Position numbers and translations under genes: made by a program
Shown: positions 1 to 64,000 of the stretch, in pieces
Layout of the letters: every line of letters begins with the position of its first letter
Numbering within the stretch: the stretch's first letter is position 1
The notes under the pieces: model-generated
Databases searched by the model: none
What the model was told of the DNA's origin: nothing
What the model saw: only the letters and a program-made list of their open reading frames with translations
Assembly (NCBI RefSeq): GCF_023559245.1
Contig: NZ_CP097462.1
Span: forward strand, 310,001-374,000
Length of the DNA: 64,000 nt
Reading direction: 5' to 3'
From: Sphingomonas sp. KRR8
Lineage (GTDB): Bacteria > Pseudomonadota > Alphaproteobacteria > Sphingomonadales > Sphingomonadaceae

Positions 1-1
1 C

Positions 2-109
2 CTGTCGCGGGTCGAAGTCGGCGAGGCCTACATGCTGGCCGACGGCGTGTGGCGGATTCGGTCCGCCGGTCAGCCGGCGCCGGTGCCGGCCTATTGCACT
101 GGCGGCTGA
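2..109 (+). CDS. C-terminal end of an unidentified protein (5' end outside window)
   Basis: An open frame runs from the window edge to a TGA at 107-109 and gives 35 residues ending in PVPAYCTGG. Codon use is the high-GC third-position pattern of the neighbours, which supports real coding. The tail overlaps the end of the opposite-strand gene at 91-801 by about 19 bases, a convergent arrangement that recurs in this genome. Too little is visible to name a family. Confidence 0.4.
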   Translation: MSRVEVGEAYMLADGVWRIRSAGQPAPVPAYCTGG

Positions 110-801
110 GGTTCGAACGAGGCGCGGTATTCGGGCTTGAGGCGGGCGAGCATGGCGGCGGTCAGCGGTAGGCTGACCTCATAGCTGCCTTCGGCATAAG
201 CGCCGGCGACATATGGGTCGGCCGTGACCAGCACATGATCCAGCCGCCCGTTGCGGTTGGTGTCGGCCAGGGTCAGGCTGACGTCTTTCAGCGGCGGGCA
301 GTCGCCGAACATGTCCGACTTGTTCACCGGTTCCTGCCGCCGCTTGGCACGCTCGCGGTCGAGCAGCGCGCAGAACGGCTGGCGGATGGCGCCGTCCCAC
401 CAGCCGGAGCGCTGCAGGAGCGAATCGAGCTCGACCGCGCGTGCCAGGCGACGGTCCCACAGCACGGCGCGGGTGTAACTGTTGCCGTGAGCGCCGCCTG
501 TGAAGGTGTAGGTCGAGGCCGACAGCGAAAGGAGGCGGGGTGTCTGGCCCGCCGTTTTCCAGTCGCGCTCGAAGGAGTAGCGCATATCGGCCAGGAGTGA
601 GTTCATCTTCCGTCGCGCCGCCCGGTCAAGCAGCACATCGCGCCGGAGATCCCTCAGCTGCCTGGCGGCATCGGTGCGGAAGCGGCGATCGAGTGCGGGA
701 ACAGCAGCGGCCTCGGCGGACCAGCGGTAGCGGAAGTCGACGTACCCGGACTTGCTGGCGATGGTGACCGGAGCGGCCGCGACGAGAAGGAGCGTCAGCA
801 T
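91..801 (-). CDS. Secreted DUF4163/DUF3298 (RsiV/PdaC-like) domain protein
   Basis: A 236-residue protein with a short N-terminal signal peptide (hydrophobic run LTLLLVAAA followed by a small-residue cleavage region). Around residues 90-115 it carries STYTFTGGAHGNSYT, the GGAH motif typical of the DUF4163/DUF3298 domain pair found in RsiV-like and PdaC-like exported proteins. A C-terminal segment (LADTNRNGRLDHVLV) resembles a calcium-loop-like turn. The start ATG at 799-801 has a purine-rich AGGGGTG just upstream. It is divergent from the atp operon. The biochemical role is unknown; the family is often peptidoglycan- or lysozyme-related, but nothing in this sequence proves that. Confidence 0.7.
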   Translation of the reverse strand: MLTLLLVAAAPVTIASKSGYVDFRYRWSAEAAAVPALDRRFRTDAARQLRDLRRDVLLDRAARRKMNSLLADMRYSFERDWKTAGQTPRLLSLSASTYTFTGGAHGNSYTRAVLWDRRLARAVELDSLLQRSGWWDGAIRQPFCALLDRERAKRRQEPVNKSDMFGDCPPLKDVSLTLADTNRNGRLDHVLVTADPYVAGAYAEGSYEVSLPLTAAMLARLKPEYRASFEPQPPVQ

Positions 802-846
802 GGTGCACCCCTACGCCCAGCTCGCTTGATCGACCAGCGGCAACGG

Positions 847-874
847 TTGACCTCCGCGCCCTCGCTGCTAAAGG
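847..874 (+). promoter_or_regulatory. Possible sigma-70 promoter of the atp operon
   Basis: TTGACC at 847-852 is followed after 16 bases by TAAAGG at 869-874. The -35 is good and the -10 weak. It lies about 100 bases upstream of atpI in the divergent region. This is an inference from sequence only. Confidence 0.3.
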
Positions 875-974
875 GGCGGCGCCTTGGCGGGCTGCTTGGC
901 CGCCATGTTCCTTGCCTTACGCGACGAACGCGCGACTTCTGCCGCGCCGCCGCGCACATGAAGGAGACGGGGTC

Positions 975-1286
975 ATGGTGGAAGAACAGCCCGGGGCGGA
1001 ACCGACGTCTTCTTCGGACGCGCGGCTCGACCGGCTCGAACAGCGAGTGGCCGAGGCGAAGCGGCGGGAAGATATGCGGGCCGGCAAGGGACCGCCGGCC
1101 GACGGCAACGAGCAGATGGGCCAGCGGGTGCTGTCCTATCTGCTGGGCGGTCTGCTCGGCGGTGCGTTGCTCGGCTGGCTGTTCGACGGCTGGTTCGGGA
1201 CGGGGCATGTGGCACTGGTGGTTGGGGTCGTGCTCGGCGCGATCGGCGGCTTCTGGAGCATCATCAAATTGTCGATGCGCAGTTAA
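975..1286 (+). CDS. atpI: ATP synthase protein I (AtpI)
   Basis: A 103-residue membrane protein that opens the F0 operon. The first 50 residues are charged; two hydrophobic segments follow (VLSYLLGGLLGGALLGWLF and VALVVGVVLGAIGGFW), the AtpI/Gene1 pattern. AtpI assists assembly of the c-ring or magnesium uptake in other bacteria. I chose the ATG at 975 because AAGGAG at 961-966 sits 8 bases upstream; a longer in-frame start at 912 has no such site. It is followed by atpB after 12 bases. Confidence 0.88.
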   Translation: MVEEQPGAEPTSSSDARLDRLEQRVAEAKRREDMRAGKGPPADGNEQMGQRVLSYLLGGLLGGALLGWLFDGWFGTGHVALVVGVVLGAIGGFWSIIKLSMRS

Positions 1287-1298
1287 GGAACGAGGCAA

Positions 1299-2090
1299 GT
1301 GGCGGCTCAATCGGGCAAGATCGATCCGATGCACCAGTTTAAGGTCGAACCCCTGTTCGGCCAGGACTGGACCATTGCGGGTCACTCGATCGCCTTCACC
1401 AACTCGGCGCTGTGGATGGCGCTGACGGGCCTCGTGATCTGGGCCTTCATGCTTGGCGGCATGAAGCGTGAACTGGTGCCCGGCCGCTGGCAGGTGATGG
1501 TCGAGGGAGTGACCGGCTTCATCACCAACATGCTGGACGCCAACATCGGCCCTGCCGGGCGCAAATATGTGCCCTATGTCTTCACCCTGTTCATGTTCAT
1601 CCTGGTTGCCAACGTGCTCGGCCTGCTGCCGTTCGGCGTGGTTCCCGGGGTGCACCCGTTCACCGTCACCAGTCACCTGACCGTCACCGGCGTGCTGGCG
1701 ATCGTGTCCTTTTCGATCGTGCTGATCGTCGGCTTCGCCAAGCACAAGCTGCACTTCTTCAGCCTGTTTGTGCCGCACGGCACGCCGCTGCCGATGATCC
1801 CCTTCATCTTCCTGGTGGAGCTGTTCAGCTTCCTCGTGCGCCCGTTCAGCCTCGGGCTGCGGCTGTTCGTCGCGATGACCGCTGGGCACATCCTGCTCAA
1901 GGTGCTCGCGGGCTTTGTCATCAATGGCCTCAATGCCGACGCACTGTGGGTGGCCCCGGTGGTCAGCCTGCCGTCGCTCATCCTGATGATCGGGATCAGC
2001 GCGCTCGAGCTGCTGGTCGCGGCCATCCAGGCTTATGTTTTCGCGCTGTTGACGTCGCTGTACCTCAACGACGCCATCAACCTTCACTAA
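1299..2090 (+). CDS. atpB: ATP synthase F0 subunit a
   Basis: A 263-residue integral membrane subunit that forms the proton half-channels beside the c-ring. The conserved C-terminal region is present, with FSLGLRLF around residues 183-190; its arginine (R188) corresponds to the essential channel arginine of subunit a. The region around ALELLVAAIQAYVFALL is the classic last helix. The start is GTG at 1299; the N-terminus AAQSGKIDPMHQF matches the pattern of sphingomonad AtpB, although a second ATG lies at 1329. The gene is second in atpI-B-E-F'-F. Confidence 0.96.
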   Translation: MAAQSGKIDPMHQFKVEPLFGQDWTIAGHSIAFTNSALWMALTGLVIWAFMLGGMKRELVPGRWQVMVEGVTGFITNMLDANIGPAGRKYVPYVFTLFMFILVANVLGLLPFGVVPGVHPFTVTSHLTVTGVLAIVSFSIVLIVGFAKHKLHFFSLFVPHGTPLPMIPFIFLVELFSFLVRPFSLGLRLFVAMTAGHILLKVLAGFVINGLNADALWVAPVVSLPSLILMIGISALELLVAAIQAYVFALLTSLYLNDAINLH

Positions 2091-2120
2091 CAACGACGAT
2101 ACACAAAGGGAGTTTTCACC

Positions 2121-2348
2121 ATGGACGCAAATGCCGCCAAGCTTCTCGGTGCCGGTCTTGCCGCGATCGGCGTTGGCATGGCCGCGCTGGGCGTGGGCAA
2201 CGTGTTCGGCTCGTTCCTCGAGAGCGCGCTTCGGAATCCGGCCGCCGCTGACAGCCAGCAGGGCCGTCTGTTCATCGGCTTCGCCGCCGCCGAGCTTCTC
2301 GGCCTGCTGGCGTTCGTCGTGGCGATGATCCTGCTGTTCGTCGCGTAA
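2121..2348 (+). CDS. atpE: ATP synthase F0 subunit c
   Basis: A 75-residue hairpin proteolipid with two hydrophobic helices and the polar loop ALRNPAA (36-42). The ion-binding carboxylate is E58 in GFAAAELLGLL. A strong AAAGGGAG site lies 10 or more bases before ATG 2121. It is the high-copy ring subunit of F0. It is followed by a 106-base spacer that contains a long hairpin (see the repeat at 2366-2433) before the b' gene. Confidence 0.97.
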   Translation: MDANAAKLLGAGLAAIGVGMAALGVGNVFGSFLESALRNPAAADSQQGRLFIGFAAAELLGLLAFVVAMILLFVA

Positions 2349-2365
2349 CGCACTGAACAACCCCG

Positions 2366-2433
2366 CGTTCAGCCTGAGCCTGGCGAGGCCGATCCACTCA
2401 TTGGATCCAGCTTCGACAAGCTCAGGGTAAGCG
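2366..2433. repeat. REP-like inverted repeat / long hairpin between atpE and the b' gene
   Basis: Arms at 2366-2388 and 2410-2433 are imperfect inverted copies sharing the core CCTGAGC-N-TG-N-CGA (about 18 of 24 positions match). The right arm reads GCTTCGACAAGCTCAGGG. Between them GATCCA (2391-2396) and TGGATC (2402-2407) extend the same fold. The whole 68 bases can therefore form one long hairpin inside the atp operon. The TTCGACAAGCTCAGG core resembles a repetitive extragenic palindrome that I recall from sphingomonad genomes. Confidence 0.75.
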
Positions 2434-2454
2434 CAAATACACTCGGCGAGACCC

Positions 2455-2949
2455 ATGCCTCAAATCGCGCAAATCGGCGAAATCTACATGTCCCAGCTGT
2501 TCTGGCTGGTGATATTTTTCGGCGCGATCTTCGTGATCGTGGGTCTCGGCATGGTGCCGAAGATCCAGGGCACGGTGGACGCGCGGGATGCCCGAATCGC
2601 CGCTGACCTGGCGGAAGCAGCCAGCGCGCGGTCGACGGCCGACAGCCTTGAAGCGGACCATCGCGAGTCGATGGATCGGGGACGGGCCGAGGCCGCACGG
2701 CTTGCCGCCGAGGCCAAGGCCGAGGCCGCAAAAGCGACCGAGGCGCAAGTTGCAGCGGCCGATCAGGTTTCCGCCGGCAAGCTCGAGGAGGCCTCACGGC
2801 GCATCGCGGAAGCGCGTTCGTCGGCCCAGGCCGAGATCGAGAATGTGGCGGCGGAGGCCGCGGCGGCGATGGTCGCCCGGGTGGCCGGACTGACCGTCGA
2901 CGAAGGCACCGCCCGCGCCGCCGTCCAGCAGGAGCTCGTCCGTGGCTGA
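2455..2949 (+). CDS. atpF': ATP synthase F0 subunit b' (AtpF', AtpG-type)
   Basis: A 164-residue protein with one N-terminal membrane helix (QLFWLVIFFGAIFVIVGLG, about residues 14-32) followed by an Ala/Glu-rich coiled coil typical of the peripheral stalk. Photosynthetic and alphaproteobacterial F0 operons carry two divergent b genes, and this is the first. Its TGA at 2947-2949 overlaps the GTG start of the second b gene by 8 bases, which implies coupled translation and fits the expected b/b' heterodimer. Confidence 0.93.
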   Translation: MPQIAQIGEIYMSQLFWLVIFFGAIFVIVGLGMVPKIQGTVDARDARIAADLAEAASARSTADSLEADHRESMDRGRAEAARLAAEAKAEAAKATEAQVAAADQVSAGKLEEASRRIAEARSSAQAEIENVAAEAAAAMVARVAGLTVDEGTARAAVQQELVRG

Positions 2950-3493
2950 TCCCGTGACCCAGAAGACGCACATCGAGGTCGAGGCGGGCGCCGAGCATCA
3001 CGTCGATCCCAGTGCGCTTGGCTTTGATGCCACCATGCTGGTCGGACTGGCGATGCTGGTCGTCATCCTGCTGATGCTGTGGAAGAAGGTTCCCGCGGCG
3101 ATCGGCAAGTCGCTTGACACCAAGATCGCAGCGATCCGCGCGCAGCTCGACGAAGCGGCCGAGCTGCGCAAGGAAGCCGAGGCGCTCAAGGCCGAGTATC
3201 AGGCACGCTTCGCCGCCGCCGACCAGGAAAGCGCGGCGATGCTAAAGCGTGCTCGTCACGAGGCAGACGCGATCCGCACCAAGGCCGAGGCCGACGCTGC
3301 CCAGCTGGTGGAGCGTCGCACTCGCATGGCCGAGGACAAGATCGCAGCCGAGGAGCGCGCCGCGCTTCAGCAGCTTCGCGCCACGGCGGCCGACGCCGCT
3401 GCCAAGGCCGCAGCCCGGATCATTGCCGAGCGGCACGACGGCAGCGCCGACAAGGCGATCATCGATCAGGCGATCGCGGGCCTTGGACGTTAA
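2942..3493 (+). CDS. atpF: ATP synthase F0 subunit b
   Basis: A 183-residue peripheral-stalk subunit. About 30 polar residues precede a membrane helix (ATMLVGLAMLVVILLMLW), then a long charged coiled coil with repeated KAEA/AEA motifs. The GTG start at 2942 lies within the end of the b' gene. The F1 genes are not here; alphaproteobacteria usually keep them in a separate operon. The gene is followed immediately by an intrinsic terminator that ends the operon. Confidence 0.93.
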   Translation: MADPVTQKTHIEVEAGAEHHVDPSALGFDATMLVGLAMLVVILLMLWKKVPAAIGKSLDTKIAAIRAQLDEAAELRKEAEALKAEYQARFAAADQESAAMLKRARHEADAIRTKAEADAAQLVERRTRMAEDKIAAEERAALQQLRATAADAAAKAAARIIAERHDGSADKAIIDQAIAGLGR

Positions 3494-3516
3494 GCGCTTC
3501 GATCATCAGAATTGAG

Positions 3517-3549
3517 AAGGGCCGCGGAGCCATCCGGCGGCCCTTTTTC
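3517..3549 (+). terminator. Intrinsic terminator of the atp F0 operon
   Basis: A perfect 9-bp stem, AAGGGCCGC (3517-3525) with GCGGCCCTT (3537-3545), an 11-base loop and a run of T at 3544-3548. It begins about 23 bases after the atpF stop. Confidence 0.93.
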
Positions 3550-3563
3550 TTGGGCAGCGACAC

Positions 3564-5066
3564 TCAGCCGGGAAGAAAGGTGTCCGGACCCACTCCTCTC
3601 TTCCGCCAGTAACGGGTAAGCCCGAGATCATCGCACAGGCCTTCGAACCTGGCATCCTGTCGGACGGCAACGAGGGGTGGCATGAACAGCCATTGGGTGC
3701 GGCACCAGCTTGGCGCGTTTGCCACAAAGCTATGGGCGGCGACCGGTCGCCCAACGGCGAGCGGACCTTTGCTCCGCAGCAGGGCGTCGATCACCAGATA
3801 AGCGGCATCCACCTCTCCCAAGGCACTGAGCGTCATCGCGGCGTAGGTCGCCTGCCCGGGACTGCGTTGGGCCGCCGCGAGATTGGCTTCACGCGCCTGC
3901 GCCACCCTCGCCTGACTGGGGTCGGCCAGTGCAGCCAGGGTCGGCTCCCACTGGCTGCGCAAGATCGGATGGGCGTTTGCGGCAGGGTTTGCCGGGCTGC
4001 CGAGCATTTCCGCTGCCGCTGCCGTTCGTCCGGAGTAGGCCAGCACCATGAAGCGCGCGTTCCAGACGAGGGCATGCGACGGCCACAACGGCATCAAGCG
4101 CTCGCTGAGCGCCAGGGCATCCTGGGTTCGACCGGCGGTCCAGAGCCTGAGGACACGGCGCCATTGCGGGGTCGGCGAACTGGGCGCCGCCGCCGCCGCC
4201 CGTTCGTTGATTGGCCACGATCGCCGCGTGAGGCCGGCGGCCTGGAGGAAAGACGTCAGGCTTCCAAGGACGTGGAGGTTGTCGGGCGCCGTGCCGAGCA
4301 GAGCCTGAAGCCCGTCCTCGATCTCGGACCAGTCCATTCGGCCGGCATTGAGGTCGAGCATTGCAAGCCTGGCATGCGGCTCTCCCGGGTCACGCTGAAG
4401 AGCGTCACGGGCGCAGGTCTCCGCATGCCGCAGGCTGTCGGCCGGATTGGCGCTGCCTCCGTTGTACGCGCTCGTCTCCTCCGCCAACGCCATCAAGCCG
4501 AGTGCTCGCGAACTCCGTGGGTCGAGCGTCATGGCCTTGCGCAAGGGCGGCAGCGCTGCGCCGGCCTGCAGGGGAACCGCGTCCCGCAGCAGCACGTCGC
4601 CCCGGTCCGTCCACTGCTTCGCGTCGGTGAGTTCGCGCTCGGTCCGCAAGCGCAAGATTGCCGCGCCCACAGCCGCCAGGGCCATGGCCGCTCCACCCAT
4701 GAGCAACGCCCGACGACCCACGGTTCGCTGCCCGGACCCAGCCTCCGCATGGCTGGTCGTCAGTCGGTAGCCAACCCGCGGCACCGTTTCGATGAGGACT
4801 TCGCCTTCACTGGTGCGGTCGAGTGCCCGGCGGAGGTTGCCGACCGCGCGGTTAAGGCTGTCATCGCCGACCTGGGCGTTACCCCACAGGCGATTGAACA
4901 GCTCGCGGCGCGGCAGCACCTCGCCCTCACGATCAACGAGTTCCAGGAGAAGTCGCATGACAAGCGGTTCGATCACCGCTTCACCGCCGGGTCCGGTGAC
5001 TCGGCGGCGCGCCGGATCGATCGCGAGGCCGGCTAGCGAAAGAGGAGCATATCCCGACGCGTCCAT
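3564..5066 (-). CDS. CadC-like transmembrane winged-helix regulator with TPR-type sensor domain
   Basis: A 500-residue protein. Residues 8-103 form an OmpR/CadC-type winged helix (LFNRLWGN, DDSLNRAVGNLRRAL and the wing VPRVGYRL). Residues about 120-138 form a single membrane helix (ALLMGGAAMALAAVGAAI) behind a basic cytoplasmic stretch. The rest is an alanine-rich helical repeat domain resembling TPRs, predicted in the periplasm. I chose ATG at 5064-5066 because GAGGTGAG stands just upstream; an in-frame ATG 36 bases earlier lacks one. It is divergent from the PEP-CTERM gene, with a direct repeat in the shared region. It may control that neighbour; the signal is unknown. Confidence 0.78.
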   Translation of the reverse strand: MDASGYAPLSLAGLAIDPARRRVTGPGGEAVIEPLVMRLLLELVDREGEVLPRRELFNRLWGNAQVGDDSLNRAVGNLRRALDRTSEGEVLIETVPRVGYRLTTSHAEAGSGQRTVGRRALLMGGAAMALAAVGAAILRLRTERELTDAKQWTDRGDVLLRDAVPLQAGAALPPLRKAMTLDPRSSRALGLMALAEETSAYNGGSANPADSLRHAETCARDALQRDPGEPHARLAMLDLNAGRMDWSEIEDGLQALLGTAPDNLHVLGSLTSFLQAAGLTRRSWPINERAAAAAPSSPTPQWRRVLRLWTAGRTQDALALSERLMPLWPSHALVWNARFMVLAYSGRTAAAAEMLGSPANPAANAHPILRSQWEPTLAALADPSQARVAQAREANLAAAQRSPGQATYAAMTLSALGEVDAAYLVIDALLRSKGPLAVGRPVAAHSFVANAPSWCRTQWLFMPPLVAVRQDARFEGLCDDLGLTRYWRKRGVGPDTFLPG

Positions 5067-5080
5067 CCGATTCTCACCTC

Positions 5081-5098
5081 TGATCGGCAGATGATCGG
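5081..5098. promoter_or_regulatory. Direct repeat TGATCGG x2, candidate site for the CadC-like regulator
   Basis: TGATCGG occurs at 5081-5087 and again at 5092-5098, with 11 bases between repeat starts. OmpR-family winged-helix proteins typically bind tandem half sites spaced by about one helical turn. The repeat lies in the 119-base divergent region, immediately upstream of the regulator's own start. Confidence 0.4.
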
Positions 5099-5185
5099 TC
5101 AATCATCATGGCTCAACAGCGGCCTGACGCCAAGTCTTCGCCCGCAGACCGATCCCAGGGTCGGCGAGAAAGGGAGATCAGGACC

Positions 5186-5770
5186 ATGCAGGTGATCACG
5201 AGAGCCATTATTGCTGGCGCCATGCTGTCGAGCACGGCGCCGCTGTTTGCGGCGGTGTTGCCCTTCACGGGCACGGTGACGGGAGTAAGCAGCCTGGTGG
5301 GCGCGGACGCGAGTTGCGCGCCGCTTACCTTCAGGTCGGTGATCAACCCTTCTAGTACGACGGGCTTCTCCTCACTCGGCAACTTCACCTACGGTACCAG
5401 CACCTGCCTCTCTCCGGGCGGAGGCAGTTCCTTTGGCACGTTCACGATCGATTTCGGCGTCGACGCCTTCAATGGCACATTCAACGGAGGATCAACGCCC
5501 ACCAGCACGCCTGGGATCAGTGACACGGCCTGGCTCTTCACGATCCTGGGCGGCACCGGCAGGTTCGCCGGGGCGTCCGGCACGTTCCAGGGAGCGGGCC
5601 TGGCGGACGCCCGGACGCGCCCCACGCAAGTCGCCATCTCCTTCATCGGCAACATCAACGCGCCCGCCGTGCCGGAACCCGGTTCATGGTTGCTGATGCT
5701 GCTTGGCTTCGGATGCGTCGGGTTCACACTGCGTCGAGGTGCCGGCAGCATGATGAAGCAGGTCGCCTGA
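5186..5770 (+). CDS. Exported PEPxxWA-CTERM sorting-domain protein
   Basis: A 194-residue protein with a signal peptide (TRAIIAGAMLSSTAPLFAA). The mature part is Gly/Ser/Thr-rich and predicted beta-structured. The C-terminal tripartite tail is VPEPGSW, a hydrophobic helix (LLMLLGFGCVGFTL) and a basic end (RRGAG). This is the PEPxxWA-CTERM signal, which exosortase/EpsH systems recognise in sphingomonads; such proteins are usually surface or biofilm-matrix components. AGGGAG at 5171-5176 supports the ATG at 5186 over an upstream one at 5108. The exosortase itself is not in this window. It is divergent from the CadC-like regulator. Confidence 0.85.
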   Translation: MQVITRAIIAGAMLSSTAPLFAAVLPFTGTVTGVSSLVGADASCAPLTFRSVINPSSTTGFSSLGNFTYGTSTCLSPGGGSSFGTFTIDFGVDAFNGTFNGGSTPTSTPGISDTAWLFTILGGTGRFAGASGTFQGAGLADARTRPTQVAISFIGNINAPAVPEPGSWLLMLLGFGCVGFTLRRGAGSMMKQVA

Positions 5771-5783
5771 CGACTGGGTTCGC

Positions 5784-7808
5784 CTACGGCACGTTCTCTG
5801 TCAGCAGGTCGTAGGTCGCGACCAGTTCTTCCTTCTGGTTGAAGATCTCGACGGCCCAGCGGACGACACCGGTGTCCTCGCTCTTGAGACTCTTGGAGCG
5901 GACGGTCAGCTCCACCCGCATCGAATCGCCGGGGTAGAGCGGCGTCAGGAAGCGGAGGTTCTCGAGGCCCGTATTGGCCAGCACGGGACCGGGCGCTGGG
6001 TCGACAAAAAGGCCGGCGGCGAAGCTCAGGATCAGATAGCCGTGGGCAACCCGGCCTTCGAAGATCGGTGAAGCCTTGGCGGCTTCCTCGTCCATGTGGG
6101 CGTAGAAGGTGTCGCCGGTGAAGTGGGCGAAATGCTCGATGTCCTCGACCGTCACGGTGCGGCTGGCGGTCTTGAGCGTGTCGCCGATGTGCAGTTCGCT
6201 CATGCGCTTGCGGAACGGGTGGGCGTCGATGACATGCTTCGGCCCGCCGGGGATGTACTGGTCGGTGATGGCAGCGATCATGGCGGGCGACGACTGGATG
6301 GCCGTACGCTGCATGTAGTGGGCAACGCCGCGGATGCCGCCCATCTCCTCGCCGCCGCCGGCACGGCCGGGGCCGCCATGGACCAGCACCGGCAGCGGCG
6401 AACCGTGGCCGGTCGAGTCCTTGGCGTTCGTGCGGTCGATGACCAGCATCCGGCCGTGATGACTTCCCGCGCCGAGCACGAAGTCACGCGCGGCCTCTGG
6501 CGAATGGGTGAAGAGGGACAGGACGAGGCTGCCGCGCCCGCGATTGGCCAGCGCCACGGCGTCGTTGAGGTCGCGGTAAGGCATCACGGTCGCGACCGGG
6601 CCGAACGGCTCGACGTCATGGACCGCGTCGCACGACCAGGGATCATCGGCGCGCAGCAGGATCGGCGAGAGGAAGGCGCCGCCATCGGGACCGACGCTGG
6701 CGTGGAGATCGCCCGCCACGACCCGCGCGCCTTGGGCGGTGATCGCGCTCACCGCCTCGCGCACGCTGTCGCGCTGGGCACGGCTGACCAGCGCGCCCAT
6801 GCGGGTGTCCTCGGCACGCGGATCGCCGACCCTGGTGACTGCGAGGCGGTCGCGAATGGCGGCCTCAACCGCGTCGATGTGCGCTGCTGGAGCCATCGCG
6901 CGGCGGATGGCGGTGCACTTCTGCCCCGCCTTGACCGTCATCTCGGTCACCACTTCCTGCACGAATAGGTCGAATTCGGGTGTGCCGGGAGCGGCATCCG
7001 GGCCGAGGATGGAGGCGTTGAGGCTGTCCTGCTCGGCGATGAATTTAACGCTGTTGCGCTGGATGGCGGGATGGGTTCGAAGCTTGAGCGCAGTCGCCGC
7101 CGAGCCGGTAAAGCTCACCACGTCCTGTCCCGACAGATGGTCGAACAGGTCGCCCACGCCGCCGACGATCAGTTGCACCGCGCCGAGCGGCAGGATGTCG
7201 GCCTCGATCATCACCCGAAAGGCGGCCTCGCACAGCCAGGCGGTGGCACTGGCTGGCTTCACGATCGCCGGAACTCCGGCGAGGATCGTCGGGGCGAGCT
7301 TCTCCAGCATACCCCAGACAGGGAAATTGAAGGCATTGATGTGGACCGCCACGCCCTGCAGCGAGGTGAAGATGTGCTGGCCGACGAACAGCCCGGACTT
7401 GCTCAGGGGCTCAAGCTGGCCATCGAGCAGCACGTGCGCGTCCGGCAGCTCGCGCCGGCCCTTCGAGGAAAAGGAGAGGAGCGTGCCGGCGCCGCCCTCG
7501 ATGTCGATCCAGCCATCCTTGCGGGTGCAGCCGGTGGCGTAGTTGAGCTCGTACAGCTCTTCCTTGCGAGCAAGGACGGCGAGGCCGAGCGCCTTGAGCA
7601 TCCGGGCGCGCTCGTGGAAGGTCAGGCGGCGCAGGGCGGGGCCGCCGACGTCCCGCGCGAAGGCCGCCATGGCGCCAAAGTCGAGCCCGCCAGAGCCGGT
7701 CAGGGCAACGGTGCTGCCGTCCACCGCCGAGGGCAATTCCGTCAGGGTGGCCGTGTCACCGGGGGTCCACTGGCCGCGAGCGTAGTTGAGAAGCTGGGGA
7801 GTTTTCAT
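5784..7808 (-). CDS. paaZ: PaaZ: oxepin-CoA hydrolase / 3-oxo-5,6-dehydrosuberyl-CoA semialdehyde dehydrogenase
   Basis: A 674-residue fusion, the usual PaaZ length. Residues 1 to about 520 are an aldehyde dehydrogenase with catalytic Glu259 ([11 protein letters not shown]) and Cys298 (KAGQKCTA). Residues about 535-674 are a MaoC-type (R)-hydratase with the motif [16 protein letters not shown], then [10 protein letters not shown]. PaaZ opens the oxepin ring of 2-oxepin-2(3H)-ylidene-CoA and oxidises the resulting aldehyde, the committing step of the aerobic phenylacetate route. It lies on the minus strand, separated from paaG by the PilZ gene on the other strand. Its stop is 13 bases from the end of the PEP-CTERM gene. 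Confidence 0.96.
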
Positions 7809-7916
7809 GGCGGCTTTCTAGGCGATGTCCCGCCTCAGGCGAAGAGCAGGCGACACCGGTCCGCTTTGGAGTTTTCGGAAAGCAATCTTTGGGTTCCGGC
7901 ACCGCATGCCGCCCGC

Positions 7917-8282
7917 ATGACCCACGACTCTCTTTGGCAACGTGAATTGTGGGCGACGGACGGTCCGGGCCGGCCGATGCGCTGGCGTCAAGGTATCCGC
8001 TGCAAGCTGAAGGCGCAGGTCTTGCTGCGTCGGTCCAACCGCGACAAGTTCCAGGTCGACGTCGACAACTTCTCGCGGCACGGATGCTGCCTCACCTTTG
8101 TAGACGAGCCCATTCTGGATGAACGGGTGTCGATCAAATTTGAAGGACTGGAACTGCTTGGCGCTGCGGTCTGCTGGATTCGTCATCGCCAGGTCGGCCT
8201 CGAGTTCGAGAAGCCGTTGCACGAGGCCGTGTTCGGCCACCTGGTCCAGAAGCTGGACGCCCGCTGCCCCGACCGGGGCTAG
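7917..8282 (+). CDS. PilZ-domain protein (putative c-di-GMP binder)
   Basis: A 121-residue single-domain protein. The PilZ signature appears in order: an arginine-rich RWRQGIR element near residue 21, then DNFSRHGCCLTF (the D/N-x-S-x-x-G motif) about 25 residues later. It ends with a beta strand typical of the fold (VGLEFEKPL). The first motif is not the textbook RxxxR, so c-di-GMP affinity is uncertain. The start ATG at 7917 is preferred; a second ATG lies at 7977. It sits alone on the plus strand between paaZ and paaG, and nothing ties it to phenylacetate metabolism except position. Confidence 0.8.
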   Translation: MTHDSLWQRELWATDGPGRPMRWRQGIRCKLKAQVLLRRSNRDKFQVDVDNFSRHGCCLTFVDEPILDERVSIKFEGLELLGAAVCWIRHRQVGLEFEKPLHEAVFGHLVQKLDARCPDRG

Positions 8283-8288
8283 AGGGGT

Positions 8289-9068
8289 CTAGCGCCCGGT
8301 GAAGACCGCCGGGCGCTTTTCCAGAAAGGCGGCGACGCCCTCACGATAGTCGGCGGTGAAGCCCAGGCGGCGCATCTCGTCGCGCTGCAGGTCGAGCTCT
8401 GTCTCGAGGTCGCGGGACCAGCTGGAGCGAACCAGCTGCTTGATCGCGGCGAGCCCTAGCGGTGGCAGGCTGGCGAGCTTGGCGGTGAGCCCATCAACGG
8501 TCTCATCGAGCGCCGCGTCCTCGACGCATTTCCAGATCATGCCCCATTCGGCGGCCTGGCTGGCGGACAAGGGTTCGCCGGTGAGCGCAAGACCCAGGGC
8601 GCGAGCCTGCCCGACGAGACGCGGCAGGTGCCAGCTCCCGCCGCTGTCGGGAATGAGGCCCAATGCCGAAAAGCTCTGGATGAATTTGGCCGAGCTGGCG
8701 GCGATAACCAGGTCGCAGGCCAGCGCGACGTTGGCGCCCGCCCCAGCAGCCACGCCGTTTACGCGGGCGATCACCGGCTGCGGGATGGTGGCCAGGCGCC
8801 GGATCAGGGGATTCCAGCTTTCCTCGACCGTCTCGCCAAGGTCGACCTCCTGACCGGGCGCAACTGCGCGGTCGTTGAGGTCCTGGCCCGCGCAGAAGCC
8901 GCGGCCGGCTCCGGTGAGGACGATGACCCGCGCCGAGGCCGCCTGGCGCAGCGCGTCGGAAAGTTCGCCATGCATCTGCCGAGTGAAACTGTTCAGCCGG
9001 TCGGGCCGGTTGAGGGTGATCCGGGCAACGCCGTCCACCTGCTCGAGGATGATGGTCTGGTAGGTCAT
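8289..9068 (-). CDS. paaG: PaaG: 1,2-epoxyphenylacetyl-CoA isomerase
   Basis: A 259-residue crotonase-fold enzyme. It shows RPDRLNSF near the N-terminus, the oxyanion-hole region GAGRGFCAGQDLNDR, VNGVAAGAGANVALACD, and LGLIPDSGGSWHLPR, whose aspartate is in the position used by E. coli PaaG. The QDLNDR signature separates PaaG from generic enoyl-CoA hydratases. It converts the ring epoxide made by PaaABCE to the oxepin that PaaZ opens. ATG at 9066-9068 has GGAG 7 bases upstream; a start 42 bases earlier has none. It converges on the PilZ gene with a 6-base gap. Confidence 0.93.
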   Translation of the reverse strand: MTYQTIILEQVDGVARITLNRPDRLNSFTRQMHGELSDALRQAASARVIVLTGAGRGFCAGQDLNDRAVAPGQEVDLGETVEESWNPLIRRLATIPQPVIARVNGVAAGAGANVALACDLVIAASSAKFIQSFSALGLIPDSGGSWHLPRLVGQARALGLALTGEPLSASQAAEWGMIWKCVEDAALDETVDGLTAKLASLPPLGLAAIKQLVRSSWSRDLETELDLQRDEMRRLGFTADYREGVAAFLEKRPAVFTGR

Positions 9069-9136
9069 GGCGGCGCTCCGAAGATTCGACGTGGCCCTTG
9101 GTGCAACCACGCCGGCTCGGAGACAACCATGACCGG

Positions 9137-9886
9137 CTAACGCTTCAGCCCGGCGAGCATCGTCAGCCGTTCCTCGACGGTGCCGTCACGTTCGGCAAAG
9201 CGGAGTGGTTTCACGCGCTCCACCAGGATTTCGGGCGGGGTGGGTTGCTGGGCGAACAGGTTCATCACTTCATAGATGAACTCGCTCAGCGGCATGTAGC
9301 CGGGGCGGGTGCTCTGTCCGGGGGTGAGGTCCGTCTGCACGCCCGGGGGTACCAGCTCGATCACCTCGATCTTGCCTTCGAGCAGCTTGCGGAGGGCCAG
9401 CGTGTAGCTGTGGATAGCGGCCTTTGTTGCTGAGTAAGTGGCGCTGTCGGGCAGGGGTACCGTCGCAAGGCCGGAGGTCACGTTGATGATCGCTGCGTCA
9501 GCTTGCCCCTTCAGGTGATCGATCAGTGCGTCGATCAGCCGAATGGGGCCGAGCAGGTTGGTTGTGACGGTCGCTTCGGCGTCGGACAGGTCACGCCTCG
9601 CGGTGATGTCTTCCACCCGCATGATCCCGGCGTTGTTGACCAGCACGTTGAGCTTTGGGTGCTCCGCGAGGAGGCGCTCGACGAAGCTCCTCAGGGCTGC
9701 GGGATCGTCCACGTCGACGGCATAAGAGACCATGTTGGACCGGTCGCCGATCGTTTCCCTCAGCGCCTCATCGCGGCGACCGGCGATGATCACGTGGTTG
9801 CCGGCGTCGTGCCAGCGGCGGGCGAGTTCGCGGCCGATGCCCGAGCCGCCGCCAGTGACGAGGATGGTGTTGCCGGTGGCCTTCAT
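9137..9886 (-). CDS. SDR-family oxidoreductase (DltE-like)
   Basis: A 249-residue classical short-chain dehydrogenase with TGGGSGIG near residues 10-17, NNAG around residue 89 and the catalytic Y-x3-K in YSATKAA. The C-terminal part ([11 protein letters not shown]) fits the DltE-like subgroup often annotated in proteobacteria. Its ATG (9884-9886) overlaps the TGA of the upstream LLM flavoprotein gene in an ATGA junction, so the two are co-translated. The substrate is unknown. Placement between paaG and paaA suggests, but does not prove, a role in aromatic metabolism. Confidence 0.85.
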
Positions 9887-10893
9887 GCGGCGGTCTCCAA
9901 AGGTTGTGCGGTTGGCTTGTTCATGGCTTCGGCGAGCAGGGCGTAGGAACGCTCCCTGGCGTGCGGATCGAAGATCTGAGCGGTGATCATGAGCTCGTCC
10001 GCGCCGGTGCGGGCGAGGAAGGCGTCGACCTGGCTCCGAACGGTCTCCTTGCTGCCGATGGCGGAGCAGGTGAGGACCTGTTCCAGCGTCAGGCGGTGCT
10101 GCATTGGAAGGCTTTCGAGATAGCCGGCCCGCGGCGGTGGGAGCTGACCCGGGGTGCCGCTGCGCAAAGCCACGAACGCTTGCTGGACCGAAGTGGCGAG
10201 CAGCTGCGCCTCCTCGTCCGTGTCGGCGACGAAAGCGTTGAAGCCGAGCATCACATAGGGCTTGTCGAGCTGCTCGGAAGGTTCGAACCGTTCGCGATAG
10301 AGCCTGATGGCCGCGTCCATCTGCTGCGGGGCGAAGTGCGACGCGAACGCGTACGGCAGGCCAAGCATGGCGGCGAGTTGGGCGCCGAACAGGCTGGAGC
10401 CCAGGATCCACACGGGGACGGTCTGGCCTTCGCCGGGGATGGCGCGGATGCGGCCGTTTTCCCCTTTGAAATAGCCCATCAGCTCCACAACGTCGTTGGG
10501 AAACTGGTTCTCGTCCGCATTCAGGTTCCGCCGCAGCGCCCACGCGGTGGCCTGGTCGGTCCCGGGCGCACGTCCAAGCCCAAGGTCGATCCGGCCGGGG
10601 TAAAGGGCTTCAAGGGTTCCGAACTGCTCGGCGATGGTCAGCGGCGCGTGGTTGGGCAGCATGATGCCGCCCGCACCGATACGGATCGTGCTGGTCCGCG
10701 ACCCGACATAAGCGAGCGCGACGGCCGTGGCCGCGCTTGCGATGCCCGGCATGCCGTGATGCTCGGCCATCCAGTATCGATGATAACCAAGCCGTTCCGC
10801 ATGGGCGGCGAGCGCGCCTGAGCGGCGAAGCGAGTCGCCGGGGGTGGAGCCCTGGGGAACGGGCGAGAGGTCGAGAACGGAGAGAAGCGCCAT
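9883..10893 (-). CDS. LLM-class flavin-dependent oxidoreductase (MsnO8-type luciferase-like)
   Basis: A 336-residue bacterial-luciferase-like flavoprotein. Diagnostic stretches are LSVLDLSPV at the N-terminus, [11 protein letters not shown], the [14 protein letters not shown] segment, and [15 protein letters not shown]. These match the luciferase-like MsnO8 subfamily, whose members are F420- or FMN-dependent monooxygenases of mostly unknown substrate. It is divergent from paaA across about 66 bases and is the first gene of a two-gene unit with the SDR. A dehydrogenase plus a flavin monooxygenase could act on a shunt product of the phenylacetate pathway; this is speculation. Confidence 0.85.
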
Positions 10894-10923
10894 GACCCCT
10901 ACATGGGTGGGCTACCGTCCAGT

Positions 10924-10964
10924 TTGAACCGCGGACCGCCAGGGACTACATGCAAGTTCATGTA
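10924..10964 (+). promoter_or_regulatory. paaA promoter with overlapping palindromic operator
   Basis: TTGAAC (10924-10929) and TACATG (10947-10952) are spaced by 17 bases. The -10 is also the left arm of a perfect palindrome, TACATG-N6-CATGTA, at 10947-10964. Its right arm contains the paaA start codon at 10960. A further TACATG half site lies at 10900-10905 near the start of the divergent LLM gene. The transcript would begin at or very near the ATG. Confidence 0.5.
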
Positions 10965-11958
10965 CACGACCGATCTCTCCAAGTCCGGCGCGGGCTCCAA
11001 GGTTCAGCCGATTGGCCCGGCCGAGGACCCGGCGCTGCTCGAAGCATTCGAGGCGCGAGTCGCTGCCGATGAGTTCATCGAACCGAAGGACTGGATGCCG
11101 GAGGCCTACCGCCGCACGCTGACCCGGCAGATCAGCCAGCACGCGCACAGCGAGATCGTCGGGATGCTGCCGGAGGGCAACTGGATCACGCGGGCGCCGA
11201 GCCTGCGGCGCAAGGCAATTCTGCTGGCCAAGGTGCAGGACGAGGCGGGCCATGGGCTCTACCTCTATTGCGCGGCCGAGACGCTGGGCACCAGCCGCGA
11301 GGAGATGATCGAGGCGCTGCACTCGGGCAAGGCCAAGTACAGCACCATCTTCAACTATCCGACACTGACCTGGGCGGATATTGGCGCGATCGGCTGGCTC
11401 GTCGACGGCGCGGCCATCATGAACCAGGTGCCGCTGCAGCGGACCAGCTATGGGCCCTACGCCCGGGCGATGGTCCGGGTGTGCAAGGAAGAGAGCTTCC
11501 ACCAGCGCCAGGGCTACGAGATCATGATGGCGATGGCGAACGGGTCGCCGGCGCAGAAGCGCATGGCGCAGGATGCGCTCAACCGTTGGTGGTGGCCGAG
11601 CCTGATGATGTTCGGCCCGCCGGACGACAATTCGCCGAACACCGCGCAGAGCCTGCGCTGGCGGATCAAGCGCGAGACGAATGACGAGCTGCGGCAGAAG
11701 TTCGTCGACATCACCGTGCCACAGGCCGAGTATCTTGGGCTGACGGTCCCCGATGCCCACCTCAAGTGGAACGAGGCGAAGGGCGGCTACGACTTCGGCG
11801 CGATCGACTGGGAGGAATTCTATTCGGTCGTGCGCGGCGAGGGCCCCGTCGCGAAGGAGCGGATGACCGCTCGGCGCGAGGCGTGGGAGAGCAACGCCTG
11901 GGTCCGCGAGGCGGCCGCGGCGCATGAGGCGAAGAAGCGGGCGAAGGCGGCCGCTTGA
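10960..11958 (+). CDS. paaA: PaaA: phenylacetyl-CoA 1,2-epoxidase catalytic subunit
   Basis: A 332-residue ferritin-like di-iron oxygenase subunit. The iron-ligand motifs are clear: DEAGH (E95, H98) and EESFH (E178, H181), with [25 protein letters not shown] upstream in separate blocks characteristic of PaaA. With PaaB, PaaC and the reductase PaaE it epoxidises the ring of phenylacetyl-CoA. The start MYTTDL matches the usual PaaA N-terminus and lies inside the palindrome described for its promoter, with no ribosome binding site visible. It is the first gene of a seven-gene plus-strand operon. Confidence 0.96.
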
Positions 11959-12002
11959 CCTTGCCCGTCGGCCCGGCGAAGGCCCGCTGACGGAGGAATA
12001 TC

Positions 12003-12284
12003 ATGTCTGACTGGCCGTTGTGGGAAGTGTTCGTCCGCGCCAAGGGCGGCTTGGCGCACCGGCACGTGGGTTCGGTCCACGCGCCTGACAGTGAGCTGGC
12101 GCTGCGCCATGCACGCGACACCTATACCCGGCGGCAGGAAGGGGTCAGCCTTTGGGTTGTGCGTTCGACGGACATCGTCGCGAGCGATCCCGACCAGGCA
12201 GGTGAGCTGTTCGAGCCGGCGGCGGACAAGGTTTACCGGCACCCGACCTTCTACGACATTCCCGATGTGGTGAAGCACATCTGA
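12003..12284 (+). CDS. paaB: PaaB: phenylacetyl-CoA epoxidase subunit
   Basis: A 93-residue protein of the usual PaaB length, with WPLWEVFVRAKGGLAHRHVGS at the N-terminus (split across the first two strands) and HARDTYTRRQEGVSLWVV. PaaB bridges the PaaAC heterodimers in the epoxidase. A GGAGG site lies immediately before ATG 12003, after a 44-base gap from paaA. Its TGA at 12282-12284 shares one base with the ATG of paaC (TGATG), which indicates coupled translation. Confidence 0.96.
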   Translation: MSDWPLWEVFVRAKGGLAHRHVGSVHAPDSELALRHARDTYTRRQEGVSLWVVRSTDIVASDPDQAGELFEPAADKVYRHPTFYDIPDVVKHI

Positions 12285-13105
12285 TGCCGAGCCTACCCCC
12301 GATCCGCCCCGAGGAAGAAGCCGCGGCGGCGACCCTGCGCAGCACCGGCAGCTTCGATGCGCCTGCGGACGCGACTGACCCCGTCCGCGCCGGCTATTTC
12401 CTCCGGCTTGGCGACGACGCGCTCATCCTCGGCCAGCGGCTCAGCGAATGGTGCGGACATGCACCCAGCGTCGAAGTCGACCTGAGCCTGGCGAACCTGT
12501 CGCTCGACTTGATCGGGCAGGCGACGCTGCTGCTGGCCGAAGCTGGCGATGCCGACGAATTGGCGTTCAAGCGCGACGTGCTCGACTTTCGCAACTGCTG
12601 GCTAGTCGAGCAGCCAAATGGCGATTTCGCACGGACGATGGTGCGGCAACTGCTGTTCTCGACCTGGCAGCACCTGCTTTACCAGCGGCTGACGGCCAGC
12701 AGCGATGCGGCACTGGCGGGGATCGCGGCCAAGGCGGTCAAGGAAGTCGCCTATCACCGCGAACTGGCCGCCGACTGGGTCGTGCGGCTGGGCGACGGAA
12801 CGGAGGAGAGCGCCAGGCGGACGCGGGAAGCGCTCGACTGGTGCTGGCGCTTCGTGCCGGAGCTGTTCGAGGTCGATGAGGAACTCGAGGCGGCGATTGG
12901 CTGCGGGCTGGCGGCCGACCCGCGTTCGTTCGAGGCCGACTATCGCGCCGCCATCGCCAGCGCGCTCGGCGAGGCGGGGTTGCCGGTGCCCGCCGACCAG
13001 CGACCGATCCTCGGCGGCCGTCGCGGCCACCATAGCGAGCACCTCGGCCATCTGCTGGCGCTGATGCAATATCTGCCGCGTACCTATCCGGACGCCGTCT
13101 GGTGA
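12284..13105 (+). CDS. paaC: PaaC: phenylacetyl-CoA epoxidase structural subunit
   Basis: A 273-residue ferritin-like subunit that has lost the iron site and stabilises PaaA. Hallmarks are YFLRLGDDALILGQRLSEWCGHAP (as consecutive shorter motifs), LSLDLIGQA, and RGHHSEHLGHLLALMQY near the C-terminus. It has a slightly longer N-terminal extension than E. coli PaaC. It overlaps paaB by one base and the GTG of paaE by four (GTGA). The paaD gene that normally sits between paaC and paaE is absent. Confidence 0.95.
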   Translation: MPSLPPIRPEEEAAAATLRSTGSFDAPADATDPVRAGYFLRLGDDALILGQRLSEWCGHAPSVEVDLSLANLSLDLIGQATLLLAEAGDADELAFKRDVLDFRNCWLVEQPNGDFARTMVRQLLFSTWQHLLYQRLTASSDAALAGIAAKAVKEVAYHRELAADWVVRLGDGTEESARRTREALDWCWRFVPELFEVDEELEAAIGCGLAADPRSFEADYRAAIASALGEAGLPVPADQRPILGGRRGHHSEHLGHLLALMQYLPRTYPDAVW

Positions 13106-14178
13106 GCGCGAAGGAGTTCCACTCGCTGCAGGTGGCGGAAGTGGTCGCGGAGACGGATGAGGCCCGCTCGATCCGGTTCGCCGTGCCCCCTGACCTCGAA
13201 AGTGTTTTCCGCTTCCGTGCAGGGCAGCATCTGACCCTTCGCGCCGACATCGGCGGCCAAGACGTGCGGCGCAATTACTCGCTCTGCGTCGCGCCGGACG
13301 ACGGCGCGCTGATGGTGACGGTGAAGCAGATCGCCGGCGGTGCCTTCTCCAACTGGGTGGCGCGTGAGTTGAAGGCCGGTGACCGGCTCGACGTCATGCC
13401 GCCGCACGGGTCCTTCACGATCGACTTCGATCCGAGCCGCGCCGCACGTTACGTCGCCTTCGCGGGCGGGTCGGGAATCACGCCAATCATGAGCCTGATC
13501 CGAACAGCACTGAAAACCGAGCCAAGGAGCCGCTTCACGCTGTTCTACGGCAACCGCGACGCGAGTTCGGTCATTTTCCTGGAGCAACTGGCGGGGCTCA
13601 AGGATCGCTACCTCGGCCGGTTCGACCTTTACCATTTCCTGTCTGAGGAGGAGGGCGACGTAGATCTCCTCAACGGGATGCTCGACCGCGAAACGTGCGA
13701 GCAGGCAATCGAGGCGTTTGTCGACTCGCCGGCCGAGGTTGACGCCTGGTTCGTCTGCGGTCCCGGGCCGATGATGGATGCTGCCGAAGCGGCGATGCTC
13801 GACCGCGGAGTGGCGCCTGACCGCATTCACATCGAACGTTTCACCGCCGGCCGGCCCTCCGCAGCGCTGGCGGCGGAGATGGCGCAGCTGCAGCAGCAGG
13901 CGTCGGGCCTGCAGATGAGTGTCACGATCGACGGTCGCACCCGCAAGGTGGCGTTCGACGGCACCAATATCCTCGACAGTGCGCGGGCCAGCGGGCTGCC
14001 GGCGCCCTTCGCCTGCAAGGCGGGCGTGTGCGCCACCTGCCGGGCGCGGGTGACCGCCGGCGAGGTCAGCATGGCGGCACGTTATGGCCTCACCGACGAG
14101 GAGATTGACGCAGGCTATGTGCTGACCTGCCAGTCGGTGCCCAAGGGTGACGGCGTGGCGGTGGATTACGACGCTTAA
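13102..14178 (+). CDS. paaE: PaaE: phenylacetyl-CoA epoxidase reductase (FAD, 2Fe-2S)
   Basis: A 358-residue electron-transfer subunit. Residues 1 to about 105 are an FAD domain of the ferredoxin reductase type (RRNYSL at 56-61), then an NAD(P) domain (AGGSGITPIM 121-130; CGPGPMM 219-225). Residues about 270-358 are a plant-type [2Fe-2S] ferredoxin with Cys305, Cys310, Cys313 and Cys343. It passes electrons from NAD(P)H to the di-iron site of PaaA. The start is a GTG at 13102 overlapping the paaC stop. The next gene, an aminotransferase, begins 19 bases after its stop. Confidence 0.96.
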   Translation: MSAKEFHSLQVAEVVAETDEARSIRFAVPPDLESVFRFRAGQHLTLRADIGGQDVRRNYSLCVAPDDGALMVTVKQIAGGAFSNWVARELKAGDRLDVMPPHGSFTIDFDPSRAARYVAFAGGSGITPIMSLIRTALKTEPRSRFTLFYGNRDASSVIFLEQLAGLKDRYLGRFDLYHFLSEEEGDVDLLNGMLDRETCEQAIEAFVDSPAEVDAWFVCGPGPMMDAAEAAMLDRGVAPDRIHIERFTAGRPSAALAAEMAQLQQQASGLQMSVTIDGRTRKVAFDGTNILDSARASGLPAPFACKAGVCATCRARVTAGEVSMAARYGLTDEEIDAGYVLTCQSVPKGDGVAVDYDA

Positions 14179-14197
14179 GGACGCTAGAGCCACGGCC

Positions 14198-15406
14198 ATG
14201 CTCACCACTGCCGCGCCCAAGGGCATCGCCGATCTCGACCCCGTTGTCAGCGACTCGCTGCTGGCCCTGATCGCGCTGATCGCGGCTGACCCCCGGGACA
14301 ACAAGATCGATGTCGGGGTCGGTGTCTTCCGCGACGGCGAGGGGCGCACGCCCATCCCGGCCAGCGTCAAGGAAGCGGAGCGGCGGCTGCTCGATGGCCA
14401 GGAGACCAAGGCCTATCTGGGCGGCTGGGGTGACCGTGGTTTCACCAAGGCGCTGCGGCCGATCGTGCTGGGAGCTCATGCCGGGGACGAGCGGATCGCG
14501 GGAGTCCAGACGCCCGGCGGCTGTGGCGCCTTGTTCCTGGCAACCAAGCTGCTGAAGCTGGCGAAGCCGGACGCGCGGGTGCTGGTGGGAACGCCAACCT
14601 GGCCAAATCATCCGCCGGTCATCAAGGGCGCCGGGCTCGAGATCGTCGAATACCGGCACTATGACTTCGCCACTCGGATGGTGGACTTCGCGGCGTTGCG
14701 TGAGGCCGCCTCCCGGGCGGCTCCCGGTGACATCCTGTTGCTCCATGGCTGCTGCCACAATCCGACCGGCGGTGATCTGAGCGAAGCCGAGTGGCGCGAA
14801 GTTGCAGCGATTGCTCGTGAGCGTCAGCTGACCCCGCTGATCGACCTTGCCTATCAGGGCTTCGGACGCGGGTTCGAAGAGGACGGCTATGGCGTCCAGG
14901 TCATGCTCGACGCCTGCGACGAAGTGCTGGTCGCGCAGAGCTGCGACAAGAACTTCGGCGTTTACCGTGACCGGGTCGGCAGCTTCTGGCTCAAGACCCG
15001 CGACGCCGCGGCGACTGCCAATGCCATGGCGCATGTGCTGCAGATCGCGCGCGAGGCCTGGTCGATGCCACCCGACCATGGTGCGGCGGCGGCGCGGATC
15101 GTGCTGGAGGACGAACATCTTCGGGCGCTGTGGCTGGATGAGGTCGCCGCCATGCGCAACCGGATCAACCAGGTGCGCCGTCGGATCGCCGATAGCGATC
15201 AGCGGTTGGGCTATATTGCCAGCGAATTCGGCATGTTCTCGATGCTGCCGCTGACCAAGGCGCAAGTCGTGGCGCTGCGTGACAAGCACGCGATCTACAT
15301 GGCCGACAGCGGCCGTTTCAACGTGGTCGGCTTTGCGGACCGGGACATCGACCGCTTCTGCGCCGCGGTGATCGAAGCGATGGACTCCGTTCCCGCGCAT
15401 GGCTGA
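14198..15406 (+). CDS. Aromatic/aspartate-type aminotransferase (class I, TyrB/AspC-like)
   Basis: A 402-residue PLP enzyme. Visible active-site elements are YLGGWGD (72-78), CHNPTGG (N188), DLAYQGF (D216) and the Schiff-base lysine K251 in CDKNFGVYRDRVG. The KNFGxYxxRVG pattern belongs to the AspC/TyrB subgroup, which accepts aspartate, phenylalanine and tyrosine. Position argues for an aromatic substrate: it follows paaE by 19 bases and overlaps the 2-oxo acid dehydrogenase gene by 8. I infer that it makes phenylpyruvate from phenylalanine for that dehydrogenase. ATG 14198 is chosen over an upstream in-frame start inside paaE. Confidence 0.88.
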   Translation: MLTTAAPKGIADLDPVVSDSLLALIALIAADPRDNKIDVGVGVFRDGEGRTPIPASVKEAERRLLDGQETKAYLGGWGDRGFTKALRPIVLGAHAGDERIAGVQTPGGCGALFLATKLLKLAKPDARVLVGTPTWPNHPPVIKGAGLEIVEYRHYDFATRMVDFAALREAASRAAPGDILLLHGCCHNPTGGDLSEAEWREVAAIARERQLTPLIDLAYQGFGRGFEEDGYGVQVMLDACDEVLVAQSCDKNFGVYRDRVGSFWLKTRDAAATANAMAHVLQIAREAWSMPPDHGAAAARIVLEDEHLRALWLDEVAAMRNRINQVRRRIADSDQRLGYIASEFGMFSMLPLTKAQVVALRDKHAIYMADSGRFNVVGFADRDIDRFCAAVIEAMDSVPAHG

Positions 15407-17450
15407 CGCGGACGCGCATTTTACCGGCACCGAGGTGGACTGGCGGGAGGTGGCGCGGCTGGTGCTGACCAGCCGCGAGATGGACCGGATCGAGGAAGAG
15501 GAACTCGTTCCAGCCCGCAAGGTGCTCTATCAGTTCAGCGCTCGCGGCCATGACATGGCGCAGGTGCTGCTGGGGCTGCGCTTACGCGATGGCGATGCTG
15601 CCTGCGGCTATTACCGCAGCCGGCCGCTGCTGCTCGCGCTCGGGGTGCCGCTGGCCGACGCGCTTGGCTCCGGCATGGGCCGCGAGGGCGGTTATTCTGG
15701 CGGACGCGATATCGGTGTCGTGTTCAACTATCCCAATCCCGGCGGCGCGCACGCCTTGCCGATGAGCGGCGGAGTGGGCGCGCAATATACGCCGGCCGCC
15801 GGATGGGCGCAGGCGATCCGCTACAAGGCCGAAGTGCTGAAGGAGCGGCAAGCGGATAACATCGCACTGGTGCTCGGCGGCGACGCGAGTTGCGCGACGG
15901 GGGGTTTCTGGTCGGCGCTGACGATCGCCACGACCCAGCGGCTGCCGTTGCTGATGTATGTCGAGGACAATGGCTACGGCATCTCGGTGCCGTCGACCTA
16001 CCAGACGCCGGGGCAGGACATCGCTGCCAACCTGGCGAGCTTTCGCGGGCTGACGATCTTCAACGGCGATGGCACCGACCCGGTTGAGGCAGCCCGGCTG
16101 ATCGACGCTGCCGTGAGCCATGTGCGGCAGAAGCAGGCGCCGGCGCTGCTGCGACTGACCGTGCCGCGGCTGGAAGGGCACAGCTACCAGGATACGCAGA
16201 CCTACAAGAGCGAGGAAGTGGTCGCCGCCGAATGGGCCCGCGATCCGCTGCCGAAGCTTAAAGCGCACTGCGCCGCCCGGCAGATCGGCGACAGCGACTG
16301 GGCCGAGCTGGAGCAAAGGGTCGCGTGGGAAGTCGGTCAGGCACGCGAAGACGCCGAAGCGCGCGGCGTGCTGCCGGTGGACCAGGTGGCCGACAACGTC
16401 TTTTACTCAGGGAAGCCCTCGCGGGTTGGGGGCGGGGCGGGCCTGAGCCTTGACGGCACGCATGACGAGCCGCGGCCGGACGGGCAGCGGATCAACATGG
16501 TAACGGCCATCCGCCGCGTGCTGGAGCAGGAGCTGAGCGCTAACCCGAAGATGGCCGTGTTCGGCGAGGATGTCGGGCCCAAAGGCGGCGTCCATGCGGT
16601 GACGCTGGGGCTGCAGGAACGGTTCGGTGTGGCGCGGGTGTTCGACACCAGCCTCAACGAGGAGGGTATCGTCGGGCGCGCGGCGGGGATGGCAATGGCC
16701 GGGCTGCTGCCAGTGCCGGAGATCCAGTTCCGCAAATATGCCGAGCCGGCGACCGAGCAGATCAACGACATCGGCACCATGCGCTGGCGGACCGACAATC
16801 ATTTCGCCGCTCCGATGGTGCTGCGGGTGCCGGGCGGCTTCTTCAAGTGCGGCGACCCCTGGCACAGTCAGACCAACGAAGTGCAGTTCGTGCATAATCC
16901 CGGCTGGCTGGTGGCGGTGCCAAGCAATGCCGAGGATGCGGTCGGACTGCTGCGGATGGCGTTGCGCGGGCACGATCCGGTGCTGTTCTTCGAACATCGC
17001 GCGATGCTGGATGACAGCTGGGCGCGGCGGCCGTGGCCGGGGGACGGATTCGTTCTTCCATTCGGACGCGCCAAGAAGACCCGTGAGGGCGACAAGATCA
17101 CCATCGTTACCTGGGGCGCAATGGTGCCCCGTTGCGAGGCGGCCGCGGAGGGCGTCAGCGCGGATGTGATCGACCTGCGCACGCTGATGCCCTGGGATCG
17201 TACCGCGGTGCTGGAAAGCGTTCGCCGCACCCGCCGTTGCCTGATCGTGCATGAGGATCTGCGCACCGGTGGCTTCGGCGCGGAAATCGCGGCCGTGGTG
17301 GCGGATGAGGCGTTCCTCGACCTCGACGCGCCGGTCGCTCGCGTGACCATGCCCGATATTCCGAGCCCGCATCATCCCAGCCTGCTGGAAGCGGCCGTGC
17401 CGAGCGTCGAGCGCATCCGGGCCGAGATCGACCGGCTGGTGGGGTTCTGA
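15399..17450 (+). CDS. Fused E1 alpha-beta subunit of a 2-oxo acid dehydrogenase complex
   Basis: A 683-residue fusion. Residues 1 to about 340 are the alpha part with the ThDP motif GGDAS (160-164) through DN (190-191). Residues about 365-683 are the beta part (AVFGEDVGPKGGVHAVT, FDTSLNEEGIVGRAAGMA, EIQFRKYAEPATEQI). It is related to branched-chain 2-oxo acid dehydrogenase E1, which is usually two genes. It oxidatively decarboxylates a 2-oxo acid and passes the acyl group to the E2 lipoyl arm. It starts 8 bases inside the aminotransferase gene and ends 5 bases before E2. An aryl-pyruvate substrate is my inference from context; branched-chain 2-oxo acids remain possible. Confidence 0.88.
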   Translation: MADADAHFTGTEVDWREVARLVLTSREMDRIEEEELVPARKVLYQFSARGHDMAQVLLGLRLRDGDAACGYYRSRPLLLALGVPLADALGSGMGREGGYSGGRDIGVVFNYPNPGGAHALPMSGGVGAQYTPAAGWAQAIRYKAEVLKERQADNIALVLGGDASCATGGFWSALTIATTQRLPLLMYVEDNGYGISVPSTYQTPGQDIAANLASFRGLTIFNGDGTDPVEAARLIDAAVSHVRQKQAPALLRLTVPRLEGHSYQDTQTYKSEEVVAAEWARDPLPKLKAHCAARQIGDSDWAELEQRVAWEVGQAREDAEARGVLPVDQVADNVFYSGKPSRVGGGAGLSLDGTHDEPRPDGQRINMVTAIRRVLEQELSANPKMAVFGEDVGPKGGVHAVTLGLQERFGVARVFDTSLNEEGIVGRAAGMAMAGLLPVPEIQFRKYAEPATEQINDIGTMRWRTDNHFAAPMVLRVPGGFFKCGDPWHSQTNEVQFVHNPGWLVAVPSNAEDAVGLLRMALRGHDPVLFFEHRAMLDDSWARRPWPGDGFVLPFGRAKKTREGDKITIVTWGAMVPRCEAAAEGVSADVIDLRTLMPWDRTAVLESVRRTRRCLIVHEDLRTGGFGAEIAAVVADEAFLDLDAPVARVTMPDIPSPHHPSLLEAAVPSVERIRAEIDRLVGF

Positions 17451-17455
17451 GCGCC

Positions 17456-18673
17456 GTGATCGAGGTCCGCGTCCCCGATGAGCAGGAGGGCACCAAGGCG
17501 GTGGTTCGCGCCTGGCTGAAACAGGTGGGGGAGACCGTCCGTGTCAATGACCCGCTGGTCGAGCTCGAAACCGACAAGGTTACGCAGGAAGTGCCTTCGC
17601 CGGCGGCAGGGGTGCTGAGCGAGATCTTGCTTGATACGGACGCGGAGGCCGTGCCGGGGGCGCTGCTGGGGATCATCAGCGATGCCCCGGCTCAGACCGG
17701 GGACCAGGCCGCAGCGCCGGCGGTGCGTCGGTCCGAAGAAAAGAGCGCAGCTGACGGCGCTTCTGGACCCCGGCCTGAGCGGGGGTACGAAGATCAAGAA
17801 ACCCGTTTTTCCCCGTCGGTGCGCCGGGCCCTCCTGCAGCATGACCTCGACCCCGCACGGATCGAGGGCACCGGCCGCGCTGGCCGGATCACGCGCGAGG
17901 ATGTCGACCGGGCGGTGGCGCAGGCGACCGTCAGCCACGTGGACGCTGGTGCAAAGGTTATGGCCCAGCCGCGCATTGCCGAGGCGAACTGGAGCGACAT
18001 TCCGCACGACCGGATGCGCCGCACCATCGCCGAGAACATGGTTCGTGCGGTCAGCGAGGCGCCGCATGTGACGGCGCTGTTCGAGGCCGATTTCGGCGCC
18101 ATTGCGGCCCACAAGGCGGCACTGGCGCAGGACGGGGTGAAGCTCAGCTACACCGCTTACCTGCTCAAGGCCGCCGCCGAAGCGATGGCGGTCGCGCCAG
18201 CGATCAACGGGCGATGGGCCGAGGACCGGATCGCGATTGCACCGAACGTCGACATTGGCGTCGGCACCGCCCTTGGTGAGAAGGGTCTTGTGGTGCCGGT
18301 GGTGCGCGATTGCGGTCGCCTCAGCGTTCAAGAGATTGGTGCGAGGTTGGACGAGCTTACCCGCAAGGCGCGCGAAGGCAGGCTGGAGCGCTCGGACGTC
18401 AGCGGGGGCAGCTTCACCATTTCCAATCATGGCGTGTCGGGCTCGCTGCTCGCCGCGCCGATCATCTTGCACCAGGGGCAGGCCGCGATCCTTGGCGTCG
18501 GCAAGCTGCAGAAGCGGGTGGTTGTTCGTGAGGTGGATGGCGCCGACGCGATCGCCATCCGACCGATGGCCTACGTCACGCTCACCATCGATCACCGGGT
18601 GGTGGACGGGCACCAGACCAACGCCTGGCTCACCCGCTTCGTCGAGCTGATCGAGGGTTGGCCCGCTCCGTAG
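17456..18673 (+). CDS. E2 dihydrolipoyl acyltransferase of the same complex
   Basis: A 405-residue protein. The lipoyl domain spans 1 to about 75, with lipoylated K41 in ELETDKVTQEV. A linker (77-112) is encoded by two inverted palindromic repeats. The peripheral subunit-binding domain covers about 116-155 (SPSVRRALLQHDLDP, GTGRAGRITREDV). The catalytic domain runs about 175-405 and ends with the active site H380/D384 in DHRVVDG. It starts with a GTG at 17456, five bases after E1. No E3 gene follows, so a shared lipoamide dehydrogenase elsewhere is presumed. It is the last gene of the paa operon. Confidence 0.92.
   Translation: MIEVRVPDEQEGTKAVVRAWLKQVGETVRVNDPLVELETDKVTQEVPSPAAGVLSEILLDTDAEAVPGALLGIISDAPAQTGDQAAAPAVRRSEEKSAADGASGPRPERGYEDQETRFSPSVRRALLQHDLDPARIEGTGRAGRITREDVDRAVAQATVSHVDAGAKVMAQPRIAEANWSDIPHDRMRRTIAENMVRAVSEAPHVTALFEADFGAIAAHKAALAQDGVKLSYTAYLLKAAAEAMAVAPAINGRWAEDRIAIAPNVDIGVGTALGEKGLVVPVVRDCGRLSVQEIGARLDELTRKAREGRLERSDVSGGSFTISNHGVSGSLLAAPIILHQGQAAILGVGKLQKRVVVREVDGADAIAIRPMAYVTLTIDHRVVDGHQTNAWLTRFVELIEGWPAP
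17685..17792. repeat. Pair of inverted REP-like palindromes inside the E2 coding sequence
   Basis: Copy 1 is CCCCGG-CTCAGA-CCGGGG at 17685-17702. Copy 2 is CCCCGGCCTGAGCGGGG at 17768-17784, flanked by CTTC (17760-17763) and GAAG (17789-17792). The reverse complement of copy 1 matches copy 2 as CTGG-W-CCCCGG-Y-CTGAGC, so they are head-to-head copies of one element about 58 bases apart. They are read in frame as the flexible E2 linker (about residues 77-112). Confidence 0.72.
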
Positions 18674-18684
18674 GCGTAACAACA

Positions 18685-18709
18685 GGAACGCCCCTCTTTC
18701 CGGCCCGTT
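18685..18709 (+). promoter_or_regulatory. EcfG-type (general stress response) promoter
   Basis: GGAAC at 18685-18689, 16 bases, then CGTT at 18706-18709. This is an exact match to the alphaproteobacterial sigma-EcfG consensus GGAAC-N16/17-CGTT. It lies 27 bases before the SRPBCC start and heads the operon 18737-22578. Confidence 0.78.
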
Positions 18710-18736
18710 GGCGTGGCAGGACAGGAGAGTCGTTCC

Positions 18737-19489
18737 ATGGCAGACGGCAGTGACGAGCGGCGCGACACGGCGCGACCACGCAATTCGCAATCGAACCGGC
18801 GCGGGAGCGGACAGAGCGAAAGCTCCAACCGCGCGCTGATTGGCTTGGGCCTGGGACTTGCCACCGCAGGCGCGGCGGCGTTCTTCTTTGCCAAGGCCCG
18901 GGAAGACGATGTTGGCGACGGACCGCTCTTGAGCGATGCGCCCGACCATGTCCTGCGCGGCAAGGCGCTCCGGAACGCCCGCAACACGGAGCCTGGCACC
19001 GCGCTAGTCGGCCGCACGGTGACGGTGAACAAGCCCAAGCAGGAGCTCTACCAGGTGTGGCGCGACTTCACGCGCTTCCCTGAGTTCATGGACAATGTGC
19101 GCGAGATCCGGCGGCTGGACGACAAGGTCTCCGAGTGGATCATCGAGGCGCCGGCCGGGGCGACCGTAAGCGTCAAGACGCGCATCATCGAGGATGAGCC
19201 CGGCACCACCATCGCCTGGGTCAGCGAGCCCGACAGCCAGATCGAAACGTCCGGGCGGGTCGAGTTCGCCGATGCGCCTCCGGGGCGCGGCACCTATGTT
19301 CGGCTGGTGATGCGCTACACGCCGCCGGCCGGCACCATCGGCCGGCTCGCCGCCAAGGTCCTGCAACGCGAACCGCAGGTTCAGGCCCGGCGCGACCTCC
19401 ACCGCTTCAAATCGCTGATGGAAACCGGCGAGGTCGCGGTCAACGCGTCCCCGTCGGGCCGCAAGTCGGAATCGCGCACCGAGGCTTGA
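18737..19489 (+). CDS. SRPBCC-family (polyketide cyclase/Coq10-like) protein with N-terminal membrane anchor
   Basis: A 250-residue protein. A polar, Arg/Ser-rich head of about 30 residues precedes one hydrophobic segment ([19 protein letters not shown]). From about residue 90 an SRPBCC domain begins ([33 protein letters not shown]), the pattern of cyclase/dehydrase stress proteins. ATG 18737 is preferred over a GTG at 18713 because AGGAGA stands 8 bases before it. It is the first gene of the EcfG-type operon with an ADH, SDR and permease. Its ligand is unknown. Confidence 0.82.
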
Positions 19490-19505
19490 GTTTAGGAGTT
19501 TTCAC

Positions 19506-20732
19506 ATGCGTGCATTGACCTGGCACGGCCGCCACGACGTTCGCGTGGACACCGTTCCCGACCCTGAGATCGTGAACCCGCGGGACGCGATCATCAAGGT
19601 GACGTCCACCGCCATCTGCGGCTCCGACCTCCACCTTTACGACGCCTACATCCCAACGCTCCGTGCCGGCGACGTCCTCGGCCACGAGTTCATGGGCGAA
19701 GTGGTCGAGGTCGGGCCCAAGTCGACCCTCAAGAAGGGGCAGCGCGTAGTGGTGCCGTTCACCATTAGCTGTGGCAACTGCTTCTTCTGCGAAAAGCAGC
19801 AGTTCAGCGCCTGCGACAACTCGAACCCGGCCGAGACCTCGGACGCGTCCGAGACGCTGATGGGCCACGCTATGGGCGCGGCATTCGGCTATGCCCACCT
19901 CACCGGCGGCTATGCCGGCGGGCAGGCGGAATATGTCCGCGTGCCGTATAGCGATGTTGGTCCGCTGGTGATCCCTGATGGGCTGGAGGACGATCAGGTG
20001 CTGTTCCTGTCGGACATCCTGCCGACCGGCTATCAGGGCGCGGTCAATGCCGACATCGAGCCCGGCGATACCGTGGCGGTGTTCGGCTGCGGCCCGGTTG
20101 GGCTATTCGCCATCCAATCGGCCTTCCTGCTCGGCGCGCACCGGGTGATCGCGATCGACCATTATCCCAACCGGCTGAAGCTGGCGAAGGAGAAGGGCGC
20201 CGACATCCTCGACTATCGCGAGGTCAACGTCCTCGAAGCACTCAAGGAGATGACCGGGGGGATCGGGCCCGACGCGGTGATCGACTGCGTCGGCATGGAA
20301 AGCCACGGGCTTGCCATCGACAACGTGATGGACACGGTGAAGGCGCACACCTTCCTTGGCACTGATCGACCGCACGCGCTCCGCCAGATGATCATCGCCT
20401 GCCGCAAGGGTGGCCGCCTCTCGATCCCCGGCGTGTACGGCGGGTTCGTGGATAAATTCCCGATCGGCGCGCTGATGGAGAAGGGGCTGCAGGTGAAGAG
20501 CGGTCAGACCCACATGCAGAAGTGGATGAAGCCGCTGCTCGAACACATCCAGAAGGGCGAGATCGACACCACCTGGTTCATCTCGCATCGCGCGCCATTG
20601 GAGCAGGCGGCCGAGATGTACCGGCACTGGCACGACGAGCAGAACACCTACACCAAGATCGTTCTGAAGCCCGAGATGGCCAAGCAGCCGTCTGCCGCGA
20701 AGGCTCCAGCCAGCGTCAGCGAACCCGCGTAA
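19506..20732 (+). CDS. Zinc-dependent alcohol/formaldehyde-dehydrogenase-like MDR protein
   Basis: A 408-residue medium-chain dehydrogenase. Catalytic-zinc residues appear in ICGSDLH and LGHEFMGEV. The structural-zinc cluster is [15 protein letters not shown], and the Rossmann motif is [11 protein letters not shown]. The long insertion and overall length resemble glutathione-independent formaldehyde dehydrogenases and related stress-induced ADHs. TAGGAG precedes the ATG at 19506. It follows the SRPBCC gene by 16 bases and precedes the SDR by 12. In other sphingomonads similar genes belong to the general stress regulon; the substrate here is not defined. Confidence 0.87.
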
Positions 20733-20744
20733 GGAGTATATCAC

Positions 20745-21521
20745 ATGGCTAATAAGCTAGCCGTCGTCACCGGTGCCTCGTCCGGCATCGGCCTCGAACT
20801 CGCTCGCTTGGCAGCGGGCGAAGGCTATGACCTGATCGTCGCGGCCGACACGCCATTCGTGGATGCGGCAGCGGGTCTCAAGGACCTGGGCGTGAACTTC
20901 GAGCAGATCGAAGCGGACCTCGCGACCGAGCAGGGCGTCAACCAGCTGATCCAGCGCATCGGCGACCGGCAGGTGGACGTCCTGGCTGCCAACGCGGGGC
21001 ACGGCTTGGGTCACGCTTTCCTCGACCAGCAGCCGCGCGACTGGCAGCATGTGATTGAGACCAACATCACGGGCACGCTGCTGCTGATTCAGCCGCTGGC
21101 GAAGAAGATGGTGGCACGCGGCGAGGGCAAGATCCTCATCACCGGCTCCATCGCCGGGCATCTCGCCGGTTCGTTCCAAGCGGTCTATAACGGCACCAAG
21201 GCGTTCGTGGACAGCTTCGCTGCAGCGCTGAACAATGAGCTCAAGGACACCGGCGTGACCGTCACCTGCCTGAAGCCCGGCGCGACCGACACCGAGTTCT
21301 TCGAGCGGGCCGACCTGGGGGATACCAAGGTGGGGCAGGCCAAGAAGGACGATCCCGCCGAGGTCGCAAAGACCGGCTGGGAAGCGATGAAGGACGGCAG
21401 GCAGAGCGTGGTCTACGGGCTCAAGAACAAGGCGCAGGTGCTGGCCTCCGGCGTGCTGCCGGAAAGTGTCACCGCTGTCCTACACCGCGGGCAAGCCGAG
21501 CCAGGCAGCGGCAAGGAGTGA
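20745..21521 (+). CDS. SDR-family oxidoreductase
   Basis: A 258-residue classical short-chain dehydrogenase: TGASSGIG (9-16), NAGHG near residue 84, GSIAG, and the catalytic YNGTKAF. The segment AADTPFVDAAAGL after the second strand is unlike NADP-binding SDRs with a basic residue there and suggests NAD. AAGGAG lies at the start codon region. It is the third gene of the stress operon and is followed 28 bases later by the AI-2E-type permease. Substrate unknown. Confidence 0.88.
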   Translation: MANKLAVVTGASSGIGLELARLAAGEGYDLIVAADTPFVDAAAGLKDLGVNFEQIEADLATEQGVNQLIQRIGDRQVDVLAANAGHGLGHAFLDQQPRDWQHVIETNITGTLLLIQPLAKKMVARGEGKILITGSIAGHLAGSFQAVYNGTKAFVDSFAAALNNELKDTGVTVTCLKPGATDTEFFERADLGDTKVGQAKKDDPAEVAKTGWEAMKDGRQSVVYGLKNKAQVLASGVLPESVTAVLHRGQAEPGSGKE

Positions 21522-21549
21522 GCCCCCGGCGCCTGAAAATCGAGGCGCG

Positions 21550-22578
21550 ATGAGCGACGCCGTCTTTGTCCGGCGGACGCTGATCGTCCTGGCGCTCACC
21601 GCGCTTCTGTTCCTGCTGTGGACCCTGCGCGACGTATTGCTGCTGGTGTTTGGAGCGGTGGTGTTCGCCACCCTGTTCCAGGCGCTGGCCGGCCAGTACA
21701 AGCGCATCGGGATCAAGCGGGACGGCTTGGCGCTGGCCTTGTCCGTGCTGACTATCCTGGCCGTGTTCGGCGGCGGCGTGTGGCTTTTCGGCGCCCAAGT
21801 GATGAGCCAGGCGGAGGGCCTCAGCCAGGCCGTGCCCAAGGCGTGGGCATCCCTGCAGCAGCGGCTTGCGGGATTCGGAATTCCCGCACCGGCCAAGCTT
21901 GGCAGCGGCGGCATGTTCGGGAGCCTGACGGGCAATCTTCCCGGCTTCGTGATGTCGCTGGGCGGCGGCCTTGCCGACGGACTGCTGGTGGTGGTCGGAG
22001 GCATCTTCATCGCGGCCTCACCCCGCTTTTATGGCAGAGGTGCGCTCAAGCTTTTCCCCGCCGAGCGGCGTGAGTTAGTCGGTGACGCGATGGCCGACAG
22101 CGGACGGGCACTTCAGCTGTGGCTGAAGGCGCAGCTGGTGGCGATGGTCGTCATCGGTGTGCTCACCGGTGTGGGTCTGTGGCTGCTGGGCGTGCCTGGT
22201 CCGCTGGCGCTCGGCGTTCTCGCCGGGCTGCTTGAGTTCATTCCGTTCGCCGGACCCATTCTGTCAGCGCTGCCCGCCATCCTTATCGCTCTCGCCATCG
22301 ACCCGCAGCTCGCGTTGTGGACGGTGCTGCTTTACGTGGGCATCCAGCACATCGAAGGCTATGCGCTGCAGCCGATCATCCAGAGCTGGGCGGTCGAGAT
22401 CCCGGGCGCGGTGCTGCTGTTTGCGCTGCTCGCCTTTGGCGCCTTGTTCGGGCCCATGGGTGTCATCTTCGCGGCGCCACTGACGGTGGTCGTGTTCGTG
22501 ATGGTGAAGCGGCTCTATGTGCAGGAGGCGCTCGACACGCCGACGGAGATCCCTGGCGCGCAAACGGCGGACGGGTGA
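21550..22578 (+). CDS. AI-2E (PerM/TqsA) family permease
   Basis: A 342-residue membrane protein with about seven hydrophobic segments. It begins with VRRTLIVLALTALLFLLWTL and carries the family block LLEFIPFAGPILSALPAILIA followed by QHIEGYALQPII. The family includes TqsA and PerM-type transporters whose substrates vary; few transport AI-2 itself. ATG 21550 is chosen because the longer frame runs through the SDR gene. It is the last gene of the EcfG-type operon and converges on the MFS gene with a 6-base gap. Confidence 0.86.
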   Translation: MSDAVFVRRTLIVLALTALLFLLWTLRDVLLLVFGAVVFATLFQALAGQYKRIGIKRDGLALALSVLTILAVFGGGVWLFGAQVMSQAEGLSQAVPKAWASLQQRLAGFGIPAPAKLGSGGMFGSLTGNLPGFVMSLGGGLADGLLVVVGGIFIAASPRFYGRGALKLFPAERRELVGDAMADSGRALQLWLKAQLVAMVVIGVLTGVGLWLLGVPGPLALGVLAGLLEFIPFAGPILSALPAILIALAIDPQLALWTVLLYVGIQHIEGYALQPIIQSWAVEIPGAVLLFALLAFGALFGPMGVIFAAPLTVVVFVMVKRLYVQEALDTPTEIPGAQTADG

Positions 22579-22584
22579 GGCTGC

Positions 22585-24123
22585 TTATCCGGCCTCGAGT
22601 TCGCCAAGCGTCCTGCCGCGGGTTTCGCGGCCCAGCCAGGCGATCATGCCCGCGGTAATCGCCGTCGGGATGATCAGCGTCACTGCCGCGCCGACTAGGG
22701 TGGGGATGAAGCCCGCAAGCGCGGCGACCTGCACCGCGACACCGCCGAACTTGCTGCTGCCGGCGACCAGCCCAGTCGCGCGGCCGCGCCGGCCCAACGT
22801 GGTGTTCTCGGCAGCGTAGGGCAGCAGAACCGCGATCGTGCCGTTCGTGCCGACGATCAGCAAGGCGATCACCGTGATGAGTAGCGGCTGGAAGGACAGC
22901 AGGCTGGCGGGGAGCAAGGCGCCGACGAGCCCGACCAAGGTGACAAGGATGGTGGCGACCAGGGTCCATTTGCTGCTCAACCGCGCGTAGCATAGCGCCG
23001 CGATGGCGACGGTCGGCAGTGCAAGCAGCGACGACTTGGCGAGGATGCCGGTTGCGATATCCGCGCTGAAACCGCGCGTCCGCAGGTCGCTTGGCAGCCA
23101 CAGCAGAAGGCCGAAATTGACGAGGCTCCAGCACAGGGCCGTGACGATCAGTGCGGCGTTCAATTGGCGGTGACCGGACGGGGAGGGCAGGTCCGCAGGG
23201 GCCGCGGCGCGGGGACGGGATTCCAGCCCGAACCGGCGCTGCATGCGCTGCAATTCCGCGGTCCGACCCTGCTCTGCGAGGAAGCGTGGGGTCTCGGGAA
23301 TGAAGCGGGCGAGGGCGAGCAGGAGCAGCCCCGTCGGGAAGCCCTGCAGCCACAGCACCCGCCAGCCGTACGTCGGCTCGAACGCGTGGGCGGCGCCGCT
23401 CGCGGCAAGGTATCCGCCGACCAGACCAAAGCCTCCAACCAGCACCAGCACCCAGCTTCGGTGGCGGGGCGGCATGACTTCCGTGAGCAGGGTGTACACG
23501 ACCGGCAGCATGCCGCCCGCGGAGCTGCCCATCAGGAAACACATCACGAGGTTCCAGCCGAAGGTCGGCATTGCGCCGCAGATGGCGGTCGCCGCGAACA
23601 GGATGGTCGAGAGCAGGATCGAAACGCGACGGCCGTAGACGTCGGCCAGCCAGCCCCACAGTAGCGACCCGACCGTGGTGCCGGTCAGTGCCACCAGCGG
23701 CAGCAGGGCGGCGGTCGACTGGGTGATGCCATATTCCGCGCGCAGGCCGGGCAGTACGAAGCCAAGGGTCGCCGGCTTCATCACGTCGATCACCAGGCCG
23801 AGGGTCAGCACCAGCAGCACTGCGACATGCCATCGGTTGAGCGGAAGGTCGTCGCGCGCCTCATAATCGGTACCCGCGCTATCGGCATGCCGGGGATGGC
23901 GGGCGGGAACCGCGCCCCAGCAGGCGAGCGGCACGCCAAGGGCGATCGCGGCCATGCCGACCAGCATCTCGGGATCGGTGGGCATCTGCGAGAAATGACT
24001 GCCCATGCGGTGCGCCATCGCCAGCATCGGCAGGTGAAGCAGCACGCCGACGCTGATCAGCGCGCAGCCGAGCCAAAACCAGCGTCCGCGCTCACCGATG
24101 ATCGATGTGTTGGTGTCCCCCAT
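22585..24123 (-). CDS. MFS transporter, sugar/aromatic-acid:H+ symporter type
   Basis: A 512-residue permease. The first 90 residues form two extra hydrophobic segments and a polar linker. The MFS core begins about residue 97, with the A-motif GWLADVYGRRVS between helices 2 and 3, ETPRFLAEQGR after helix 6 and a second basic loop near GRRGRA. The PETPRFL motif and the VMKPATLGFVLPGL start suggest the SV2/aromatic-acid symporter branch. It lies alone, convergent with the stress operon, so its substrate cannot be read from context. Confidence 0.8.
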   Translation of the reverse strand: MGDTNTSIIGERGRWFWLGCALISVGVLLHLPMLAMAHRMGSHFSQMPTDPEMLVGMAAIALGVPLACWGAVPARHPRHADSAGTDYEARDDLPLNRWHVAVLLVLTLGLVIDVMKPATLGFVLPGLRAEYGITQSTAALLPLVALTGTTVGSLLWGWLADVYGRRVSILLSTILFAATAICGAMPTFGWNLVMCFLMGSSAGGMLPVVYTLLTEVMPPRHRSWVLVLVGGFGLVGGYLAASGAAHAFEPTYGWRVLWLQGFPTGLLLLALARFIPETPRFLAEQGRTAELQRMQRRFGLESRPRAAAPADLPSPSGHRQLNAALIVTALCWSLVNFGLLLWLPSDLRTRGFSADIATGILAKSSLLALPTVAIAALCYARLSSKWTLVATILVTLVGLVGALLPASLLSFQPLLITVIALLIVGTNGTIAVLLPYAAENTTLGRRGRATGLVAGSSKFGGVAVQVAALAGFIPTLVGAAVTLIIPTAITAGMIAWLGRETRGRTLGELEAG

Positions 24124-24214
24124 GCGGGCGCCTTAGTGAGGGACCACCGCCGCAACAAGCTGGCCCGCGCATTTTCGATCGTTCCGCCATTCCCACGAAG
24201 CGAGCCTTAGGAAC

Positions 24215-24889
24215 TCAGCTTTCCTTTGCAGTGGCGACGGCGGCCATCAACGCTGCTGTCAAGCGGGAGCAATCGGCGCCGGCGAATGGGAAGGTTCCGG
24301 TAAGAGCGCTCCTGACATCGGGCGTCAGCGCCTGCTGGAGCTGACGTCGGGCCCGGAACAGGCGCGATTTCACGGTGGCGGCGGGAATGCTCAGGGCCTC
24401 GGACGTTTCCTCGACTGACAAGCCTTCCACGTCGCGCAGTACGAATGCCGTCCGATAGACAGTGGGAAGCGCCGCGACCGCGCGTTCGAGCAATGCGCGC
24501 AGCTGCTCGCGGGCGAGGGCGGCGTCCGGGCTGTCGTCCACCCGATGCTCGTCCAGCATGATCACGCCTCTCTCCTCGAGCTCAGTTCGCCGCCGATTCG
24601 CTGCGCGCAGCCGACTGAGCGCCTCGTTGATCACGATGCGGGTGAGCCAGGTGGACAGTGACGAGCGCCCTTCGAATCTGTCCAGCGAAGCAAAGGCGTT
24701 GAGATAAGCGGACTGGACCGCGTCTTCTGCCTCCGCGCGATCCTTCAGAATGCTCCACGCCGCGCGGAACAGCCGCTGGTTGTTGGCGCTCGCCAATTCC
24801 CGAATGGCCGCATGGTCACCCGCTGCACAGCGTCTCGCCAATGCCAGGTCGTCCTGGGCAGCGACCATTTGGACCGTGGCATTCCTCAT
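24215..24889 (-). CDS. ECF-family RNA polymerase sigma factor
   Basis: A 224-residue protein (217 if translation starts at the internal Met8). Region 2 is seen in DAVQSAYLNAFASLDRFEGRSSLSTWLTRIVINEALS. Region 4 is seen in LPTVYRTAFVLRDVEGLSVEETSEALSIPAATVKSRLFRARRQL, quoted here as continuous blocks of the family rather than one string. A C-terminal extension of about 35 residues carries FPFAGADCSRL with a single cysteine. The gene overlaps the cupredoxin gene by an ATGA junction and is the last of three. No anti-sigma factor gene is adjacent, which is unusual for this class. Confidence 0.9.
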   Translation of the reverse strand: MRNATVQMVAAQDDLALARRCAAGDHAAIRELASANNQRLFRAAWSILKDRAEAEDAVQSAYLNAFASLDRFEGRSSLSTWLTRIVINEALSRLRAANRRRTELEERGVIMLDEHRVDDSPDAALAREQLRALLERAVAALPTVYRTAFVLRDVEGLSVEETSEALSIPAATVKSRLFRARRQLQQALTPDVRSALTGTFPFAGADCSRLTAALMAAVATAKES

Positions 24890-25206
24890 TGGACGGTCAG
24901 CTTCCCCTTCATGCCGGGATGGTATTTGCAGATGAACGCGAACTGCCCGGCCCTTGTGAGGCGCATGTTCCGCTGAGCGCCCGGCGGGAGGCCTATATCG
25001 AAATGACCGCTGGACGTCGCACTGTGCAGGAACAGGTCGCGATTGACCCAGCGAACGGTGTCACCGACGTGCAGGCCTGCCGGGATCGTCCCGAACGCAA
25101 GCTTGTCGACGATCACCGTCACTGTCCGGGGTGCCGACTTCGCGCCCGCCGGAGCCGCGGCGGCGATTGTAATGAGCAGGGCTCCGGCAAGGCGCGCGCA
25201 CCTCAC
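24886..25206 (-). CDS. Exported cupredoxin (amicyanin/plastocyanin-like)
   Basis: A 106-residue protein with a signal peptide (CARLAGALLITIAAAAPAGA). The mature part is a single cupredoxin fold with possible type-1 copper ligands: His in DLFLHSAT, then Cys and His in FICKYHPGM, with Met three residues later. That C-x2-H-x2-M spacing fits amicyanin-like proteins. It starts with GTG at 25204-25206, overlapping the DUF4142 stop, and its own stop overlaps the sigma-factor ATG. The three are therefore strictly co-translated. A periplasmic electron-transfer or copper-sensing role is an inference. Confidence 0.85.
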   Translation of the reverse strand: MRCARLAGALLITIAAAAPAGAKSAPRTVTVIVDKLAFGTIPAGLHVGDTVRWVNRDLFLHSATSSGHFDIGLPPGAQRNMRLTRAGQFAFICKYHPGMKGKLTVQ

Positions 25207-25724
25207 TTGAGGGCCGCCTGGAGCTGTTCCGCATGCTGCTGATGCTCACGGAAGAGAGTGAGGCCGGTTTGCAGCAGGCTCTTGAGTTCGGCGTTGTTCG
25301 CCGACGGGATCAGCGTGTCCGCCAGCGCGCCGTTGACGGTCTTGTGATAGCCCACTTCGCTGGCGACATAGGCCCGGTCGAACTGGCGCCCATGCAGGTG
25401 GGACAGGCGTGCAAGGGTGGCGGACGCCTGCTTGCTCAAGCCTGCGCTGGTCGGGTTCGCTTCGGGTGTCACGTGCAGCTTCTTCACCAGCGCCAGCGCC
25501 TTGTCGTTCACCGCCGTATGATCCCGCACCATTTCCTGGGCGAAGCTGCGAACGGCCTTGTTGTGCGAGCGGACGAGCGCCTGCTTGGCGGCGGCAATGT
25601 CGATAGTGCCCGCTGTGTAGGCGATATGCGCGATCTGCGGGTCCGTTGGACCGCCAGCGTAAGCCGCAGCGCCGCCGCCGATAAGCAAGGCCGAGGCAGC
25701 AGCAATCCGAAGTGACGTCGTCAT
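25203..25724 (-). CDS. Exported DUF4142 protein
   Basis: A 173-residue secreted helical protein. The signal peptide is SLRIAAASALLIGGGAAAYA. The mature part has the ferritin-like DUF4142 pattern: AYTAGTIDIAAAKQAL, SHNKAVRSFAQEMVRDH, then EVGYHKTVNGAL and HQQHAEQLQAAL. Several His/Glu/Asp residues are in positions that could bind metal in a four-helix bundle. It is the first gene of the DUF4142-cupredoxin-sigma unit. The family's function is unknown. Confidence 0.85.
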   Translation of the reverse strand: MTTSLRIAAASALLIGGGAAAYAGGPTDPQIAHIAYTAGTIDIAAAKQALVRSHNKAVRSFAQEMVRDHTAVNDKALALVKKLHVTPEANPTSAGLSKQASATLARLSHLHGRQFDRAYVASEVGYHKTVNGALADTLIPSANNAELKSLLQTGLTLFREHQQHAEQLQAALK

Positions 25725-25836
25725 CTTTTTCGATCCTTCATCCAGTCCGGAGCGGGTTGCTCGTCCGTTGGAGAGAAAATCCGGAAAAAGGTTCCTGAGA
25801 GCTTGAACAACAGCCGGGATGGTCGAGAGGAAAGGG

Positions 25837-25882
25837 AAAAAGGCGGGTGTGAGAGCCAGGGGGAGTGCCTCCGTGCCCTGGC
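25837..25882 (-). terminator. Probable terminator after the DUF1259 gene
   Basis: GCCAGGG (25855-25861) pairs with CCCTGGC (25876-25882). Read on the minus strand the stem is followed, 13 bases on, by five T (AAAAA at 25837-25841 on the plus strand). The T run is rather distant, so this is moderate evidence. Confidence 0.4.
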
Positions 25883-25896
25883 GCCCCGGCGATGAC

Positions 25897-26766
25897 TCAG
25901 CGTTTCAGGTTCATTCTGTCCAGAGCCGCACGAAGGCCTTGGGCGAGGATGATGGCCCGATCATTGCCCCAGAAGTGCATGAAGAAGAGCCGCGGCTCCT
26001 CGCCGGCCAAGTGATTGTGCAGGGCGGTCACGTCGATGCCATGCCTGCGTAGCGCCTGCAGAACGGAAGGTACCTCCGACGCGATCAGGACGAAATCGCC
26101 GGTCGCCACCGCCCGGCCGGCGCCTGTTGGCTGGAAATTGATCGCGGTCGCCAGCCCCAGCGCGGCGGGGAGCGGCATACCTTCGTCGCGCACCGTTTCG
26201 GCTCGCGGGAACGAATATTGATAAGTCCCCCCGGCGGCCTTGCCTTGGCTCTTGAGGGCGGAGTCGAGCGCTGCCGTATCCAGACCGAGCGGCGTTTGCG
26301 TAGCAGCGCCCGGCGCTCCCGTCGGCGTTCGGCTGGCGGACAATGCTCCCCTCAGCGCCGTGGCGAGCTTCACCGCATCGCCCATCCCGTGCACGTGCAT
26401 GTACATCGTCGCCGGCGAGGAGCGCAGGAGATGGTTGTGCAGCGCGGTAATGGTCAGCCCGCTGGCTAGGAGGCGCGACAGCACGGGATTGACCTCCTCC
26501 TGAGTGAGGACGAGGTCGCCCATCACCTCGGCATGGTCGGCCATGTCGCGGAACGCCAGCCAGGATCCAAGCGCGAGGGCCGGCCGGATGCGAACACCGT
26601 CGAGCATGACGTTCAGATCCGAGCGGGGGAAGGAGTAGCGGTGCACGTCCCCCGGCTGGACCATTGCCGGCCGGCCCATCGCCTTGTCGACATTCGTCCA
26701 CATTGTCGTCGCCTGTGCCGGGCTGACGGCCGCGGCAAGCAGGAGCGCCGCAAACTGCAACTTCAT
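25897..26766 (-). CDS. Exported DUF1259 (LppY/LpqO-like) protein
   Basis: A 289-residue secreted protein with two tandem copies of the DUF1259 repeat. Copy 1 contains the sequence VHRYSFPRSDLNV through ITALHNHLLRSSPATMYMHVHG (as separate conserved blocks); copy 2 contains YQYSFPRAETV through VTALHNHLAGEEPRLFFMHFWG. Each copy ends in HNHL plus a later histidine, so two similar His clusters are available for metal. GAGGAGGAG precedes the ATG at 26764-26766. It lies 68 bases downstream of the second cupredoxin, probably in one operon. Confidence 0.82.
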   Translation of the reverse strand: MKLQFAALLLAAAVSPAQATTMWTNVDKAMGRPAMVQPGDVHRYSFPRSDLNVMLDGVRIRPALALGSWLAFRDMADHAEVMGDLVLTQEEVNPVLSRLLASGLTITALHNHLLRSSPATMYMHVHGMGDAVKLATALRGALSASRTPTGAPGAATQTPLGLDTAALDSALKSQGKAAGGTYQYSFPRAETVRDEGMPLPAALGLATAINFQPTGAGRAVATGDFVLIASEVPSVLQALRRHGIDVTALHNHLAGEEPRLFFMHFWGNDRAIILAQGLRAALDRMNLKR

Positions 26767-26834
26767 GATCGGTCTCCTCCTCCGCGCGTTCGATCTGAAG
26801 CACTGAGAGCCGTTCGGGCTCGATCAAGTGGCGA

Positions 26835-27212
26835 TCAGTTGACGGTGATGGTGCCCTTCATCCCGAAGGTGCTGTGCAGGGTATGCGAGCATTTCAACGG
26901 GTAGCGGCCCGCTGCCGGTGTCAGCGAGAGGTTGACGGTCGCATGGCCCGGCACCTCGACCTTGCCGTCGCGCACCAGTGCCGCGGAGGCAGGGTCCAGC
27001 CGCGCGGCCGCGAAGAAAGCCGGAGCGTCGAAGCTATGTCCGCCAGCGCCCAGATTACGAAGGTGCAGAATGACGGGCGCGTTGGCCTGCAGGACGAGGG
27101 ATGCGGGAGCGAAATGGAAATTGCTCATTTGCACCGTCGCCTCGGTCGGAAGTGCGGCTGCCGGAGATTCCGCGGCCAGCACGAGAAGGGCTGCAGCAAG
27201 AATTTGGCGCAT
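26835..27212 (-). CDS. Exported cupredoxin-domain protein
   Basis: A 125-residue protein with a signal peptide (RQILAAALLVLAAESPAAA). The mature domain has strands typical of cupredoxins (VQMSNFHFAPASLVL, VILHLRNLGAGGHSFDAP) and possible copper ligands: His in GGHSFDA, Cys and His in LKCSHTLHSTFGM, and Met of GMKG. It is a distant paralogue of the cupredoxin at 24886-25206. ATG 27210-27212 has GGGAG upstream; a longer frame would extend into the tRNA. A GAACGAA-N16-TTCGTTC inverted repeat lies at 27256-27285 in its upstream region. Confidence 0.83.
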   Translation of the reverse strand: MRQILAAALLVLAAESPAAALPTEATVQMSNFHFAPASLVLQANAPVILHLRNLGAGGHSFDAPAFFAAARLDPASAALVRDGKVEVPGHATVNLSLTPAAGRYPLKCSHTLHSTFGMKGTITVN

Positions 27213-27255
27213 GGCGAAACTCCCAACCTGAGTGTGCCAGAAAATGCGCCTCTTC

Positions 27256-27285
27256 GAACGAATTGTCGTCGATGAAATTTCGTTC
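27256..27285. promoter_or_regulatory. Inverted repeat upstream of the cupredoxin/DUF1259 unit
   Basis: GAACGAA (27256-27262) and TTCGTTC (27279-27285) are perfect inverted arms separated by 16 bases, 44-73 bases upstream of the cupredoxin start. Possible operator; the binding protein is unknown. Confidence 0.3.
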
Positions 27286-27347
27286 AGATGAAGCGCTACG
27301 CTCAAGCGGCGCCGCGGCCCGCGAAGCTTCTTCGATGATGTGAGTGA

Positions 27348-27424
27348 TGGCGCACCCAAGAGGATTCGAACCTCTGGCCTCTGCCTTCGGAGGGCAGCGC
27401 TCTATCCAGCTGAGCTATGGGTGC
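27348..27424 (-). tRNA. tRNA-Arg (anticodon CCG), CCA encoded
   Basis: A 77-base cloverleaf. The acceptor stem is GCACCCA/TGGGTGC, the D arm GCTC...GAGC, the anticodon stem CTGCC/GGCAG with loop CTCCGAA (anticodon CCG), and the T arm AGAGG-TTCGAAT-CCTCT. The discriminator is G, and a genomic CCA follows at 27348-27350. Confidence 0.97.
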
Positions 27425-27607
27425 CAGTGCCTGGGCAGCCGATTAGCCGCGCCAGCCACGCGGGGCAAGGCCGCGCTTGCGCCACGTGGCCGCTCGGCGC
27501 AATGTTGCCGATGAGGGCGGAGTCGTTCTCCTGTTGAAGCGTGCCTACGCTGCCGGGGGAACATTCATGTTCGAAGCGAGGCGCTACCACGGGGCGAGGC
27601 GCCGCCC

Positions 27608-29026
27608 ATGATTTTCAACTCGCTGACCTTCATCCTGTTCTTCGCGGTCGTGCTGCTGCTGCACAATCTGCCGTTCAGCTGGCGGCAGAAGAAGATCAAC
27701 CTGCTGCTTGCCAGCTACCTGTTCTACGCGGCGTGGAACCCGCCGTTCGTGATCCTGCTGTGGATCTCGACCGTGGTCGACTGGTGGGCGGCGCAGTGGA
27801 TGATCCGGTCGGAGCGGCAGAGTACGCGGCGGGCCTGGATGATCATCTCGGTGGTCGTGAACCTCGGGATGCTCGGCTTCTTCAAGTACGGCAACTTCCT
27901 GCTCGACAATTTCGTGCTGCTCGCCGGCTCCCTGGGGGTCGTCTACCAGCCACCCAAGTGGGACATCATCCTGCCGGTGGGGATCAGCTTCTACACCTTC
28001 GCAACCCTGTCCTACACGCTCGACGTCTACCTGCGGCGCGCGCGGCCGGCGGGCAGCTTTCTGAACTACGCCCTGTTCGTGACCTTCTTCCCGCACCTGG
28101 TGGCGGGCCCGATCATGCGGCCGACCGAGCTTGTGCCGCAGTTCGAGATCGAGCGGCGCGCAAGGGCCAACCAGCTTTTCTTCGGCTTGGCGCTGCTGAC
28201 CCTCGGGCTGTTCCAGAAGGTCGTGATCGCGGACGGACTGCTGTCGCCGGTTGCCGAGTCGGTGTTCGATGCCCACGGCAAGGTGCCGCTGACTCTCGAC
28301 GCGTGGGCTGGGGTGCTTGCCTTTTCCGGCCAGATCTTCTGCGATTTCGCCGGCTATTCGACTTCGGCCATCGGAGTGGCGCTGTGCCTGGGCTTCGCCA
28401 TGCCGGACAACTTCCGCTTTCCCTATGGCGCGGTGGGCTTTTCCGACTTCTGGCGCCGGTGGCACATCACCCTGTCGAGCTGGCTGCGGGACTATCTCTA
28501 CATTCCGCTGGGCGGCAACCGCCATGGTCCGGCGAGGACCTATGCGGCGTTGATGGGGACCATGCTGCTTGGCGGCCTGTGGCACGGGGCCAATTGGACG
28601 TTCGTGGTGTGGGGCGGGCTCCACGGCGTGTATCTGTCCGCCGAGCGCTGGCTGAAGGCCCGGTTCGGAGGGTGGCGGCCGAACACGGCGCAGCTGGTCA
28701 TGTTGTCGCTGCTGACGTTCATGGCCATTAACATCACCTGGGTGTTCTTCCGGGCGCATGATTTCGCCACTGCGAGCACGCTGCTGCAAAGCATGGCCGG
28801 GATGGGAAAGGGCGGCGCGGCCCTGCTGACCGGCTTCGACCTGCTTGCCGCCTTCGGGCTGATCACGGTCATCTTCGGCACGCATTTCGCCATGCGTGAC
28901 ACCACGGTCGAGGCGGTGATCGAGCGCACGCCGGCGGTGGCGATTGCTGCCGCCTGGGCGCTCATGGCCTTCCTCGTCATCATCGAACAGGGGCGCGGCA
29001 ATGCCTTCATCTACTTCGCTTTCTGA
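27608..29026 (+). CDS. MBOAT-family O-acyltransferase (AlgI/DltB-like)
   Basis: A 472-residue polytopic membrane enzyme. Family blocks are FNSLTFILFF at the start, LPVGISFYTFATLSYTLDVY, AGPIMRPTELVPQ, and the catalytic region WRRWHITLSSWLRDYLYIPLGGNR, followed by GGLWHGANWTFVVWGGLHG with the invariant histidine. AlgI-type proteins transfer acyl groups across the inner membrane to exopolysaccharide or teichoic acid. It overlaps by 26 bases the next gene, a membrane-anchored SGNH-like protein, the usual partner that completes the transfer. No alginate genes are nearby, so the polymer is unknown. Confidence 0.9.
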   Translation: MIFNSLTFILFFAVVLLLHNLPFSWRQKKINLLLASYLFYAAWNPPFVILLWISTVVDWWAAQWMIRSERQSTRRAWMIISVVVNLGMLGFFKYGNFLLDNFVLLAGSLGVVYQPPKWDIILPVGISFYTFATLSYTLDVYLRRARPAGSFLNYALFVTFFPHLVAGPIMRPTELVPQFEIERRARANQLFFGLALLTLGLFQKVVIADGLLSPVAESVFDAHGKVPLTLDAWAGVLAFSGQIFCDFAGYSTSAIGVALCLGFAMPDNFRFPYGAVGFSDFWRRWHITLSSWLRDYLYIPLGGNRHGPARTYAALMGTMLLGGLWHGANWTFVVWGGLHGVYLSAERWLKARFGGWRPNTAQLVMLSLLTFMAINITWVFFRAHDFATASTLLQSMAGMGKGGAALLTGFDLLAAFGLITVIFGTHFAMRDTTVEAVIERTPAVAIAAAWALMAFLVIIEQGRGNAFIYFAF

Positions 29027-30242
29027 GCCGCCGCGCAAGCGCCGCACGGCGCCGCGGGTCACCCCGAAGGCCGACGCGGTCCCTGAGCGGATCCACGACG
29101 GGGCACTGCCCAGGGGATTGCGGCTGACGGCCAGTGACCGGCCCGGGCAGGCCCAGCCCGTGCCGGTGCGCGACATTCCGGACCAGCCGTGGGTCCGGAT
29201 CGGAATCGCCGCGGCCGTGGCGTTGCTCGTGATGGTCGGCGGCTGGGAATATTGGGCGAGAAGCTATGGGCTGCGCACCGCCGACATTGGCGACAGCCCG
29301 CAGGCGTGGGCGGAGCAGCGCGCGGCGGTGAAGCCGGACGATGTGCTCCTGGTCGGCGACAGCCGCATCTTCTTCGATACCGACCTTGCCTGGTTCGAGC
29401 GGCTGACCGGTGTGCGTCCCCGGCAGCTGGCGATCCCAGGCACCAACGGCCGCATCCTGATGCAGGACCTGGCCTATGACCCTGCCTACCGCGGACTGCT
29501 GATCGTCGGGATGGCAGACACGAGTTTCTTCCGCCCGGACGGGGCGGGGATCGGCGGTCCCTGGATCAGCGGCTACCAACGCAATCGCGAGCCGAGCCAG
29601 ATCAGCGGCCTGTGGATCGATCGCTGGCTTCAGGGCAGGCTGGCCTTCCTCGACGACGACCTGCGGTTCAGTAGCCTGTTGCGGCGAAATGATCATGGAT
29701 GGCGGGCCGGCGTGGACAGTCCGTACCTCGACGTGTGGAAGATCAGCGAGACGTTCCCCGGACGGCAGACCTTCATGTGGCACCGCATCGAGGAGCCCGG
29801 CTATCTTCGTGCGCAGGCACGCGGCGCCTGGCACAACTTCGAAGGGCCGGTGCAGAAGCCGGCAATCACCGGTCGGGTGATTGCGCACAGCCGCCGGGCT
29901 GTTGAGGCGCTGCGTCGGCATGGGGGCGACGTGGTGTTCCTGCGACCGCCCAGCGCTCCGCCGATCCGCGCCAACGAGGAAAAACGACTGCCCAAGGCGC
30001 GTAATTGGGATGCGCTGCTGGCGGGGGTTCCGGCCAAGGGCATCCACGTCGATGACCTGCCCAATGCGCAGGGGCTTTATATCCCCGAGTGGTCGCACCT
30101 CAGCCGGGCTTGCGCACGCGTTTTTACCGACGCCTACGTCCGGCGGCTGGTGCAGCTGACGCCGCGCTTGCGGTTGCGGGCCGATGCGCCGCCGCCACTC
30201 ACGCCGGCCGACTGTCTCAAAGGCGTGCCAGCCAATCGTTGA
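29001..30242 (+). CDS. Membrane-anchored SGNH-like (AlgJ/AlgX-type) acetyltransfer partner
   Basis: A 413-residue protein. A basic/proline-rich cytoplasmic head of about 60 residues precedes one membrane helix (IGIAAAVALLVMVGGWEYW). The periplasmic part holds a GDSR motif (VLLVGDSRIFF), an IPGTNGR block and a late EWSHLS motif that would supply the catalytic histidine. The order GDS...H fits the SGNH hydrolase-like partners of AlgI-type acyltransferases. ATG 29001 is chosen because it opens a natural basic head. It overlaps the MBOAT gene at its start and the PhaC-like gene tail-to-tail by 26 bases. Confidence 0.75.
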   Translation: MPSSTSLSEPPRKRRTAPRVTPKADAVPERIHDGALPRGLRLTASDRPGQAQPVPVRDIPDQPWVRIGIAAAVALLVMVGGWEYWARSYGLRTADIGDSPQAWAEQRAAVKPDDVLLVGDSRIFFDTDLAWFERLTGVRPRQLAIPGTNGRILMQDLAYDPAYRGLLIVGMADTSFFRPDGAGIGGPWISGYQRNREPSQISGLWIDRWLQGRLAFLDDDLRFSSLLRRNDHGWRAGVDSPYLDVWKISETFPGRQTFMWHRIEEPGYLRAQARGAWHNFEGPVQKPAITGRVIAHSRRAVEALRRHGGDVVFLRPPSAPPIRANEEKRLPKARNWDALLAGVPAKGIHVDDLPNAQGLYIPEWSHLSRACARVFTDAYVRRLVQLTPRLRLRADAPPPLTPADCLKGVPANR

Positions 30243-31239
30243 GCGGGCGGTGGAGCTGGTCGCGGGCGCGGCGGCCGACGATCATTCCGACGTGACCGGA
30301 CGGCACCGCAACGGTCGCGCCTGGCGCCGCGGTCGCAGCGGGAACGATGCGGTCGTTGGCGGCGGTGAAGTGAAGGGTTGGCACCCCCGGCAAGCCGAAC
30401 CACGTGCCGCTTCCGCTGCGGTCCGCACCGAACAGGTCGTCGACCAGTTCGGCGGCGGCGGCGAGCGGGAGCGCTTCGCCGCCATTCGCCCAATCCTCCA
30501 GCGCGACGAAACGGCGGGCTTCGGGGCTCGCCGGATCAAGCGTGCCGAAGGACGCGAATTTGGCGACCGTGCGCTGCGGATCGAGTGACCAGAAGGCAGC
30601 CTGCAGCACCTCCATCGGCATCAGCCCCAATGCCTGTGCACCGGGCCAGGCGTCGTTGCGCAGGCGAGCGACGGCTTCGCGAGCATCGTCTGGATAGCCG
30701 GTGAAGCGCCAAGGGGCGGCAAGGGTCGCAACTCCGCGCGTCGCGATGGTGCTTGCGGCGGCCAAGGCCAGCGTGCCGCCAAGGCAGTAGCCGATCAATA
30801 CCGCGGGCTGTCCAATCTGCCTGAGCAGGGGCAGGAGCAATTCGCTGATGTGTTCAGTGAGCGAGAGTGGCCGGTCCCGCGCCGCTCCCCAGTCGACCAG
30901 CAGGATGCGCCCAGAACCGGCCAGCGCATCGGCGAGCGAGCAGTCAGGGTCGAGGTCGAGGATGTGCGGCGGGTTGATGAGCGACGGCACCAGCACGATG
31001 GGAGCGCCGCTTCCGCCGCAATCGCGCAATGAGGCCGCGCCGACCTGAGCCACCGCCAGGCGCTGAATCGTCGTCGGGGCTCGCGGCGCGCGCTGATAGG
31101 CGCGCAGGCCGCTAAGCGCATCAGCCGCCAGCGCCGGGTCGTGCCCGCCAGCCCGTCGCACCAGTTCCAGGAACAGCGGCAACGGACGCGGTCCCGGCGC
31201 TTGTTGCGGTGCATCATGGGGCGGTGCTAGATCGGTCAT
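30217..31239 (-). CDS. PhaC-like alpha/beta hydrolase (short, class III-like)
   Basis: A 340-residue alpha/beta-fold protein. The nucleophile elbow is GYCLGG with Cys152 rather than Ser, the mark of PHA synthases. Asp in TAANDRIVPA and His in SGHVGM complete a Cys-Asp-His triad. IVLVPSLINPPHILDLDP matches the PhaC oxyanion region. It is much shorter than class I PhaC (about 580 residues) and close to class III PhaC, but no phaE gene is present. It starts 19 bases from the divergent phaR. It could be a PHA synthase or a related acyltransferase. Confidence 0.75.
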   Translation of the reverse strand: MTDLAPPHDAPQQAPGPRPLPLFLELVRRAGGHDPALAADALSGLRAYQRAPRAPTTIQRLAVAQVGAASLRDCGGSGAPIVLVPSLINPPHILDLDPDCSLADALAGSGRILLVDWGAARDRPLSLTEHISELLLPLLRQIGQPAVLIGYCLGGTLALAAASTIATRGVATLAAPWRFTGYPDDAREAVARLRNDAWPGAQALGLMPMEVLQAAFWSLDPQRTVAKFASFGTLDPASPEARRFVALEDWANGGEALPLAAAAELVDDLFGADRSGSGTWFGLPGVPTLHFTAANDRIVPAATAAPGATVAVPSGHVGMIVGRRARDQLHRPLNDWLARL

Positions 31240-31258
31240 CTATTTCAGGACACCTAGC

Positions 31259-31795
31259 ATGACAAAGTCGACCGCGCCCAAGGTCACGATCAAGAAATAC
31301 GCCAACCGCCGGCTCTACGATACGGAGAGCTCGGCCTATGTGACCCTCGATCGGCTGGCGCAGATGATCCGCGATGGCCGCGACTTCGAGGTGCTCGACG
31401 CTCGGACGGGCGAGGACATTACACGGCAGGTGCTCACCCAGATCATCGTCGAGGAGGAGGCGCGGGGTTCGACCATGCTTCCCGTCAATTTCCTTCGCCA
31501 GCTGATCGGCATGTACGGCAATTCGATGCAGAGCATGGTCCCGCAATATCTCGAGACCGCGATGGCGAGCTTTGAGAAGAACAATGCCGCCTTCCGCGAT
31601 GCGTTCGGGACCAACCTGTTCCAGGACCTCGCGCGCCGCAACATGGAGTTGTTCGAACAGTTTACCCGTGGTGCCGCGCCCGGCCGCAAGGATGCCCCGG
31701 GTGCAGCCAAGCCTGCCTCCGGCGGAAGCGAGGTCGACGCGCTTCGGGCGGAACTCGACGCGCTCAAGGCCAAGGTGGACCGGCTCGGCCAGTGA
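31259..31795 (+). CDS. phaR: PhaR: polyhydroxyalkanoate synthesis regulator
   Basis: A 178-residue protein. The N-terminal PHB/PHA-accumulation DNA-binding domain (VTIKKYANRRLYDTESSAYV and LDRLAQMIRDGRDFEVLDA, two adjacent blocks) is diagnostic. It is followed by a PhaR repeat region (LPVNFLRQLIGMYGN, MVPQYLETAMASFEKN) and a C-terminal coiled coil. PhaR represses phasin and synthesis genes and binds PHA granules. AGGA lies about 8 bases before ATG 31259. It is divergent from the PhaC-like gene and shares one base with the start of the next gene (TGATG). Confidence 0.93.
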   Translation: MTKSTAPKVTIKKYANRRLYDTESSAYVTLDRLAQMIRDGRDFEVLDARTGEDITRQVLTQIIVEEEARGSTMLPVNFLRQLIGMYGNSMQSMVPQYLETAMASFEKNNAAFRDAFGTNLFQDLARRNMELFEQFTRGAAPGRKDAPGAAKPASGGSEVDALRAELDALKAKVDRLGQ

Positions 31796-32211
31796 TGCTT
31801 GGTTCATTGCTGGCAGCGACTTTGCTTCAGGTCGCGCCCGTCGCAGCGGTGCAGCCCTGGACGACGGCCACGCCCGATGCGGGCAGCTGGACCTATCGCG
31901 CCTTCCCGGGCGGGAGCGAGGCGATCTTCCAGGGCGCCGCCGGACCCTTGTTCACGCTGCGCTGCACCCTTGCCAGCCGAACCGTGCAATTGCTGCGCAG
32001 CGGAGCAGTGCCGGGGACCAGTCTGGTGGTGCGCACCACCAGCCTTGAGCGCAGCCTGCCAGCGAGCGGGACACTGGGCGCGCGCGACCCGTTGCTAGAT
32101 GCCATCGCTTATTCGCGGGGACGCTGGTCAGTGGAAGCGCCGGGGCTGCCGCGGCTGGTCTTGCCGGGCTGGCCGGAAGCGGCGCGAAGCATCGAAGATT
32201 GCCGAAACTGA
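31795..32211 (+). CDS. Exported hypothetical protein coupled to phaR
   Basis: A 138-residue protein with a signal peptide (LGSLLAATLLQVAPVAA). The mature part is rich in small residues and predicted beta-structured, with Cys in LRCTLAS and IEDCRN that could form a disulphide. I do not recognise a family. Its ATG at 31795 overlaps the phaR stop, so expression is coupled to the regulator although the product is exported. Confidence 0.7.
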   Translation: MLGSLLAATLLQVAPVAAVQPWTTATPDAGSWTYRAFPGGSEAIFQGAAGPLFTLRCTLASRTVQLLRSGAVPGTSLVVRTTSLERSLPASGTLGARDPLLDAIAYSRGRWSVEAPGLPRLVLPGWPEAARSIEDCRN

Positions 32212-32239
32212 AGATCATTACAAGACTTGAACGATCTTC
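32210..32239 (+). terminator. Weak terminator-like hairpin after the phaR unit
   Basis: GAAGATC (32210-32216) pairs with GATCTTC (32233-32239) across a 16-base loop, followed by CTTTCC. It begins within the stop codon of the preceding gene. The T content is low, so the call is tentative. Confidence 0.35.
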
Positions 32240-32274
32240 CTTTCCGGGCATTCTGACTGCAGCTACAACGCAGC

Positions 32275-32289
32275 GAAAGGAGGTGATCC
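32275..32289 (+). promoter_or_regulatory. 15-base full complement of the 16S rRNA 3' end as ribosome binding site
   Basis: GAAAGGAGGTGATCC is complementary over all 15 bases to the conserved 3' end of 16S rRNA (GGATCACCTCCTTTC). Its GGAGG core lies 7 bases before an ATG at 32291. Normal sites in this window match 4-7 bases. Confidence 0.85.
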
Positions 32290-32290
32290 G

Positions 32291-32347
32291 ATGTCTCATG
32301 GTTCAGCAGGAGGCACGGTGACGTTCGTTCGGGAGATGCGGTTCTAA
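32291..32347 (+). CDS. 18-residue small ORF / leader peptide with super-strong ribosome binding site
   Basis: ATG at 32291 to TAA at 32345-32347 encodes MSHGSAGGTVTFVREMRF. The extraordinary ribosome binding site in front of it is the main evidence for translation. I do not know this peptide. Downstream lie nested inverted repeats: CCGGA...TCCGG enclosing AGGTC...GACCT, then a 10-bp stem GGCGATCGTC/GACGGTCGCC at 32402-32431. The next gene (GTG 32540) encodes the histone-like protein. It may be a leader peptide, a small regulator, or a ribosome-trapping RNA. Confidence 0.5.
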   Translation: MSHGSAGGTVTFVREMRF

Positions 32348-32481
32348 CCGGACCGCTTCAGGTCTCCCGGGCTGGACCTTCCGGCCGCTGACCATGCTCG
32401 AGGCGATCGTCGCAGCAATGTGACGGTCGCCTTCGACTTGTCTGGCGCCTGGCCAACGCCGCAGTGCGCAATTTGACAAAC
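32348..32481 (+). other. Structured intergenic RNA/DNA region without a gene
   Basis: Between the small ORF and the promoter of the histone-like gene I find no ORF. The clearest structure is a 10-bp stem with one G-T pair, GGCGATCGTC (32402-32411) with GACGGTCGCC (32422-32431), and a 10-base loop. No T tract follows. Confidence 0.4.
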
Positions 32482-32506
32482 GGAACCGTTCCGCGCCTGC
32501 ATCGTC
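32482..32506 (+). promoter_or_regulatory. EcfG-like promoter of the histone-like gene
   Basis: GGAAC (32482-32486), 16 bases, CGTC (32503-32506). One base differs from the EcfG consensus GGAAC-N16/17-CGTT. GGAAC is also in a palindrome CGGAAC-C-GTTCCG. It ends 33 bases upstream of the GTG start. Confidence 0.45.
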
Positions 32507-32539
32507 TTCTGCGCAACGAAGCACAGGGAGATGCGACAA

Positions 32540-33307
32540 GTGGCCAAGGGCAGCAGCGGAAGCAAATCCAACAACAATGGCGGAAATGCGAGCTTCACCA
32601 ACCAGGATGGCGGTGCGGGCGATCACGGCGCAAGCTCGGCAAGGAGTCGGCAATCGGGCGGTTCGAGCCGCTCCACGACGGCCGAGGAGACGCTCGACAA
32701 ACTCGCCAAGGCAGCGATGAGCAAGGAGATGCTCGCCGCCGGCCTGGCCGCGGCGGCCGCCGCGATCAGCGCGTCGCCAACCGTTCGCAAGAAGATCCGC
32801 GACGCCGGCACCGAAGCCGCCGACACTGCCAGCAAGGCCGGCAGCTCCGTCGCCAAGCTCGGAGCATTGATCGCCGACGCGGTGGCGGATGCGGCGCAGC
32901 GAGTGCTGTCGGGCGAAATCTTCACCGGCGCCAAGAGTGATTCGCGCAGCAGCGGCGGCCGTTCCAGTGCCCAGCGGGCGACCTCGTCGACGACGAGCAA
33001 GAGCGGTTCGACTCGGGCGCGCTCCAGCTCGGCCAAGAGCGGCGGAAGCACTGGGACCAAGAGCGCGGCCAAGCCGGCCCGCGCGACCAGCGCCCGCAAG
33101 TCGTCCGCACGCACCGGATCGGGCGAAGGCGCGGCGGCCAAGCCTGCCGCTCCGCGCAGCCGCGCGGCGTCGGCCAGCACATCGCGGTCGCGCGCTTCGT
33201 CGGGCACTGCCAAGCCGGGCAGCGGCACGCGCCGGGGTAGCGGTTCGGGCCGCGGCCGGGGCGGCACCAAGCCGCCAGCAGGCGGTGGCAGCGACGGCAA
33301 GGCCTGA
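32540..33307 (+). CDS. Histone H1-like, Ser/Ala/Arg/Lys-rich low-complexity protein
   Basis: A 255-residue highly basic protein. A Gly/Asn/Ser-rich head (about 50 residues) is followed by a short helical core (ETLDKLAKAAMSKEMLAAGL, VRKKIRDAGTEAADTASKAG), then about 120 residues of repetitive SxR/AxK/SGR sequence resembling eukaryotic H1 tails and bacterial AlgP/Hc1-like proteins. I prefer the GTG at 32540 to the ATG at 32531: GGGAG at 32526-32530 abuts the ATG but is 9 bases from the GTG. It probably binds nucleic acid. The promoter suggests stress induction. Confidence 0.7.
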   Translation: MAKGSSGSKSNNNGGNASFTNQDGGAGDHGASSARSRQSGGSSRSTTAEETLDKLAKAAMSKEMLAAGLAAAAAAISASPTVRKKIRDAGTEAADTASKAGSSVAKLGALIADAVADAAQRVLSGEIFTGAKSDSRSSGGRSSAQRATSSTTSKSGSTRARSSSAKSGGSTGTKSAAKPARATSARKSSARTGSGEGAAAKPAAPRSRAASASTSRSRASSGTAKPGSGTRRGSGSGRGRGGTKPPAGGGSDGKA

Positions 33308-33400
33308 TCGACTGAATAGAGCAGGGGGCGCTGCGCCGGTTCTTGCCGGTGCGTTGCTCGCCTCTTTGCAGCCCACGCGCCACGTGCCATTCGGGCGGGC

Positions 33401-34747
33401 ATGAACCCGTTCTCCGTCGTCATTCTCGCCGGTGGCCAGGGCACGCGCATGCGCTCGGCCACGCACAAGGTGCTGCACCCCATCGCCGGGCGGCCAATGC
33501 TCGCCCATCTACTCGACACGGTCGACCAGCTCGGCGCCGAGCGGCGCGTGGTGGTGGTCGGCAAGGGCCGTGAGCAGGTCGAGGCGGCGCTTGCCGGTCA
33601 TGACGTGCGCATCGCCGTGCAAGAGGAGCAGAAAGGCACGGGGCACGCCGTGCAGCAGGCCGAAGCGGCGCTGGCCGGCTTCGATGGCACTGTCATCATT
33701 CTTTACGGTGATACGCCCTTCGTCTCGGCCGACACGCTTGCTGCGATGCGCGCGCGGCTGGAAGCGGCGGATGCGCCCGGCGTGGTGGTGCTTGCATCCG
33801 CTCCCGAGGACGCCGGTGCCTATGGCCGAGTGATCCTGGGCGACGGCGACGTCATCGAGCGGATGGTCGAATTTAAGGACGCCAACCCGGCCGAGCGCGC
33901 GGTGAAGCTGTGCAATTCGGGCATGATGGCGGTCCGTTCGGGCGACCTGTTCCGCTGGCTAGGCCAGGTTGGCAACGCCAATGCCGCGGGCGAATTTTAC
34001 CTTCCCGACGTGGTGATGATCGCGGCCAAGGAGGGGCGCCATTCGGTCGCTTTGGAATGCGACGCCTGGCAGACGGCCGGAGTGAACAGCCGTGCCGAGC
34101 TGGCGCTCCTCGAACTCGATTGGCAGCAGCGCCGCCGCCAGCGTGCGCTGGCGGAAGGAGCGACCCTCGTCGACCCGGCGAGCGTCTGGTTCAGTTTCGA
34201 CACGGCGGTCGGGCAGGATGTGGCGATCGCGCCTCACGTGGTGTTCGGGCCAGGGGTCAGCATCGGCGACGGTGCGACGATCCACGCTTTCAGTCACCTT
34301 GAGGGCGCGACGGTGGGGGAGGGCTGCGAAGTCGGCCCCTATGCCCGGTTGCGGCCGGGCGCGGTGCTTGGGGCCCGGGCCAAGGTCGGCAACTTCGTTG
34401 AAGTGAAGAAGGCGCGCCTGGGCGAGGGCGCGAAGGCCAATCACCTGAGCTACATCGGCGATGCCGACGTAGGGGCCAGGGCCAACATCGGCGCCGGAAC
34501 CATCACCTGCAATTACGATGGCTTCTTCAAATATCGGACGCAGATCGGCGAGGGAGCCTTCATCGGCTCGAACAGCTCGCTGGTCGCGCCGGTCAGCATC
34601 GGCAAGGGGGCCATCGTGGGCGCCGGTTCGGTCGTCACCCGCGATGTCGACGCGGACTCGCTCGGCGTCACGCGGGCCGAGCAGAAGGGACTGGCCGGTT
34701 GGGCAGCGCGCTTCCGCGAGCGCCAGCAGGCCAAGAAGCACGGCTGA
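33401..34747 (+). CDS. glmU: GlmU: bifunctional GlcNAc-1-P uridylyltransferase / GlcN-1-P acetyltransferase
   Basis: A 448-residue cytoplasmic enzyme of normal length. The N-terminal pyrophosphorylase has ILAGGQGTRM at the nucleotide loop and HPIAGRPM, with YGDTPF around residue 105. The C-terminal part is a left-handed beta helix of hexapeptide repeats with NFVEVKKARLG and ANHLSYIGDA in the acetyltransferase site. It makes UDP-GlcNAc for peptidoglycan and lipopolysaccharide. glmS follows after 105 bases, so the two UDP-GlcNAc steps are adjacent. Confidence 0.97.
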   Translation: MNPFSVVILAGGQGTRMRSATHKVLHPIAGRPMLAHLLDTVDQLGAERRVVVVGKGREQVEAALAGHDVRIAVQEEQKGTGHAVQQAEAALAGFDGTVIILYGDTPFVSADTLAAMRARLEAADAPGVVVLASAPEDAGAYGRVILGDGDVIERMVEFKDANPAERAVKLCNSGMMAVRSGDLFRWLGQVGNANAAGEFYLPDVVMIAAKEGRHSVALECDAWQTAGVNSRAELALLELDWQQRRRQRALAEGATLVDPASVWFSFDTAVGQDVAIAPHVVFGPGVSIGDGATIHAFSHLEGATVGEGCEVGPYARLRPGAVLGARAKVGNFVEVKKARLGEGAKANHLSYIGDADVGARANIGAGTITCNYDGFFKYRTQIGEGAFIGSNSSLVAPVSIGKGAIVGAGSVVTRDVDADSLGVTRAEQKGLAGWAARFRERQQAKKHG

Positions 34748-34852
34748 CGAGCAGGCGCCGACCTGACCGGAGCTTCATCCGAAAACAAGTGCGTGTTCAC
34801 ACCGGCAGCGCTAGCGAGCGGATCACCGGTCTGATTGAGTGAGTAGCAAAGC

Positions 34853-36676
34853 ATGTGCGGAATCGTTGCGATCGTCGGCCGCGAGGCAGTGGCCCAGCGC
34901 CTATTCGAGGGCCTGAAGCGGCTCGAATATCGCGGCTATGACAGTGCCGGCATCTGCACCGTCGTTGATGGGCACTTCGAACGACAGCGGGCGGAGGGCA
35001 AGCTCGACCATCTCGCTGCCAAGCTTGCCGAGCACAGCCCCGCCGGGGACATCGGCATCGCGCACACCCGCTGGGCGACGCATGGGAAGCCGACCGAAAG
35101 CAACGCGCACCCGCACATCGTCGGCCGCGTGGCGCTGGTCCACAACGGGATCATCGAGAACTTCAAGCCGTTGCGCGAGGAGCTGCTAGCCGAAGGCCGC
35201 CAGTTCCAGTCGGAAACGGACAGCGAGGTGGTCGCCCACCTGGTCGCCCGCGAGGTCGAGCGCGGGGCCGAGCCGCAGGCGGCGGTAGCGGCGGTCCTGC
35301 CGCGGCTGCACGGTGCCTTTGCCATTGCCTTCCTGTTCCTCGACGATCCGGACCTGGTGATTGGCGCGCGCATGGGGGCGCCGCTGACGGTCGGCTACGG
35401 CGAGGGCGAGAATTACCTCGGCTCCGACGCGATCGCGCTGGCCCCGTGGACCCGGCGGATAGCCTATCTGGACGAAGGCGACTGGGTGGCGGCGCGACGT
35501 GGCAGCGTGCAGATCTTCAATCGCGATAATGAGCCTGTCGAACGCCCGATCGTCGACAGCGGCGCGTCGGCCGAGACGATCAGCAAGGGCAATCACGCCC
35601 ACTTCATGCGCAAGGAGATCGACGAGCAGCCGATTGTCGTGGCGCAGACGCTGCAAAGCTATGTCCGAGCGTTCGAGGGCGAAGTCGCCATTCCGAATTT
35701 CGATTTCGACCTGAGCGCGGTCGAGCAGGTGACGGTGGTCGCCTGCGGCACCAGCTTCTACGCCGGCATGGTCGGCAAATATTGGATCGAGCGTTTCGCC
35801 CGCGTGCCGGTCGACATCGATGTCGCGAGCGAATTTCGTTACCGCGATCCGGTGCTCAAGCCCGGCGGGCTGGCGCTGTTCATCAGCCAGAGCGGTGAGA
35901 CCGCCGACACGCTCGCCGCGCTCCGTCACGCAAAGGAGAAGCAGCAGAAGATCGCGGTCGTGGTGAACGTGCCCACCAGTTCCATGGCGCGCGAGGCCGA
36001 CCTGCTGCTTCCGACCCGCGCGGGGCCTGAAATTGGAGTGGCGTCGACCAAGGCGTTCACCTGCCAGCTGGCGGTCCTGGCGGCGCTCGCGACCAACCTG
36101 GCGCGGGCCAAGGGTCAGCTCAGCGCCGGGGAAGAGAAAGAGATTGTCGCCCACCTGCAGGAAGCGCCGGAGGCGCTGAGCCGTGCGCTGGCGCTGGACG
36201 AGGCAATCCTGGCGATCGCGCCGCTGATCGTTCCGGCGCGCGACGTGCTCTATCTTGGCCGCGGTCCCGATTATCCGATGGCGCTGGAGGGAGCGCTGAA
36301 GCTGAAGGAGATCAGCTACATCCATGCCGAGGGCTATGCCGCTGGCGAAATGAAGCATGGGCCGATCGCGCTGATCGACGACAATGTGCCGGTGATCGTG
36401 CTCGCCCCTTCTGGCCCCTTGTTCGAGAAGACGGTCAGCAACATGCAGGAAGTGCGGGCGCGAGGCGGCAAGATCGTGCTGATCAGCGACGCCGCGGGGA
36501 TCGCCGAAGCGGGCGAGGGGTGCATGGCAACGATCGAGATGCCGGCGGTCCACCCCCTGATCGCGCCGCTGGTCTATGCGGTGCCCGTGCAGCTGCTCGC
36601 TTACCACGTCGCCGTGCTGAAAGGCACCGACGTCGACCAGCCTCGCAACCTGGCAAAGAGCGTGACGGTCGAGTGA
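34853..36676 (+). CDS. glmS: GlmS: glutamine--fructose-6-phosphate aminotransferase
   Basis: A 607-residue enzyme. The N-terminal nucleophile is Cys2 (MCGIVAIVG), with the glutaminase motifs HTRWATHG and HNGIIENF. Two SIS domains follow (CGTSFYAG, ISQSGETADT, EVGVASTKAF-like EIGVASTKAF, and ALKLKEISYIHAEGY) and the C-terminus ends KSVTVE, as in the family. It makes glucosamine-6-phosphate. It is not preceded by a recognisable ribozyme or GlmY/Z target in the 105-base gap after glmU. It converges on the LysR gene with a 3-base gap. Confidence 0.97.
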   Translation: MCGIVAIVGREAVAQRLFEGLKRLEYRGYDSAGICTVVDGHFERQRAEGKLDHLAAKLAEHSPAGDIGIAHTRWATHGKPTESNAHPHIVGRVALVHNGIIENFKPLREELLAEGRQFQSETDSEVVAHLVAREVERGAEPQAAVAAVLPRLHGAFAIAFLFLDDPDLVIGARMGAPLTVGYGEGENYLGSDAIALAPWTRRIAYLDEGDWVAARRGSVQIFNRDNEPVERPIVDSGASAETISKGNHAHFMRKEIDEQPIVVAQTLQSYVRAFEGEVAIPNFDFDLSAVEQVTVVACGTSFYAGMVGKYWIERFARVPVDIDVASEFRYRDPVLKPGGLALFISQSGETADTLAALRHAKEKQQKIAVVVNVPTSSMAREADLLLPTRAGPEIGVASTKAFTCQLAVLAALATNLARAKGQLSAGEEKEIVAHLQEAPEALSRALALDEAILAIAPLIVPARDVLYLGRGPDYPMALEGALKLKEISYIHAEGYAAGEMKHGPIALIDDNVPVIVLAPSGPLFEKTVSNMQEVRARGGKIVLISDAAGIAEAGEGCMATIEMPAVHPLIAPLVYAVPVQLLAYHVAVLKGTDVDQPRNLAKSVTVE

Positions 36677-36679
36677 ACC

Positions 36680-37603
36680 TCAGGCGGCCCTTGGCGCTGC
36701 ACGAGCGGCGTCGAGGTCGCGGACGTGCTGGCTGAGCTTGTCGTAGAAGAAATCGACCACCGCTCTCACCGGAGGGCTGTGGCGGACGCGCTCGTGGGTG
36801 AGAAGCCATAGCTCCCGCTTGTGCTTCGGCGGCGGGGCGCATTGCACAAGGTCGGGGTCGGCGTCAGCAATCACGGTCGGCAGGACGGCGATGCCAAGGC
36901 CGCTTCGAATGGCGGTGAGTAGGCCGGTGGCGGAGCCCTGCTCCATCGTCACTCGGTCGTTGAGGCCAGCGCCGTCGATCCACTCAGCATATTCGCGAGC
37001 AAGGCCGCCGCCGCCGCCACCGATGATGGCGTGCTCGCGGAGCTGCTCGACCGAGTTCGGCACTCCGTGCCGAGCGGCGTAACCACGGCTGCAATAGAGC
37101 GTCCAGTCATCGTGGCAGAGAATGCGCCCGACGATACCGGCCGCTTGCTCCTTCGACGTGCTGCGTAGCGCAACGTCGGCTTCACCCGCGCCAAGGTCGA
37201 GCACGCCTGGCGTGGAGTCGAATTCAAGCCGGATACCTGGATGAAGCGCCTGGAATTCGGCGATGTGCGGCGCAAGCAGGCCGAGCACGAAGATGTCTTC
37301 GGAGGTGAAGCGCACGGTTCCGGCCGCCTCGCGGCCCCGAGCCAGGGCGATCTGCTCCGTGGCCAGGGCAGCGCGTTCAAGCGCTTCGGCATGACCGACG
37401 AGTGCTTCCCCTGCGGAAGTCAGCGCGTAGCCCGCCGGGCGACGCTCGAATAAGGGGAGGCCGAGCGCCTCCTCGAGCGCGGCGATGCGGCGAGCGACCG
37501 TCGTCTGGCTGACCCGAAGCTCGCGCGCCGCAAGCAGCGTGCTGCCCGCCCGCGCGACGCCAAGGAAATGTCGCCAGTCGTTCCAGTCCGCCGCGCGCCG
37601 CAT
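36680..37603 (-). CDS. LysR-family transcriptional regulator
   Basis: A 307-residue regulator. The winged helix-turn-helix covers the first 65 residues (GSTLLAARELRVSQTTVARRI, ALEEALGLPLFERRPAG). The effector-binding domain follows, with an unusual GGGGGG run (IIGGGGGGLAREY) in the second half. The start DWNDWRHFLGVARAG is typical of a subgroup that often regulates oxidoreductases. It ends 3 bases from glmS. Its divergent neighbour lies upstream and in the same orientation, so no target is evident. Confidence 0.9.
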   Translation of the reverse strand: MRRAADWNDWRHFLGVARAGSTLLAARELRVSQTTVARRIAALEEALGLPLFERRPAGYALTSAGEALVGHAEALERAALATEQIALARGREAAGTVRFTSEDIFVLGLLAPHIAEFQALHPGIRLEFDSTPGVLDLGAGEADVALRSTSKEQAAGIVGRILCHDDWTLYCSRGYAARHGVPNSVEQLREHAIIGGGGGGLAREYAEWIDGAGLNDRVTMEQGSATGLLTAIRSGLGIAVLPTVIADADPDLVQCAPPPKHKRELWLLTHERVRHSPPVRAVVDFFYDKLSQHVRDLDAARAAPRAA

Positions 37604-37637
37604 GCTGTGGCATATAGCACCGCCGGCGGTGCGCTCG

Positions 37638-38042
37638 CTAGAGTTGCTCGTCCGCCTTGAGAACCGGGAAGGTCCGCGCGGTCTGCTGGTCCAGCCCGCG
37701 CGCCGTGTACCAGTCGAGCGCGGCGGCGCCGCCGACGAACGCCAGCGCGCCGGTCATGGCGCCTTTCTTGCGTGAGCCGCCGAAGGCCAGCAGCAGCGCG
37801 CCGGCATCCATGGCGTCGCCAATGACGCGGTTCCACACGTTGGTGGAGACCGCCGGTCCGCGCAGCAGCATGCCGCCGTCCAGCAGTTCACGCAGGCCGA
37901 AGGCGAAGATCGTCTTACGTGCGGCACCCTGTTCGTCGAGGCCGGCGAAGCGAGCAAGGCGGCCGGGCGCTGCCACCTTCAATCCGCCGAGCGCAATGCT
38001 GAATGCGCCAAGCCCCAGGTCCATTTTCTTGTAGTCCATCAA
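37638..38042 (-). CDS. Small membrane protein, DUF4267-like
   Basis: A 134-residue protein with four hydrophobic segments: LGLGAFSIALGGLKVAAPG, a segment around FGLRELLDGGMLL, VIGDAMDAGALLLAF, and ALAFVGGAAALDWY. The GLRE(L/I) and GDAMD blocks recur in small sphingomonad membrane proteins sometimes annotated DUF4267 or cyclase-dehydrase. Function unknown. It starts 110 bases from the divergent sodC gene. Confidence 0.6.
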   Translation of the reverse strand: MMDYKKMDLGLGAFSIALGGLKVAAPGRLARFAGLDEQGAARKTIFAFGLRELLDGGMLLRGPAVSTNVWNRVIGDAMDAGALLLAFGGSRKKGAMTGALAFVGGAAALDWYTARGLDQQTARTFPVLKADEQL

Positions 38043-38099
38043 TGATCTCCTGCTCGCACCTCAACGGGGCCGACTTGAGCGCGTTCGTAATGCTGGCTT

Positions 38100-38128
38100 G
38101 GCTGAACCAAGCGCTCGTCCGAGCGCTT
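38100..38128 (+). promoter_or_regulatory. Tandem hairpins in the sodC leader
   Basis: CTTGG-CTGAA-CCAAG (about 38097-38111) is followed by a perfect 8-bp stem, AAGCGCTC-GTCC-GAGCGCTT, at 38109-38128. The two share bases and are mutually exclusive. The AGGAGG ribosome binding site begins 12 bases later at 38141. Confidence 0.4.
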
Positions 38129-38152
38129 ATGCCCTGCAACAGGAGGACGGTA

Positions 38153-38770
38153 ATGCGAGTTTTATTGGTGACAACCGTGATGTGCGGCGCGGCCATCCTT
38201 GGTGCGTGCAAGGCGCAGACCAACAAGGATGCGAATGACGTTCTCAACATGGAGAATGACGCCCAGCCGGTGCCGGTGAACGGCGGCGCTGACACGTTCG
38301 GCACCAGCACCACGGGAGCGGCCGCGGTCCAGTCGTCTCCGTTGCGCACCGCTGATGGCAAAGATGTCGGCAACGTGTCGGTGCGGGAGGAGAATGGCGG
38401 CGTGATCCTGACCGTCTCGGCCATGAACATGAAGCCGGGCAAGTATGGCATGCACATCCACGCCGTCGGCAAGTGCGAGGGTCCAAAGTTCGAAAGCGCG
38501 GGCGGTCACTGGAACCCGGACAACAAGCAGCACGGGACCCAGAACCCCAAGGGCTCACATGCGGGCGATTTGCCGAACCTCGACATCGGTCCGGCGGGGT
38601 CGGGTGGGACGACGATCAAGCTTCAGGCCGCACTTCGTTCGGGCATGACCCCGATCATCGACAAGGACGGGGCCGCGCTGATCATCCATGCCGGTCCGGA
38701 TGACATGAAGACCGACCCGAGCGGTAACAGCGGTGACCGCGTTGCCTGCGCGGTCATCGGCGGCGCCTGA
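38153..38770 (+). CDS. Superoxide dismutase [Cu-Zn]-family lipoprotein
   Basis: A 205-residue lipoprotein: lipobox LGAC after a short signal (VLLVTTVMCGAAILGAC). The SodC fold shows copper/zinc ligands MHIHAVG, GGHWNP, HGTQNPKGSHAGDL, and ALIIHAGPDD. Cysteines in GKCEG and RVACAV would form the family disulphide. It dismutates superoxide in the periplasm or at the envelope. AGGAGG at 38141-38146 fixes the ATG at 38153, against a longer frame starting at 38003. The leader carries two overlapping hairpins. Confidence 0.9.
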   Translation: MRVLLVTTVMCGAAILGACKAQTNKDANDVLNMENDAQPVPVNGGADTFGTSTTGAAAVQSSPLRTADGKDVGNVSVREENGGVILTVSAMNMKPGKYGMHIHAVGKCEGPKFESAGGHWNPDNKQHGTQNPKGSHAGDLPNLDIGPAGSGGTTIKLQAALRSGMTPIIDKDGAALIIHAGPDDMKTDPSGNSGDRVACAVIGGA

Positions 38771-38786
38771 CCCTAACCCCACGCAA

Positions 38787-38819
38787 GGACGGGTCCGGCG
38801 CCGAGGCGCGGACCCGTCC
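38787..38819. terminator. Long hairpin between convergent genes, no T tract
   Basis: A perfect 11-bp stem GGACGGGTCCG (38787-38797) with CGGACCCGTCC (38809-38819) lies 17 bases after the sodC stop and 22 bases before the end of the opposite gene. Neither side has a T run. Confidence 0.55.
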
Positions 38820-38840
38820 GATGCGGCGTGATGCCGGTTC

Positions 38841-39413
38841 TTAGTAGCCGAGTGTCCGGCGCGGCTGGATGCGGTTCACCCGCAGGTTGGTGACCGCGCC
38901 GTTGTAATTGACGTCGCAGCGGAAGCTCAGGTCGCTCATCGCATTGGCCTGGTTGTAGCCGCCGCCGAACGGCAGGCCGCTGCTCATCAGACCATTCACC
39001 TTGACGCCCCAGTTGCGGCGCTCGACGCGCGTGACGGCGGTGACCCGGGCATTGACCTGGTAGGACGGGTTGTAATTCCAGCGCTGGCCATACTGATTGT
39101 AGGCGTAGGCGTTATTCCGATAGCTGTTGCCGAACTGGGCCTGCGCCGCGCTGACGCAGCGAGCGATCGCCTGCCGGTCATTCACCGCATAACGGTTGCC
39201 GGTGATCTGGTTGATGATCCCGTCAGTAACCGGGTTGCCGGTGCCGTAGCCGGGCTGGGGATAGCCATAGCCGGGCTGCGGGTAGCTGGGCTGGTAGTTC
39301 GGCTGCGGGTAGCTGGGCTGGGGATAGTTGGGCTGCGGGTAATATTGAGCCGCGGCGGGAGCCGCGATGGCGCCGAAAGCGCCAACGGCGGCGAGGGTGG
39401 GGAGAAGTTTCAT
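38841..39413 (-). CDS. Exported protein with Tyr-Pro-Gln-Pro repeats
   Basis: A 190-residue protein. Signal peptide KLLPTLAAVGAFGAIAAPAAA. The mature N-terminus has about eight copies of YPQP(N/S/G)Y with a few YGYPQPGYG variants (about residues 24-62). A conserved C-terminal region follows with AIARCVSAAQAQF and LSFRCDVNYNGAVTNLRVNR, whose two Cys may pair. The C-terminal half occurs in many sphingomonad exported proteins of unknown function; the YPQP tract is probably a wall- or polymer-interacting spacer. ATG 39411-39413 has GAGG upstream. Confidence 0.75.
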   Translation of the reverse strand: MKLLPTLAAVGAFGAIAAPAAAQYYPQPNYPQPSYPQPNYQPSYPQPGYGYPQPGYGTGNPVTDGIINQITGNRYAVNDRQAIARCVSAAQAQFGNSYRNNAYAYNQYGQRWNYNPSYQVNARVTAVTRVERRNWGVKVNGLMSSGLPFGGGYNQANAMSDLSFRCDVNYNGAVTNLRVNRIQPRRTLGY

Positions 39414-39515
39414 CACTAACCTCTTCGTTGCCCACGCCGGGCATGTGCCGGGGGACTTCGGAGGTGAAACGATCCATCTCCGGGCAAGATGCATGAACAG
39501 GAGATAACGCCTAGC

Positions 39516-39854
39516 CTAGCGGTTGACTCCAAGCCGGCCGACGCCGTCAGTAACCGCGGCGCGACGGGTGCGGCGGTCGTAGGCGCAGAGCTTCACATCC
39601 ACCACGGACTGGCGATTATAGCCTTCGACGATCCTCAGTTCGATTGGAACGCGGTCGTTGAAGCTCGCCTTGTCGGCGACGACCTTGCCGCGGGCGAGGC
39701 CGGCGGCGGCCAGGCAGGCGCGGTCGACCTGCCGGTTCATCTGCGCCCAGGCCTGCGGAGTGGAAGCGCTGGCGGCGGTGGCGAGGCCGGCAACGGCGGC
39801 AGCGACGATGGCGAGGCCGGCGACGGCGGCAGCGACGATGGCGAGACGGTTCAT
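39516..39854 (-). CDS. Small exported protein with a duplicated signal-peptide core
   Basis: A 112-residue protein. The signal peptide contains AIVAAAVAGL twice in tandem (residues about 5-14 and 15-24), matching a 30-base DNA duplication. The mature part includes RQVDRACLAAAGLARGKV and LRIVEGYNRQ, a pattern seen in small sphingomonad periplasmic proteins. Two Cys could pair. ATG at 39852-39854 has AAGGGTG upstream. No function is known. Confidence 0.65.
   Translation of the reverse strand: MNRLAIVAAAVAGLAIVAAAVAGLATAASASTPQAWAQMNRQVDRACLAAAGLARGKVVADKASFNDRVPIELRIVEGYNRQSVVDVKLCAYDRRTRRAAVTDGVGRLGVNR
39781..39840. repeat. 30-bp tandem duplication in the signal-peptide region
   Basis: GCGAGGCCGGCAACGGCGGC... 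at 39781-39810 is repeated at 39811-39840 with a single base difference. It encodes a doubled hydrophobic core in the gene 39516-39854. Confidence 0.95.
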
Positions 39855-39935
39855 GGCAAGCACCCTTCAAGCTCTAACGAACAAGCGAGCCTTACATGAC
39901 TCGTCCGTTCGGGGGCAGGGGGTCGGCCGGCCGTA

Positions 39936-40793
39936 TCAGCCCAGATGCTTCTTGAAGAACTCGAGTGTGAGGTTCCACGCCATGTCGGCGGCAGGCTTAT
40001 TGTAGCGTTCGGCGGACGTGTCGTTGTTGAAGGCGTGGTTGACACCCGGGTAGGTAAAGGTCTCGACCGACTTGTGCGCGGCCCGGAGGGCGGCCACCCA
40101 CGGCTTGCCGGTTGCGTTCACGCGGTCGTCCAGCCCGGCATAATGAAGAAGGAGCGGCGCCTGGACCTTGGCAGCCTCGCTCGGGTTAGGGGCAGGACCG
40201 TAGTAAGCGACGCCCGCGCTCAGGTCGGCGCCGGCTGCGATCGCGAGCCGGTTCACATAAGCGCCTCCCCAGCAGAAGCCGACCACGCCCACCTTGCCAC
40301 CGCGGCTGGTCGCCTTGAGGGTCTTGAGCATCGCCACGCCGGCGGCGGTCGCCTTGGCGAGGTCGAGCTTGCCGATCAGGTCGCGGGCCTGGTCTTCGTT
40401 GGCCGGGGTGCCGCCGGCCGGGGTGAGCAGGTCGGGCGCGACGGCGCGATAGCCGGCGAGCGCGAGGCGGCGCGCGACGTCCCGGATATGGTCGTTGAGA
40501 CCGCGATTCTCATGGATGACCAGCACGGTCGCCTTGAGTGACCGGCTGCGTGGCTCTGCGAAGTAGGCCTTGTACCCGTCGATCATGCGGGTGGCCGTGG
40601 TCAGGCGCTTGTCGTCGGCTGGGACCACGGCAGCCGCAGCGGGGCTGGCGGCAATACCGGCGATCAGCGCCTCGGCGGCAGCGGCACTGCCGGCCAGTGC
40701 CACCATCCTGGTCATGAAGTCGCGGCGCGGCATGCCTTCATGGGTAAAGCGATCGTAGAGTGCGATGGCCTGTTGGCGGATGTCGTCGGTCAT
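39936..40793 (-). CDS. Dienelactone hydrolase family protein, probably exported by Tat
   Basis: A 285-residue alpha/beta hydrolase. A polar head (residues 1-20) leads to RRDFMTRM and a hydrophobic stretch, which fits a twin-arginine signal. The triad is Cys in GFCWGG, Asp in GLDDRV and His in VNHAFNN, the dienelactone-hydrolase arrangement. HENRGLN precedes the elbow. GGAGG stands just before ATG 40791-40793. Substrate unknown; it is related to carboxymethylenebutenolidases. Confidence 0.87.
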   Translation of the reverse strand: MTDDIRQQAIALYDRFTHEGMPRRDFMTRMVALAGSAAAAEALIAGIAASPAAAAVVPADDKRLTTATRMIDGYKAYFAEPRSRSLKATVLVIHENRGLNDHIRDVARRLALAGYRAVAPDLLTPAGGTPANEDQARDLIGKLDLAKATAAGVAMLKTLKATSRGGKVGVVGFCWGGAYVNRLAIAAGADLSAGVAYYGPAPNPSEAAKVQAPLLLHYAGLDDRVNATGKPWVAALRAAHKSVETFTYPGVNHAFNNDTSAERYNKPAADMAWNLTLEFFKKHLG

Positions 40794-40911
40794 GAGTCCT
40801 CCGATAGCAGCATCCGCCCGTCCCGAGCGGAGGTCCGAAAGACCGTACTCGAACCGCGCGGCGGGCGGAACGTCAATCAATTGCTCCGCCCCACTCCTCG
40901 CGGTGAGCCCG

Positions 40912-41538
40912 TCAGGCGCTGGCCTTCATCTCCTCGGCCGCTTGCTCGTCGCGCTGCTTGGCGCGGCCATACGCCTCGCGGCCGGTGCAGCGGGCGACAT
41001 AGGATTGGAACGCCGGGCGGGGCTCTAGCATGCCGAACATCATCATGAAGCCGAGCTGCGACGACAGGTAAAGATCGGCGGCGCTGAACTTGCCGCCGGT
41101 CACATAGTCGCGCCCGTCCAGGAAGTTGGCGGCCGTGTCGATGGTGAGGTCGAAATTGCCATAGCCGAACATCCGCTGTCGTTCGGTGGTGGGCTCGAAC
41201 CCTGCTGCCTTGTTGGAAAAGGCGTGCTCGATCGGACCGGCGGCGAAGAACAGCCAGCGGTAATACTCCGCGCGGTCGGTCGTGTCCGGTGCGAGGCCGG
41301 CCTGCGGGAAGGCATCCGCCAGATAGGCGCAGATGGCGGCGACCTCCGTCACAACCTTGCCCTTGTGCTGGATGGCCGGAATCTTGCCCATCGGATTGAT
41401 GGCGAGATATTCCGGGCCCTTGAGGGTGGTCGCATAGTCAAGCAGCCGGGTCTCATAGGGTTCGCCGACCTCCTCTAGCATCCAACGGATGATCTGCCCG
41501 CGGGATTGCGGGTTGGTATAAAAGATGAGGTCGGCCAT
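40912..41538 (-). CDS. Glutathione S-transferase family protein
   Basis: A 208-residue protein. The N-terminal thioredoxin-fold domain has TNPQSRGQIIRWMLEEVG and the NPMGKIPAI / VVTEVAAICAYLAD motif with the cis-proline. The C-terminal helical domain contains FDLTIDTAANFLDG and KFSAADLYL, the capping-box region. ATG 41536-41538 is preceded by a G-rich site. It lies 87 bases downstream of the M28 peptidase, separated from it by a long hairpin, and probably forms its own unit. Confidence 0.9.
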   Translation of the reverse strand: MADLIFYTNPQSRGQIIRWMLEEVGEPYETRLLDYATTLKGPEYLAINPMGKIPAIQHKGKVVTEVAAICAYLADAFPQAGLAPDTTDRAEYYRWLFFAAGPIEHAFSNKAAGFEPTTERQRMFGYGNFDLTIDTAANFLDGRDYVTGGKFSAADLYLSSQLGFMMMFGMLEPRPAFQSYVARCTGREAYGRAKQRDEQAAEEMKASA

Positions 41539-41580
41539 GCGCGTGTCCCCCCTGTGAGAACGAAGCAAGAACGATAGCGC

Positions 41581-41617
41581 AGATGCCTCGGCTGCTCAAG
41601 CAGCAGCCGGGGCATCT
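41581..41617 (-). terminator. 16-bp stem-loop after the M28 peptidase gene
   Basis: AGATGCCTCGGCTGCT (41581-41596) pairs with AGCAGCCGGGGCATCT (41602-41617) with one wobble pair and a 5-base loop. It lies 9 bases after the stop of the minus-strand peptidase gene. There is no T run on either side. Confidence 0.6.
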
Positions 41618-41625
41618 GGTGACGC

Positions 41626-43362
41626 TTAGCCGCGCTCCCCGGGCTTGCTTGCCGGCTGCACCTGCGGCTGCGGCTGCGAGGTCATCGGCATTGCAGCACC
41701 TCCGCGGTCCGCGGCGCTCTGGTCGCGGGTGGCGCGGAACTCGCTATCCTGGCTCCAGTTCGGCCAGACATCACTGTTGGCGAGGCGCAGGCCGACGGCG
41801 TGCAGCAGCGTCGCATCCTCGACCATGCCACTGTAATCCCAGTCGGGCTGAACCTCGTCGGCCGGCTGGTGATAGCGGTTTGTAATATATTCCTTGCCGA
41901 TCGCCTCGGCCCTGGCGACGCCGCCGTTCACGAGGTCGCCGCCGCTCTCATAGCTGACGGCTGGCACGCCGACCTTGGCCATGGAGAAGTGGTCGGAGCG
42001 GTAGAAGCCGCCGCTTTCCGGATGGGCGTCAGGAGTGAAAACGCGGTTCTGCTTGCGCGCTTCGTCAGTGAGGATGTCGAGCAGCTCGAGCCGGGCGGTG
42101 CCGCTGATCGAGAAGTCGCGCGCACGGCCGTGCACGCCCATGGAATCGGTGTTGAGCATGCCGACGGTCTTGCCCAGCGGGTAAATCGGGTTGCGGGCGT
42201 AATATTCAGAGCCGAGCAGGCCCTTCTCCTCTGCAGTGACGGCCAGGAACACGATCGAGCGATCCGGGCGAGGACCGCGGGCGAAAGCGCGAGCCTGCTC
42301 AATCAGCTGGGAGATGCCCGTCGCATTGTCGATGGCGCCATTATAGATGGTGTCACCGCGCGCGTCGGGACGGCCGATGCCGAGGTGATCCCAGTGCGCC
42401 GAGTAGATCACCGTCTCGTCGGGACGACGCTTGCCTGGCAGCAGGCCGACAACGTTTTGCGAGGTGATCACCTGGGTCTGCGCGTTGGCGGTGGCGCTGA
42501 GCGTCGCCTTGAGGTCGACCGGCTGGAAGTCCGGCCGGCGCGCGGCCGCCTTCATCTGGGTGAAGTCGAGGCCGGCGGCGCGGAACAGCTTCTGCGCGGT
42601 GTCGAGCGTCACCCAGCTTTCGAACGGAGTGTGCGAGGCGGCGGGGTTTTGCCGGACGATGTCGAACATGGTGTTGGTGTTCGAGTTCTTGACCGTGTTC
42701 CAGCCGTAGGAAGCCGGCGCGGTTTCGTGGACGATGATGACGCCCGCCGCGCCGCGCTTGGCGGCTTCCTCATACTTGTAGGTCCAGCGGCCATAGTAGG
42801 TCATCGCCTTGCCGCCGAACTTGCCCGCGACCGGGTCACCCGCCGCAGCTTCGAAATCAGGGTCGTTGACGAGGACGACGATGATCTTGCCGCGCACGTC
42901 CTGGTTCTTGAAATCGTCCCAGCCGCGCTCCGGCGCCGAAACGCCGTAGCCGGCGAACACCAGCGGCGCATTGGTGATGCGGATTTGGGTGGCGCCGTTC
43001 ATCGGCGAGCGAAGAGCGATGTCGGTGCCCTGCGCGAGTCGAAGTGCGCCGGTGGGCGTCTGCAGAGTCACCACCGGTTCGCCGACGAGGTCGGACTTGA
43101 GCAAGGGCACCGGCTGCGTCCAACTACGCTTGCCGTTCACCATGACACCGCCGGGCTGCAGGCCAGCCGCCTGGAACTGCTGCACGATATAATCGACCGT
43201 CTTGGTCTCGGCCCGCGTGGCAACGCCGCGCCCCTCAAAGGCGTCGGAACCGAGCGTCTGCACGTGCTGGGCGAAGCGCTGCGGGGTGAACATGCCGGTC
43301 TGGGCGGTGGCGGGAGCAATGAATGCGGTGGCGGCAAGCAGCAGGAAGGCGGGACGAATCAC
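41626..43362 (-). CDS. Secreted M28-family zinc aminopeptidase
   Basis: A 578-residue exported peptidase. The signal peptide is IRPAFLLLAATAFIAPATA, starting from GTG at 43362 with GGAG 8 bases upstream. An ATG 138 bases earlier gives an implausible N-terminus. A PA domain insertion lies about residues 140-260. The zinc ligands and catalytic Glu are in order: AHWDHLG, NGAIDNATG, TAEEKGLLG, LNTDSMG, and RYHQPADE. The Gln-rich tail QPQPQVQ is unusual but short. It cleaves N-terminal residues from peptides in the periplasm. Confidence 0.92.
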   Translation of the reverse strand: MIRPAFLLLAATAFIAPATAQTGMFTPQRFAQHVQTLGSDAFEGRGVATRAETKTVDYIVQQFQAAGLQPGGVMVNGKRSWTQPVPLLKSDLVGEPVVTLQTPTGALRLAQGTDIALRSPMNGATQIRITNAPLVFAGYGVSAPERGWDDFKNQDVRGKIIVVLVNDPDFEAAAGDPVAGKFGGKAMTYYGRWTYKYEEAAKRGAAGVIIVHETAPASYGWNTVKNSNTNTMFDIVRQNPAASHTPFESWVTLDTAQKLFRAAGLDFTQMKAAARRPDFQPVDLKATLSATANAQTQVITSQNVVGLLPGKRRPDETVIYSAHWDHLGIGRPDARGDTIYNGAIDNATGISQLIEQARAFARGPRPDRSIVFLAVTAEEKGLLGSEYYARNPIYPLGKTVGMLNTDSMGVHGRARDFSISGTARLELLDILTDEARKQNRVFTPDAHPESGGFYRSDHFSMAKVGVPAVSYESGGDLVNGGVARAEAIGKEYITNRYHQPADEVQPDWDYSGMVEDATLLHAVGLRLANSDVWPNWSQDSEFRATRDQSAADRGGAAMPMTSQPQPQVQPASKPGERG

Positions 43363-43562
43363 AGGCCAGGCTCCATCGTTAGTTTCGGTGAGGAATTGAC
43401 GTCGGCGCGCCTCATGCGCCGCCCTGCCGCCGCTGAAAAGAGGGCAGTTCTCTTCGCACTTGCAACATAAGCGGGCCGTCACTATGTGCCTGCGCCGCAA
43501 GGCCGCCGCCCGACATGCGACGACGACCGTCAGCAGATGGCAGGAAAGGCAACGCCGCAGTG

Positions 43563-45476
43563 ATGACCATTACCGCCGCCGCCGATGAGGGCGGCGAGCC
43601 CTTGTCCGAGGGCGATCACCCGCGAGCCTCGACGGGGTGGCTAACCCTTGGCGCCATCGGCATCGTGTTTGGCGACATCGGCACCTCACCCCTTTACGCC
43701 CTGAAGGAGAGCTTCATCGGGCACCACCCGATGCCGGTGGTCGAGAGCCGGGTGATGGGCGTGATCAGCATCATCTTCTGGACCATGATGATCGTCGTGA
43801 CGCTCAAATACGTCACGATCATGATGCGCGCTGACAACAAGGGCGAGGGCGGCAGCCTGTCCTTGCTGGCCCTGCTGTCGCGCACCGGCAGCGCGGGCAA
43901 GTGGACCGGCGGGCTGACGATGCTCGGCGTGTTCGCCACCGCTTTGTTCTTCGGCGACGCGATGATCACCCCGGCGGTGTCGATCCTCTCGGCGGTCGAG
44001 GGCGTCAGTACGATCGACGCCGGTTTCACCCCGTTCGCCGTCCCGCTCGCAGTGGTGATCATCATCGCCCTGTTCTGGGGGCAGAAGCATGGCACGCATC
44101 GGGTCGGCAGCCTGTTCGGCCCGATCATGCTGTTCTACTTCCTGGTGCTGACCGTGCTGGGCGTGCAGTCGATCCTAGCCAGTCCGGCGATCCTCCAGAG
44201 CCTTTCGCCGCTGTACGGATTTCGCTTCATCGCCCACGATCCGCTGTTCGCCTTCTTTGCGCTGGGCTCGATCGTGCTGGCGGTGACCGGCGCGGAAGCG
44301 CTCTACGCGGACATGGGGCACTTCGGTGCCAAGCCGATCCGGCTGGCCTGGCTGGCGCTCGCCTTTCCGGCATTGATGATCAACTATCTGGGGCAGGGGG
44401 CGCTGCTGCTGCGCACGCCGCAGGCGATCGCCAATCCGTTCTACATGCTGGCCGGCCCACAATGGCGGCTCGGCCTCATCCTGCTGGCCGTGGTGGCGAC
44501 CGTGATCGCCAGCCAGGCCGTGATCACGGGCGCCTTCAGCGTGGTTCGGCAGGCGGTCCAGCTCGGCCTTTTCCCGCGCATTCTCATCCGCCACACCAGC
44601 GCCAAGGCGGAAGGCCAGATCTACATCCCGCTGGTCAACTGGTCGCTGTGCGTGATGGTGCTCGTGCTGGTGCTGTTGTTCCGCAACAGCTCCAACCTGG
44701 CGTCCGCTTATGGCATTGCGGTGACTGGCACCATGTTCATCACCACGGTCATGCTGGCGGTGCTGCTGTGGCGCTACTGGAACTGGCCGAAGTGGGTGTC
44801 CGTCCCGCTGATCGCATTGCTGGGGACGGTGGACCTGACCTACTTCGCGTCGAACCTGACCAAGTTCTTCGACGGGGGCTGGTTCCCGGTGCTGATCGCG
44901 CTGGCGGCTTTTGCGGTTCTGACTACCTGGTCGCGTGGCCGCCGGCTGGTTCAGGAGCAACTGGACAGCGCGGCCATGCCGGTGGAGCTGTTCGTCAAGT
45001 CGGTCAGCAAGGGCGTGCACCGGATTCCCGGGACCGCCATCTACCTGACCTCGTCCGCCAGCGGCATTCCGCCGGCACTGCTGCACAATCTGAAGCACAA
45101 TCAGGTGCTGCACGAGACGGTGCTGCTGACGACCATTCGCATCAAGGACGTGCCCTTCGTCCCTGACGAGAAGCGCGTCGACGTGCAGGGGCTTGGGTGC
45201 GGCCTCAAGCGGGTAACGCTGCGCTATGGTTTTTCGGACGACATCGACGTGCCGTCGTCGCTCGCACTGGCCAAGAGCCAGGTCGGCGTTTGCAAGCCAA
45301 TGACCACCAGCTACTTCCTATCGCGGCAGACGGTCGTGCCCAGCAACAAGCCGGGCATGGCGATGTGGCGCGAGCGGCTGTTCGGCTGGATGGTCCGCAA
45401 TTCGGCGACGGCGATGGATTTCTTCAAGCTGCCCCCGAACCGGGTGGTCGAACTGGGCAGCCAGGTCACCATCTAG
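43563..45476 (+). CDS. kup: Kup-family potassium uptake transporter
   Basis: A 637-residue protein with about 12 membrane segments in the first 440 residues and a cytoplasmic tail. Signatures are LGAIGIVFGDIGTSPLYALKE and MMRADNKGEGGSLSLLALL, plus GDAMITPAVSILSAVEG. It imports K+ by proton symport. The start is uncertain: ATG 43563 is used; a GTG three bases before it or an ATG at 43515 is possible, and AGGAAAGG at 43542-43549 fits a start here best. It is divergent from the M28 gene and followed 59 bases later by a lipoprotein gene. Confidence 0.92.
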   Translation: MTITAAADEGGEPLSEGDHPRASTGWLTLGAIGIVFGDIGTSPLYALKESFIGHHPMPVVESRVMGVISIIFWTMMIVVTLKYVTIMMRADNKGEGGSLSLLALLSRTGSAGKWTGGLTMLGVFATALFFGDAMITPAVSILSAVEGVSTIDAGFTPFAVPLAVVIIIALFWGQKHGTHRVGSLFGPIMLFYFLVLTVLGVQSILASPAILQSLSPLYGFRFIAHDPLFAFFALGSIVLAVTGAEALYADMGHFGAKPIRLAWLALAFPALMINYLGQGALLLRTPQAIANPFYMLAGPQWRLGLILLAVVATVIASQAVITGAFSVVRQAVQLGLFPRILIRHTSAKAEGQIYIPLVNWSLCVMVLVLVLLFRNSSNLASAYGIAVTGTMFITTVMLAVLLWRYWNWPKWVSVPLIALLGTVDLTYFASNLTKFFDGGWFPVLIALAAFAVLTTWSRGRRLVQEQLDSAAMPVELFVKSVSKGVHRIPGTAIYLTSSASGIPPALLHNLKHNQVLHETVLLTTIRIKDVPFVPDEKRVDVQGLGCGLKRVTLRYGFSDDIDVPSSLALAKSQVGVCKPMTTSYFLSRQTVVPSNKPGMAMWRERLFGWMVRNSATAMDFFKLPPNRVVELGSQVTI

Positions 45477-45500
45477 TTCACTTGACGAGCGGTTGGCCTG

Positions 45501-45522
45501 CTGTATTGTCGTAGCAATACAG
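45501..45522 (+). promoter_or_regulatory. Perfect palindrome just before a lipoprotein ribosome binding site
   Basis: CTGTATTG-TCGTAG-CAATACAG at 45501-45522 lies directly upstream of GGAGG (45525-45529). TTGACG at 45483-45488 may be the -35, with TATTGT in the palindrome as a -10 at short spacing. Possible operator. Confidence 0.4.
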
Positions 45523-45535
45523 CTGGAGGAAGCTC

Positions 45536-46021
45536 ATGCGCCTTTCACTTCTGATCCCTGGTCTGTCGCTGGTGATGGTGGCGGGCTGTCATGCCCAGAC
45601 CAAGAACCCCGCGGATGGGGACGAGAAGGTCAACATCCAGGGCGACGGGAATGGTTCGGTCTCGTTCGACCTGCCGTTCGCCAAGGGCCAGGTGAAGCTG
45701 CCTTCGGGCATGATGCACAACGCCAATTTCGATATCGACGGCGTGAAGCTGATGCCGGGCAGCAAGGTCACTGGCTTCAACGTCGACGCAGGCGGCGACA
45801 AGGACGCGACCGTCAACATGAAGTTCACGGCGCCCGGCAACCCCGGCGAGGTTCAGAAATACTTCCTCGATCAGTTCGCGGCCAAGGGCGTGACCGCCCG
45901 TGCGGACGGAAGCGGCCTGGCCGGCACCGGCAAAGATGGAGAGCAGTTCACCATCGGCCTGGCGCCGGGTGACGGTGGCACCGCCGGCACCATCGTCATC
46001 CACGACAAGAACAAGGGCTGA
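45536..46021 (+). CDS. Putative lipoprotein of unknown function
   Basis: A 161-residue protein with a lipobox VAGC after LSLLIPGLSLVMVAGC. The mature protein begins with a polar, Gly/Asp-rich region, then VSFDLPFAKGQVKLPSGMM and beta-rich sequence, ending VIHDKNKG. I do not recognise a family. GGAGGAAGCTC precedes the ATG at 45536. It lies after kup and converges on the S9 peptidase gene, 24 bases from its end. Confidence 0.72.
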   Translation: MRLSLLIPGLSLVMVAGCHAQTKNPADGDEKVNIQGDGNGSVSFDLPFAKGQVKLPSGMMHNANFDIDGVKLMPGSKVTGFNVDAGGDKDATVNMKFTAPGNPGEVQKYFLDQFAAKGVTARADGSGLAGTGKDGEQFTIGLAPGDGGTAGTIVIHDKNKG

Positions 46022-46045
46022 GCCGGCCCCGCCGGTGCGCTGGAC

Positions 46046-48094
46046 TCAGCGCTTCCGGTAGCGATCGAACCAGGCGAGGATGGCGCTGGCCTTGGCTGCG
46101 GACTGGCTGGGCCGCGCGGTCAGGCCACCGTGGCTGGCGCCCGGAACCTTGACCAGCGTGGTCGGCACGCCGGCCAGCTTCAGCGCGGCATAGTATTGCT
46201 CGGCCTCGCTGACGGGGGTGCGGTAATCCTCGCTGCCGACCACCACCAGCGTCGGTGTCTTGACGTTGCCGACAAGGCTCAGCGGCGATCGCGCCCAATA
46301 GCCCTGCGGATCCTGCCACGGCAGCTTGCCCATCCAGTATTTGGCAAAGAAGGGCACGCCATCGGCAGTCAGCGCCATGCTGGTCCAGTTGATCACCGGC
46401 TTCTGCGCCGCCGCCGCGCGAAAGCGATTGGTCTTCCCGACCAGCCACGCGGTCAGCACGCCCCCACCCGAGCCGCCGGTGACGAAAAGGTTTTCCGGAT
46501 CGGCGACGCCCTGCGCGATGGCTGCATCCACCGCCGCCATCAGGTCATCAGAGTCGGTCCCGGGATAGGTCTTCTCGATGCCGTCGGCGAAACGCTGGCC
46601 ATAGCCGGTGGAGCCGCGCGGGTTGGTGTAGAGCACCGCGTAACCGGCGGCGGCGTAAAGCTGGTCGTCGGTGGAGAAGGTCGGGCCATAGCTGCTGTAC
46701 GGTCCGCCGTGAATCTCCAGGATCATCGGCACGCGCGTGCCGGGCTGATAGGTCGGCGGAAGGACCAGCCAACTCGGCACCTGGCCGCCGTCGGGCGCCT
46801 TGGCCGTGAAGGCGCGCACTTCGCCGAGGCGCTTGGCGCCCAGCCACAGGTCGTTGAGGCGGGTCAGCCGGCGGGCGGAGCCACCGCGAGTCACGGAAAC
46901 ATCGGCCGGACTTTGCGTGTTGCCGCTGGTGAAGGCGACGCTGCCGTCGCGGGCGACCGACCAGCTGCCGCCTGCGTAGGGGCGGTCCAGCCCCGAACCG
47001 ACCACCGATGAGGCGAGGGAGCTCACCCGCCCGTCCAAGCCGACGCGGGACACGCGATAGCTGCCGCCTTCCTCATAGCCGACCACCAGACTGTTGCCCG
47101 CCCAGTCGAGGCGATCGACGCTACGGTCGAGCCCGGGCGCGAGTTCGCGCACCCCGCTGCCGTCGCGGTTCATGACGTAGAGATGGTTCTGCTCGTACCC
47201 TTTGCCGCGATCATCATAGCCGATGAAGGCGATCAGCCGCCCATCGGGCGAAACGCGCGGGCTCTGGTCGGGGCCATTGCGGCGGGTCAGCGCGACCGGT
47301 GCGCCACCGTCGACGGGAAGGGAGTAGACCTCGCTGTCGACAGCGTTGATCTCCCAGTCCGGCTTCAAATTGGCGCTGAACAAGATGGTGCGGCCGTCCG
47401 GCGTCCAGCTGAGCGGCCCTTCATGGTCGAAGCTGCCGCTGGTCAGGCGGCGCGGCGCACCGCCGTCCGCGTCGACCAGGAAGATGTGGTCGAAGCCGGC
47501 TTGAAGGTATCCCGCGCCGTCAGCCCGGTACGTCACCTTGTCGATGACCTGCAGCGGGTTGGCCCATTGGGCGCCTTCCGGCTTGGGCGGGGCGGAGCCA
47601 AGCTTGGGCTCGTCTCCTGGAACCCGCATGACGTACGCGATGCGGCGGCCGTCGGGTGACCAGGCGATGTCGGACGGGCTGTCTGGCAGGCCGGTGACGC
47701 GAACGCTGTCTCCGCGATCCATCCAGCGGACGAACAGCTGCGGTGACCCTCCCTCGACCGCCGAGACATAGGCCAGGCGTTTGCCGTCTGGCGACCAGCG
47801 CGGGCTGCTCGGTCCGCCCGGACCGGTCACCAGCGGCCGCTGCTGCCCGGTTGCGACGTCGATCAGCCAGATAGACGGAGCCATGCGGTCCTTGAGCGGA
47901 TCGGCCGTCATCCGGACGTAAGCGATCTGCCGCCCGTCGGGGCTGATCTGCGGGTCGGACGCCACCGAGAAGTTGAACAGGTCAGCGCCGGTGAGCACCG
48001 TGCTCGGCGCATCCTCGCCGCTCTGCGCCATGACGGGCGATAGCGGCGCGGTCGAGACCAGCAGTGCGCCAACGAACAGCTTCCAGTGATTCAT
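46046..48094 (-). CDS. Secreted S9-family prolyl oligopeptidase/acylaminoacyl-peptidase
   Basis: A 682-residue exported serine peptidase. The signal peptide is NHWKLFVGALLVSTAPLSPVMA. A beta-propeller occupies about residues 35-400 (repeats with SPDGR and WSPDGK). The alpha/beta-hydrolase domain has GGPYSSYGP, the nucleophile elbow GGSGGG, the acid in GSEDYRTP and histidine in PGASHGG. It degrades periplasmic peptides. The divergent ATP-grasp gene starts 122 bases away. Confidence 0.92.
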   Translation of the reverse strand: MNHWKLFVGALLVSTAPLSPVMAQSGEDAPSTVLTGADLFNFSVASDPQISPDGRQIAYVRMTADPLKDRMAPSIWLIDVATGQQRPLVTGPGGPSSPRWSPDGKRLAYVSAVEGGSPQLFVRWMDRGDSVRVTGLPDSPSDIAWSPDGRRIAYVMRVPGDEPKLGSAPPKPEGAQWANPLQVIDKVTYRADGAGYLQAGFDHIFLVDADGGAPRRLTSGSFDHEGPLSWTPDGRTILFSANLKPDWEINAVDSEVYSLPVDGGAPVALTRRNGPDQSPRVSPDGRLIAFIGYDDRGKGYEQNHLYVMNRDGSGVRELAPGLDRSVDRLDWAGNSLVVGYEEGGSYRVSRVGLDGRVSSLASSVVGSGLDRPYAGGSWSVARDGSVAFTSGNTQSPADVSVTRGGSARRLTRLNDLWLGAKRLGEVRAFTAKAPDGGQVPSWLVLPPTYQPGTRVPMILEIHGGPYSSYGPTFSTDDQLYAAAGYAVLYTNPRGSTGYGQRFADGIEKTYPGTDSDDLMAAVDAAIAQGVADPENLFVTGGSGGGVLTAWLVGKTNRFRAAAAQKPVINWTSMALTADGVPFFAKYWMGKLPWQDPQGYWARSPLSLVGNVKTPTLVVVGSEDYRTPVSEAEQYYAALKLAGVPTTLVKVPGASHGGLTARPSQSAAKASAILAWFDRYRKR

Positions 48095-48216
48095 GTGCTT
48101 CGCCTCCCCGAAGAGATGCGGAAAGAAGCACAGCAGGCGGCGGCTTGGCTAGAGCAGCGCTAGGTCTTTGGTCCGGGGAAGGAACGAATGGCTTCCACCC
48201 TTCGCTAAGGCGGGCA

Positions 48217-49083
48217 ATGCCTGTCTTCTCCGCACCGCCGACGCCCGTCGGCTCAAGCCCGTTTCGAATTCAACTCACTTACTGGTGGCGCCATCGGCGG
48301 TTCGCACGGCTGGAGCGGCCGTTGCTGTTCACCGAGTGGGTGCAGCACCGCAAGCTGAACGACCGCGATCCGCGGCTGCCGCTGCTGGCGAACAAGGTCG
48401 CGGTGAAGCAGTGGGTGGCCGAGCGGCTCGGGGATGGCTGGGTGACCCCGACCCTGTGGCGCGGCACCGAGCTTCCTTCGGAGCCAGCGTGGGAATTCCC
48501 GTATGTCGTGAAAGCGCGGCACGGGTGCCAGCAGTCCTTGGTCATCCGGAATACCGCGGATCATGCTGGAGCCGTCCGACGGTCGCGCAAGTGGATGCGT
48601 GGGCACTATGGCGCGTGGCTCGACGAGTGGCTCTATGGCGAGATCGAGCCGGGGTTGCTGGTAGAGCCGTTCATCGGTGAAGGCGCCGAACTCCCCGTCG
48701 ATTACAAGATCTTCGTATTCGGCGGCGAAGCTCACTTCGTGCAGGTCCACCTCGGCCGGGGGCAGGATCACCGCTGGATCGTCCTCGATCGGAATTGGCG
48801 TCGGGTATCGCGCGCCACCCAAGACCCTGACCCTCGTCGCCCGGCGTCGCTTGCGGCCATGCTTCGTGGGGCCGAAGCTCTGGGGGCCGGCTTTCCATTC
48901 GTTCGTGCCGACTTCTACGAGATTGCTGGTCGAGCGCGGTTCGGCGAAATGACCTTCTATCCCGGCAGCGGGCTTGAGCAGGTGCAGCCGCCGCGGCTTG
49001 ACCTGCTGATGGGTCTGCTCTGGCGCGACGCGCTAGCCAGCGCTTCAGCCGTACCTTCGCTGGCGGAGGCCGACGCAGCGTAG
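48217..49083 (+). CDS. TupA-like ATP-grasp enzyme (polysaccharide biosynthesis)
   Basis: A 288-residue protein of the ATP-grasp TupA family. Supporting blocks are VQHRKLNDRDPRLPLLANK (conserved N-terminal region), PYVVKARHGCQQS (ATP-binding lysine), EPFIGEGAELPVDYKIFVFGG and RADFYEI / GEMTFYPGSGLE (metal-binding acidic residues). The fold ligates amino groups to carboxylates; TupA-like members are tied to teichuronopeptide and exopolysaccharide synthesis. AAGG stands 8 bases before ATG 48217. No polysaccharide genes are adjacent. Confidence 0.8.
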   Translation: MPVFSAPPTPVGSSPFRIQLTYWWRHRRFARLERPLLFTEWVQHRKLNDRDPRLPLLANKVAVKQWVAERLGDGWVTPTLWRGTELPSEPAWEFPYVVKARHGCQQSLVIRNTADHAGAVRRSRKWMRGHYGAWLDEWLYGEIEPGLLVEPFIGEGAELPVDYKIFVFGGEAHFVQVHLGRGQDHRWIVLDRNWRRVSRATQDPDPRRPASLAAMLRGAEALGAGFPFVRADFYEIAGRARFGEMTFYPGSGLEQVQPPRLDLLMGLLWRDALASASAVPSLAEADAA

Positions 49084-49087
49084 CGTT

Positions 49088-49148
49088 GCTCAACCAAATG
49101 GTTGACTGTTAGCGCCAAGGCCCCTATCGCTCAACTATATGGTTGAAC
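49088..49148. promoter_or_regulatory. Promoter and two matching operators of the ArsR-type gene
   Basis: GCTCAACCAAATGGTTGACT (49088-49107) and GCTCAACTATATGGTTGAAC (49129-49148) agree at 16 of 20 bases and each holds CAAC-N6-GTTG. Their starts are 41 bases apart (four helical turns). TTGACT (49102-49107) in the first gives a -35, with TATCGC (49125-49130) 17 bases on. The start ATG (49139-49141) is inside the second operator. Confidence 0.7.
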
Positions 49149-49477
49149 GACTCGATCTTACCTTCGCGGCATTGGGCGATCCGACGCGGCGGGGCATGCT
49201 GGCCCAACTCGCCACAGGCGAATGCTCGATAAGTGAATTGGCGGAGCCGCTGGCGATGAGCTTTGCCGGCGCTTCCAAGCATGTGAAGGTGCTGGAGGAG
49301 GCAGGTCTTGTGACGCGCCGCCGGGCCGGCCGCGCGCACGTCATCACCATCCAGGCCGAACCGCTAGCGGAGGCGGAACGCTGGTTGCGCCAATGGGAGC
49401 GCTTCTGGACGGACCGCCTCGACGCACTCGAGACCGCACTGAAACAGGACCGAAGCAAGGAGAAGCACTGTGGCTGA
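49139..49477 (+). CDS. ArsR/SmtB-type winged-helix regulator
   Basis: A 112-residue repressor-type protein. The recognition region SISELAEPLAMSFAGASKHVKVLEEAGLV (about residues 30-58) is the ArsR helix-turn-helix, and RRRAGRAHVITI is the wing. It has only one Cys in the metal-sensing helix region and so is likely of the non-metal type that partners SRPBCC/AHSA1 proteins. The ATG sits inside an operator, so the transcript should be leaderless. The stop overlaps the GTG of the next gene by 8 bases. Confidence 0.9.
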   Translation: MVERLDLTFAALGDPTRRGMLAQLATGECSISELAEPLAMSFAGASKHVKVLEEAGLVTRRRAGRAHVITIQAEPLAEAERWLRQWERFWTDRLDALETALKQDRSKEKHCG

Positions 49478-50009
49478 GACACTGATCGCACCGCGTATTT
49501 CGCGGATGGGTCCGGACACCATTCGTCTTGAACGGCTGCTCGACGCGTCGATCGAAACAGTGTGGCGCTACCTTACCGAGGCGGATCTGCGACGGACCTG
49601 GTTCATGGGCGGGACCGACGCTTCAGACCAAGGCGAGTTCGACCTGGTAATCGACCACGACAACCTGTCCGACGAGGTTGTGCCCTATCCGGAGAGCTAT
49701 GCCGCGTCGAAGGGCAAGACGATGCGCGAAAAGGTCCTTCGGTTTGAGCCGCCTAACCTGCTCGAAACCACCTTTGGCGGCGGTGAGCAGGGGATCGTGA
49801 CCTATGCGCTCCAAGCCAGGGGCGGTCAGACGCTGCTGACGCTGACGCACCGCGGAATTACCAGTCCGACCGGGCCTCAGAACTTTGGAAGTGGCTGGAC
49901 TTCACACCTGGAGATGCTGGCGCATCGCGTGGCGGGAACTGGAGTTGCGAACTTCTGGACGTTGCATGCGCAATCGCAGGAAGAGGTAAGGGCCGCGCTC
50001 GCCAGCTAA
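49470..50009 (+). CDS. SRPBCC/AHSA1-family protein
   Basis: A 179-residue AHSA1/START-like protein. The family start is IRLERLLDASIETVWRYLTEADLRRTWF, then a beta-rich middle with LRFEPPNLLETTFGGG and a C-terminal helix (GWTSHLEMLAHRV). ArsR-SRPBCC pairs are common, and the partner is often regulated by the ArsR product; the ligand is unknown. The GTG start at 49470 has AAGGAG upstream within the ArsR gene, so translation is coupled. Confidence 0.88.
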   Translation: MAETLIAPRISRMGPDTIRLERLLDASIETVWRYLTEADLRRTWFMGGTDASDQGEFDLVIDHDNLSDEVVPYPESYAASKGKTMREKVLRFEPPNLLETTFGGGEQGIVTYALQARGGQTLLTLTHRGITSPTGPQNFGSGWTSHLEMLAHRVAGTGVANFWTLHAQSQEEVRAALAS

Positions 50010-50044
50010 ACGCCGGAACGGCTAATCGTTTCATCATAACACAA

Positions 50045-50072
50045 CGGCTCCGCACCCTTGGGTACGGAGCCG
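50045..50072. terminator. Bidirectional terminator-like hairpin between the SRPBCC and clpA genes
   Basis: CGGCTCCG (50045-50052) pairs with CGGAGCCG (50065-50072), and the inner ACCC/GGGT extends it. It stands 36 bases after the SRPBCC stop. On the minus strand it is followed by TTGTGTTATG, so it also suits the end of clpA. Confidence 0.7.
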
Positions 50073-50097
50073 CATGTTTGGGGCCTGATTCCGCCGC

Positions 50098-52515
<2,418 letters not shown>

Positions 52516-52619
52516 TGATTACTCCTTGCCAAAGGGCAGGAGGCCCCCCGGACTTATATTGTATGTCGTAAGGCGTGCAGCCCTCATCAAGGGCTTGAAA
52601 AGCGGTTCGGGTGTGGACC

Positions 52620-52814
52620 CTATCGCTTGAACAGCGCATCGGCTGCCGACCGGTGCTGGTCGACCCGGCTCATATGTGTTTCAACCCGCGCGATCTCCGC
52701 CCGAAGGGCTTCGATCCGCTCCGCCAGCTCATGCTGGCTAAACGGGTCGAGGTCCTGCCTGGCGAGGAGCAGCAGCGGATCGTCCGGCTTGGACGAGAAG
52801 AAATCGTCATCCAT
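52620..52814 (-). CDS. DUF1192-family small protein
   Basis: A 64-residue protein beginning MDDDFFSSKPDDPLLLLAR and running into LDPFSQHELAERIEALRAEIARVE, a short coiled coil. This is the DUF1192 pattern, found near alphaproteobacterial quinone-oxidoreductase or ClpA genes. ATG 52812-52814 is used; a longer frame runs into the divergent gene. The gap to the clpA start is 104 bases. Function unknown. Confidence 0.85.
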   Translation of the reverse strand: MDDDFFSSKPDDPLLLLARQDLDPFSQHELAERIEALRAEIARVETHMSRVDQHRSAADALFKR

Positions 52815-52860
52815 GACGGCAAGCGTTGACCCGGCCCGCCGCCCTGTCAATGAGTCGATC

Positions 52861-53865
52861 ATGAGCAACGATCTTCCGGCCACGATGGTGGCGATCGAGA
52901 TACAGCAGCCGGGTGGACCCGAGGCGCTGGTCCCCGCGATCCGGCCGCTGCCCCGTCCCGGCCCGGGCGAGGTGCTGGTCAAGGTGGCAGCGGCCGGAGT
53001 GAACCGGCCTGATGTGCTCCAGCGCCGAGGGGTCTATCCGCCGCCGCCGGGCGCGAGCGACCTGCCGGGGCTAGAGGTCGCGGGTGAAGTGGTCGCGGCT
53101 GGGGAGGGGGCGACCCACCTGATCGGCCAGCCGGTCTGCGCATTGGTCGCCGGCGGCGGCTATGCCGAATACGCGATCGCGCCGGCCGGGACCTGCCTGC
53201 CAGTTCCTCAAGGCCTCAGCATGGCCGAGGCGGCGGCGATCCCCGAGACACTATTCACCGTCTGGCATAATCTGTTCGAGCGCGGGGCTGCGGTCGAGGG
53301 CGAGTGGGCGCTGATCCATGGCGGTACCAGTGGCATCGGCACCATGGCGATCGCGCTCTGCCGGCTGTTCGGGGTCAAGGCGATCGTCACCTGCGGCAGC
53401 GATGACAAGTGTGCGCGGGCGCTCGAATTCGGCGCGGCGGCGGCGGTCAATTACAAGACGCAGGACTTCGTCGAGGAGGTGAAGCGCCTGACCGCCGGCA
53501 AGGGCGTCAGCGTCGTGCTCGACATGGTCGGCGGCGATTATCTGCCCCGCAACCTCCAGGCACTTGCCGAGGAAGGCCGCCATGTCTCCATTGCCACCCA
53601 GCGGGGAATGACGGCGGAGCTCAACATCGTGACGGTGATGCAGCGCCGCCTGCAGCTCACCGGCTCGACGCTGCGTCCGCGCACCCTGGCGTTCAAGAGT
53701 GGTCTCGCCGAGGAAATCCGCCGGGAGGTTTGGACGTTCGTCGAGACAGGGCAACTCCGCCCGGTCATGGACCGCACCTTCCCCCTGACCGAAGCGGCCG
53801 CTGCCCATGCGCGGATGGAGGCGGGGGAGCATGTCGGCAAGATCGTGCTGACGGTCGAGGGCTGA
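52861..53865 (+). CDS. NAD(P)H:quinone oxidoreductase, zinc-independent MDR family
   Basis: A 334-residue medium-chain oxidoreductase without zinc cysteines. Signatures are AAAGVNRPDVLQRRG, GLEVAGEVVAAG, and the cofactor loop IHGGTSGIGTMA (a change from AxxGxxG to GGxSGxG). The C-terminal EAAAAHARMEAGEHVGKIVL is the family end. This is the QorA/zeta-crystallin type, probably NADPH-dependent. There is no strong ribosome binding site before ATG 52861; it is divergent from the DUF1192 gene with 46 bases between them. Confidence 0.9.
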   Translation: MSNDLPATMVAIEIQQPGGPEALVPAIRPLPRPGPGEVLVKVAAAGVNRPDVLQRRGVYPPPPGASDLPGLEVAGEVVAAGEGATHLIGQPVCALVAGGGYAEYAIAPAGTCLPVPQGLSMAEAAAIPETLFTVWHNLFERGAAVEGEWALIHGGTSGIGTMAIALCRLFGVKAIVTCGSDDKCARALEFGAAAAVNYKTQDFVEEVKRLTAGKGVSVVLDMVGGDYLPRNLQALAEEGRHVSIATQRGMTAELNIVTVMQRRLQLTGSTLRPRTLAFKSGLAEEIRREVWTFVETGQLRPVMDRTFPLTEAAAAHARMEAGEHVGKIVLTVEG

Positions 53866-53979
53866 GTCGGATCAGCGGCACCCTGTTGTCGGCTTGTCGC
53901 GCAGGATAGCCGTTCGTCGAACGTGACCGCCCGCTGCCGAACGAACGTCGTCTTCGGTCGGCATCCGCTCGCTGCGCTC

Positions 53980-54014
53980 TCCCCTGACTGCCAAGGCCGG
54001 GCGGTCAGGGGAGT
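53980..54014 (+). promoter_or_regulatory. 14-bp hairpin hiding the ribosome binding site of the TonB receptor
   Basis: CTCCCCTGACTGCC (53980-53993) pairs with GGCGGTCAGGGGAG (54001-54014) apart from one wobble, with a 7-base loop. The presumed ribosome binding site, AGGGGAG at 54008-54014, is fully inside the 3' arm, 8 bases before ATG 54023. Confidence 0.8.
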
Positions 54015-54022
54015 AGTTCAAC

Positions 54023-56125
54023 ATGCGGCTAGTGACCGTCTTCATTGCTGTCGCAGAGCTAGCCGCCGCGGCCGCTTCTTCCGGGGCGCAGGCACAGCAG
54101 CCGCCCGCGCGATCGAACAGGGTGATCGCCTATGAGCCGGCCTTCTTCGCACCCTATGCTCCTCGCACCGCGCTGGACGTGGTTTCCCGGGTGCCAGGCT
54201 TCACTCTTGAGACCGGCAATGCCGACGTGCGAGGATTTGCCGGGGCCGCCGGCAATGTCGTGATCAACGGATCAAGGCCGAGTTCGAAAGCAGAGGGTCT
54301 TCAGACAGTCCTGTCCCGGATTCCGGCGAGCAGCGTTGTCCGCGTGGAGGTTGGACCTGGCGACCTTTATGGCTCGGATTACTCCGCCAAGAGCCAGGTC
54401 CTCAACCTGATCCTGTCCGCGACCGGGGGGACGGAAGCAAACCTGACCCTCGGCGCCAAACGGCTCTACAGCGGCTATATCAACACCGATGCCAGCGGCT
54501 CTGTTCAGTGGAAGCGCGGGCCAAGCACGATCAACCTTTCAGCCGGAACCGGTCGCGACCGCCAGATTGAAGAAGGCCATGACTACATTGACGCGTTGCC
54601 ATCCGGATCGCGGCTGGAGACTCGCCGCAAGGTCAACACCTACTTCACCAAGGACCCTTATCTGAGCGGCAGCTGGGCAATCGAGCGAGCACAGGATCGC
54701 GCATTTCGCCTCAACGTGCGCTGGCAACCAAGCACCTTCGACCTTGAGCAGAGAAACCGGGTGACGCCTGCCTTGGGCGCTCCGCACGATGACAGCCTCT
54801 ACCAGCGATACCGTACTCCGGTCTTCGAGATCGGGGGAGACGTCACGCGGCCCCTGGCTGGCGGAGCAATCAAGCTGGTTGCGCTGGCGACCCGCCGCAA
54901 GCGGGACAATTTCGATGCCTACGTCGCCCGCAATGACGTGCTGGCAAACACTCCGAGTGTGGTGGGCGGCTTCGAGCAGCTTCAGAAGGCCAGCCTCGCC
55001 GAGACGCTGGCGAAGGTCAGCTGGACCCGCTCCAACCTCGCCGGCTTCTCGGTTGAACTTGGCGGCGAGGCGGCGCTCAACAAGCTCGATAACAGCACGC
55101 GCTTTGCGATCGTCGACGAGAACGGCCTCCGGGTGCCCATTCCGCTGCCTATTTCCGATGCACAAGTGGAGGAGAAGCGTGGTGAGTTGACCCTCAACGT
55201 CGGCAGGTATCTCGCACCGGCACTGCGGATCGACGGTGGTGTGGCGTATGAGTTCTCCCGGCTTCAGGTAATGGGAGATGCGGAAGCGCGGCGTTCGTTG
55301 CAGTTCCTCAAGCCGACGCTGAGTCTGGACTGGCGTCCGAAGGGTGGCTGGCACGCACGGGTGTCGGCTCGCAGGACCGTCGCGCAGCTCAATTTCTACG
55401 ACTTCATCAGCGTGGCGGAGTTGAGCACCGATCGCGTGAACGCTGGCAATGCGAACCTGCTGCCGCAAAGGACGTGGGAGTTCAGGGGCACGCTTGAGAA
55501 GACCGTGCTAGGGGAAGGGCTGGTCAAGTTCGACGCCGGATACGACCGCGTCTCGAAGCTGCAGGACCTTATCCTCACCGCCGAAGGCTTCTCCGCGCCG
55601 GGTAACCTCGGCACTGGTACACGCAGCTTCATCGCCTTCGAGGTCGATGCGCCGCTGGGCAAGTTGGGACTGAAGGGGGTGCGCGTCCGCCTCAACGGGC
55701 AACTGCAACGCACCCGAGTGCTGGACCCCATCTCGGGCCAGGAGCGCCGATGGAGTGACTTTTTTCCGGCGTGGCAGTGGGGTGTCGAAGTCCGACGGGA
55801 TGCCGGCCCATGGTCCTACGGAATGACGATCAATGACCGAGACCGGTTCACATTTTTCCGCGCGAACGAGGCCGACACGAACTTCAACAGTGGTGTCTAT
55901 GGCACGGCGTTCGTTGAATGGCGGCCCGCGAAACGCACCTCCATCACGTTCGATGTCGATAACCTGTTCGACACCCGCGCCCAGCGTGAACGCCTGTTCT
56001 TCTTTCCCAATCGCAGCGCCGCGATGCCGTTCGTCCGCGAATTGAGGGTTCGCAATCGGCACGTCACGCTGGGGCTGACCATCAAGCAGACCTTTGGCCG
56101 GTCGACCTCTGCGCCAAAGAGCTGA
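54023..56125 (+). CDS. TonB-dependent outer-membrane receptor
   Basis: A 700-residue receptor. Signal peptide RLVTVFIAVAELAAAAASSGAQA. The plug region runs about residues 30-140 (TALDVVSRVPGFTLET, INGSRPSSKAEGL, IPASSVVRVEV). A 22-strand-type barrel follows, with long periodic Tyr/Arg-rich strands ending LGLTIKQTFG. No TonB box is obvious. The substrate cannot be told from the sequence, and there is no transport partner nearby. Translation should depend on opening the hairpin at 53980-54014. Confidence 0.9.
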   Translation: MRLVTVFIAVAELAAAAASSGAQAQQPPARSNRVIAYEPAFFAPYAPRTALDVVSRVPGFTLETGNADVRGFAGAAGNVVINGSRPSSKAEGLQTVLSRIPASSVVRVEVGPGDLYGSDYSAKSQVLNLILSATGGTEANLTLGAKRLYSGYINTDASGSVQWKRGPSTINLSAGTGRDRQIEEGHDYIDALPSGSRLETRRKVNTYFTKDPYLSGSWAIERAQDRAFRLNVRWQPSTFDLEQRNRVTPALGAPHDDSLYQRYRTPVFEIGGDVTRPLAGGAIKLVALATRRKRDNFDAYVARNDVLANTPSVVGGFEQLQKASLAETLAKVSWTRSNLAGFSVELGGEAALNKLDNSTRFAIVDENGLRVPIPLPISDAQVEEKRGELTLNVGRYLAPALRIDGGVAYEFSRLQVMGDAEARRSLQFLKPTLSLDWRPKGGWHARVSARRTVAQLNFYDFISVAELSTDRVNAGNANLLPQRTWEFRGTLEKTVLGEGLVKFDAGYDRVSKLQDLILTAEGFSAPGNLGTGTRSFIAFEVDAPLGKLGLKGVRVRLNGQLQRTRVLDPISGQERRWSDFFPAWQWGVEVRRDAGPWSYGMTINDRDRFTFFRANEADTNFNSGVYGTAFVEWRPAKRTSITFDVDNLFDTRAQRERLFFFPNRSAAMPFVRELRVRNRHVTLGLTIKQTFGRSTSAPKS

Positions 56126-56179
56126 TGCCGCTGCTTTAGCCTTGGCGTGGAGTTGGAGGAGGACAGACTTCCGGCAGCG

Positions 56180-56605
56180 TCAGGGCAGCAGCCGATTGTC
56201 CCACTGCCATTGCTCGGCGCTGAGCAGCGTCAGCGCTGCGGCAGCGGGATGTGCCGGATTGATCAGCCAGTTACGGCTATGCGGGGCGACTGCGGCGGGG
56301 ACGTTGGCAAGCGGGCTGGCCTGGGCGGTGAGCCAGCGATCACCCCAGGCGCGGCTCTCCTCGAGCGGCGGGAGCGGGTCGTCCCAGCGGGTCACGGGTA
56401 GCTGACCAGCCTCGATTTGCAGCAGTTGGTAGCCCAGTGGGAGTTCGACCCGGTCCTCGACCTGCGCGAGCACCTCTAGCAGTGCCAGTGCCACGGACTC
56501 GGAAGCATAGACGATCGGCTTGCCCTTGTTGTGCCAGCGGCCGCTTACATGAAGGCCCCCCGCGCCGCTAAGGTCAGCGAAGGCGGACACGCGCCACAGG
56601 ATCAA
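56180..56605 (-). CDS. RES-domain toxin of a Xre/RES-type toxin-antitoxin module
   Basis: A 141-residue RES protein, the compact size typical of the toxin. Family motifs are ILWRVSAFADLSGAGGLHVSGRW at the N-terminus (short conserved blocks R, G, G, R/W), GKPIVYASESVALALLEVL, and a late N-terminal Asn region. RES toxins hydrolyse NAD. The start is unusual: a TTG at 56603-56605 overlaps the antitoxin TGA in a TTGA junction. It is the second gene, after the antitoxin. Longer in-frame starts lie inside the antitoxin gene. Confidence 0.85.
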   Translation of the reverse strand: MILWRVSAFADLSGAGGLHVSGRWHNKGKPIVYASESVALALLEVLAQVEDRVELPLGYQLLQIEAGQLPVTRWDDPLPPLEESRAWGDRWLTAQASPLANVPAAVAPHSRNWLINPAHPAAAALTLLSAEQWQWDNRLLP

Positions 56606-57090
56606 GAATAAACACCATACTTCAGCTGAAGCAGGCGCTCCTCGACCCAGCGGCCGCCGGCCTCGGTGCGGAGCAGCGACAATGGGCTGCGGCCGTCGAA
56701 CGAGGCCTTGGCGCCGGTGAGCCACTCACGGACGCGGGCGCGGTCGCCGAAGACCTCCATCGCCAGCTCCAGCGTGCGGATCAGCCGGGCGAGCCGTTCG
56801 CTTTCTTCCACGTTGAAGCGCTCGCCAATGTCGAGCCGGCGCTCGAGCGTGCGGCGCACCGCGATAACACCAGCGAGGCTGGCAAGGGTGAAGCCGTAAT
56901 CCCGCATCACCACCCGCAGCATCTTGACGGGAAGCCCTGCCTCAACCGCGGCGAGGTGGCCCGATGGTTGGGCGCGGACGATGTCGTTCAACATGGTGGC
57001 TTCCGTCATATGGCGCATATGCACCCGCCACTTGTCATATTCAAGGGCAGCCTTGTCTCGCGCGGGCAACAGGCGTAAGCGCTCCACCAT
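56602..57090 (-). CDS. Xre/MbcA/ParS-family antitoxin
   Basis: A 162-residue antitoxin. The C-terminal MbcA/ParS toxin-binding domain includes RLARLIRTLELAMEVFGDRARVREWLTGAKASFDGRSPLSLL, quoted here as the family's AMEVFGD...REWL..PLSLL pattern. An N-terminal helical DNA-binding region (LASLAGVIAVRRTLERRL) precedes it. I chose ATG 57088-57090; starts further in (57018, 57009) are possible. The toxin start overlaps its stop. The upstream leader contains a GC-rich hairpin. Confidence 0.82.
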   Translation of the reverse strand: MVERLRLLPARDKAALEYDKWRVHMRHMTEATMLNDIVRAQPSGHLAAVEAGLPVKMLRVVMRDYGFTLASLAGVIAVRRTLERRLDIGERFNVEESERLARLIRTLELAMEVFGDRARVREWLTGAKASFDGRSPLSLLRTEAGGRWVEERLLQLKYGVYS

Positions 57091-57095
57091 GGTGT

Positions 57096-57122
57096 GGCCG
57101 CTCCGTGAGGGGCGGCCCTTTT
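57096..57122 (+). terminator. Terminator-like hairpin with GNRA loop and T tract, upstream of trcR
   Basis: GGCCGCTCC (57096-57104), loop GTGA, GGGGCGGCC (57109-57117), then CTTTTC. It is a classic intrinsic terminator in the plus direction, yet no plus-strand gene lies upstream. On the minus strand the same stem holds GGAG just before the antitoxin ATG. Confidence 0.65.
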
Positions 57123-57143
57123 CATGTCTGGAGACTATTCGCG

Positions 57144-57872
57144 ATGGCACAAGCGCCGACGCCGACGCCGACCCCGCTCATGCCGCACGCGACCGCCGCC
57201 TGGCTGGTCGACAACAGCGCGCTGACCTTCGAGCAGATCGCAGCCTTCTGCGGGCTCCACATCCTGGAGGTCCAGGCCATCGCCGACGACACGGCGGCGA
57301 CCAAGTTGACCGGCCGCGACCCGATCCGCTCGGGCGAGCTGACCCATGAGGAGATCGAGAAGGGTCAGGCCGACCCCGACTATCGCCTTAGGATGCACAA
57401 GGCGCCGGACCCCGTCACCCGCACCAAGGGCCCGCGCTACACGCCGGTGTCCAAGCGCCAGGACAAGCCGGACGGGATCGCCTGGATCATCCGCAATCAT
57501 CCGGAAGTGACCGACGGCGCGATTGGCAAGCTCATTGGCACGACGCGCACGACCATCGCCGCGATCCGCGATCGGAGCCACTGGAACATCGCCAATATCC
57601 AGCCGAAGGACCCGGTGACGCTCGGCCTGACCAGCCAGCGCGAGCTGGATGCAGCTGTTGCCAAGGCGCAGAAGGCCGCGGGCACCGAGCGGATCGACGA
57701 CGGCCGGCTCGATACCGACCGCGCCGCGCTGATCGAGGAGCTGCGCGCCGAGCGCGAGCGCCACGCCCGCGAGGCGGACGCAGCCCTGATCGACGCCCAG
57801 CGTGACGAGCATGGGCTGGCCCCGGGCGAGATCATGCCGGGGATCGCCGACCCGTTCCGCAAGGCGGAGTAA
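57144..57872 (+). CDS. trcR: TrcR-family cell-cycle transcriptional regulator (DUF1013)
   Basis: A 242-residue protein of the alphaproteobacterial TrcR/DUF1013 family. Conserved segments are LMPHATAAWLVDNSALTFEQIA (as adjacent blocks), LTGRDPIRSGELTHEEIEKGQ, and YTPVSKRQDKPDGIAWIIRN, followed by HPEVTDGAIGKLIGTTRTTI, a helix-turn-helix. In Caulobacter TrcR binds promoters across the cell cycle. The C-terminal third is a charged helix. GGAG at 57130-57133 serves ATG 57144. It sits downstream of the hairpin at 57096-57122. Confidence 0.92.
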   Translation: MAQAPTPTPTPLMPHATAAWLVDNSALTFEQIAAFCGLHILEVQAIADDTAATKLTGRDPIRSGELTHEEIEKGQADPDYRLRMHKAPDPVTRTKGPRYTPVSKRQDKPDGIAWIIRNHPEVTDGAIGKLIGTTRTTIAAIRDRSHWNIANIQPKDPVTLGLTSQRELDAAVAKAQKAAGTERIDDGRLDTDRAALIEELRAERERHAREADAALIDAQRDEHGLAPGEIMPGIADPFRKAE

Positions 57873-57943
57873 GGTCGTCTGGCGCTTCGCTCCGGACGAG
57901 CGGACGCTTGATTCCTCTCGTCACCTAGGCCACGCCTCACGTT

Positions 57944-58183
57944 ATGAACGCTGCCCCTGACACCCTGAGTTTCGAGGCCGCGCTGCAGCGGCTGGAGGAG
58001 ATCGTCCGGGTGCTCGAACGCGGCGAGGCGCCGCTCGACCAGTCGATCGACCTCTACCAGGAAGGCGACCGGCTGAAGCGGCTGTGCGAGGAGCGGCTGA
58101 AGTCCGCCCAGGCGCGGATCGAGGCGATTGCCTTCGGTCCCGATGGGCAGCCCAGCGGGACGGTGCCGTTTGACGGGAGCTAA
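57944..58183 (+). CDS. xseB: Exodeoxyribonuclease VII small subunit
   Basis: A 79-residue protein of usual size. Motif: FEAALQRLEEIVRVLERGEAPLDQSI, then YQEGDRLKRLCEERL, the XseB signature helices. With XseA it degrades single-stranded DNA; the large subunit is not in this window. It follows trcR by 71 bases and the ispA GTG begins one base after its stop region, the common xseB-ispA arrangement. Confidence 0.95.
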   Translation: MNAAPDTLSFEAALQRLEEIVRVLERGEAPLDQSIDLYQEGDRLKRLCEERLKSAQARIEAIAFGPDGQPSGTVPFDGS

Positions 58184-58184
58184 G

Positions 58185-59087
58185 GTGGCGCTGGCGGCCG
58201 ACGCGGACCTGCTGAGCGAGGCGCAGCGCGTCTCGGGTGAAGTCGACCGCATCTTCGAGGCGGCGCTGGCCGACCGTTGCGATGGTCGTGACCGACTGTG
58301 CGGAGCAATGCGCCATGCGGCCATCGGCGGCGGCAAGCGGCTCCGTCCCCTGCTGACCGTCGCTGCTTCCCAGCTGTTCGCGATCGATGAGGCGCGGGCG
58401 CTGCGGGCGGGCGCTGCAGTTGAGGCGATCCACGTCTACAGCCTGATCCACGATGACCTCCCATGCATGGACGACGACGACCTGCGCCGGGGCAAGCCGA
58501 CTGTTCACAAAGCCTATGACGAAGCGACGGCGGTGCTGGCCGGTGACTGCTTGCACGCCTTGGCGTTCGAGCTGCTGGCCGAACCGGCGACGCATGAGGA
58601 TCCGTTCGTGCGCGCGGAACTGGTGCTGGAGCTGAGCCGCGCGTCGGGCCTGGACGGCATGGCCGGCGGGCAGATGATGGACCTGGCCGCTGAAGGGCAG
58701 GACCTCGACCTGGGCGCCATCACCCGGCTGCAGAGCCTGAAGACCGGCGCTCTGATCGAATATGCGGTTGAAGCAGCCGCGATCATGGCCCGCCTGACCC
58801 ATGAGGCGCGGGTGCCGCTCAAGGGATATGCCCGAAATGTGGGGCTGGCCTTCCAGATTGCCGACGACCTGCTCGACCACGCCGGCGACGAGGCGGCCGC
58901 GGGTAAGCGGCTGCAGAAGGATGCGGATGCCGGCAAGGCGACGTTCGTTTCCCTGCTCGGCGAGGAACGGGCGCGGGCCCAGGCCAATCTGCTGGTGGAG
59001 CAGGCGATCGAGCACCTCCACGATCATGGCGAGCAAGCCGAACTGCTGCGCGCCATCGCCCGCTATGCTGTCGAGCGGGACCGCTAG
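58185..59087 (+). CDS. ispA: IspA: farnesyl diphosphate synthase (short-chain polyprenyl synthase)
   Basis: A 300-residue prenyltransferase. The first aspartate-rich motif is DDLPCMDDDD, and the second is FQIADDLLDHAGD; GGGKRLRPLLT binds pyrophosphate. It makes farnesyl diphosphate for quinones, undecaprenol and carotenoids, which connects it to the crtX-crtW genes a few kilobases away. GTG 58185 with GGAG 5 bases upstream is used; the stop of xseB is at 58181-58183. coaD starts 3 bases after its stop. Confidence 0.95.
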   Translation: MALAADADLLSEAQRVSGEVDRIFEAALADRCDGRDRLCGAMRHAAIGGGKRLRPLLTVAASQLFAIDEARALRAGAAVEAIHVYSLIHDDLPCMDDDDLRRGKPTVHKAYDEATAVLAGDCLHALAFELLAEPATHEDPFVRAELVLELSRASGLDGMAGGQMMDLAAEGQDLDLGAITRLQSLKTGALIEYAVEAAAIMARLTHEARVPLKGYARNVGLAFQIADDLLDHAGDEAAAGKRLQKDADAGKATFVSLLGEERARAQANLLVEQAIEHLHDHGEQAELLRAIARYAVERDR

Positions 59088-59090
59088 GTG

Positions 59091-59597
59091 ATGACCCAAC
59101 GCGCTGCCGTTTATCCGGGGACCTTCGATCCGGTCACGCTGGGCCACCTCGACATCATCCAGCGCGGCAGCCGGCTGGTTGACCGGCTGGTGATCGGGGT
59201 GACGACCAATCCTTCCAAGGAACCCATGTTCACGCTGCCGGAGCGGATGGACATGGTCCGTCGGGAGACCGCCGATTTCCCCAACGTCAGCGTTGTCGAG
59301 TTCGACAGCCTGCTGATGAACTTCGCGGAAGAGCAGGGCGCGAGCATGATCCTGCGTGGTCTGCGCGCGGTCGCCGATTTCGAATATGAGTATCAGATGG
59401 CGGGGATGAACCAGCAGCTGAACGACCGAATTGAGACCGTCTTTCTGATGGCTGACGTGTCGCTGCAGCCGATCGCGTCAAGGCTGGTGAAAGAAATCGC
59501 CCGCTACGGGGGCGCCATCGACAAGTTTGTCACGCCCGCCGTTGCCGCCGATGTCGCGGCGCGGCTGGGTCACAAGGATTTGATTCGGGGAAAATGA
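59091..59597 (+). CDS. coaD: Pantetheine-phosphate adenylyltransferase (CoaD)
   Basis: A 168-residue enzyme: the nucleotidyltransferase motif GTFDPVTLGHLDII at the N-terminus, FNFAEEQGA-like MNFAEEQGASMILRGLRAVADFEYE, and the C-terminal YGGAIDKFV. It catalyses the fourth step of coenzyme A synthesis. ATG 59091 follows a GTG at 59088; either is possible. It ends overlapping the peptidyl-prolyl isomerase ATG in an ATGA junction. Confidence 0.97.
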   Translation: MTQRAAVYPGTFDPVTLGHLDIIQRGSRLVDRLVIGVTTNPSKEPMFTLPERMDMVRRETADFPNVSVVEFDSLLMNFAEEQGASMILRGLRAVADFEYEYQMAGMNQQLNDRIETVFLMADVSLQPIASRLVKEIARYGGAIDKFVTPAVAADVAARLGHKDLIRGK

Positions 59598-60382
59598 CGT
59601 TGCGCCCAATTCTGCTTGCCGCCGCCTGCGCGGCGATGATCGCCGGTTCAACTGTTGCTGCTCAGGAGGCGCCTGCGCCTGTGCCGGAAGCTTCGTCGCA
59701 GACCGCTCCGGCCCCGGCAACGGCCCCCGCCCAGGAGGCGCCTGCACCAGCGCCGGCGCCAGTGGCTCATGCGGTTGCAGCACCGGCGCCGCTGCCACCG
59801 GTCCGGGTCGTTTCCATCAATGCGCCGGCCGAGGTCACCGCGGACCCTTCCAACCTTCTGAACCTTGAACTGTCCAATGGCGGTCGGGTGGTCATTCAGA
59901 TGCGTCCGGACGCCGCACCGCAGATGGTGGCGCGGGTCAAGACGCTGGTGAACCAGGGCTTCTACAACGGCCTGCTATTCCACCGGGTAATCCCCGGTTT
60001 CATGGCGCAGGGCGGCGATCCCAAGGGCGATGGCACCGGCGGATCGAACCTTCCCGACGTGCCCGCCGAGTTCAATTCCATCCCGCACCTGCGCGGCACC
60101 GTCGCCGCGGCCCGGGCCGAAGATCCGAACAGTGCCAACAGCCAGTTCTACATCATGTTCGGACCCAAGGGTTCGCTGAACAACAAGTATACGGTGTTCG
60201 GCCGGGTCGTTCAGGGCATGAGCTTCGTCGACCAGATCGCGCCGGGCGAGCCGCCGGCCGATCCGACGCGCATCGTTCGTGCGACCCTGGGCTCAACGGT
60301 GGCGGCCGAGGTGCCTGCGCCAGGTCGGCCCGGAACCACGGACCAGTTGGCGCCGAACCCGCCGGCACCGCCTAAGAAGTAA
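59594..60382 (+). CDS. Exported cyclophilin-type peptidyl-prolyl isomerase
   Basis: A 262-residue protein with a signal peptide ([20 protein letters not shown]). A Pro/Ala-rich linker of about 60 residues follows. The cyclophilin domain spans about residues 90-235 ([53 protein letters not shown]), with the catalytic Arg of FHRVI and the FMAQGGD core. A short Pro-rich tail ends it. It assists folding of periplasmic proteins. It follows coaD by an ATGA overlap and precedes queA. Confidence 0.92.
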
Positions 60383-60401
60383 CGTCTCGGCGAGGCGACC
60401 C

Positions 60402-61433
60402 GTGAAGGTCGACCTGTTCGATTTCGATCTGCCGGAAGAGCGGATCGCGCTTCGGCCAGCGCGTCCGCGCGACAGTGCGCGCCTGCTCGAGGTAACGCCT
60501 GCGGGTCTGGCCGATCACGTCGTTCGCGACCTGCCGAGCCTGCTGCGCGCGGGCGACCTACTGGTGTTCAACGATACCCGTGTCATTCCGGCGCAGTTGG
60601 AAGGTCGACGCGGCGAAGCGAGCATTGGCGCGACGTTGCACAAGCGCGAGGACCTGCGCGCCTGGTGGGCCTTCGTCCGCAACGCCAAGCGGGTGCGGGA
60701 AGGGGATACGGTGACTTTTGGCGGCGGCGTCGAGGCAGTCGCCGAGGCCAAGGGCGATGACGGTGCGATTCTCTTCCGGTTCAGCGGTGACGAACCCGTC
60801 GAGGTGCTGCTGCACCGCGCCGGGACCATGCCGCTGCCGCCCTACATCGCCTCCAAGCGGCCGATCGATAATGCCGACGCGGCCGATTACCAGACCATGT
60901 TCGCGGCGAAGGATGGCGCGGTGGCCGCGCCGACCGCGTCGCTGCACTTTACCCCTGAACTGATTGCGGCGCTCGATGCAGCGGGAGTGAAGCGCGAGAC
61001 TCTGACCCTGCATGTGGGCGCCGGCACTTTCCTGCCGGTGAAGGTTGAAGACACCGCCGACCACAAGATGCACGCCGAATGGGGGCGGATCGACGTGGAG
61101 ACTGCCGAGCACCTGAATGCCGCGAAGCAAGCCGGTGGACGGCTGATCGCGGTCGGCACGACGCCACTGCGGCTGTTGGAGAGCGCAACGGGCGAGGACG
61201 GAGTTGTTCGCCCGTTCGCCGGAGACACTGCCATATTCATCACGCCAGGCTATCGCTTTCGCGCAGTCGACGGCCTGATGACCAATTTCCATTTGCCTAA
61301 GTCGACTCTGTTCATGCTGGTTTCGGCGCTGATGGGCCTGGAGCGGATGCAGGCCGCCTATGCTCATGCGATCGCGGAAGGCTACCGCTTCTACAGCTAC
61401 GGCGACTCAAGCCTGCTACTGCCGAACGGCTAG
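60402..61433 (+). CDS. queA: QueA: S-adenosylmethionine:tRNA ribosyltransferase-isomerase
   Basis: A 343-residue queuosine enzyme. Motifs are [15 protein letters not shown] at the N-terminus, [24 protein letters not shown] and [30 protein letters not shown] ends it. It converts preQ1-tRNA to epoxyqueuosine-tRNA. The start is GTG 60402 with GAGG 7 bases upstream. Tgt, its usual neighbour, is not in this window; the gene converges on crtX with an 18-base overlap of coding ends. Confidence 0.96.
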
Positions 61434-62648
61434 CCCAAGCGCTGTTTCGATGATGTCGGCGGCGCGACTGGTTCCACCCGCAGCCGCGATCTGCTGCGCG
61501 ATGCCGTGGCATCGTACTCGCGTGTGATCGTCGGCAAGCAGACGACGGATCTGCGCGGAAAGGTCGCGGGTAGCGAGGCGCTCACCCAGACCATGATGCA
61601 GGACGCGGGCGAGATTGCCCTTCTGGTCGAAGGCGAAGGGCTGCACCAGCAAAGGCACTCCGCAGGCGAGGGCGTCCAGAATCGTGTTGCTGCCACCGTG
61701 CGTGATGCACAGGGCAGAGTGGCGGAGGACCGCACGGTAGGGAAGAAAGGCGTGGACGTGGTCCGCGCCGGTTTTCCTCTCCTGCGCCGGAGTGAGCAGG
61801 CCGCCATGCGCAATTGCGAGCTTTGCGCCAGCAGCGTGGACCGAGTCGGACAGCCTGCGCCAAAGCCTGACCCGGCCACCCTGCAAGGTACCGAAGGTGG
61901 CGAAGACCAGTGGACGGCTTGCATCCGGGTGGAAGGGCAGCACGCCGTGCTCGTCGACCGGGCGGCGGAGTGGACCGACGGCGTGGAAAGGCAAGGGGTC
62001 CGGCCGGGGAAAGTCGAAACCGCGCACCACTTGAGCAATCTGGATCGGGGCGAGGCAATCATGCGGTGTGCGCAGGGTCTGGCGGAAGCCTAGCCGCTTC
62101 GACCAGCGGATCAGCATCGCGCGTTGGCGCCAACTGAGCACCTCGCCGGTCTTTTCGGCGAATTGCGCGCGCTGCAGCCCGCGCGGGGAGGGGTCGAATG
62201 GCCAATCGAGAAAGGGAAGGGGTACCCCCGGCGCATGGTTGATCGGGAGGGCGCAGGCGATGCTGACCTGCGGCAATTGTGCGGCGCGGGCGAGCAGGCC
62301 GGCGGCGGGTTCCAGCTGATCGCCGATGATGACGTCGATCCCAAGCTCCCGCAGGAGCGCCGGTCCGCCCGCGCAGAGCTGACCGGTGAGCGCCGCGCTT
62401 TCGGATATGGTACGAAGAGTTCCGGTGAGCCCCGTCGGGCTTGTCGCGTGACGGAGCACCTCGGCGACCGACGGATCGTTCGGGCGAGCGGGCACGTGGG
62501 CCACAGGCAGCTCGGTGCCGGCCACCATGGCTCCGGCATTGAGGATGAAGGTCGCCCGGTGCTCCCGTCGCACCAGCTCTTCGCCGAGGGCGGCGAAGCT
62601 GTTCAGGTGGGCGGTGAAGGGCGGGCAGATCAGCCCGAAATGCGCCAT
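61416..62648 (-). CDS. crtX: Glycosyltransferase, zeaxanthin glucosyltransferase-like (CrtX)
   Basis: A 410-residue family-1 glycosyltransferase. The C-terminal sugar-donor motif [36 protein letters not shown] matches the UGT signature (as consecutive short blocks), and the N-terminus [16 protein letters not shown] is typical of carotenoid glycosyltransferases. CrtX adds glucose to carotenoid hydroxyls. crtW is 4 bases upstream, so together they suit glycosylated ketocarotenoids. The stop overlaps the end of queA by 18 bases on the opposite strand. Confidence 0.8.
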
Positions 62649-62652
62649 GCCG

Positions 62653-63402
62653 TCAGACGTTCGGGACCGACAGGCGTCGCTGCCGCCTAACCTCCGGCAA
62701 GCGCCACCAGGGCGTGCCGGGGCTCAGATGATGCTCATGGTGGTAGCCAAAATGGAAGCAGGTCAGCAGCGAGGCGAGCCAGCGGTAATCGTTGGTTCGG
62801 CTGCGATGTTGATCGGCGAACGGCTGATCCTGGTGGCGGTGGGGAAGCCAGGTGCCGAAGGTGAACAGCTGCAATGAGGAGAGGATCGCGGGCAGCGCCC
62901 AGTAGAGCAGCACGTTGCGCACATCGGCGCCGAGCAGAAGCACGTACGTCCAGACCACGGCCGTGATCACAAGCGCCTCACGCCAGCCGAAATAGCGGCG
63001 CATGAAGCTCAGATACCAGGGCCAGAAACGGGTCGGATGCGGAGCGTGGAAGTCGGGATCCCGCTCGGTCCCGACATGCCGGTGATGGTCGAAATGCTTG
63101 GGGCTCAGCCGGTCCATCCAGAACCCTGCATAGAGCAGCAGGGTCAGCCGCCCGAAGGCGCGGTTCAGTGCCGGGTGGCCGGGCGCCAGACTGCCGTGCA
63201 TCGCGTCATGGGCGACGATGAACAGCCCAACGCTTAGCCAGGTCAGCACGGGCACCAGCAAGGGCGCCCAGAGCAAACCGGCCGCACTCCACGGGTGGAA
63301 AAAGACCGCATACACATGGAGCGAGACGAAGGCGGCGATGATCAGCATGGCCAGGCCAAGGCCCACCCTCATCTGCCACTGCTGATCCGCCTTGCTTTGC
63401 AT
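62653..63402 (-). CDS. crtW: Beta-carotene ketolase (CrtW)
   Basis: A 249-residue membrane di-iron ketolase of the fatty-acid-hydroxylase fold. Histidine boxes are HDAMHGS, FDHHRHVG and FHFGYHHEHH, in the CrtW order. FTFGTWLPHRH supplies the additional His. Several hydrophobic segments precede them. It oxidises beta-ionone ring C4 to a keto group on the way to canthaxanthin and astaxanthin. It is the first gene of the crtW-crtX pair, with its promoter probably in 63403-63497. Confidence 0.9.
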   Translation of the reverse strand: MQSKADQQWQMRVGLGLAMLIIAAFVSLHVYAVFFHPWSAAGLLWAPLLVPVLTWLSVGLFIVAHDAMHGSLAPGHPALNRAFGRLTLLLYAGFWMDRLSPKHFDHHRHVGTERDPDFHAPHPTRFWPWYLSFMRRYFGWREALVITAVVWTYVLLLGADVRNVLLYWALPAILSSLQLFTFGTWLPHRHQDQPFADQHRSRTNDYRWLASLLTCFHFGYHHEHHLSPGTPWWRLPEVRRQRRLSVPNV

Positions 63403-63497
63403 GCCGCTTATGTAGGCCCGTCCGCCCCGGTGGCCAAGCAGACCTTAGGAACGGGTGAGCGCGGCTGTGCTTGGGGTCGATTAAGCTCGACCGCCGT

Positions 63498-64000
63498 TCA
63501 AGCGAACCAGCCCAACAGCAAGCGCGCGGTCAGTCCGACGCTGGCGATGATCAGCAGCGGCCGGATGAGCCGAGCGCCGAACCGCATGGCCGTATGGCTG
63601 CCGAGCCAGCCGCCGCTCATCGCGCCAACGGCCATGCACAGGCCGAGCAGCCAGATGACTTTGCCGCCGAGCGCGAACAGCAGAACGGAGGCCAGATTGC
63701 TGGTCCAGTTGAAGAATTTGGTGAGGGCGGTCGCCTTGGTGAGGCCGTAACCTCTTAGCGCGACCAGCGAGCTGGAGAAGAAGCTGCCGGTGCCCGGTCC
63801 GAAAAAACCGTCGTAGAAGCCGATCGCGCCGCCGACGGGTGCATAGCCGCGGCTGCTCACACGGTGGTGCGCGTCTTCGTCCGTCATTCTTGGCGACACG
63901 AGGATGAAGAGGGCATTGCCGAGCAGCAGCAGCGGGATGATCAGGCTCAACCAGCGCGTGTTGACCTGCTGGACAACCAGCGCGCCGATGGCTGCGCCGA
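63498..64000 (-). CDS. TSUP-family (TauE/SafE) membrane permease, partial
   Basis: The 3' end of a minus-strand gene that runs off the window; at least 167 residues are visible. It includes IPLLLLGNALFILV, GYAPVGGAIGFYDGFFGPGTGSFF, a block characteristic of TSUP proteins, and a C-terminal AVGAMSGGWLGSHTAMRFGA. The family exports sulphur or organic anions. The N-terminal part (GAAIGALVVQQV just inside the edge) is continuous with no start in the window. Confidence 0.85.
   Translation of the reverse strand, partial: GAAIGALVVQQVNTRWLSLIIPLLLLGNALFILVSPRMTDEDAHHRVSSRGYAPVGGAIGFYDGFFGPGTGSFFSSSLVALRGYGLTKATALTKFFNWTSNLASVLLFALGGKVIWLLGLCMAVGAMSGGWLGSHTAMRFGARLIRPLLIIASVGLTARLLLGWFA

Follow-up and report, generated by a model that had tools for sequence, protein, structure and literature searches.

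A fused 2-oxo acid dehydrogenase in a Sphingomonas paa operon as a probable entry module from phenylalanine to the Paa pathway

Results

The window analyzed here is a stretch of 64,000 nucleotides from Sphingomonas sp. KRR8 (NZ_CP097462.1, positions 310,001 to 374,000). Seven of its genes follow one another on one strand: those for the phenylacetyl-CoA epoxidase subunits, an aromatic-type aminotransferase, a fused E1 alpha/beta and an E2 (Table 1). The aminotransferase gene begins 19 bases after paaE and overlaps the E1 gene by 8 bases; a gap of 5 bases separates the E1 and E2 genes. This gene set, its order, its single strand and its spacings had been claimed in an earlier, sequence-only reading, and all of them match the ORF calls, the family scores and the bases. 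Among the ORFs of the window, paaD is absent between paaC and paaE. An alternative, longer start for paaA is possible at 10903. The divergent genes paaZ and paaG, which were absent from the earlier reading, lie near the operon; further neighbors encode a luciferase-like oxidoreductase, an SDR and a protein of the Polyketide_cyc/lipid-transport fold. A scan of positions 10700-18900 returned one promoter-like site (0.7 expected) and two terminator-like sites (3.6 expected).

Table 1. Features of the paa operon and its divergent neighbors (positions in the window)
Feature	Position	Strand	Basis
paaZ, bifunctional ring-opening enzyme, divergent	5784..7808	-	TIGR02278, 993.5 bits
paaG, epoxide isomerase, divergent	8289..9110	-	TIGR02280, 376.7 bits
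paaA, phenylacetyl-CoA epoxidase subunit	10960..11958	+	TIGR02156, 530 bits (cut-off 280)
paaB	12003..12284	+	TIGR02157, 144.6 bits (cut-off 85)
paaC	12284..13105	+	TIGR02158, 271.6 bits (cut-off 133)
paaE, reductase subunit	13102..14178	+	TIGR02160, 406 bits (slightly below cut-off 420.8)
Aminotransferase, aromatic-type	14198 (ATG)..15406	+	NF006719, 448 bits (cut-off 377)
Fused E1 alpha/beta, 683 aa	15399..17450	+	E1_dh, Transket_pyr and Transketolase_C in a single chain (Pfam)
KCGDPWHS, E1 signature, residues 483-490	16845..16868	+	
E2, dihydrolipoyl acyltransferase	17456..18673	+	PF00364, PF02817, PF00198 (lipoyl, E3-binding and acyltransferase domains)

The fused E1 and the E2 have the Pfam domains of a 2-oxo acid dehydrogenase complex in which an E1 of the alpha/beta type is paired with an E2. 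A thiamine diphosphate motif (GDG...N) and catalytic histidines are expected in such E1s. At the position of this motif, the window's protein has GDA, whereas some relatives have GDG and others GEA; in a second alignment, residues N191, H261 and H489 are invariant, and His489 falls at the position of the conserved histidine in the HSQ of E1 beta chains. The signature KCGDPWHS is found in 46/46 members of this E1 family, as opposed to 0/13 other E1 beta sequences, and is invariant in 27/27 rows of the second alignment. In the tree, the family forms its own clade (46 rows, support 100/100), separate from the group to which the genome's bkd-type beta chain belongs. An AlphaFold model of the fused E1 (pLDDT 72, pTM 0.76), weak in several loops (pLDDT <50 at residues 445-471 and 480-501), matches the E1 beta chains 1w85, 1um9 and 1qs0; the alpha part matches 1um9_A (E 3.5e-29). 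Against four PDH E1 models, the protein scores below every cut-off, as does the genome's bkd-type E1.

A genome scan found at least 581 stretches that encode a relative of this E1, the best 80 of which were examined. As a correction to the sequence-only reading, the family is not specific to sphingomonads; relatives are also present in Rhizobium, Sinorhizobium, Pseudomonas and Paracoccus.

The seven-gene order on one strand recurs in 22/22 sampled genomes of the window's genus (the window plus L052-L072). It is not always gap-free: in two loci (L054, L055), 1.4-1.5 kb lie between paaA and paaB, and in another (L071) a glyoxalase-type gene sits between paaC and paaE. The core paaE-aminotransferase-E1 is consecutive in all 24 named loci with an E1 identity of 79% or more (L078-L100, L110). 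The operon arrangement is thus more than chance. Outside the genus, a paa gene occurs within the fetched stretch around the E1 in 24/56 named loci, one of which (L147) is counted on a paaG-like match alone; such linkage is also present in G308 and G440. The aminotransferase is upstream of the E1 in only 14/56 loci outside the close group. As a control, nine loci with different E1 genes were compared, six of which the tree places with the bkd type; none (0/9) has a paa gene or such an aminotransferase.

The co-occurrence of this E1 with paaA extends beyond the operon. In a sample of 296 genomes of the order, paaA was present in 32/32 genomes with the E1, compared to 68/296 overall (Fisher p=3e-24, uncorrected for kinship); outside the genus, the figures were 10/10 and 46/274 (p=7e-9, likewise uncorrected). 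The total of 68 was reached from 73 genomes with a paaA match by dropping five below the family cut-off; three of these (G040, G078, G106) have PaaK, and none of the five has the E1. All 22 genus genomes carry paaA. In the class sample, paaA was found in 4/4 genomes with the E1 versus 44/347 overall, and among named genomes with the E1 in 46/48. The two without it are an Oleiphilaceae MAG (L137) and a Methylobacterium (L157), the latter having no E2 at its E1 locus. By both its operon with paaABCE and its co-occurrence with paaA, this E1 family tracks the Paa pathway.

The phenylacetate-CoA ligase PaaK shows another distribution. In the window's genome, the best match to TIGR02155 reached 23.8 bits against a cut-off of 646.3, and PaaK was not detected at E<=1e-60 in 21/22 genus genomes; these absences concern the TIGR02155-type ligase only. 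Across the order sample, PaaK was present in 7/32 genomes with the E1 versus 28/36 paaA genomes without it (p=7e-6). Outside the genus, the proportions were 6/10 and 28/36 (p=0.42). A general rule by which the E1 replaces PaaK was therefore not upheld, as the anti-correlation stems from one genus; the loss of PaaK within that genus may have been a single event. The proposed by-pass of PaaK would apply only where the ligase is missing, as in the window's genome, in which it was not found, given the seven order-sample genomes that keep it beside the E1.

Discussion

In this report, we propose that the operon is an entry module that would carry phenylalanine through phenylpyruvate to phenylacetyl-CoA and thence to PaaABCE, a reading to which we assign a probability of roughly 80%. 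The aminotransferase would convert L-phenylalanine to phenylpyruvate. By the chemistry of its family, the E1 would decarboxylate phenylpyruvate on thiamine diphosphate and load the resulting phenylacetyl group onto the lipoyl domain of the E2, from which the E2 would move it to CoA. Re-oxidation of the lipoyl group with NAD+ would fall to a lipoamide dehydrogenase (E3) whose gene lies elsewhere; the genome has two such dehydrogenases above cut-off. The phenylacetyl-CoA would then be consumed by PaaABCE, PaaG and PaaZ, which, by family assignment, are encoded in the same and the divergent operon. Such a module would pass through neither free phenylacetate nor phenylacetaldehyde and would spare the ATP that PaaK consumes. 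Most members of the genus lack PaaK, and in them the module would be the chief identifiable source of phenylacetyl-CoA; other lineages would often have it as a second entry alongside PaaK. Transamination followed by oxidative decarboxylation had already been suggested from the sequence; a separate bkd-type set, the lack of a detected PaaK and the co-occurrence of the E1 with paaA lend this suggestion support. A point against the proposal is that phenylalanine likely has a second route in this organism, because a phenylalanine 4-hydroxylase-like (phhA-like) gene (247 bits, below the 265 of TIGR01267) and a gene for 4-hydroxyphenylpyruvate dioxygenase (HPPD) lie some 1.3 kb apart.

The best solved relative of the aminotransferase is an aromatic amino acid aminotransferase (1ay4, 325 bits), and the protein exceeds the cut-off of NF006719, a subfamily model named "aromatic amino acid transaminase". 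In the search of solved structures, aspartate aminotransferases rank just behind 1ay4 and ahead of other aromatic ones, so that specificity for aromatic substrates is only putative. Transaminases of the aromatic type usually accept a range of substrates. This breadth favors an alternative in which the complex is a general arylpyruvate dehydrogenase, converting phenylpyruvate, 4-hydroxyphenylpyruvate and indolepyruvate alike, with phenylalanine one feed among several. Also in its favor, the module of a Pseudomonas MAG (L140) sits between a fumarylacetoacetase-type and an HPPD-like gene, and in L064 and L088 an HPPD-like gene is nearby. However, the genome has HPPD for 4-hydroxyphenylpyruvate, and a passage in PMC7497051 describes PaaABCE as epoxidizing phenylacetyl-CoA. 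We regard this broader function as unlikely.

Less probable still is that the E1 and E2 form a branched-chain (bkd-type) dehydrogenase. They do share a superfamily, a common fold and the E1/E2 logic with bkd enzymes, and one source gives several of the listed relatives of the E1 the label "2-oxoisovalerate dehydrogenase E1 component". But a separate bkd-type set, made up of E1 alpha, E1 beta and E2, is encoded elsewhere in the genome (G000:C1:2736986-2740555), and its beta chain groups in the tree with those of G094 and G215. The sequence-only reading had named the absence of such a set as grounds for abandoning its proposal. The naming of this set as bkd-type rests on a match to a solved 2-oxoisovalerate dehydrogenase alpha chain and on the tree; NCBIfam gives it no bkd-specific name, its alpha, beta and E2 falling below the listed PDH and OGDH cut-offs. 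The bkd-type enzymes have separate alpha and beta chains; the window's E1 is a fusion that falls outside their clade and does not share the glycine-rich motif of the beta chains there. The presence of paaA in nearly all genomes with the E1 (46/48 of those named) and the adjoining transaminase of the aromatic/aspartate family also argue against a branched-chain substrate. The idea that the pair is simply bkd was thus rejected on the strength of the separate set and the position of the E1 outside its clade.

In Phaeobacter inhibens, phenylpyruvate is handled by an oxidoreductase of the ferredoxin type and not by a lipoyl complex. As portrayed in a portion of PMC7497051, that organism converts phenylalanine via phenylpyruvate directly to phenylacetyl-CoA; its route and the one proposed here both dispense with free phenylacetate. 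Two biosynthetic systems are also comparable, going by their description. A section of PMC7089894 suggests that PglB/PglC, in the phenylglycine pathway of Streptomyces pristinaespiralis, is a PDH-like complex that turns phenylpyruvate into phenylacetyl-CoA; its alpha and beta genes are separate and belong to an antibiotic cluster, whereas the window has a fused E1, an E2 and a transaminase in a paa operon. In ripostatin biosynthesis, as cited in part of PMC5490192, a PDH-like complex decarboxylates phenylpyruvate and the phenylacetyl group ends on a carrier protein, unlike the CoA proposed for the window. PDH-like phenylpyruvate enzymes have therefore already been proposed in antibiotic and natural-product biosynthesis; for Paa catabolism, no lipoyl-type phenylpyruvate dehydrogenase feeding PaaABCE was found described in the open-licence PMC full text searched, a body of text outside which most subscription papers lie. 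These biosynthetic precedents, the derivation of tropones from the Paa pathway (stated in part of PMC7497051) and the luciferase-like, SDR and Polyketide_cyc-fold neighbors could suggest that the pair serves natural-product biosynthesis from phenylacetyl-CoA or a ring-expanded, tropone-type shunt rather than catabolism, but this is very improbable given that the genes needed to open the ring completely, paaZ and paaG, adjoin the operon, that the three neighbor families are not biosynthesis-specific, and that the gene set is conserved across the genus.

Aromatic carbon is degraded aerobically by a few main routes, of which the Paa pathway is one; PaaK is the entry normally assigned to it. The window shares PaaABCE, PaaG and PaaZ with the canonical pathway; the difference is at the entry, which is PaaK in the latter and, in a genome without detected PaaK, is proposed to be the E1/E2 pair. 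A wider reading, which adds to the module that this E1 has supplanted PaaK in the window's genus, seems to us slightly favored by the odds; a pathway named for phenylacetate would there no longer take phenylacetate. If true, the prediction is that phenylalanine supports growth through Paa while phenylacetate does not. Surveys built on the context of paaK would miss the entry of genomes that use this E1; a portion of PMC13186573 inspects the gene context around paaK and also weighs PaaA and PaaC as markers. Relatives of the E1 are now labeled 2-oxoisovalerate dehydrogenase, pyruvate dehydrogenase, alpha-ketoacid dehydrogenase or transketolase and, with at least 581 stretches encoding one, probably hundreds of database entries could be renamed.

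Lrp/AsnC-type regulators are a family known for amino acid sensing, and a divergent gene of this type adjoins the module in 33/57 loci. In Sinorhizobium fredii (L138), a PaaX-like gene adjoins it. Short recurrent ORFs upstream of the E1 in two loci (L133, L142), which had no Pfam match, run antisense to the Lrp-type genes there.

E1* and E2 in the paa operon

The genes surveyed here make it probable, at about four in five by our estimate, that the fused E1 alpha/beta (E1*) and the E2 behind it turn phenylpyruvate into phenylacetyl-CoA for the Paa pathway, with transamination of phenylalanine supplying the first step. By the chemistry of these families, the aminotransferase would transaminate phenylalanine; E1* would decarboxylate phenylpyruvate in a ThDP-dependent reaction, acylating the lipoyl group of E2; E2 would transfer the product to CoA; and a shared lipoamide dehydrogenase (E3) would re-oxidise the lipoyl group. 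Two lipoamide dehydrogenase genes score above the cut-off in the genome, which is a single contig of 2.87 Mb, listed as 100% complete.

ORF calling and family scans yield the order paaA-paaB-paaC-paaE, aminotransferase, 683-residue E1*, E2 on the forward strand. The bases themselves give 19 nucleotides between paaE and the aminotransferase, an 8-base overlap between the latter and E1*, and 5 bases before E2; order, strand and spacings are thus as the sequence-only reading described them. PaaE scores 15 bits below its model's cut-off, and the remaining Paa subunits far above theirs. Divergent paaZ and paaG lie to the left of paaA. Among the loci compared, only L071, L078 and L081 have a short-chain dehydrogenase at least 60% identical to the window's near paaG.

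Features of the window, of its genome and of related loci
Feature	Sequence	Position	Strand	Remark
Short-chain dehydrogenase	window	9137-9919	-	between paaG and paaA
Luciferase-like monooxygenase	window	9883-10893	-	between paaG and paaA
Aminotransferase	window	14198-15406	+
E1*	window	15399-17450	+	one of the six E1_dh matches
E2	window	17456-18673	+
E1_dh match	genome	403974		347 bits; probably pyruvate dehydrogenase (PDH)
E1_dh match	genome	2739407		333 bits; followed by beta, then E2 gene (L073)
E1_dh match	genome	94533		probably SucA; adjoins another E2 and a lipoamide dehydrogenase
Two further E1_dh matches	genome			weak, 24-30 bits
Lipoamide dehydrogenases	genome	98150; 125724
Hydroxylase-like gene and dioxygenase	genome (G000:C1)	2240633-2243688
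PaaX-like gene	L138, Sinorhizobium fredii	8443-9330		adjoins E1*
Lipoamide-dehydrogenase-type gene	L128, Martelella	13233-14669		directly after E2
E1*	L157, Methylobacterium sp. Leaf123	10001-12028		72% identical

The arrangement recurs elsewhere. In tblastn searches with the window's proteins, all 22 sampled genomes of the genus (the window and L052-L072) carry the seven genes in this order on a single strand, with a paaA/paaB gap of 1.4-1.5 kb in L054 and L055. paaC and paaE adjoin in 21 of the 22, the exception being L071, where a glyoxalase-type gene is inserted; paaD is absent from this junction (13102-13105 in the window) in the 22 genomes. Among 80 named loci, the best 80 of at least 581 relatives, E1 identity is 79% or higher in 24 (L078-L100, L110; Sphingomonas arenae, S. 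cremea, S. alba, Sphingomicrobium lutaoense and S. astaxanthinifaciens among them), and paaE, aminotransferase and E1 are consecutive in every one; contig ends cut L087 and L110, so that not all seven genes are visible there.

Identity of E1* and the branched-chain alternative

As a single chain, E1* carries the Pfam domains E1_dh, Transket_pyr and Transketolase_C. Its predicted model (mean pLDDT 72, pTM 0.76) has its structural matches among E1 beta chains, from both pyruvate and branched-chain complexes, and its N-terminal part matches 1um9_A. Of 59 beta parts placed in a tree, the 46 from E1* form one clade on a long stem with support 100/100; among the 13 others, the genome's own bkd-type beta clusters with those of genomes G094 and G215; the placing of outer rows is unsure because, as the program warned, some long branches meet. 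The motif KCGDPWHS occurs in 46/46 E1* rows (two of them identical) against 0/13 of the others, and is invariant in a 27-row alignment whose rows are 69-92% identical to the window's protein.

The sequence-only reading had allowed that, were the genome to lack another branched-chain 2-oxo acid dehydrogenase (bkd) set, E1* and E2 would simply be bkd. A profile search found six E1_dh matches. The alpha-beta-E2 order at 2739407 and the 507-bit match of its first gene to 2-oxoisovalerate dehydrogenase alpha (2bp7, 1qs0) establish a separate bkd-type set and so remove that ground for reading E1*/E2 as simply bkd; NCBIfam gave no bkd-specific match for this alpha, beta or E2, all of which fall below the PDH and OGDH cut-offs.

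Association with the Paa pathway

With up to three candidates scored in each genome, E1* was found in 32 of the 296 genomes sampled from the order: 22 belong to the genus, a further 6 to the rest of the family and a further 4 to the rest of the order, among them G033, whose copy is truncated at a contig end. paaA, above cut-off in 68 of the 296, is present in all 32 (Fisher p=3e-24); with the genus left out, it is found in 10/10 E1* genomes versus 46/274 (p=7e-9), both values being uncorrected for kinship. All four E1* genomes among 347 of the class have paaA, which 44 possess. Of 48 genomes searched from the named loci, 46 have paaA, and those of L137 (Oleiphilaceae MAG) and L157 gave no match; at least three of the 48 duplicate sample genomes (L120=G140, L121=G158, L143=G612, whose paaA coordinates coincide), and neither sample supplies a base rate for the Pseudomonas genomes. 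paaA is also found in 10 of 23 genomes with full-length other E1 copies (31-36% identity, among the matches listed).

Outside the close group, a paa gene accompanies E1* in 24/56 named loci (one by paaG alone) and in 16/35 with full flanks; E1-E2-paaG-paaZ are consecutive in G007 and G033. Nine control loci of other E1 genes (L171-L178, L182; six bkd-type in the tree) held neither a paa gene nor an aminotransferase of this kind. E2 follows within 600 bases in 53 of the 56; in L151 it abuts E1, in L119 the contig ends before it, and L157 lacks it: that locus gave no E2 match and has sensor-kinase-like and sigma-54 activator genes upstream of E1*.

The proposal that this operon by-passes PaaK, the usual phenylacetate-activating enzyme, is likely to hold for the window's genus and weakens beyond it. 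The window's genome has no PaaK above the cut-off (best TIGR02155 match 23.8 bits versus 646), and one of 22 genus genomes (G176) has one at E<=1e-60, with TIGR02155-type PaaK as target and no more than five candidates scored in each genome. Among the four E1* genomes of the class sample, G308 and G440 have PaaK at E<=1e-150, and G612 and the window's genome do not. Outside the genus, however, 6/10 E1* genomes of the order retain it, versus 28/36 paaA genomes without E1* (p=0.42), and paaK lies about 2 kb from E1* in G271 and about 6 kb in G007. E1* therefore likely represents an added entry to the Paa pathway in general, and a probable replacement for PaaK only in the window's genus.

Substrate and neighbouring genes

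Among solved structures, the best match to the aminotransferase is 1ay4 (325 bits), the aromatic amino acid aminotransferase of Paracoccus denitrificans; aspartate aminotransferases 4f5l (310 bits) and 1aaw (292) come next, then other aromatic ones, e.g. 3fsl (250). This ranking is no more than suggestive of an aromatic substrate. Such a gene lies upstream of E1 in only 14/56 loci outside the close group; elsewhere another source would be needed.

The Paa route is unlikely to be the only one open to phenylalanine, because a phenylalanine-4-hydroxylase-like gene (247 bits, cut-off 265) and a 4-hydroxyphenylpyruvate dioxygenase gene (HPPD; 412 bits) lie about 1.3 kb apart; the pair likely constitutes a second route.

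The proposed reaction itself is not new, given three reports: direct conversion of phenylalanine via phenylpyruvate to phenylacetyl-CoA in Phaeobacter inhibens (PMC7497051), a suggested phenylglycine pathway in which the PDH-like PglB/C acts on phenylpyruvate (PMC7089894), and, as cited in PMC5490192, a PDH-like complex of ripostatin biosynthesis that acts on phenylpyruvate and leaves its product bound to a carrier protein. The latter two complexes are biosynthetic, whereas E1*/E2 would be catabolic and sit in a paa operon. We found no description in the open-licence literature of a PDH-like phenylpyruvate complex as an entry to Paa catabolism, and a widespread catabolic complex with a fused E1, placed in paa operons, appears to be new.

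Several neighbours of E1* suggest a role in the catabolism of amino acids, in part aromatic ones. A divergent Lrp/AsnC-type gene lies just upstream of E1 or its aminotransferase in 33/57 loci (L101-L157; Pfam on one example); none was seen adjacent in the window. The S. fredii locus has the PaaX-like gene, with no paa structural gene matched within the fetched 10-kb flanks. In the Pseudomonas MAG L140, fumarylacetoacetase-type and HPPD-like genes flank the module, and the Martelella locus reads E1-E2-E3, with ORFs of the same cluster as its E3-type gene in L111, L117, L152 and L153 (Pfam scan on L128 only). Efflux genes in L149 and a LysR gene in L124 are uninformative on function. Separately, seven Rhizobium and Pseudomonas loci (L125, L136, L141, L142, L148, L150, L154; Pfam on one member) share a xanthine/aldehyde oxidase-type molybdopterin dehydrogenase gene at a distance of about 5-9 kb from E1*.
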